Source: Ochromonadaceae sp. CCMP2298
Taxonomy: Eukaryota; Sar; Synurophyceae; Ochromonadales; Ochromonadaceae
Length of the DNA stretch: 29,021 nt
NCBI GenBank assembly: GCA_026770595.1
Contig: MU633689.1
Location: 1-29,021, forward strand
Direction: 5' to 3'
Made by a program: the position numbers and the translations under genes. A model generated the notes under the pieces. It worked only from the letters and a program-made list of their open reading frames with translations. It had not been told where the DNA came from and did no database searches. Of this stretch, positions 1 to 29,021 are shown piece by piece. Position 1 is the stretch's first letter, and every line of letters begins with the position of its first letter.

Positions 1-95
1 ATGGATGGATGGATGGATGGATGGATGGATGGATGGATGGATGGATGGATGGATGGATGGATGGATGGATGGATGGATGGATGGATGGATGGATG
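1..95. repeat. (ATGG)n tetranucleotide microsatellite
   Basis: An uninterrupted run of the 4-base unit ATGG fills the window start and probably continues upstream. It abuts the foldback element that begins at 96, so the outer left arm expected for that element is missing or replaced here. Confidence 0.98.
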
Positions 96-326
96 AAAGG
101 GTTAATAAATCACACATAAAAGCGCCTAAATGAGAGAAATTTTGATACAAAAAGTCCTCAACCAGAATTCGAAGTCGAATCGAGAACAATTCGAAGCAAA
201 TTCTCGTCGCGAAGACCGAATTTTGTGCAAAATATCTCTCATTTAGGCGCTTTTGGCACGCAAAAAAAAACAATAACCCTTTACCTCTGGCCGAAACTTT
301 TTTGTCTACCGCTCAGATCTGAGCGG
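96..326. mobile_element. Foldback/MITE-like element, copy 1
   Basis: Nested inverted repeats with no coding capacity. AAAGGGTTA at 96-104 is complemented by TAACCCTTT at 274-282. Inside these, the arm at 118-144 (starting AAAAGCGCCTAAATGAGAGA) pairs with 228-254 in 26 of 27 positions. The core 118-250 is nearly identical to 13840-13972, so this is a dispersed repeat and not a chance hairpin. The right arm continues past 282 (CCTCTGG, CCGAAAC, a T-run) and this extension matches, inverted, the left arm of copy 2. The left extension is lost against the microsatellite. A perfect 18-base palindrome at 309-326 lies at the possible right end. No target-site duplication can be defined. Superfamily unknown. 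Confidence 0.8.
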
Positions 327-902
327 TTTGCCGATGAAAATGGTTTGCCTTCTTAGACTCTATTTCACTCATTACCTCCACAAGCCGACGCAGACGAGCT
401 TAAAACAAATGGCCGGGATTCCAATCGCTGCTGGCTTCGCTGGCGACTCCTTTCGCTCGATCGTTCAGGAGGGGCCATTCGACTATTTGATCTGCCTCTA
501 TCCGCAGACTTTGCGCCGACGACATTGTGTTGCCTGATCAGGCTTTGTGTACACTAAATTGGTCCCAAAATAAAGGGAGCGACTTCTGAAAACAATTACC
601 TCACCCCCAGTAATATTGTTCCTCTCGACAAGGGTATTCTTTCCCGGTCCGGCAAAAGTTTTGCCGGAAAAAAGAAAAAACCTGCCGAAAGGGTACAATT
701 TCGCCTATCCCAACATTTTTGAGTCCGAAAGGGGGATGATGTCGTTCTTGCTCATAAGTTAGTCCTACAGCTCTTGTTCGATCCAGCTGGGGAAATCGCC
801 CACTAGCTCCTAGTCCAGCGAGCTCTGCAATGGCCTAGCCGTCACAGAGCGATCACTTTGCTGCAACATCACACGGGTTTCTCTTTAAAACCATACAGGA
901 CC
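327..902. other. Gene-free stretch upstream of the first gene
   Basis: I recognise no gene here. Open frames are short and match nothing I know. There is a small perfect hairpin at 649-667 (CCGGCAAAA, one spacer base, then the complement). The 3' part must hold the promoter and 5' UTR of the gene starting at 903, but no TATA-like or initiator motif is convincing. Confidence 0.6.
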
Positions 903-3900
903 ATGGATAGAGCCCATGCAGTAAACGATCTTACGGGCGACGACGTGCTAGAGCCGCCGGCGGAGATCCTTGCGTTGCGGGAAATCCTGTGTGATATGGG
1001 CAGCGCGACCTACCGGGTGGAGGATTTCCTGCACTACCTCACAGCCTGCAGGTAGACACCGTCGCATCGCAGACCCAAGTTCAAAGTGATTAACCCCTTT
1101 CCCATATTTGCAGGCGAGGAAACGACGAGAAGGCCAAGCTGCTGAAGGGTGCGCGCAACGATGTAGCGCAGCGCGAGATAGCCGGAGGAGATCTGTACGT
1201 GCGCCCACCTCTGAGTTTTCCTATATCCTGTGTATGTTACTTACTTGTCTACTGCCCCCCTACTGCCCCTTCTACCCCTATTGCCCCTCTACTACCCCCC
1301 TACCGCCCCTGTACTGCCCTTTCCGCCCCCCTACTACCCCCACTGCCCTACCCCTCTTCTGCTACTACCCCCACTGCCCCCGTATCTGCTCTCTTCGCAA
1401 CGCCCTCAGGATTCACGATGAGCTGCCGGAGCTTTTTGTGCAGCTATCCGAGGTACGACTCACCTACTCGCTTTGCGCATCTGTGTGCTCTAAACACCCG
1501 CACGCACTTGTCTACACGACCTCAGCTGCACTCCTACATTCCTTAACCCCTCCACCTCTACCCTCCTACCCTCCTACCTCCCTCCTACCCTCCTACACTT
1601 CCGCTCGCACAGGACATAAACGGCTCGCAGGCGGCCACCGAGCAGCTGATGAAAAAGATGCAGCAGGAGCGACACGTCCTGCAGGATGCCATCAGGATCG
1701 CCAAGGAGGCCGAGAACCGCTTTCTTGTCTACCTGGAGTCCTCCTGCGACGCGCGGCTGCACGAGCAGGTACGCTGTACCCTGTATGCTGTACCCGATTG
1801 GGCCGATTCGCCCTCGCCCCTCTGCACGCACTACATACACGCATTGTCTAATTCTTCCCACTACGCCCCCTCTCTCCTTCCCTATCCCTCCACCCTCCCA
1901 TCCCCCCCCCCTTAGGCGGCCAAGGGCTACGCCGCCGGCTCTAAGACCTGGACCAGGATCTCCTCCCTGCTGAATCCTGACGAGGGCAAGAAGAAAGGAG
2001 GCATGGACAGGTTCGTCACGCAGACGCAGACGAAGCAGACGAAGCAGACGGGCAAGCGAGGCAGGCAGGGCAGCGAGTTCGACGGCTTTATAGACAACGA
2101 GGAGGGGGAGGAGAGGGGGGGCAAGGACAGGTCGGGGGACGAGGAGTGGTCGGAGGGGAACGCGAAGGGTAACGCGAAGAAGAAGCCCAAGGGTAACAAG
2201 AACACTTCCGCGAAGCCTGACAAGACAGACAAGACTGACGAAAACGGATGGCTGGAAAGTCAAAAGCCCAAGAAGGGGAATAAGGCAAAAGGCACCGGGG
2301 GCACTGGCTTTGGGTATGAGGATGGGGACTACTTCCCCACTAGTTCAGCAGGTAACCCCAGCAAAAATAGGGCCTCTATGGACCAGAAGATGTCGCAATT
2401 AACCGCGCAGCAAGAGGCGAAGAAGCCATTCAGCGATGAGGAGGACGATGACCCTCCCCGCAACGTTCCCATCCGCAAAAAGGGCGAGCGCGGGGGCGAG
2501 CGCGGGGGCGAGCGCGGGGGCGAGCGTGGGAGCGAGCTTGGGGCGAAGATGAGACCTACCACCAACACCTACGCCAATGGCAACCATACCAATGCCAACA
2601 CCAATGGTACCAACTACACCAGAGGTGAGGGGGATCATGGGAACCCAGTGGATCTGGTGGACGACGCGGATTCCCCAGGGGCTGCGGGTGCGGCTGCAAG
2701 TGCCGGTGCAAGAGCGGCTGCTGCTGTGAGGGCGGGTGCTGCAGTAGAGCGGGATGGTAACAGAGGGAAGGGGCCTCTCACTGGGGGGTCGGTGAGAATG
2801 TTGAACAGCCCGTCAGAGTCTATGTCAGGTGCTAATGCTGGTGCGGGTGCTGGTGTCGCCGCCCTCACGAGCGGCGGCACCCCTGATGTGCACCCCCTCA
2901 GCAGGACTGATGGGGGCGGGAGTGGGATTAGCGTGAATGGGAATGGCGGGATACAGGGGCAGGGGGTGCAGGGGGTACAGGGTCAGGAGGGCGACAAGGG
3001 GCCATCCCATCATCCCCAATACGATAGCAGCAGAAGTAATTACAACAGCAGCAGCAGCAGAGGAAATAGTTTTAGCAATAGCGGCGGTGGTGGCGGTGGC
3101 GGTGGCGGTGCCTTGGGCGGCAGTGGCAGTGGCGGTGTCGACGTGCGCATACCAGTGATGACGGGGTTCGGGGGCGGCTTCTTTGGTGATTCGGCACACA
3201 TCTCTATCGCGGGTGAGGGTGTGGGTGGGATTGGGGGTGGGATTGGGGATGTGGGTGGGGCTGTAGGCATGGGTGTGGGCACAGGGACGCAAGACTCCCG
3301 CCAGGACACTGACCCCGGAGACGCAGAGAATGCAGAGGCAGGGGGGGCTGTGAGAGGGATAGCAGCGAGGGATGAGAACGCCCATCGGGAGTCAGAACCA
3401 CTGTCAGAACACCCCTTTGGTACTATGTTTTCGCAGTACGCGCACACAGATACTCCTGTGAAGAGTCCGGTTAGGAAGAGTCCGGCTGGGGACGTGCGCT
3501 CTGCAAGGGGGTCCGTCTCGTACGGCCTGGGGGCTGGAAGTGCCTTAGAGAGCATACCCGGCCCCTTTAGCCCTAGTGCCGCTCGGGGGCGGGAGCAGGA
3601 GCAGGGGCCGGGGCGGGAGCAGCGACAGGGGCGGGAGCAGGGACAGAGGCGGGAGCAGGGACAGGGGCGAGACCAGGGGCAGAGGCGGGATCAGGGGCAG
3701 GGACAGGAACCGGGGCGGGGGCCGGGGGGTCGATCAATCAGCCACAGCGTGCCCAGTCCCCTGAAACAGAGCACTATAGTTTCGATGGCAATAACGGGAG
3801 TTATGGAGAGAGACTCGAGGAGCAAAGGAGAGCAGGAGAGGGAGGAGAGGGAGCGGGAGCAAACGCGGAAGAAGGAGGGAGAGAAGGAGAAGGAGAGGGA

Positions 3901-4114
3901 GAAGGAGAGGGAGAAGGAGAGGGAGAAGGAGATGAAGAGGGAGAGGGAAAGGGAGAAGGAGAGGGAGGAGAAGGAGGAGAAGGAGAGAGAGAGAGCGAGG
4001 GAGAGGGACGAGAAGGAGAAGGAGAGGGAGAGAAAGGATAGTGGGAGAGGGGGGGAGAGTCGGGTACCACGACCCCGTCAAGGAAGCGAAGGCGGGGTGA
4101 TCGATCTGACTTAG
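903..4114 (+). CDS. Unrecognised protein, five exons, long low-complexity tail ending in a SUMO-interaction-like motif
   Basis: Inferred exons 903-1051, 1114-1194, 1410-1452, 1613-1768 and 1916-4114 join in frame to 875 residues. All four introns are GT-AG. The ATG at 903 sits in a strong context (ACCATGG). Residues 1-170 look ordered and helical, with segments such as LPELFVQLSEDING and LMKKMQQERHVLQDAIRIAK that suggest coiled coil; I do not recognise the family. From about residue 175 the protein is low complexity: Lys/Gly/Asp-rich, then Gly/Ala-rich, a poly-Gly run near 532, a Gly-Arg-Glu-Gln repeat around 700-735, and a long Glu-Arg-Lys stretch to about 855. The last five residues, VIDLT, resemble the SUMO-interaction motif known from PIAS proteins. 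Exon 5 is extremely purine-rich on the sense strand while introns 2-4 are pyrimidine-rich. Function unknown; the exon joins are inference from frame and splice sites. Confidence 0.7.
1195..1409 (+). repeat. Pyrimidine-rich tandem array inside intron 2 of the first gene
   Basis: Imperfect copies of a CCCCTACTGCC-like unit fill most of this 215-base intron. Introns 3 (1453-1612) and 4 (1769-1915) are also C/T-rich, with CCTACCCT repeats and a run of ten C before the TTAG acceptor. These arrays stay open in several frames and create spurious Pro-rich reading frames. Confidence 0.8.
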
Positions 4115-4383
4115 GCCATAGGATTGTCTAATTTCAAAATATGGTGTTTTCTCGTTAATCCTTTTATCCAGATTGATGAAACGCACGCATTGCGAAGCTC
4201 CTTGAGCTGTTGAGGGATGCGGAGTTGCTGAAGAGAAGTAGAGGAATCTTACGAGTAGGTGTATCTCCGCTCTGGTTATATATTGAAGCATCCCTCTCTG
4301 GTTCGATCGTTTGCAGAGAAAGTGCGAAGTTCCCTAATCTGTTGAAGGAGTACAGCTGGCTTTGACTTTTGACCGAGAGACAC

Positions 4384-5063
4384 ATGTGGGCGCTTGCAGC
4401 ACTCCTCCAGCTGTGCCTGTTCGCGGTCGCATTTTCAGTAACGGGGGAGATCGTCTCATGTCCTGGATGAAAGTTAAACCGTCTGCCTGAAGTCAAAGCG
4501 TTTCTAAAACAGGTGAGCCATGGAAACTCGCACACCATCCCACGCCGTCATTCCACTCCTAACCTCATTACCGACGATTGCTAGCCTGGCCATGCAGACG
4601 CGTACGTGGGATTGAGGCTAAAGTGGATAGCAGGGCGGTCACCGGAGCTTACCATCAAGGCAGATAACGGGACAGTTACGGATAAGATCGATTTGACATC
4701 GGTACATGCCACCTCTCGCCCCACTACCATCAGCACCTATGCTCCATCAGTACCATCATCAGTCCACTCTATGTCATTGACGCTACTTCGCCACTCACAC
4801 ACTGCACACTCCATAATCCCCATATCGCCATAAAACCATAACACACATAATCATACAACCATATTACCATAACCCTTCACCTTTAACACACGACATAAAA
4901 TTTATCACCTCCACAGTACTCCACCGACGGGCTTCACGAGCTCATGCTGAGCAAAGGGCTCGAGAGAAAGGCACAGGGGGCCAAGGGCCCAGCGCTGAGC
5001 GCGGTTGCTGGGGCAGGGAAGGTGGGGAAGGCGGGAAAGGGGGGGAAGCTGCGGGTGCGATAG
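4384..5063 (+). CDS. SELENOM-like: SelM/Sep15-family selenoprotein (in-frame TGA read as selenocysteine)
   Basis: Exons 4384-4512, 4585-4701 and 4917-5063 join in phase 0 with GT-AG introns to 130 residues, if TGA at 4468-4470 is read as selenocysteine (residue 29). Residues 1-18 form a signal peptide (MWALAALLQLCLFAVAFS). Then comes CPGUKLNRLPEVKAF, where the CxxU redox motif and the LNRLxEVKAF stretch match the thioredoxin-like SelM/Sep15 domain. Exon 2 continues with GLRLKWIAGRSPELTI, like the family's 'K-G-x-x-P-x-L' strand. Exon 3 begins with YSTDGLHELMLSKGL, like the final helix of Sep15. CxxU spacing and the lack of a Cys-rich N-terminal domain favour SelM over Sep15. The known family are ER thiol-disulfide oxidoreductases. 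The basic Gly/Lys tail ends in LRVR with no KDEL-type signal. A SECIS-like hairpin follows at 5130-5193. Family call is strong; orthology to SelM versus Sep15 is less certain. Confidence 0.88.
4468..4470 (+). other. Probable selenocysteine codon (TGA)
   Basis: TGA sits exactly at the U position of the CxxU motif. The frame stays open for 14 codons beyond it to a good GTGAGC donor, and those codons encode family-specific residues. A stop here would leave only a 28-residue signal-peptide fragment. Confidence 0.88.
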
Positions 5064-5129
5064 CCAATAGATAGCGGTAGGGGGCTTACAAAGAGTATGT
5101 GTTGCTGGTAAGGCTAGACGCAGTATGGG

Positions 5130-5193
5130 GTGTTGTTGGGATGATGTCGAGGCTGTGACAGCTAGTCAGCGCACTCGACTGATGTAATAATAC
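5130..5193 (+). promoter_or_regulatory. Candidate SECIS element in the 3' UTR of the selenoprotein gene
   Basis: About 67 bases after the stop codon the RNA can fold as a SECIS. Helix I pairs GUGUUGUUG (5130-5138) with UAAUAAUAC (5185-5193) using Watson-Crick and G-U pairs. An internal loop carries GGA on the 5' side. UGAU (5142-5145) faces UGAU (5180-5183), giving the U-U, G-A, A-G quartet of the core. Helix II pairs GUCGAG (5146-5151) with CUCGAC (5174-5179) perfectly and extends with GCUG/CAGC around a three-base bulge. The apical part (5156-5166) has no AA at the expected place, which is atypical; some SECIS have other bases there. Drawn by eye, not energy-calculated. Confidence 0.72.
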
Positions 5194-5833
5194 CTCACTC
5201 GGCTTTGGTTAATTAAAATTTTGAAACTATGAAACGAGGTGATTTGAGATTAATGTCGGCTCTGTATTCAATTCGACTTAGAAATCCTATCAGACAATCC
5301 TCCTCATCTCTGACAGCACGGTCCAAAAGAAGCGGAAGTAAGACCTGGTCTGCATCACAGCCGTGCAGCTCTGTACTATTCTCGTTGGGGAATAACGTAT
5401 TATTGTTGAAAATACCGTATTTTTGTTGTTGATGAAACTGCTGGCAGTTTGAGAGGAGAGCAACAAGCTTTCTTTCTGCGCCAGAGATGATCGGGAAGTG
5501 TTCGAGAGGTAGGAGTCTTGTTCGGCTTCCCAGTTACTATCGCTGCTCCGAGGGAGGTTCTTCGGACCCAGGCATTGCGAGGGTAGGGTGAGACGCGAGA
5601 CGCTCTGGGGGCGAGCTACTCACCACCGCGGGCATCGTTCGAGCCTGCGACCCCTAGGACCGCTCGAAACCGCTTATGCGAACACTCGTGACTGATAGAG
5701 TGCTAGCTTCGTAGCAGAGTTCAGCTCAGAAGCTTACAGCCTTGGAGGTATTTAGGCTCAGAGGTTCAGAGTCCAGAGGTTTAGAGGTTCAGAGGCTCAG
5801 AGGTCGATATACAGCGTACAGAGATAGCGAGAG
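5194..5833. other. Gene-free stretch between the selenoprotein and tetraspanin genes
   Basis: The first part is the likely selenoprotein 3' end, with an AT-rich patch around 5210-5222 that may mark polyadenylation. I see no gene. A short imperfect array of TCAGAGG-like units lies at about 5753-5804, just before the tetraspanin start, and is probably in that gene's 5' UTR or promoter. Confidence 0.6.
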
Positions 5834-6994
5834 ATGTGCTCCAGCGCCTCAATCCGCATGCAGGTGATGGTCTTCAGCTGGTTCAAGCTGGGCTGCGCCC
5901 TGTACATCTTCTTAACAGGCATCTACTTCTCCTCCTCCGGGGACCTGCTCAGAGCCTTCGGGCTGGAGTTCGTCTCCTACGGCCTGAGCCTCATCTTCCT
6001 CGGGCTGCTCTCCGCCGGCGTGATCATCCCGCACAAGTACGCGATCAACCGGCACAACCGCTTCCTGCTCGCCTTCATATTCGTCATGGACACTATCGTA
6101 TTCGCCGAGTTGATCAACTACGGCGTGATCGTGGGCACCTATCTGGATCCCCTGTTCCCCAAAGAGCTGCAGACGGACTGCCTGCTGAACTCCCCGGAGA
6201 TCTACACCGTCGACGAGTGCACGCCCTTCTACAACGCAGACCGCACCGCGGGCATGCGGCTACTGTGGGAGTCCTACTTCTCTGATAAGGAGAACAAGGT
6301 GTCCTTCCAGGTGCTGACTACCATCGAGGCAGACAGCTGCTGCGGCTTCTTCCAGCCGTACCGCTGCATCGAGAACACCGACTCCTTCCCCACCACACGT
6401 CTGACGGACGACATAGACTCAGCACTGCTCGCCCAGCGCGTGACCTGCGGGGCCTACGATGACTACTACCCCGCGCAGAGCAACTGCATCGACTACGAAG
6501 ACTTCAACGCAGACCCGCCCATCGTGGGCGGCTGCTACTACGACCTGGGCGTGGGCTTCTGCCTCGACGTGCCCATCCGCACAGGCTCCCTGGGCTGCGC
6601 CTCGGCCGTGGAGGACTACGCCGTGGCGCTTATATCCATCCACTCGACGATGCTGATCGTGGCCTCCATATTCAGCCTGCTGTTCATGCTCTACAGCTGC
6701 TGCATGTGGTGGAAGCGCAAGGACGACGACGTGTTCCCCGAGTTCACCACGGACGTGCAGGTGAAGTACCAGTACAAGCATGTAAAGGACCAGTTCCAAG
6801 TGCAGCCCAAGAAAAATCTGCTCGTTAAGGAGGGTTTTGTGGCTGGGCCCGATTCGGGGGGAATGGAGGGGGGGGAGCAGGAGGAGGGGGGGCAGGGGGG
6901 GGGGGGGGAGGGGGGCGGAGGGGACGAGGAGAAGCTCGACGAGGACGAGGAGGCGGGGATGGAGTTGCGGCAAAAGGTCAAAGCTGATGACTAG
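5834..6994 (+). CDS. Tetraspanin-like four-pass membrane protein
   Basis: Intronless, 386 residues. Four hydrophobic segments are visible at about 11-32, 46-65, 77-100 and 261-285. Short loops join TM1-TM3, and a large loop of about 160 residues separates TM3 from TM4. That loop holds the tetraspanin signature Cys-Cys-Gly at 169-171 (SCCGFF) and further cysteines, ending with GC at 254-255 just before TM4, as in tetraspanin large extracellular loops. The loop is longer than the usual 80-120 residues. The cytoplasmic tail is Gly/Glu-rich (about 340-375) and is encoded by G-runs at 6880-6925. Tetraspanins organise membrane microdomains; no specific role or location can be read here. ATG 5834 is the first in frame before TM1. 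Confidence 0.75.
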   Translation: MCSSASIRMQVMVFSWFKLGCALYIFLTGIYFSSSGDLLRAFGLEFVSYGLSLIFLGLLSAGVIIPHKYAINRHNRFLLAFIFVMDTIVFAELINYGVIVGTYLDPLFPKELQTDCLLNSPEIYTVDECTPFYNADRTAGMRLLWESYFSDKENKVSFQVLTTIEADSCCGFFQPYRCIENTDSFPTTRLTDDIDSALLAQRVTCGAYDDYYPAQSNCIDYEDFNADPPIVGGCYYDLGVGFCLDVPIRTGSLGCASAVEDYAVALISIHSTMLIVASIFSLLFMLYSCCMWWKRKDDDVFPEFTTDVQVKYQYKHVKDQFQVQPKKNLLVKEGFVAGPDSGGMEGGEQEEGGQGGGGEGGGGDEEKLDEDEEAGMELRQKVKADD

Positions 6995-7193
6995 GGCAAG
7001 GCAGTGACGAGAGATGAGCATGCAGATGCAGAGACATGCCAGTGAAGACGCATATATGCGTACACGGGCGGGGGCAGTGGCTGGAGCAGGAAGCCGACTG
7101 TCGAATAGGTGGAGATTATGAATACATTGTAGAATTTGTAAATTAAAGTTATTAAGTTTTGCTGTAAGACCTCGCGTAATTCAGCGTACTAAT

Positions 7194-7563
7194 CTACCCG
7201 GTCGCCGTACCGAAAAAGGGCAAATTTGCTAATTAATTTTGTTGGCCTTGAGGCGAACTGCACGAGACACGAGACGCGATACTTCAGCACAGCGCCCCTC
7301 CGCTTCCTGTGCACGTTTCCTGTCCAGAGAGTGGGCCGTGTTCTTATGTCGTGCCCCCCACGGCCTCTCCTTTTTTCTTTGTTATTATACCGGTAGCTGT
7401 GTAAATTTTAAAATACTTTAGGAGGGAATAAAATGAGGTAAAAGAGGCAAACTTTAAGAACAGAACTTTAGAAACTTTAGAACGAATTAATTAGCAAATT
7501 TGCCCTTTTTCGGTACGGCTACCCGGTCACCGTACCGAAAAAGGGCAAATTTGCTAATTAATT
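7194..7563. mobile_element. Inverted-repeat element with 34-bp perfect termini plus an adjoining third arm
   Basis: A 34-base arm at 7205-7238 (CCGTACCG ... AATTAATT) is perfectly inverted at 7485-7518, enclosing about 246 bases with no gene. A third copy in the original orientation lies at 7530-7563, so 7485-7563 alone is a near-perfect palindrome with an 11-base spacer (CTACCCGGTCA). The spacer is part of a 45-base direct repeat, 7194-7238 and 7519-7563, differing at one base (G/A). The interior has no coding capacity. It looks like a MITE-type insertion with a duplicated end, or a nested insertion. Between the tetraspanin 3' end and the CEP78-like gene. Confidence 0.75.
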
Positions 7564-7819
7564 CGGCGGCCGCCAATGGGATCAGAACTTGCAGAAGAGA
7601 CTTGAAAGTTATCTTATGCTCTCCCATTGCAAAAAGCAACGCCTGCATAGCTGTAAGTGCACCCCTCGTGGCTCCATCATGTGCGTCATCGTTACATAGT
7701 CCTGCGCTCAAGACATCGTTGCGGCTCGCGACCGGAAGAACTTCAAATCCTCGGGCCACCTCGCATCCCCCACTCCTTCTTTCGAACACCCATACACACA
7801 GCCCATACACACAGTCACG

Positions 7820-10049
7820 ATGAGCAAGCCGTGCGACCTGCCCGCGCTTCTCAGACAGATGTACACGTAAGCCTCGGCCCTGTAATTTCCCAAACGCAAT
7901 CCGCTGACTCGATAATTGGCTCATCCACTTAATTTGTTGCTCACGTCCGATCCCCCCGACACCCATCCCACAGAGAGAATAATCGGTTCGACCTGGGGCC
8001 TCCTGGGAAGGTGTTGAAGGAGCTGGAGGGCCTGGTGCTGGTGCTGAGTGATATGGAGATAAGCGACGAGGACGTGCCGGTGCTGTGTAGGTTCCTCAAC
8101 CACCCCATGGTGAGTGAGCAGAGAGCCTAGAGTGTAGAGCCTAGAGCAGAGATTGTAGAGCAGAGAGTAGTAGAGCGCAGAGCCTAGAGCAGAGAGTGTA
8201 GAGCAGTGTAGAGCTGAGTGTCTGCCTTCGGTTCCCGGCGTGATTGTCAAGCACCACTATCCTCTGCCCTCTGCAGTCTGCCCTGTGCCCTGTATCACTC
8301 CTCTCTGCCCTGTATCTGCTCACTCCTCCCCAACCCCCCCCTCCCACCCCTACCCCTCTCCCACCCCCACCACCCCCTCGCCCACTACCACCCCCAGACC
8401 TGCAAGAAAATCCGGCGCGTCACCGTCGACCGCTCCTCCGGCCGCAAGGTCTCAACGCGCCGCAGAGAGTCCTCCCTCACCTCCCAGGGCTGCAAGCTGC
8501 TCAGAGAGCTGTGCCGCTTCCTCACCCGCGCAGAGGCTGTGGAGATGGTCACATTCGAGTCGATCGACATACCCCGTAAGGAGCTAGCGATGCTCGGGAA
8601 GGCGCTGATCTCGTCACCGAGTGAGATTAGGTGGCTGGGGTTTAGGGACTGTGATATCGGGGGGGACAGGGGGCTGCAGGTGCTGACGCACTACCTGGGC
8701 CAGATGCAGCTGCAGGTGTTGGCGCTGGAGCAGTGCGAGCTGACGGACGACAGTCTTGTGTACATCACGTCCATACTGAGGGTAGGCACATAGCTCACAC
8801 ACTATAGCTCACACACTATAGCTCACACACAATAATACACGTCGCCTTGCCTGCTCGTCCCACTGACCGCATCCGACTACACTTTATCCGATTCAGGCTC
8901 AGCAGAACAACCTCGACTCTCTCTACTGGAACGCCACCCTCAGAGTAGACCCCAGCAGGCGCCGCGCCCTGTGGAACGCCTCGGAGATCGATGCCGTCTA
9001 CCGCTGCGGCCTGGTGGCCCTCTCCTTGTATGGGAATCACATAGAGGGCAGGGATATGTACCAGCTAACGAGGGTGCTTAGGCACAACCACTGGCTGCTG
9101 GGTGAGAGGGGAGTTGGGGGGGGCGGGGGACGGGGGGGGGGGGGGGGGGGGGGGGGGGCGGCATATCATACTCATATATCACACTGATACCCATACTCAT
9201 ATATTTAACTCATATTAACTATACCCCCCCCCCCCACCCCCTCACGCAGGCGTCAACCTCGCCTCCAACTGCATCGAGGCCGAGGGCCTGGCCCTGCTCG
9301 TGCAGGAGATGCGCAACAACTCCGTGATGCAGGCCATGCTGCTAAGGGACAACCCAGGCTCAGAGCTGGACCTTTCTGTCGACCTGCAAGCCGTCCTGGG
9401 CCGCAACACTATCGACCCAGACTCCCCAGACTCCCTATATGGCCCCCCCGACGCTCCTGACGCCGAAGCTCTCGAGACCGATGGCCCGGGGCCGACCGCG
9501 GGAGCAGGCGTAGGCGCGGGCGCGGGGCACCTAAGGTCAGGCGCGCGCCGGCTGGAGCTGCAGCCCCCCCTGATCGCGTCTCTGCTGCGCACGTGGTGCG
9601 AGCTGCAGCGCGGAGAAGCGCAGGACCTGCCCGCCCCGGGCGTGTTCGCCTACAGCGAGGTGGAGACGATGAACAGCTCCTCGGCGTCCGCCAGGTCGCT
9701 CAAGGCTCTGAACCAGTCCCAGTCCCAGTCCCTGAACCGCTCTCACTCGGGGTCCAGGTCCCAGACCAGGTCCCAGTTACAACCTGCGTGGGGGTCCCAG
9801 GTAAAGCCCCCTCCAAAGACAGGCGGGGGCGCGGGAGGGGGGGGGGCGGGGGGCGCGGGGAAGTCGGGGTGGGTGTCGAAGCAGTCTCCGAGGGGCCACT
9901 CGGGCAGACGCAGCGCCAGGGCGGTCGCACAGGTGGCGAGCAAGGTTCCCAGGGGATACAGCGTGATGCACGCCCTGGCGCCCCCCGCACCCCCCTCTGT
10001 GCCTACTGGCGCTAGCTATATGGCAGATGAGGGTATGGGTATGGGTATA

Positions 10050-10129
<80 letters not shown>

Positions 10130-11954
10130 GGATATGTGGGCGGGTATGGGTATGGGTGTGGAGGGGGAGTATGTGTCCAGGTACCAACTCGGGGAGGCTC
10201 TGTCAGCAGCTAGGGCCAGCGCACATAGAGAGTCTCTGGGCGAATCTGTCCAGTTGTCAGTTGACTCGCGGGGTGACATGGACACGGGTACGGGTATGGG
10301 TATGGGTACGGGTATGGGCATGGGCAGGGACGAGGATGCAGCGGACTATGGGCGGGGGGTGGGTATGGGATGGGGCGGTGGTAACGTCGCGGTTGGTGGG
10401 GCTGGCGGGGGCAGTGGGGCTGGTGGGGGCAGTGGGGGCAGTGGGGGGGGGGGCGAAGCGGACGTACTGGATCGCGCCATTCCCACGGGATCGCCGCTGC
10501 AGGCCAAGGGGAAGGGCTGGGGCGATTGGGGGCTGGAGGGACAGGGACAGGAGCAGGGACTGGGGCAGGGGGGTCGGCCACCCAGCCGCATCAGTCTCAG
10601 GCCCAGGGGGGCATTGTTCGGGCAGAGCCAGGGCCAGAGCCAGAGCCGCTCGCCGGAGGTGTTCGCAGAGGGACCGGGACCAGGTATGGGGCAGGGGCTG
10701 GGGCGTCCGCAGAGCGCTCCGGCGGGGGGCAGGCTCGCGCACACTGGGTCCTTCGGGGGAGCGGACAGTGGGGGCAGAAGCAACGGCCACAGTAACGGCC
10801 ACAGTAACGGCCACAGTAACGGCAAGAGTAACGGCTTCGTACCGCGAATGCACATAGTTTCACGGAGTCCCCAGAGTCCCCAGGGTCCCCGCCGCCATCC
10901 CAGCCCCCAGCAGGTGCCTTCGTATATGCGTGCGTCTGGGGGGATCTCCAAGGGCCGCAGCAGCACGCCGCCATTCTACGCAGGGGGGGTGCCCTCCAGC
11001 CCGCCCGCCCGCACAGCAGGCACAAGTGCAGGCACAGGCGCAGGCAGGGCGAAATCTGCCCACTCACCCGCCCTGTATGCATCCCAGTCCCAGCATCAGG
11101 CCCAGTCCCAGCCCCGGGCGCGGGCGCGGGCCCAATCCCTGTCTCAGTCGCACTCACAGCCCCGCGCCCAGACCTCTGTGCGCCGCCGCAGCGCCCCCGA
11201 CACGCGCAGGAGTGGGAGTGGGGGCCGGGCTGGGGGGGTCGGCCGGGGCAGGGAGCCTGCGACGGCCACGGCGTCTCTGCTGCTGGGCCACTCCTCGAAG
11301 GCCACGCGTATGCGCCAGGCCTCCCAGAGGAGGGGGGAGACAGGGACGGCTGAGCCGGGTTACGGACAGGGGCTGGAGGTGAGGGGGCAGGGGGTGGGGG
11401 GGCCTGAGCGTGCTCGGCTGCTCAGCGACCTGTCCAGCACAGTCCTGACCGCCACGAAGAACCTGGAGGCGGTCTCTGGCAAGCTGAAGGAGGTGGTGGA
11501 GACGCTGTCTAGCTCTATGGAGCTCAGTCTGTCCATGCATAGGGACATGCTCACCCAAACCCCCCACTCCAACACCACACCCTACAACAACACACCCTAC
11601 ACCAACACACCCTACACCAACACACCCTACACCAACACACCCTACACCTCCCACCCCTACACTGCCTCGCCCGCCTCCGCCTCCCAGCGCATGGGCATGG
11701 GTGGGGGCATGGGTGGGGGCATGGGTGGGGGCATGGGTGGGGGCATGGGTGGGGGCATGGGCATTGACGTATCAGGCGTCGCCTCTGCAACCACCACCCC
11801 CGCCGCACGCGCCCACTCTCCCTCCCCGGGGCTGGGGGCAAGCGAGGCATATGGGGCGTATGGGGAGGATGACGCGTACCCTGAGATGTCGGAGTATCTG
11901 ACTCAGCTGATAAAGACACGCATGCAGGCGAAGCTGCGCTCCTTGCTGGAGTAG
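7820..11954 (+). CDS. CEP78-like leucine-rich repeat protein with an expanded low-complexity C-terminus
   Basis: Exons 7820-7866, 7974-8109, 8398-8781, 8897-9101 and 9250-11954 join in frame (all GT-AG) to 1158 residues. Ribonuclease-inhibitor-type LRRs lie at about 120-300: for example LGFRDCDIGGDRGLQVL, LALEQCELTDDSLVYI, LSLYGNHIEGRDM and VNLASNCIEAEGLALL. Between two repeats sits an insert (WNATLR...) placed like the 'WAESLRYRRP' insert of centrosomal protein CEP78. From about 310 the protein is disordered, with a (GM)n run near 518-551, Gln/Ser/Arg-rich parts, SNGH repeats, NTPYT repeats and MGGG repeats. A predicted coiled coil lies at about 979-1025 (LLSDLSSTVLTATKNLEAV onward). CEP78 is a ciliary/centriolar protein with N-terminal LRRs and a C-terminal coiled coil; this copy is much longer. 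The next gene is CFAP20, consistent with a cilium role. Any other LRR protein remains possible. Confidence 0.6.
8112..8218 (+). repeat. Purine-rich minisatellite in intron 2 of the CEP78-like gene
   Basis: Variable repeats of AGAGCCTAGAG / GTAGAGCAGAGA occupy the first half of the intron 8110-8397. The second half is pyrimidine-rich (CTCTGCCCTGT-like units), so the two halves are partly complementary. Confidence 0.75.
9132..9235 (+). repeat. G27 run and facing C12 run in intron 4 of the CEP78-like gene
   Basis: A run of 27 G at 9132-9158 near the donor is followed by a run of 12 C at 9224-9235 just before the acceptor (CGCAG, 9245-9249). An AT-rich segment with CATATCA/ACTCATATAT-like units lies between. 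Homopolymer lengths may be inexact in any assembly. Confidence 0.9.
10031..10130 (+). repeat. (GGTATG)n coding hexanucleotide repeat
   Basis: About 16 copies of GGTATG, nearly all exact, encode a Gly-Met dipeptide run inside the CEP78-like protein. Shorter versions recur at 10143-10160 and 10287-10324. Confidence 0.95.
10783..10836 (+). repeat. 12-bp coding repeat (Ser-Asn-Gly-His)
   Basis: Four to five tandem copies of GGCCACAGTAAC or close variants encode SNGH/SNGK units in the disordered part of the CEP78-like protein. Confidence 0.9.
11578..11760 (+). repeat. Two coding minisatellites: 15-bp (NTPYT) then 12-bp (MGGG)
   Basis: ACACCCTACACCAAC units at about 11578-11650 encode NTPYT repeats. 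GGTGGGGGCATG units at about 11697-11760 encode MGGG repeats. Both lie near the C-terminus of the CEP78-like protein and keep the frame because unit lengths are multiples of three. Confidence 0.92.
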
Positions 11955-12819
11955 GGGCAGCGGGGGCAGCGGGGGGAGCGGGGGGAGGGGCGAAAGGCAG
12001 GCAGGAGGGTGAGCAGTTGGCGCAGGACGAAGGGCGCAGAGCAGGAGACGGAGAGTGGAGGGCGGAGAGCGGAGGGCGCAGAGCGGAGGGCGGAGAGCGG
12101 AGGGCGCAGAGCGGAGGGCGCAGAGCGGAGGGCGCAGAGCGGAGGGCGCAGAGCGGAGGGCGCAGAGCGGAGGGCGCAGAGCGGAGGGCGGAGAGGGGTG
12201 CAAGTCGGGGGGCGTAGGACTGAGCGGCAGCAAGATACTTCGAACTCTCACAGCAAAACAGAACAGCACAACGTATAATCTCGGGACGGCAGCGTTCCAG
12301 GAAGAGTTTGGGTCCCATTCTGTGGGGACCCGTGGTCAGGGCGAGGGAGCAGGGGATTAGGGGTACTGGGGAACTATGGGTATAATCACCAGGGTGTGGG
12401 TGGGGGTGCCGCGATCCCAGGCATACACGGGGCAGTGGGCAGATACGGGGCACGACGGGGAAAAGGGGTAGGGGAAGAATGGGGGAAGGGGGAAGGGGGG
12501 AAGGGGAACAGGAGGAAAGGGGAAGAAGTAGCGAAGGGGAAAAGGAGGACAAAGTATTTAACGGAGGGCTGAAGGCAGAGGCAGTATAAGTTAGGATATA
12601 AGGGTATGGGTATCAGGATACAAGTGTATTCGCCTAAAATGTATTTTCGAAAAATCGATTTCGTGAGCCGCGGGCCTCCTCAGCTTTTGTTAAGTTGCCT
12701 GCGAATACCCACAGGATATTTTGTTTTGGATTAATACCACTTAATTTGTATTCACCCCCTACCCACTAAACCACACCCGCCCAACCCCTAACCCCCATTC
12801 CCCAGTCCGCGCGCCCAGC
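11955..12819. other. Convergent intergenic region between the CEP78-like gene and CFAP20
   Basis: No gene is visible. It holds the 3' ends of both flanking genes, a 14-bp minisatellite at 12056-12194, a purine-rich stretch at about 12450-12560, and a short inverted repeat GTATTCGC (12626-12633) / GCGAATAC (12701-12708). No AATAAA signal is seen. Confidence 0.6.
12056..12194. repeat. 14-bp minisatellite
   Basis: About ten tandem units of GCGGAGGGCGCAGA, some with GGAGA in place of GCAGA. Because 14 is not a multiple of three it is open in all three frames, which creates spurious reading frames. Confidence 0.95.
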
Positions 12820-13585
12820 TCATGCCTCGCCCATGTTGTTCTGCTGCTGGGTGATGGGCAGGAAGAGCTTGAACTCTGGCGGGAGCTCCTCCTCCGAGTA
12901 GAGGCGGTCGGAGAAGTAGATGCGCCGGATGCGGCAGTTGGCGTGGATCTGCACCCGCAGCGTCTCGATGTAGTTCGTCCCGTACGCGCGGCGGGTGAAG
13001 TCCGACAGGTTGAACTGGATCTGGTTCCAGCCCTCGTCCAGGCGCATGGGCATGGTGCAGATGAAGGGCTTCACGCGCGTGGTGGACTGGTAGTTGGAGG
13101 CGCGGAAGCGCCTGCGCACGTTCTTGTCGTCCAGCACCATCACCTCGAAGGTGAAGTACTTGCGCAGCTGTGGGGGGGTGGTGAGGGATGAGAGATGAGG
13201 GATGGAGGGTGGGATGTGGGCATTTTCTTGGACGCGAGAGGTGGGCGTAAAGTGCGCACGGGGCCTTACGTTTTTGATGATCATGACCAGGAATGGCAGC
13301 TTGATGCCGAGCGTCTTCTTGGGGTCAGCGGGGCACTGGATGAAAGTGGTGCTGACGTTTGTGCCCATGATCTCCAGCACGGAGGACTGGATATCGGGGT
13401 CCGTGATGCGCTTGATGTGTCCGTTTCTGACCTTCTTGTCCCATATTTGCAAAGGCTTGCTCCTGGCAAGGGGTGGCGAATAGCGCGTAAAATTAGGCGG
13501 GAAGGAGCGATCAAACACAATGCCGAGCTTACCCGATGGAATATAGGATGGACAGAAATCCAGACTGGTAGGTGTTGCGAAACAT
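12820..13585 (-). CDS. CFAP20: CFAP20 (BUG22/GTL3), cilia- and flagella-associated protein
   Basis: Exons, in coding order, 13585-13533, 13462-13270 and 13167-12820 join in frame (GT-AG) to 197 residues, against about 193 in animals. Exon 1 encodes [18 protein letters not shown] and joins to [19 protein letters not shown], an almost exact match to the family. Later blocks [56 protein letters not shown] and [19 protein letters not shown] are equally conserved. CFAP20 is known as an inner-junction protein of axonemal doublet microtubules and basal bodies, needed for normal ciliary beating. The short exon 1 is easily missed, since the frame stays open upstream of exon 2 and offers a false start at 13518. 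It is divergent from PRP38 (604 bases between starts), with a foldback element between them. Confidence 0.98.
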
Positions 13586-13778
13586 GGCTACCGCGTCGGT
13601 CGAGACTCCTCTCCTCAACTAAACGGGTAGCGTCAATCGAGACCCACAAGTGCAACGAGACCAGTTGCCTCCTCACGCTGCGCGCCAGAGAGTGCCTCTC
13701 AAAATGATTGCTCAGTTGAGAGAGAGGGCTGGATGTTGTGGAAGAAAAAGCACCTGGAGCACGGAGTCCGTGAGAAAA

Positions 13779-14011
13779 GCGGCTCCTCAAAAAACGGTTT
13801 CGACCAGCCTCAGAGGCACAGGGTTAATTTGTCACAGCCAAAAGCGCCTAAATGAGAGAAATTTTGATACAAAAAAATCCACCACCAGAATTCGAAGTCG
13901 AATCGAGGATAATTCGAAGAAAATTCTCGTCGCGAAGACCGAATTTTGTGCAAAATATCTCTCATTTAGGCGAAAAAACAAATAACCCTTTTCCTCTGAG
14001 GCTACCGCTCA
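13779..14011. mobile_element. Foldback/MITE-like element, copy 2
   Basis: The core 13840-13972 is nearly identical to 118-250 of copy 1. Outer arms CCTCAGAGG (13808-13816) and CCTCTGAGG (13993-14001) are exact complements, followed inward by CAGGGTTA / TAACCCTTT. The left arm extends outward through GGTTTCGACCAG and CAAAAAAC, matching the right arm of copy 1 inverted. The right arm lacks about 17 bases of that extension and then rejoins copy 1 at CTACCGCTCA. It occupies the middle of the divergent CFAP20/PRP38 promoter region. Confidence 0.82.
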
Positions 14012-14189
14012 TCATCATCAGCAGCAGGTGAAAGACAGGAGTGCAGATGGTGGCCCTCGGGAATCTATCACTCTCTGTTCAACAGATCAGAAGATTCAAC
14101 AGTTTCACCAGTACAGCCTTGCTCATCGAGCACCGATCGGCTCAGAGAAAGCGGGTGCAACCGGGCGTTGAATATTGAGTACTGGGACC

Positions 14190-16016
14190 ATGGCGAACGC
14201 AACCGTGCCCCTGGCGATGGCGGTGCACGGCACAGATCCGCAGTACCTGATCGAGAAGATCACTCGCCAGAAAATCTACAACTGTTTCTTCTGGAAGGAG
14301 CAGTGCTTCGGTCTCACAGCGGAGACAATTCTGGACAAGGCTGTGTCGCTGAAGTACTGCGGGGGTATATACGGCGGAAACCTCAAGCCCACGAACTTCC
14401 TCTGCCTGGTGCTGAAGCTGCTGCAGCTGCAGCCGGAGATGGAGATCGTGCTGGAGTTTATCAATAACGAGGACTTCAAGTATCTGCGCGCAATTGGCGC
14501 CTTCTACCTGCGTCTGACTGGCAAAAGCGACATTATCCACGAGCATCTGGAGCCGCTGCTGACCGACTACCGCAAGCTCGCCTACCGCGGCATCGGCGGC
14601 TGGCAGGTGATGTACATGGACCAGTTCATAGACAGCCTGCTGAAGGAGGAGCAGGTGTGCGACATGGCATTGCCGCACTTGGTGAAGCGGCTGAAGCTGG
14701 AGCAGCTGGGCACATTGGAGCCCAGGGTCAGCTTGCTGGACGACGAGATCGCGGCGGGATCGGATGATTCAGAGGAGGAGGAGGAGGAGGAGGAGGAGGA
14801 GCAGGGGGAGGCGGAGAGCAAGAAAGAGGAGGAGGAGGAGGAGGTGGAGAAGGTGCGCAGGGAGGCGATCCGCAGCTATGCCTCTGCGCAGGCGGAGGCT
14901 CCTGGCGGGGGCAAGGGGGGAGAAGGAAGAGAGGGAGGAGAAGGAGGAGAAGGAGGAAACGGGGGCGACAGGGGCAACGGGGGCGACAAAGAGGCACGAG
15001 AGAAGCGAGGGGACGGAGAGGAGCGCAGCGGCGACCGTGATAATAAGACAAGTGGGGACGACCGGCGACGGGACGACCGGCGACGGGACGACAGAGACCA
15101 GGGCAGGCGGGATCGCAGCCGCAGCGAGGACAGGCGGCGCACTAGTCGACGCAGCCGCAGCCGCAGTGATGACAGGGACAGGGAGAGGGACAGGGACAGG
15201 GACAGAGGGAGGGATGGAAGGGATAGAGATGGGCACAGGAGCAGCCGGGATGACAGGCGTGATAGGGACAGAGGCCGCAGTGGCAGCAGAGACAGGCACG
15301 ACCCTCGGCGTGACAGGGATGGGGATAGAGATCGGAACAGAGACAGAGGCGACAAATACAAAGACAGAGATGGAGGGCGTGATAGAGATCGTGATAGGGA
15401 TAGGGACAGAGATAGGGACAGAGATAGGGACAGGGACAGAGATAGGGACAGGGATAGGGACAGGGATAGGGACAGAAAAAGTGACAAGGACAGACACAGG
15501 AAAAGTGACAATGACAGAGACACGGATAGGGACAGGGATAGGGACAGAGACACAGATAGGGACAGAGACAGGGATAGGGATAGGGACAGAGACACAGATA
15601 GGGACAGAGACAGAGACAGAGACAGAGACCCCCCTCAAAAGCGTGGCCGCAGTGGCAGCCGCAGCCCCAGCGGGGGCAGGGGCCGCGAATCGCGTAACGA
15701 CGAGCGCGCTTCTGGCAAATCCGCCCGCAGAGATGACCGGGACGAGGAGTCCGCCCCCGCCCCCGCCCCAGAGCCCCCCAAGGCCTCTAAGTTCGACAAA
15801 ATGTTCGGCAAGAAAAAGGACAAAATCGCGGTGGGCAAGGCCGGCAGAGCCCTCTCCCTCGCGGGGGTGGTGGCGGGGGCCGGGGCGGGCGCGCGCAAGG
15901 GGGGCAAGGAGGTGATCAACAGCAAGGGCGAGAAGGTGTACATAACGGCGGCCGAGGGGACTGTGGACTACTGGAACCAGATGCGCGAGGCCCTGGGGCT
16001 CAGCAAGCTGCGGTGA
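14190..16016 (+). CDS. PRPF38A: Pre-mRNA-splicing factor PRP38 (PRPF38A type)
   Basis: Intronless, 608 residues. ATG 14190 is in ACCATGG context and gives MANATV, like the family's MANRTV. Residues 1-180 are the PRP38 domain: VHGTDPQYLIEKI, YGGNLKPTNFLCLVLKLLQ, EFINNEDFKYLRAIGAFYLR, DYRKLAYRG and LEPRVSLLDDEI. PRP38 is a component of the U4/U6.U5 tri-snRNP and spliceosomal B complex, needed for activation. Then come a Glu-rich run (about 192-225), a mixed Gly/Glu region, and an Arg-Asp dipeptide tract (about 327-485), instead of the Arg-Ser tail common in animals. The end is unusual: about 70 ordered-looking residues from SKFDKMFGKKK to YWNQMREALGLSKLR. Animal PRPF38A is about 310 residues, so this is twice as long. 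Its 3' end converges on plastid SRP54 (129 bases apart). Confidence 0.95.
   Translation: MANATVPLAMAVHGTDPQYLIEKITRQKIYNCFFWKEQCFGLTAETILDKAVSLKYCGGIYGGNLKPTNFLCLVLKLLQLQPEMEIVLEFINNEDFKYLRAIGAFYLRLTGKSDIIHEHLEPLLTDYRKLAYRGIGGWQVMYMDQFIDSLLKEEQVCDMALPHLVKRLKLEQLGTLEPRVSLLDDEIAAGSDDSEEEEEEEEEEQGEAESKKEEEEEEVEKVRREAIRSYASAQAEAPGGGKGGEGREGGEGGEGGNGGDRGNGGDKEAREKRGDGEERSGDRDNKTSGDDRRRDDRRRDDRDQGRRDRSRSEDRRRTSRRSRSRSDDRDRERDRDRDRGRDGRDRDGHRSSRDDRRDRDRGRSGSRDRHDPRRDRDGDRDRNRDRGDKYKDRDGGRDRDRDRDRDRDRDRDRDRDRDRDRDRDRDRDRKSDKDRHRKSDNDRDTDRDRDRDRDTDRDRDRDRDRDRDTDRDRDRDRDRDPPQKRGRSGSRSPSGGRGRESRNDERASGKSARRDDRDEESAPAPAPEPPKASKFDKMFGKKKDKIAVGKAGRALSLAGVVAGAGAGARKGGKEVINSKGEKVYITAAEGTVDYWNQMREALGLSKLR
15170..15630 (+). 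repeat. (GAYAGR)n hexanucleotide repeat encoding Arg-Asp dipeptides
   Basis: Long runs of GACAGG, GATAGG and GACAGA units in frame within PRP38. The purine bias leaves the other strand open too, so large antisense frames here are artefacts. Confidence 0.93.
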
Positions 16017-16145
16017 CCGACTGTGACCATGTGACCGTGGTGTCTGCTGCTTACGCCGTATCTGCTTTAAAAGCTTATAATATATCAACACACCTTTTGC
16101 ACAACCCTCCGGTCTAATTTTTTTCCACCCCAGTCCCAACTACCT

Positions 16146-16364
16146 CTATCCGCCAAACCCCCCGCCCCCGCCGCGGGAGGGCTTGATCTTCCTATTCTTC
16201 TTGGCCTCCGCGGCCCTGGCGGCCTGCGTGACCATGGGGGCGTTGGGGTCCCCGTTGGAGGCGTCCATGTCCATGCCCTTGAGGTTCTTAGACATCATGC
16301 GGCGCATGTTCTGAAACTCCGCTATGAAGTTGTCGATCTGCGTGCGTGTGCGTGGGAGAGGGGT

Positions 16365-16420
<56 letters not shown>

Positions 16421-18201
16421 CGTGCGTGCGTGTGTGTGTGTGTGTGTGCGTGGGGGAGAGGTACAGAGGCAGGGGCGAGAGATCAGTGGCGAATGAGAAA
16501 GTAGGCACGAAAGGTACATTTTGGGCCCCACCTCGCGGGGGGTGAGCCCTGTCTTCTCCGCCAGCCGCTCGCGCCTCCGCAGCGCCTCCGTGACCAGCTC
16601 CTTCTTGCCGCCCATCTTCACGATAATGTCGGGGTCGGAGCGCTCCTCGGGATCCATGGCGGCCACTAGGGGGGGGGGGTTAGTTAGATGCGGGTTTACT
16701 ATACGTGTGTAGTGAAGGTTTAATAGGTGTGTAATGTGAGGGGTTTACTGTACAGTGGTCACCTATCGCCTCAGACACCTTCATGCGCTTCTCCGCCTCG
16801 AACAGCTGCTCGTCCGTGATCTTGCCCGCCATGCCGGGCAGCATCTTCAGCATGCCGCCCATGCCGCCCATCTTGCGCACGCTTTGCGCCTGCGGGTGTG
16901 GGGTTGGGGGTTAGGGTTAGTATGGCATCGTCAGTGGACAGCTGTCTTAAAAACCCACGACCAGGGGCCTTCTGTTTTAAAACCCACCTGGAATATGAAG
17001 TCGTTGAAATCGAAGTCGCCCTTCTGCATCTTCTTGGCCACCCGCGTGGCCTCGTCGGAGGACACCGCGCTCTGCGCCTTCTCCAGCAGCGTGGCGACGT
17101 CCCCCATGCCCAGGATGCGCGAAGCCATTCGCTCGGGGAAGAAGGGCTCCAGGTCGTCCATGCCCTCCCCCACGCCCACGAACTTGATAGGCTTGCCGGA
17201 CACGCCGCGCACCGAGAGCGCCGCGCCGCCGCGCGTGTCGCCGTCCATTTTGGTGAGCACTGCGCCGGTGATGCCGATCTGGTCGTTGAAGGTGGCGGTC
17301 AGCGTGGCGGCCTCCTGGCCCGTCATCGCGTCCACCACCAGCAGCACCTCGTCGGGGGTGATGGCCGCCTTGATCTGCCGCAGTTCGTCCATCAGCACCG
17401 CGTCCACCACCTGCCTGCCCGCCGTATCGAAGATGACCGTGTCGTACCCCTCTGCCTTGGCCTTCTCGAAAGCTCTGCGGCAGATCTGCACGGGGTTCGC
17501 GTCCTGCCCCTCCGAGTACACGTCCACGCCCAATTGAGCCCCCAGTGTCTTCAGCTGCTCGATAGCTGCGGGCCGGTACACGTCCGCCGCAACCAGCAAA
17601 AGCTTTTTTGAGAAGTCCTGCTTTAACGCCCAGTTGGATAGCTTCCCCGCGGCGGTCGTCTTGCCCGCCCCCTGCAGGCCCAGCAGCAGCACCGTGGTGG
17701 GTCGGCTGTCCGTGCGCTTCTTCAGAGGCACCTGCTCCTGACCCATCACCTCCACCAGCTCCTTCGCGATCAGGGAGATGAACTGCTCTCCGGGCTTCTG
17801 GCCGGCCTCCACCTTCATGCCCACAGCCTTCTCCTTGACCTTGCTCAGCAGCGTGTTGGTCACTTGCAGGTTCACGTCGGCATCGATGAGGATGGTTTTC
17901 ACTTCCTAGGAGAGGGGAAGAGGCACAAGAGGAGGGGTTAGTCGTCTGTGCAGGAGCAAAGGTGCAGCAAGCGCACCTTCAACGTGGCCTCAATGTTCGC
18001 CTCCGTGATGGTGCTCTGCCCAGAAACCAGCTCCACGATGCTGCCAAGCTTCTCCGCAATGCCACCAAAGGCCATCTCCAAGCCCAAGCCCCGCTGGAAT
18101 CGGTGCGTGGAAGCCCTGAAGTTATTCCGCATCCCAGGCATCTGGAAGGAGAGCACCATCGCTACTTGCAGCAGGACCACTAGTAACCTGATCATCATCA
18201 T
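16146..18201 (-). CDS. cpSRP54: Plastid signal recognition particle GTPase (cpSRP54) with bipartite leader
   Basis: Exons, in coding order, 18201-17977, 17905-16988, 16889-16763, 16665-16532 and 16337-16146 join in frame (GT-AG) to 531 residues. Residues 1-18 are a signal peptide ending VLS, followed by Phe19 and a basic, Ser/Thr-containing transit region to about 43: a bipartite leader for a complex plastid. The N domain runs from about 44. The G domain shows the P-loop GLQGAGKTT (151-159), [14 protein letters not shown] (235-240), DAMTGQ and TKMDGD (293-298). The M domain is Met-rich ([15 protein letters not shown]) and includes [17 protein letters not shown] across the last intron. It binds hydrophobic segments of thylakoid proteins for insertion via FtsY and Alb3. 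The tail ([12 protein letters not shown], Gly-rich) lacks an evident ARRKR-type cpSRP43-binding motif, as expected outside green plants. Confidence 0.97.
16368..16452. repeat. (GT)n/(CA)n microsatellite in intron 4 of cpSRP54
   Basis: A long TG run with interspersed CGTG units fills much of the intron 16338-16531. On the coding strand it reads CA and lies directly upstream of the acceptor of the last exon. Confidence 0.97.
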
Positions 18202-18565
18202 TTTCGCTGCTGAGGAGGGCTGCTCTTGCGCGCGGGCTCAGGCGATGCAAGAGGGTCGACGATGTAAGCTCTGCCTGGTCGGATGCGTCTGCTATTCAGG
18301 CACGAGGCTTATGTGCTGATGCAATAATGCATTGCCTTTGCGGAGATTTCTCGATGGCCCGCCTGACTCAGGAGGGGAATTTTGGGAAGGGAAAATTCCC
18401 AGGAAATAGCGAGGAGAAAGGGTTTGAAATTGATGAGCTGGCGCACTCAAAAAAACATGCTTATAAGAAAAGAAGGATCCCTTGTGTTGGCAGCAGACTG
18501 GCTGCAGTGCAGGGCCATTGCAGAGGATCGCCTGTTCAGTCGTACCCAACCCATCCGACGCAGAC
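18202..18565. other. Divergent promoter region of cpSRP54 and the WDR76-like gene
   Basis: 364 bases separate the two start codons. No gene is seen and I find no convincing TATA box or shared motif. Both 5' UTRs must lie here. Confidence 0.55.
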
Positions 18566-20485
18566 ATGGCATCGAAGAAGCGCACGATTGGGGCCATCGT
18601 GCCGAGTGGGACTCTGCATTCTTTTTTTGGCTCGACAAAAAAGGCCGCGCCAAGTCCAGCGGTAAGTACGAGGTCGGGGAAGCAAACCAGCAACGAGGAG
18701 GACGGCGATGAAGCAGAGACAGCGCCAAGTGTAGCGGCAGGTAAAACAAGATCGGAAAAGGCACCCAGCCACAAGAAGGGCGGCGATGCGGCAAGGAAAG
18801 GAAGGTCGGGGAAGCAACCCATTAAGGAGGAGGAGGAGGAGGAGGACGGCGATGAATTAGTAGCAGCGCCGGTAGCAAGTAAAGCAAAAGTGGGGGGGCT
18901 GTCCAGCTACGAGGAGGAGAGGCTCGCGAACATAAAGCGAAACGAAGAGTTTCTCGCATCGCTTGGCATCCAGCAGGCCAAGGCCTCCCTGCAGTCCCTC
19001 GCTCTCCCGAAGGCCCCTCCGAGACGCAAATCTGCCCCCATGAAGAGGGAGGTGGTGGATGCCCCGGTGCGGCGGTCGAGCCGCGTAACGGTGGAGAAGC
19101 TGCAGGAGGAGATCTCGAGGCTGGAGGGTGGAGATGCTCAAGCCCTGGAGGCGAAGCAGAGAGAACTGGGAGAGATGCTGGCCAAGCGCGAGGCGCCCTA
19201 CCAGGTGACGGAGGTGCTGGGGTACAGCAACCACAACGAGGAGCGCATCGACCCGGGGCCTATTGCCTTCTCGGACATGCTGTACGATATGGGCAAGCTG
19301 GAGGACGCGCCCGGGGTGCTCGCAGAGGTGCAGGGCTTCGTGCAGCACATGGGGGGCGGGGGCGGTGGTGCGCGGAAGGGCAAGGCGTCCCCTGCGAAGA
19401 AGTCGGCCTCATCATCAATTGAGGAGTACAGAAGACAGCTAGCCAGCCTCACCTGCGACGACACCGACATCGCCAAGCTGACCGCCAACCGCGTCGCCTG
19501 CACCTACATCCACCCCTCCGAGTCGAAGCTCCTCATCGCGGCGGGCGACAAGACGGGCGAGCTGGGCCTCTGGGACGTGGACAAGGCCGCTGCCTCAGAG
19601 GTCCAGGCGGTGTACAAGTACAAGCCGCATGTCTCCAGCCTGTGCCAGATCCTCGGCTCCCCCGCGCGCCCGGGCTCCATGTACACCGTCTCCTACGACG
19701 GGACGATCCGCTACCTGGACTTCGCAAAGGACCAGATCTGCGAGTGCTTCCGCGCGCCCGAGAACAAAGAGGACATGTTCTTCACCGACGCGTGCTTCCG
19801 GCAGGACCACCCCGACTGCCTGTTCGTCTCCTCGAGCGACTCCTTCGTGGCCCTGCTGGACCTGCGCGCGGGAAAGTACCAGTGGCGCCGCGAGGCCTAC
19901 AGCGGGTACAAGATAAACTCGGTGCAGCAGCACCCCACTGACCCCAACGCCATAATAACCGCCGAGAAGTCGGTCATCAGCATATACGACCTGCGCAAGG
20001 GCGGCGCCACGCAGGCGCTGCAGGCCACGACCAACCTGACCCTGCACAGCAAGTCCAACAACGCCGCCTACGTCTCGCCCGACGGGCAGTACCTGGTCTC
20101 CGTCTCGCAGGACAACACCATCCGCACCTGGAGCGACTTCATGAGCCCCAAGGTGGCCCCCGCCTGCGTGGTCAGGAACCACGACAACCACACGGGTCGC
20201 TGGCTCAGCACCCTCAAGCCCGTGTTCCTCCCCCAGCAGCCGCACTGCTACCTCACCGGCTCCATGTCGCAGCCGCGGCGGATGGAGGTCTTCTCAATCG
20301 TCTCTCAGGGGTCGTCCAAGTCCTCACAGTCGTCGGGCGGGGGGGGCTTTTCGGTGGATCTGCTGACCGAGCTGCAGAGCGAGTATGCGGCCTCTGTCTG
20401 CTCGCGCAACGCGGTGCACCCCACGCTGGACGTGATCGTGGGCGGCAACTCCAGCGGTCGCGTGCACGTATTCCGCAAGCATTAA
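18566..20485 (+). CDS. WDR76/CMR1-like WD40 protein
   Basis: Intronless, 639 residues from ATG 18566 (ACATGGC context). The N-terminal 110 residues are Lys/Glu/Ser-rich and contain SGTLHSFF (14-21), close to a PCNA-binding PIP box but with Ser where Gln is usual. LSSYEEERLANIKRNEEFLA begins at 112 and, with APVRRSSRVT at about 166-175, is the hallmark of the WDR76/CMR1 family. A helical stretch follows (KLQEEISRLEGGDAQALEAK). The C-terminal half (about 310-639) is a WD40 propeller, with units such as GELGLWDVD, GTIRYLDF, LLDLRAGKYQW, SIYDLRKGG and DNTIRTWSDF. Known members bind damaged or replicating chromatin, and WDR76 is a CUL4-DDB1 substrate receptor; the DLR sequences are compatible with DDB1 binding. 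Its 3' end converges on the large minus-strand gene. Confidence 0.88.
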   Translation: MASKKRTIGAIVPSGTLHSFFGSTKKAAPSPAVSTRSGKQTSNEEDGDEAETAPSVAAGKTRSEKAPSHKKGGDAARKGRSGKQPIKEEEEEEDGDELVAAPVASKAKVGGLSSYEEERLANIKRNEEFLASLGIQQAKASLQSLALPKAPPRRKSAPMKREVVDAPVRRSSRVTVEKLQEEISRLEGGDAQALEAKQRELGEMLAKREAPYQVTEVLGYSNHNEERIDPGPIAFSDMLYDMGKLEDAPGVLAEVQGFVQHMGGGGGGARKGKASPAKKSASSSIEEYRRQLASLTCDDTDIAKLTANRVACTYIHPSESKLLIAAGDKTGELGLWDVDKAAASEVQAVYKYKPHVSSLCQILGSPARPGSMYTVSYDGTIRYLDFAKDQICECFRAPENKEDMFFTDACFRQDHPDCLFVSSSDSFVALLDLRAGKYQWRREAYSGYKINSVQQHPTDPNAIITAEKSVISIYDLRKGGATQALQATTNLTLHSKSNNAAYVSPDGQYLVSVSQDNTIRTWSDFMSPKVAPACVVRNHDNHTGRWLSTLKPVFLPQQPHCYLTGSMSQPRRMEVFSIVSQGSSKSSQSSGGGGFSVDLLTELQSEYAASVCSRNAVHPTLDVIVGGNSSGRVHVFRKH

Positions 20486-20817
20486 TTTCTTAAATCGTGA
20501 GTTTTCGTGTACAAACGGCCTTCTTTTTGCGCACAGGCGCACATACTATACACCTCGATAAATAGGTGGATTCCTTGCGTTTTGCTACTCTCTACACGCA
20601 CGAGCCCTGTTCTTAAAAATCTGCGTGGTTCTACCGGATAAGTAAATAATCTGATAATGTGTAACAAAATATCGCCAATAGAAATTCTTTTTTTTAATCT
20701 GTAGAGCACAATATATACAGGTATTCAGGAATCTGGGATTCGGGAATGGGGACGAGCCCCCGGGTATACAAGGATACAGGGCCCAGGGCTTAAGCTAAGC
20801 GGGTGTAAGTATGTCAG
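20486..20817. other. Convergent intergenic region
   Basis: This stretch separates the stop codons of the WDR76-like gene and the large secreted-protein gene. It is relatively AT-rich around 20630-20720, suited to 3' UTR and cleavage signals. No gene or canonical AATAAA is apparent. Confidence 0.55.
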
Positions 20818-23800
20818 CTAAGCTGCTACGGCTACGGGGAAGGGGCTGAGGGCGACCTCTGCTGCGGAGTCGTAGAGGAAGAACTGCGGAATCGTGTGCT
20901 CCTGTATGGAGGCCGAGGACCACCGCAGCTGCGCAGACTTGGCCCCCGCTGCGTCCGAGGATGCCACCACCACGATGCGGTAGGCGGCGCCCAGGCGCAG
21001 CGCCGAGGGGAGCGAGACGCCCGTGCCCCCCGAGTCGAAGACCAGCTCGTCGTCCAGGAAAATGGACGCGTTTATGTATAGGCTGCGCACCACTAGGGTG
21101 AAGGCGTCCGTGCGGGGGGAGAGTAGGTACCCCTCCCAGCGAACTGAGCTCCCCAGGGGCCCCCCAGAGGTGGTGGTGGAGGCTCCGGAGGCTCCGAGGG
21201 GGTCTAGGGGGACCATGCTGCCTGTCCATGAGAAGTCGACCGTGGTGTCGATGCGGGCGACCCTAAGGCTCGTGGGGGTGGCCGTGGAGGCGAGGGGCGC
21301 GGTGGCCGCGGTGGGGGAGGAGTAGTAGGAGGCGGTGAGGCCCAGGCCGCCCGGGCGCGCGACCGAGCTGTTCAGCAGCCGCAGGGTGAGCCGGTGCGCG
21401 CCCGCGTCCGCCGCAGTGTACGTGCACACAGTGCGGCCGTTCTGCGTGTCCGCGCAGCGCGGCACGACATCCCGGCGCGGCGCCTGGAAGGCCGCGTCTC
21501 CGCCCAGGCGTGCGTAGAGGCGGTCTCCGCCCCGGACGAGGTTGTTGTTAAAGCTGTCGTACAGCTGCACCTCGAAGCCGGCCGAGGTGTTGGCCCTCGC
21601 CTGCCGCAGCCCCACGCCCCTGCATACCGTCAGGGGCGCGAAAGCCTTGCCGGGGTGCATCTCCACCTGGAAGGGCGAGGCCACTATCGGCTTCGAGGCG
21701 TTCGCGCCGTGCCCCGGTGCGAGGGCGACGTACATCAGGAAGCTGCCTGCGCGCTGGAAGGTGTACTGCGTGGTTATGAGGGAGGGGGAGTACTGCGAGG
21801 CCAGGGCGAGGGGCAGGACCTGGTCGGACGCACCGACGAAGACGAAACGCACGCTGAGAGATGCGTCCTCCGCGGTGGTGGGGTTGTTGTGCAGGTCCCG
21901 GAACAGCACATTGAACTCCAGAGGCTCCCCCACCCGCCCCCCCAGCAGCCCCTCGCCCACGGCCACTGAGCGGGTGGGGTCGAGGGGCGCGGACTCCACG
22001 TGCAGCAGGAAGGGCGCCCCCTGCACCAGCAGCCCAGCCATGCCCTGCAGCTCCCCCGGATAGCCCACGTTGGGGTGCAGCGCGCAGCAGCCGATACTCA
22101 CGTACATGAGGAAGTCTCCCGCCTGCGTGGCGTAGTACTCTACCAGGTAGGTGGAGTTCCCGTAGTCCGTTACCAGCCCCCTGAACGCCACGCCGTCCCT
22201 GCCGATGGCCAGCATGGTGGGCACATCGCCGCCCTCCTGCAGCAGGCTGTCGAACTCGTCTCTGGCGTAGACCCAGAAAGACTGGCGCACCGCCACCCTG
22301 GCCGAGGTGAGCGCGGCGCCAACTGCGGTGCTGCAGTGGGCGCACAGGGGCGCGGGGTGCACGGTGGTGTTGAAGTGCGAGGCGTTGCGCCAGTGGCTGT
22401 AGGCGGAGGCGGGCACGGGCGCGTAGGGAGTCGAGGGGCTGGCCCAGAAGAGGGACAGCTGCGCGTCGCCCGTGGTGTGCACGAACCTCACTTCGAACTC
22501 CCTGTACAGCGTGTCAGAGAAATTATACCTCCCCGAGCCCCCCGCCCCCTGACCCGTGGTGTTCAAAACCAGCAGTCCGGGCTGGGAGTTGTTGAACTCC
22601 AGCCCGCGGCCCCCAACGCGCAGGGTGGCTGTGGAGGCCGAGTCGATCTGGAAGGAGAAGACGTACTCCTCCGCGTACTGGGGGGTAATCATGCCTGTCC
22701 ACGTGGCAGCCCAGTACTCGTCCCGGAACTTGTACCGCTCAATGGCCCCTGTGGGCCCCGTGTTGCCCATGTAGGCCTCCACGTCTCCCCGCATGTCGAG
22801 GGAAATGTTCTGCTCAGCGCGGGAGAGGAACCTGCCCTCGAACGAGCCCTCGCCCAGGGCGCCCCGCACGTCCTGGCGCCTGCCCAGGTCCCCCGTCCAG
22901 CTGACCGCAGTACGTACGTTCTGCGGCACCCCCTGCAGGCCCTGTTTGAAGGAGGGGTAGCGCTGGTCCTGGTCGGAGAGGTGTCCGAAGGAGGTGGAGT
23001 TGAAGTACGTGGCGTTGAGCCCCGCCTCCGCCACGGCCACGCGGAGTACGTACTGCCCTGCGGCCTGGGCCGTGTAGTCCACAGAGAGGGTGCCGTCCAT
23101 GTGGTCTAGGGGCAGCCCGTAGTAGGTCGGATAGCCGGAGTAGAAGCCGCGGTAGTAGGGCTGGTCTGGGAGGCCCTGGTGGGGCGGGAGGGGCTCGGGG
23201 GTGCCCCAGTCCACCCCCACGCCCAGCAGGGCGACCTCGACTGCGCGCCCGCCTGTGAGCTTGTTGGAGAAGTAGTCGCGCAGCTGCAGGCGCACCTGGG
23301 CGGTGACCCCGGCCACGCAGTCGTACAGGTCGCCCGTGAGGTCGGTGAGCTCTGCGCGCGGGTGGGAGGGCAGGACGAGCGCGGTGAAGGGGGAGTTGGA
23401 GAGCTCCACTAACGTGTCCGTGAGCTCCGTGGCGCCTGCGTCTACCAGGAACGCGGAGATGTGTATGTCGCCCCTGAGCAGGGGCCGGAAGGAGGCCCAG
23501 TAGTGGCCCCCATAGGCGTCGTCCACGTCGCACACGGGGTGTCCGGCCTGCGGCGGGCTGGGGCAGGCCTGCGCCGCGCCGGTTATATTGTTCGCCCCGC
23601 CCACTGTAAAATTATACCTGTCCGTGTAGGTGGTTTTGCGGTTCCCGTGTAAGTCCAGGGAATAAATCGAGAAGTACGAAACGTCCCCGGCCCGCCCGGC
23701 GGTGAGGCCCGCGCCCGAGGCGAAGCTGTACGCGGCCGAGGCGGCCCCATCAGCCACAGGCACGCTGAAGGGGCTGCCCCGTATCTGCGCGCTGTCCGCG

Positions 23801-26800
23801 AAGACCGATACGAGGTTGGCGCCCTTGAGCAGGGGCGTGTAACGGACGTTATAGGAGCCGTTTCGGTAGTCAAATATGTCCACCAGGGCGCCGGGGGAGA
23901 GGTCGAGCTTGGCAGACAGGGTGACGGCGGGGGTGGAGGTGCGCATAACGTTGTCAAAGGGGTCACGGAGGGTGACCATGAAGGACACAGGCACGCCCAC
24001 CGTGGCGCCCACGAGCCCCGCGCCCTCCGCGGTGGAGGTGATGCCGCTGCTCTCTGTGTGGCTGACCTGCAGGTAGTAGGGAGAGTCCGCCACATACTGC
24101 CCATAGTACGTACCGCGACCGCTGGGCACGAGTCGGCTGTGGTACAGAGAGAGGACCTTGTGGGGCTGGTTGGACACCCCTCGGCCCCTCACCAGTATGT
24201 GCGTTTCGTACGTGCCCTGGATGACGGGGCACAGCTGCACTGTATAGTTGCCGTCCCCGTGATCCGCAACCGTCCCCTCCCGCACCACGTCTTGCAGTGC
24301 GTCGGATGGGGGCGAGGTGGTGTAGTGCGCGTTGGCGAGGATCGTGGAGGGCTGAGGCGTGGGGGCTCTCGTGGGGGCGGCCGAGGGCACGTCGATGGGC
24401 ATGGAGGCGCCCTCCTCGGCGGCGTGGAAGTCGACCCTGAACATGTAGGCGCTGAGGTCGGCCCCGCCCGAGTAGAGGAGGTTCTGCGCGTCGTCGCGGG
24501 CCACCACGGTGAACGAGTAGCACCGCCCGGCCTCGGCGTACAGCGGGCTGGGCAGCCCGTGCACCAGGGAGCGCGGGCCGGAGAGGCCGGCGGGCCCCAC
24601 GGTGAGCAGGAAGGGGCTCCCGGCCACCTGGGCGGCGCCATCACCTCGTGCTGTTTCGTAAATGACGCCCAGGGTGTACTGGCCCGCGATCTCGGGCGTG
24701 TAGGAGAAGTCAAAGCACGCAGTGAGCGGGTTGTACAGGTGCGCGGGGGTGACGCGCTCGGCGCCCACGCCGCCGCTGTCCGAGGTCAGGAGCTCCAGCG
24801 AGGCGGAGAACAGCTGTGTGGAGAGGTAGAACTCGTCGTCGTCGTCGCGTAGGTTGCCGAAGCGGTCCCTGGGGCAGACCGAGAAATGCGACTGCGTCAG
24901 TGCCGTGGCGCCGAAGAGCCCCTCGCCCGTGCACTCCGTGGTGGCCGCGTAGGTGTCCGCGGAGGCCACGGTTACCAGCACGGGCGAGCGGTCTATCTCA
25001 AAGAGCGAGTAGAGGCGGTCCTGGGGGATCACTGCCATAGGACCGGCGCCGCGGGCCCACGTAAGGCGCGCGCGCGCCTCGCCCCGCACCTCTCTGTACT
25101 CCATGACGATCTCCACCAGCCTGCCCGCCGCCAGGAACACCTCCCGGCTGGGCTCGAGGTTCACGTACTGCTCGTGCCAGTGGTCCAGCAGCAGGTCGCC
25201 GGCCACCCACAGCCTCGCGTGGTCGTCGGCCTCCACCTTGAAGCGGTAGTTGCCGCTCAGAGGGGGCATGACTGCGCCGCTCCAGCGGACGGATATGTAG
25301 TCGCTGCCGCGGGGGATGAGCTTGCCCGTGCCCCACGTGAAGTTGACCTGGTGGTCGAGCCGCTGCACGGCGAGGCTCTCGAAGAACCCGTCGTAGAAGT
25401 ACTCGCCCCGGATGGAGGAGGGGAAGGCGTGCCAAATGCGCAGCTGGTAGACACCCTGCTCCTGAATGCCCCCCGAGGTGACCGTGTAGGTGCCCGCGCC
25501 GTCGTCCGTTACGTTGGCTTGTCTGCGCAGGGAGTTGCGCTGGCCGCTGGACCACCGGGAGACGTCGTTCTCGACCAGGGCGAAGAACTGCTCCCCGCCG
25601 GTGGACAGCCTGGCGCCGTTGGCGGCCATCGCCTGCACCTGGGTGGCGATCGCGCCCCCAGCCTTCACCAGGGTGGTGTTCTGCAGAGAGCGGGTCAGCT
25701 TGGCAGAGAGCTTCTCCGCATCGTCGTCAATGATGGTGACGTTGGTGCGGAACTGCGCGCCCACCGAGCCCCCGCCCTCGGGCACCTCCAGCACAACCTG
25801 GAACACCTCGTTCTCCTCCACGATGTTGTCGTCCAGGATGGTTATCAGAAAGGACCTCTCGATGACCCCCTCCTCGAAGCTGAGGCGCTGCAGAGTCGTG
25901 TAGGGCGCGGTCGCTATGAGGTCTGAGTCGTTGGTGGTGAAGTGCTTGATGTAGTAGTTGATCTGCGCATGCCCGAAGCCGCCCCCCGTGCGCCGCACCT
26001 GCATGCGGATGGAGGTGGTGGTTTCGCTGATCTCGTAGTTCGGGTAGACGAACGTGAACACCCCGTAGTGCCCGCACACAATGTGGCTGGTGGTGAAGGG
26101 CGAGCACTGCCAGGACTCGTCGTCGTTCAGGCCCTGCGCGCAGCTGATGGAGGCGTTTTTCAGGGGCTGGTCTGCCGTGCTGGACACGAAGTACGCCTCT
26201 GCGTCTGCGAAGCTCTCAGGCGACTTCGTGCCGAAGGGCAGGGTTATGCCGAACTCTCGTGTGTTCTCCTCCTCCGGCAGGGCGGGGTCGGAGGAGCGGT
26301 AGCCAGAGCGGCGCACAGACGTGAGGGTCGAGTCGGCGCAGACGGTGCAGCCCTCTTCGCGCGTGCACCCGGCGCAGCGGGGGTCGAAGTTGAAGCAGCT
26401 GCCGCACACGTCGTCCTCCAGGGTGAGGTAGTAGCCCGCAGCGCACTTGAGGCACTGGTCGTTGGTGCACGCCTCGCACAGGGGGTGGTGCTTGGTGCAC
26501 AGGAGGTTCTCGCACTCGAGGCCGGTGCGGTGCGGGAAGCATTCGCACAGGCCCGAGGCGAAGTTGCACACGCCCGCCCCGGAGCAGTCGTTCGGACAGA
26601 GTCTTTTGGGAAAGCACAACTGGCCGATGCGGAAGTGCGAGTCGGAGCACTCTGTGCAGTCGATGCCGATGTAGCCGGTGTTGCAGAAGCACGTGCCGGA
26701 CCGCCGGTCGCAGTAGCCGTACTCGCGCGCGGTACAGAAGAAGTTGCCGTCCGAAAAGGGGCCTACCATTCCAGGGCAAGACTGCCGCGGCGAGACTCCT

Positions 26801-27006
26801 TCGTAGAGAAGCTCCTGGTCGGATGTCTCGAAGGCTCCTTCGTTTATTCGCTCGCGCTGGAAGTTGCTGGGGTCTCCGTAGATGCCAACGAAGCCCCGGT
26901 CGAAGGGCTGGAAGTATGTGCCGTTCGGAGTCGTCGAGCCGGGATTCAGGATACGATAACTGCCAGCTGGTCGCGCCAGTACGCATAGTAAGAGGATGTA
27001 GAGCAT
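20818..27006 (-). CDS. Large secreted multidomain protein: Cys-rich/EGF-like, Calx-beta, PA14 and filamin-type repeats
   Basis: One 6.2-kb exon, 2062 residues. ATG at 27006 was chosen because it begins a signal peptide (MLYILLLCVLARPAGS); the open frame extends upstream but without one. Residues about 65-230 are Cys-rich with EGF-like units (CDRRSGTCFCNTGYIGIDC, CNFASGLCECFPHRTGLEC). About 315-428 looks like a Calx-beta domain ending VTIIDDD. PA14-like domains lie near 532-660 (SGNYRFKVEADDHARLWV), 1406-1526 and 1890-2040 (WEGYLLSPRTDAFTLVV). Between them are roughly eight filamin/ABP280-type Ig repeats, recognised by recurring GxGL..A..G....F.V..RD.F.N, e.g. GLVGATVGVPVSFMVTLRDP and GLLGGRVGEPLEFNVLFRD. 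Many N-x-S/T sites are present. There is no C-terminal membrane segment, so it is probably secreted or cell-surface/matrix. PA14 often binds carbohydrate, but no ligand can be inferred. Confidence 0.85.
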   Translation of the reverse strand: MLYILLLCVLARPAGSYRILNPGSTTPNGTYFQPFDRGFVGIYGDPSNFQRERINEGAFETSDQELLYEGVSPRQSCPGMVGPFSDGNFFCTAREYGYCDRRSGTCFCNTGYIGIDCTECSDSHFRIGQLCFPKRLCPNDCSGAGVCNFASGLCECFPHRTGLECENLLCTKHHPLCEACTNDQCLKCAAGYYLTLEDDVCGSCFNFDPRCAGCTREEGCTVCADSTLTSVRRSGYRSSDPALPEEENTREFGITLPFGTKSPESFADAEAYFVSSTADQPLKNASISCAQGLNDDESWQCSPFTTSHIVCGHYGVFTFVYPNYEISETTTSIRMQVRRTGGGFGHAQINYYIKHFTTNDSDLIATAPYTTLQRLSFEEGVIERSFLITILDDNIVEENEVFQVVLEVPEGGGSVGAQFRTNVTIIDDDAEKLSAKLTRSLQNTTLVKAGGAIATQVQAMAANGARLSTGGEQFFALVENDVSRWSSGQRNSLRRQANVTDDGAGTYTVTSGGIQEQGVYQLRIWHAFPSSIRGEYFYDGFFESLAVQRLDHQVNFTWGTGKLIPRGSDYISVRWSGAVMPPLSGNYRFKVEADDHARLWVAGDLLLDHWHEQYVNLEPSREVFLAAGRLVEIVMEYREVRGEARARLTWARGAGPMAVIPQDRLYSLFEIDRSPVLVTVASADTYAATTECTGEGLFGATALTQSHFSVCPRDRFGNLRDDDDEFYLSTQLFSASLELLTSDSGGVGAERVTPAHLYNPLTACFDFSYTPEIAGQYTLGVIYETARGDGAAQVAGSPFLLTVGPAGLSGPRSLVHGLPSPLYAEAGRCYSFTVVARDDAQNLLYSGGADLSAYMFRVDFHAAEEGASMPIDVPSAAPTRAPTPQPSTILANAHYTTSPPSDALQDVVREGTVADHGDGNYTVQLCPVIQGTYETHILVRGRGVSNQPHKVLSLYHSRLVPSGRGTYYGQYVADSPYYLQVSHTESSGITSTAEGAGLVGATVGVPVSFMVTLRDPFDNVMRTSTPAVTLSAKLDLSPGALVDIFDYRNGSYNVRYTPLLKGANLVSVFADSAQIRGSPFSVPVADGAASAAYSFASGAGLTAGRAGDVSYFSIYSLDLHGNRKTTYTDRYNFTVGGANNITGAAQACPSPPQAGHPVCDVDDAYGGHYWASFRPLLRGDIHISAFLVDAGATELTDTLVELSNSPFTALVLPSHPRAELTDLTGDLYDCVAGVTAQVRLQLRDYFSNKLTGGRAVEVALLGVGVDWGTPEPLPPHQGLPDQPYYRGFYSGYPTYYGLPLDHMDGTLSVDYTAQAAGQYVLRVAVAEAGLNATYFNSTSFGHLSDQDQRYPSFKQGLQGVPQNVRTAVSWTGDLGRRQDVRGALGEGSFEGRFLSRAEQNISLDMRGDVEAYMGNTGPTGAIERYKFRDEYWAATWTGMITPQYAEEYVFSFQIDSASTATLRVGGRGLEFNNSQPGLLVLNTTGQGAGGSGRYNFSDTLYREFEVRFVHTTGDAQLSLFWASPSTPYAPVPASAYSHWRNASHFNTTVHPAPLCAHCSTAVGAALTSARVAVRQSFWVYARDEFDSLLQEGGDVPTMLAIGRDGVAFRGLVTDYGNSTYLVEYYATQAGDFLMYVSIGCCALHPNVGYPGELQGMAGLLVQGAPFLLHVESAPLDPTRSVAVGEGLLGGRVGEPLEFNVLFRDLHNNPTTAEDASLSVRFVFVGASDQVLPLALASQYSPSLITTQYTFQRAGSFLMYVALAPGHGANASKPIVASPFQVEMHPGKAFAPLTVCRGVGLRQARANTSAGFEVQLYDSFNNNLVRGGDRLYARLGGDAAFQAPRRDVVPRCADTQNGRTVCTYTAADAGAHRLTLRLLNSSVARPGGLGLTASYYSSPTAATAPLASTATPTSLRVARIDTTVDFSWTGSMVPLDPLGASGASTTTSGGPLGSSVRWEGYLLSPRTDAFTLVVRSLYINASIFLDDELVFDSGGTGVSLPSALRLGAAYRIVVVASSDAAGAKSAQLRWSSASIQEHTIPQFFLYDSAAEVALSPFPVAVAA

Positions 27007-27446
27007 GGTGTCTAGTCCCTGGCGGGCAGAGCCGCGGATCTGAAGTGGGGGCGATGCGCAGGCCCTAAGCGCGGTTCCAGTCGCCTCGCTCCACGTGCTG
27101 CAGCCTGGGCCGGTGAATCCAGACAACCGCAACCTCTCAGAGGCGGACAGAGAGCTGCCCGCTGCGAAAGAATGGCTTTCGCGGTGAGAAGGGGTCCAGA
27201 AGATCTCGATCGAGAGAGCTGGGAGAGCCGTCGTCTTGTGCGGGAGGGGGAAGTAACCGACGTAACTTACAACGTAACTCAGGGGACTTTTCCCAGTTTT
27301 CGGCCGCCTTTCTCCGGACTTGGTTCCAGTTTTGCCCTCGCATCGATGACTGGCTGCCGAAAGCAGGAGAGTGTGCCTCGCAAGACCGGCTTTGATTGCA
27401 CTCCCACAATAGCAGAGACCTGTCACCGGGATTAAATCCGTGGGCA
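27007..27446. other. Divergent promoter region of the large secreted-protein gene and BRX1
   Basis: 440 bases between start codons. The minus-strand frame of the large gene happens to remain open through this region, but it lacks any signal-peptide start and shows no domain. No other gene is seen. Confidence 0.6.
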
Positions 27447-28529
27447 ATGAGCGGCAAGAAGAGGACTATCAAGCAGGTGGAGGCGGTAGAGGAGGAGGAG
27501 GAGGAGGAGGAGCAGGAGGCGGAGGAGGAGGAAGAGGAGGAGGAGGAGGAAGAAGAGGTCGAGGAGGCGGAGGAGGCTGCGGAGGAGGACGAGGAGTCTG
27601 AGACTGAATTCAAACCAACTGTGGGCAGGCCAAAGATGGCGTACAACAATAAGCAGAGGGTTCTTATACTGGCCTCCAGAGGCATCACCGCTCGTTATCG
27701 CCATCTGGTGGAGGACTTCAAAAAGCTCATCCCCCATCACAAGAAGGACAACAAGCTAGACGATAAGGGAGACATCAATGCAGTCAATGAGATCGCAGAC
27801 ATGAAGAGTTGCAACCAGATTCTCTACCTGGAGACCAGGAAGCGCCAGGACCTTTACATGTATCTCGGCAAGACGCCGGAAGGACCCTCGGCGAAGTTCC
27901 ACGTGGTCAACATCCACACCATGGACGAGCTGAAGCTCACCGGCAACTGCATGCTGGGCTCGAGACCGTTGCTGAACTTCGACACGAAGTTTGACGACAA
28001 GCCGCAGTTCCAGATCTTGAAGACGATCCTGGCAGACACCTTCGGCACGCCCTACGGCCACCCCAAGAGCAAGCCCTTCAACGACAGGGTTATGTCCTTC
28101 TTCGTCGTCAAGAACAACATATGTAAGTACCATCTATTGTCTCCATCCCGTATTCATCTTAACCATATTCTAATTACTGTCTACTCTCACTTTTCGTCAC
28201 TTTCCGTCACCTCAGGGGTACGGAACTACCAGGTTATCGACAAATCCGACGGCACCACCGCCAGCGTGAAGAAGAACGAGTCTCAGCTGGTAGAGATCGG
28301 CCCCCGCTTCGTGCTCATCCCCATCCGCATCTTCAACGGCTCTCTGGGCGGCCCCACCTTATACCAGAACCCTGCGTACGTGTCTCCCAACCAGGAGCGG
28401 TCCGACTACAAGAAGAGGAAGGGCGACCGTTACGTGCAGCGGACGGGCCACTCGCAGAAGAGGCAGGCGTTCCTGTCCGAGCACGTTATGCCGGTCGATG
28501 AACTTGCCAGCATCAATGTGTTCAAATAG
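27447..28529 (+). CDS. BRX1: Ribosome biogenesis protein BRX1 (Brix domain)
   Basis: Exons 27447-28122 and 28216-28529 join in phase 1 (GTAAGT donor, CTCAG acceptor) to 329 residues; the join restores NIWVRNYQVI, the conserved I-W-x-R-N-Y-Q of the family. ATG 27447 is followed by a basic start (MSGKKRTIKQ) and a Glu-rich tract (about 14-60). The Brix domain starts near RVLILASRGITARYRHL and includes EIADMKSCNQILYLETRKR, MDELKLTGNCMLGSRPLL and GPRFVLIPIRIFNGSLGGPT. BRX1 acts in the nucleolus in 60S subunit assembly, in the early pre-60S particle with other Brix proteins. Animal and yeast proteins are about 290-350 residues, so this is complete. The intron's first bases stay in frame, so an unspliced reading also looks open. 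Confidence 0.97.
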   Translation: MSGKKRTIKQVEAVEEEEEEEEQEAEEEEEEEEEEEEVEEAEEAAEEDEESETEFKPTVGRPKMAYNNKQRVLILASRGITARYRHLVEDFKKLIPHHKKDNKLDDKGDINAVNEIADMKSCNQILYLETRKRQDLYMYLGKTPEGPSAKFHVVNIHTMDELKLTGNCMLGSRPLLNFDTKFDDKPQFQILKTILADTFGTPYGHPKSKPFNDRVMSFFVVKNNICKYHLLSPSRIHLNHILITVYSHFSSLSVTSGVRNYQVIDKSDGTTASVKKNESQLVEIGPRFVLIPIRIFNGSLGGPTLYQNPAYVSPNQERSDYKKRKGDRYVQRTGHSQKRQAFLSEHVMPVDELASINVFK

Positions 28530-28607
28530 GCGCTTATATTCAATTTTAGTTCAACAGTTTAATAACTCAAAACGCTTGCATCCTATCCTATGTATGAAGC
28601 GATTGGT

Positions 28608-29021
28608 TTACCCTTCCTCGGCGACTCCGCCCTTCGAGCATATGTATATGTAGTGCACTCCGTTCGCGTCCTCGGCGGAGGGCACCGCGGCCGCGCTGAC
28701 TGTGGGCTTGGGCACAGTGTGTACGGACACATTCCAGGAGTAGAGGTCCTCCTTCTCGAGGTAGTTGAGGCGGTTGTCGGGCACGCCGTAGGAGACGATG
28801 AAGAACACGCCGTTGGGCTTGAGCACCCTCGACACCTCGCTGCAGAACTTGGCCACGTTCGCGGTGGAGCCCTCTCCGCACAGCACAGCGTCGATGGTAG
28901 CCTTGGCGACCACCACGTCGAACGTTTCGTCGGGGAAGTCCAGAGCCGTTACGTTCATCTGCTGCCACTGGAGGGTGGGCTTGTCCTTGTAGCGGTCGAT
29001 CTGCTGGTCGATCACCACGCG
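28608..29021 (-). CDS. Class I SAM-dependent methyltransferase, EEF1AKMT4/METTL13-like (C-terminal part)
   Basis: The frame is open to the window edge, so the N-terminal part, including the SAM-binding glycine motif, lies outside. About 137 residues remain. They start with RVVIDQQIDRY, the strand and helix after motif I. Then come LDFPDETFDVVVAKATIDAV (motif IV region, with the D-V-V-x-K-x-T-x-D-A pattern of this family), EVSRVLKPNGVFFIVSYGVP (the post-catalytic strand) and a final HYIYICSKGG strand. Known relatives include lysine methyltransferases of elongation factor 1A, but the substrate cannot be read from this part. The last residues after SKGG are short, so the C-terminus is complete. 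It converges on BRX1 with 78 bases between the stops. Confidence 0.85.
   Translation of the reverse strand, partial: RVVIDQQIDRYKDKPTLQWQQMNVTALDFPDETFDVVVAKATIDAVLCGEGSTANVAKFCSEVSRVLKPNGVFFIVSYGVPDNRLNYLEKEDLYSWNVSVHTVPKPTVSAAAVPSAEDANGVHYIYICSKGGVAEEG

Follow-up and report, generated by a model that had tools for sequence, protein, structure and literature searches.

A predicted three-exon SELENOM gene with TGA at the selenocysteine codon in the chrysophyte Ochromonadaceae sp. CCMP2298

SelM selenoproteins of photosynthetic protists have been described before. In its account of the family, PMC2375036 reported them in 2007 in Ostreococcus and, with two genes, in the diatom Thalassiosira pseudonana, and a survey of 137 algae records algal SELENOM, including fusions in Aureococcus and Emiliania (PMC7539508). 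The main text of that survey contains no word starting with "ochromon" or "chrysophy". Our literature search gave no paper pairing selenoprotein with Ochromonas, and among those pairing it with chrysophyte none is, judging by the listing, evidently about chrysophyte selenoproteins. The locus studied here comes from the Arctic chrysophyte Ochromonadaceae sp. CCMP2298 (taxid 483371), whose published assembly comprises 12,764 scaffolds totalling 61.1 Mb, at a BUSCO coverage of 80.2% (PMC9756366). The window, by which we mean the whole stretch of DNA analysed, comprises 29,021 bases of eukaryotic sequence and also encodes PRP38, SRP54, CFA20, Brix and WD40 domain proteins according to Pfam. The SelM gene is flanked by an ORF without a Pfam match (1916-4114) and by a tetraspanin-like gene (5834-6994), the product of which stays under the Pfam cut-off (28.2 vs 32.1 bits). 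Elsewhere in the window, an ORF of 2215 codons on the minus strand (20821-27465) contains filamin repeats, PA14 and Calx-beta domains, and a sub-threshold match to the C/D-box snoRNA snoZ7 was found at 5382-5454 on the plus strand (23.8 bits vs 43, E 0.21). The genome searches covered 11.2 Mb on 724 contigs of the approximately 61.1 Mb assembly, so that the absence of a gene from them says little.

The locus is very probably a three-exon SELENOM gene of CCMP2298, in which codon 29, a UGA, would be translated as selenocysteine (Sec) under the direction of a downstream hairpin to give a CPGU oxidoreductase (Table 1). The three exons, each of a length divisible by 3, join in phase 0 into a frame of 130 residues plus stop, and the TGA is the sole internal stop of this frame. 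The sequence-only reading had described a three-exon selenoprotein of the Sep15/SelM family hidden by its TGA, with a signal-peptide-like start, CPG-TGA-KLNRLPEVKAFLKQ and a GT donor, and with the TGA exactly at the Sec position of the family; all of these points hold. The Pfam search that it had proposed for the translation returned the Sep15/SelM domain (PF08806) at 62.4 bits against a cut-off of 26, over residues 22-96. The acceptor of exon 2 that keeps the frame is TAG followed by CCT at 4585, and use of a CAG 13 bases downstream would break it.

Table 1. Features of the SelM locus and its downstream hairpin, in positions of the window.
Feature	Position	Strand	Description
Exon 1	4384..4512	+	Signal-peptide-like N-terminus, CPGU redox motif, then KLNRLPEVKAFLKQ; GT donor at 4513
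In-frame TGA, codon 29	4468..4470	+	Predicted to be read as selenocysteine; the paralogue (L001) also has TGA here
Intron 1 (GTGAGC...TAG), phase 0	4513..4584	+	Insert at same site in P0016, P0017, P0026
Exon 2	4585..4701	+	PGHADAYVGLRLKWIAGRSPELTIKADNGTVTDKIDLTS; joined reading frame, PF08806 spans residues 22-96
Intron 2 (GTACAT...CAG), phase 0	4702..4916	+	Same site in the paralogue and in P0012, P0013, P0016, P0017, P0026, P0030, P0035
Exon 3	4917..5063	+	YSTDGLHELMLSKGLERK, basic tail; TAG stop at 5061-5063
SECIS-type hairpin	5126..5197	+	62 bases between stop and hairpin

Both splice junctions are supported externally, because several of 22 fetched relatives carry extra sequence at the same sites. 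At the site of intron 1, three of them have an in-frame insert, taken here for a phase-0 intron left unspliced, and seven enter intron-like sequence where intron 2 lies (both sets are named in Table 1). Both sites are crossed without a break by P0002, P0003 and others. Splicing of the three exons in the cell is thus predicted at the level of DNA. A decayed pseudogene, in which the TGA is a true stop, would be compatible with a downstream hairpin that is not a canonical SECIS (see below), but every other codon is open, the splice sites lie where the relatives have them, the domain is conserved at the score given above, and the catalytic residue is precisely the one at which the stop lies. We regard decay as highly improbable.

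Three other genes of the genome also have TGA at the Sec codon. A second SelM gene, on contig C134 (L001 1367-1823), consists of three exons and reads MELLRVAILLAIAVATLAIE/GEIISCTG-TGA-KLNKLPEVRTFLKEAGHAD..., with CTGU carrying TGA at the same codon as in the window gene and KLNKLPEV starting after the TGA. This paralogue scores 63.5 bits with PF08806, a profile that matched none of the 14 control genomes in the genome search. Its second intron occupies the same site as intron 2 of the window gene; at the site of intron 1 it has no intron, and one lies between the signal peptide and the domain instead. The GPx search gave three matches, of which two contain TGA, both as VNVASK-TGA-GLT (L015 on C147 and L017 on C72). 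The remaining match, L016, lacks TGA and represents a later exon of the C72 gene; an extra TAA in the L017 match belongs, as judged by eye, to a GTAAGA splice donor. These genes are named GPx1 (L015/L018, C147) and GPx2 (L016/L017, C72, minus strand). With TGA occupying the homologous Sec codon in four genes of the same genome, chance is excluded as the origin of the TGA.

A sequencing or assembly error for TGC or TGT, by which the gene would be a Cys homologue, has two points in its favor. Cys stands at the Sec position in P0002, P0003, P0013, P0016 and P0017, and close relatives thus seem to include both Sec and Cys forms. The window locus is also represented once, as no second copy or allele of it was found among the 724 contigs (11.2 Mb). 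An error here, however, would have to recur identically at the paralogue codon and at the Sec codons of both GPx genes, and the gene is followed by a SECIS-type hairpin. That the TGA is an error is very unlikely.

With regard to the decoding machinery, of which the sequence-only reading had suggested to look for SECp43, EFSec and SBP2 elsewhere in the genome, tRNA-Sec and SepSecS were found in the 11.2 Mb searched, and EFSec was not. A tRNA-Sec gene (L002 1501-1587, C179) scores 56 bits against a gathering score of 47. Its anticodon loop CUUCAAA corresponds to a UCA anticodon; a TATA-like stretch precedes the gene by 31-38 bases, and a T5 run follows it. Non-standard pairs make up three of the nine in the acceptor stem, and ARAGORN misses the gene. 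SepSecS was found with a score of 271.8 bits, and its matches L003-L008 on C231 and C321 share score and spacing, possibly representing two haplotypes or a redundant assembly. Neither a tRNA-Sec nor a SepSecS match is proof alone, because control genomes match too: the tRNA-Sec family is found at E 0.001 in all 14 and over the cut-off in 5, and the SepSecS cut-off is passed in 3 of the 14, including Bacillus subtilis. In the 11.2 of about 61.1 Mb searched, EFSec, SPS2 and PSTK were not found, and the profiles selD, KTI12/PSTK and Rdx gave no match. The profile euk_SelB_III (PF21208) had no match in the genome either, a null result that is uninformative because the controls are without a match too. 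The SelB/EFSec profile TIGR00475 gave six matches in the genome contigs, none of which was accepted as EFSec: by eye from the translation, L009 is eEF1A, the single ORF comprising L010 and L013 resembles eIF2-gamma, L011 resembles mitochondrial EF-G, and L012 resembles an EF2-type protein.

The public records illustrate how such genes are lost from annotation. The hypothetical protein B484DRAFT_323572, partial, of Ochromonadaceae sp. CCMP2298 (P0006) is identical to the second SelM copy from the codon after the TGA to the end. This public model begins just after the TGA, and gene prediction thus cuts such genes, as the sequence-only reading had expected. For the window gene, no record of its own appeared in the protein searches (the largest covering the best 120 of 612 matches), and it is probably unannotated. 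Used as the only query, the window sequence retrieved a single relative, P0001, whose first residue lies five positions past Sec; with a three-row alignment, 38 relatives were found. Across 145 fetched proteins, the Sec column holds C in 79, a gap in 48, W in 17 and L in 1, where C in named selenoproteins is no proof of Cys because the retrieval passes U as C; at least one record (P0045) lacks the residue altogether. Among the W rows, P0022 was discounted as a misaligned end, which leaves 16 (P0004, P0007, P0008, P0011, P0012, P0026, P0032, P0033, P0039, P0042, P0069, P0070, P0075, P0102, P0103 and P0136).

These Trp rows most likely come from gene callers that read TGA as Trp, to judge from the protein sequences. 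They could also be taken as a sign that TGA is reassigned genome-wide, for example to Trp, and not recoded as Sec. Against this stand the TGA at known Sec codons in four genes and the presence of tRNA-Sec and SepSecS genes. Trp also occurs in P0070, which is otherwise close to the mammalian SelM rows and groups with them, suggesting a gene-caller origin, and Trp is not known to serve a redox function in CxxU motifs. Reassignment is exceedingly improbable. Database proteins with Trp at the Sec position may rather offer a cheap route to mining hidden selenoproteins.

Downstream of the stop, the window contains a hairpin with SECIS-type architecture. It has a 13-pair helix I, a helix II of 8 + 4 pairs and a 5-base loop, with the quartet TGAT (5142-5145)/TGAT (5180-5183) preceded by A. 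The fold of 5126-5197 reaches -32.9 kcal/mol (z -4.23, none of 200 shuffles as good), whereas a version trimmed to 5126-5192, in which helix I is incomplete, has z -2.09, and 6 of 200 shuffles do as well. When the quartet is kept unpaired, the top hairpin within 300 bases downstream of the stop has -32.4. In 500 dinucleotide shuffles of this 300-base flank, none reached that value, 70 held any qualifying hairpin and the best was -25.0, under criteria (ATGA, at least 7 helix I pairs) that were set after the hairpin was seen. Over the whole window, the hairpin ranks fourth of 60 listed candidates on the plus strand, where two of the three above it are one site, and 1 of 31 candidates on the minus strand is better. 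By helix II energy alone, the flank hairpins at 5433 and 5589 exceed it. Such hairpins are not rare across the window, and the position of the hairpin therefore counts as much as its energy.

The sequence-only reading had also proposed a SECIS prediction in the 3' UTR, and the outcome is divided: a SECIS-type hairpin with an AC loop is found, and Rfam SECIS_1 matches neither the window nor the genome contigs, nor 4300-5860 at E 10; L016, L018 and L019 give no SECIS match at E 10 either. The candidates were sought by hand-made quartet scans combined with folding. When AA or CC was required, two first scans yielded spurious matches in the window flank, 1 and 2 respectively, and the scans without this requirement gave the quartet at 5142. 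The published search rule, as stated in PMC2375036, reads NTGA, 10-13 nt, AA or CC, 15-39 nt, GA; for vertebrates, the relevant part of PMC3316567 gives AA as usual and CC in placental-mammal SelM and mammalian SelO. The window hairpin has the GA/GA core and, 13 nt after ATGA, AC and not AA or CC, and a scan for elements with AA or CC returned no candidate at 5126-5197. Only one candidate in the 3' flank carries AA, 9 nt past its quartet, and it folds weakly (-11.3 kcal/mol). The hairpin would lie in the 3' UTR, and it is likely, but not proven, to be the SECIS of the window gene.

Hairpins of the same kind were sought at the other genes. The 3' flank of GPx2 contains two in tandem, at 1025-1118 and 1165-1240 of L016 on the minus strand (z -3.37 and -3.97); a second SECIS would be unusual for a gene with one Sec. 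The one that comes second in transcript order conforms to the published rule (13 nt, AA, 24 nt before GA), and the one at 1165-1240 fails it, with AA only 5 nt after ATGA. For the second SelM gene, the quartet scan gave no candidate and the AA/CC scan gave two, with CC 14 nt after the quartet; for GPx1, the quartet scan gave four (the best at -23.7, almost 600 bases past the stop) and the AA/CC scan none. None of these was accepted. A covariance model built from three hairpins (R1) recovers its own members, with 12.2 bits (E 1.6, L023) as the best other match and at most 8.4 bits in L001 and L018. The window hairpin and the rule-conforming GPx2 hairpin have GGGATGA...CTGATG in common. The corresponding pattern GGATGA-N20..48-CTGATG occurs at 53 places of the genome contigs vs 32 for the reversed control. 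After 30 of the 53 were made into loci, folded and ranked by helix I pairs, the window hairpin came first (-32.5 kcal/mol) and the GPx2 hairpin second (-27.3) among the 12 best listed, the third having 12 helix I pairs and -15.9. As the pattern was built from these two hairpins, the ranking checks consistency and provides no independent test.

Set against the elements described in the SECIS sections of PMC2375036 and PMC3316567, which carry AA, with CC instead in SelM and SelO of mammals, the AC hairpin at 5126-5197 may be a working SECIS with a third type of apical loop that is missed by finders demanding AA or CC. We put this forward tentatively and lean slightly against it. If it were true, the SECIS elements of this alga may be divergent in general, because no canonical element was found near the second SelM gene and GPx1, and the selenoproteins of its kin may be under-counted. 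A working AC element would also test which apical-loop bases SECIS function needs.

Collectively, the TGA of the paralogue, the TGAs of the two GPx genes, the tRNA-Sec and SepSecS genes and the SECIS-type hairpin lead us to read the TGA of the window gene as Sec. In the proposed course of expression, splicing would join the three exons in the mRNA, tRNA-Sec would decode the UGA of codon 29, and the hairpin beginning 62 bases after the stop would direct the insertion. The product would be a thiol-disulfide oxidoreductase of the thioredoxin fold, secreted or residing in the ER lumen and using CPGU as its active site, with its location and redox activity suggested by SelM. Its N-terminus is hydrophobic, and its C-terminus lacks a KDEL-like end. 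The redox motif reads SCPGU-KLNRL with C26 and U29; the only Cys before C26 is C11, within the hydrophobic start, and there is no Cys-rich N-terminal domain.

The sequence-only reading had placed the protein between the SelM and Sep15 (SelF) branches. Its SelM-like CxxU and missing Cys-rich domain stand, and the intermediate position is not supported. Among solved structures, phmmer gives SelM 2a2p as the best match (E 6.4e-09, 39.0 bits) and Sep15 2a4h as the next (5.3e-05, 26.3 bits). A domain tree of 26 rows (24 of the 145 fetched proteins and both genes of the genome; 79 columns, Sec column masked) and a larger tree of 33 rows (31 of the 145 and both genes; 161 columns) were built from rows picked by hand, with labels partly given in the analysis, including P0070 and P0134 as SelM, and with SelF rows of insects only, drawn from the best 120 of 612 matches. 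In the 26-row tree, the six SelF rows lie on one side of a branch with 100/100 support, and the window protein and the second copy sit among their close relatives, beside mammalian SelM; SelF is likewise separate at 100/100 in the 33-row tree. The tree placement that had been suggested as a check therefore falls on the SelM side, from a short alignment, with low support within that side and a long-branch warning for both trees.

A form intermediate between SelM and Sep15 that keeps the state before their split would find support in the DNG-V turn, which is as in Sep15, and in the AU test, where forcing both copies together with the SelF rows was not rejected at 0.05 (p 0.082, 26-row tree), a value that we attribute to the short alignment. 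The best trees nevertheless set the SelF rows apart from all others, the CxxU and the C-terminus KG(L/F)xR(K/R) are of SelM type (KGLERK and KGFKRR match LGFYRK of SelM and are absent from the SelF rows), and a similar turn occurs in P0136, a row of SelM type (EDDGIIERIDL). Because of this counterpart, the DNGTV end, formerly taken as a Sep15-like intermediate trait, looks like an old feature of the fold common to both families that was retained. An intermediate form is improbable, and by its motif, domain make-up and C-terminus the window protein appears to be of SelM type.

In comparison with Sep15/SELENOF, the window protein has in common the Pfam domain and the DxxG-V turn. It differs in its separate tree branch and in lacking the N-terminal Cys-rich domain; SelF has a Cys-rich region at its N-terminus. 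The motif of SelF is given as CxU in the SELENOF part of PMC7539508, and this motif is absent from the window protein, as CPGU has two residues between C and U. With SELENOM, the window protein agrees in the signal-peptide-like start, the CxxU followed by LNRL.EVKAF, the predicted Sec encoded by TGA, the redox domain without a Cys-rich region and the G(F/L)xR(K/R) close to the end. It differs from known SELENOM in having CPGU, where the solved SelM has CGG-Sec (Sec shown as C in the 2a2p match), a GHAD stretch absent from the metazoan rows, the DNG turn, and a basic glycine-rich tail. The findings add two Sec-containing SelM and two Sec-containing GPx genes to the chrysophytes. The closest described case is Thalassiosira pseudonana, likewise a photosynthetic stramenopile with two Sec-containing SelM genes by the description in PMC2375036, though of another stramenopile class and likened here by that description, not by sequence. 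In conclusion, the window gene is a further example of the well-known SelM family, real and ordinary.
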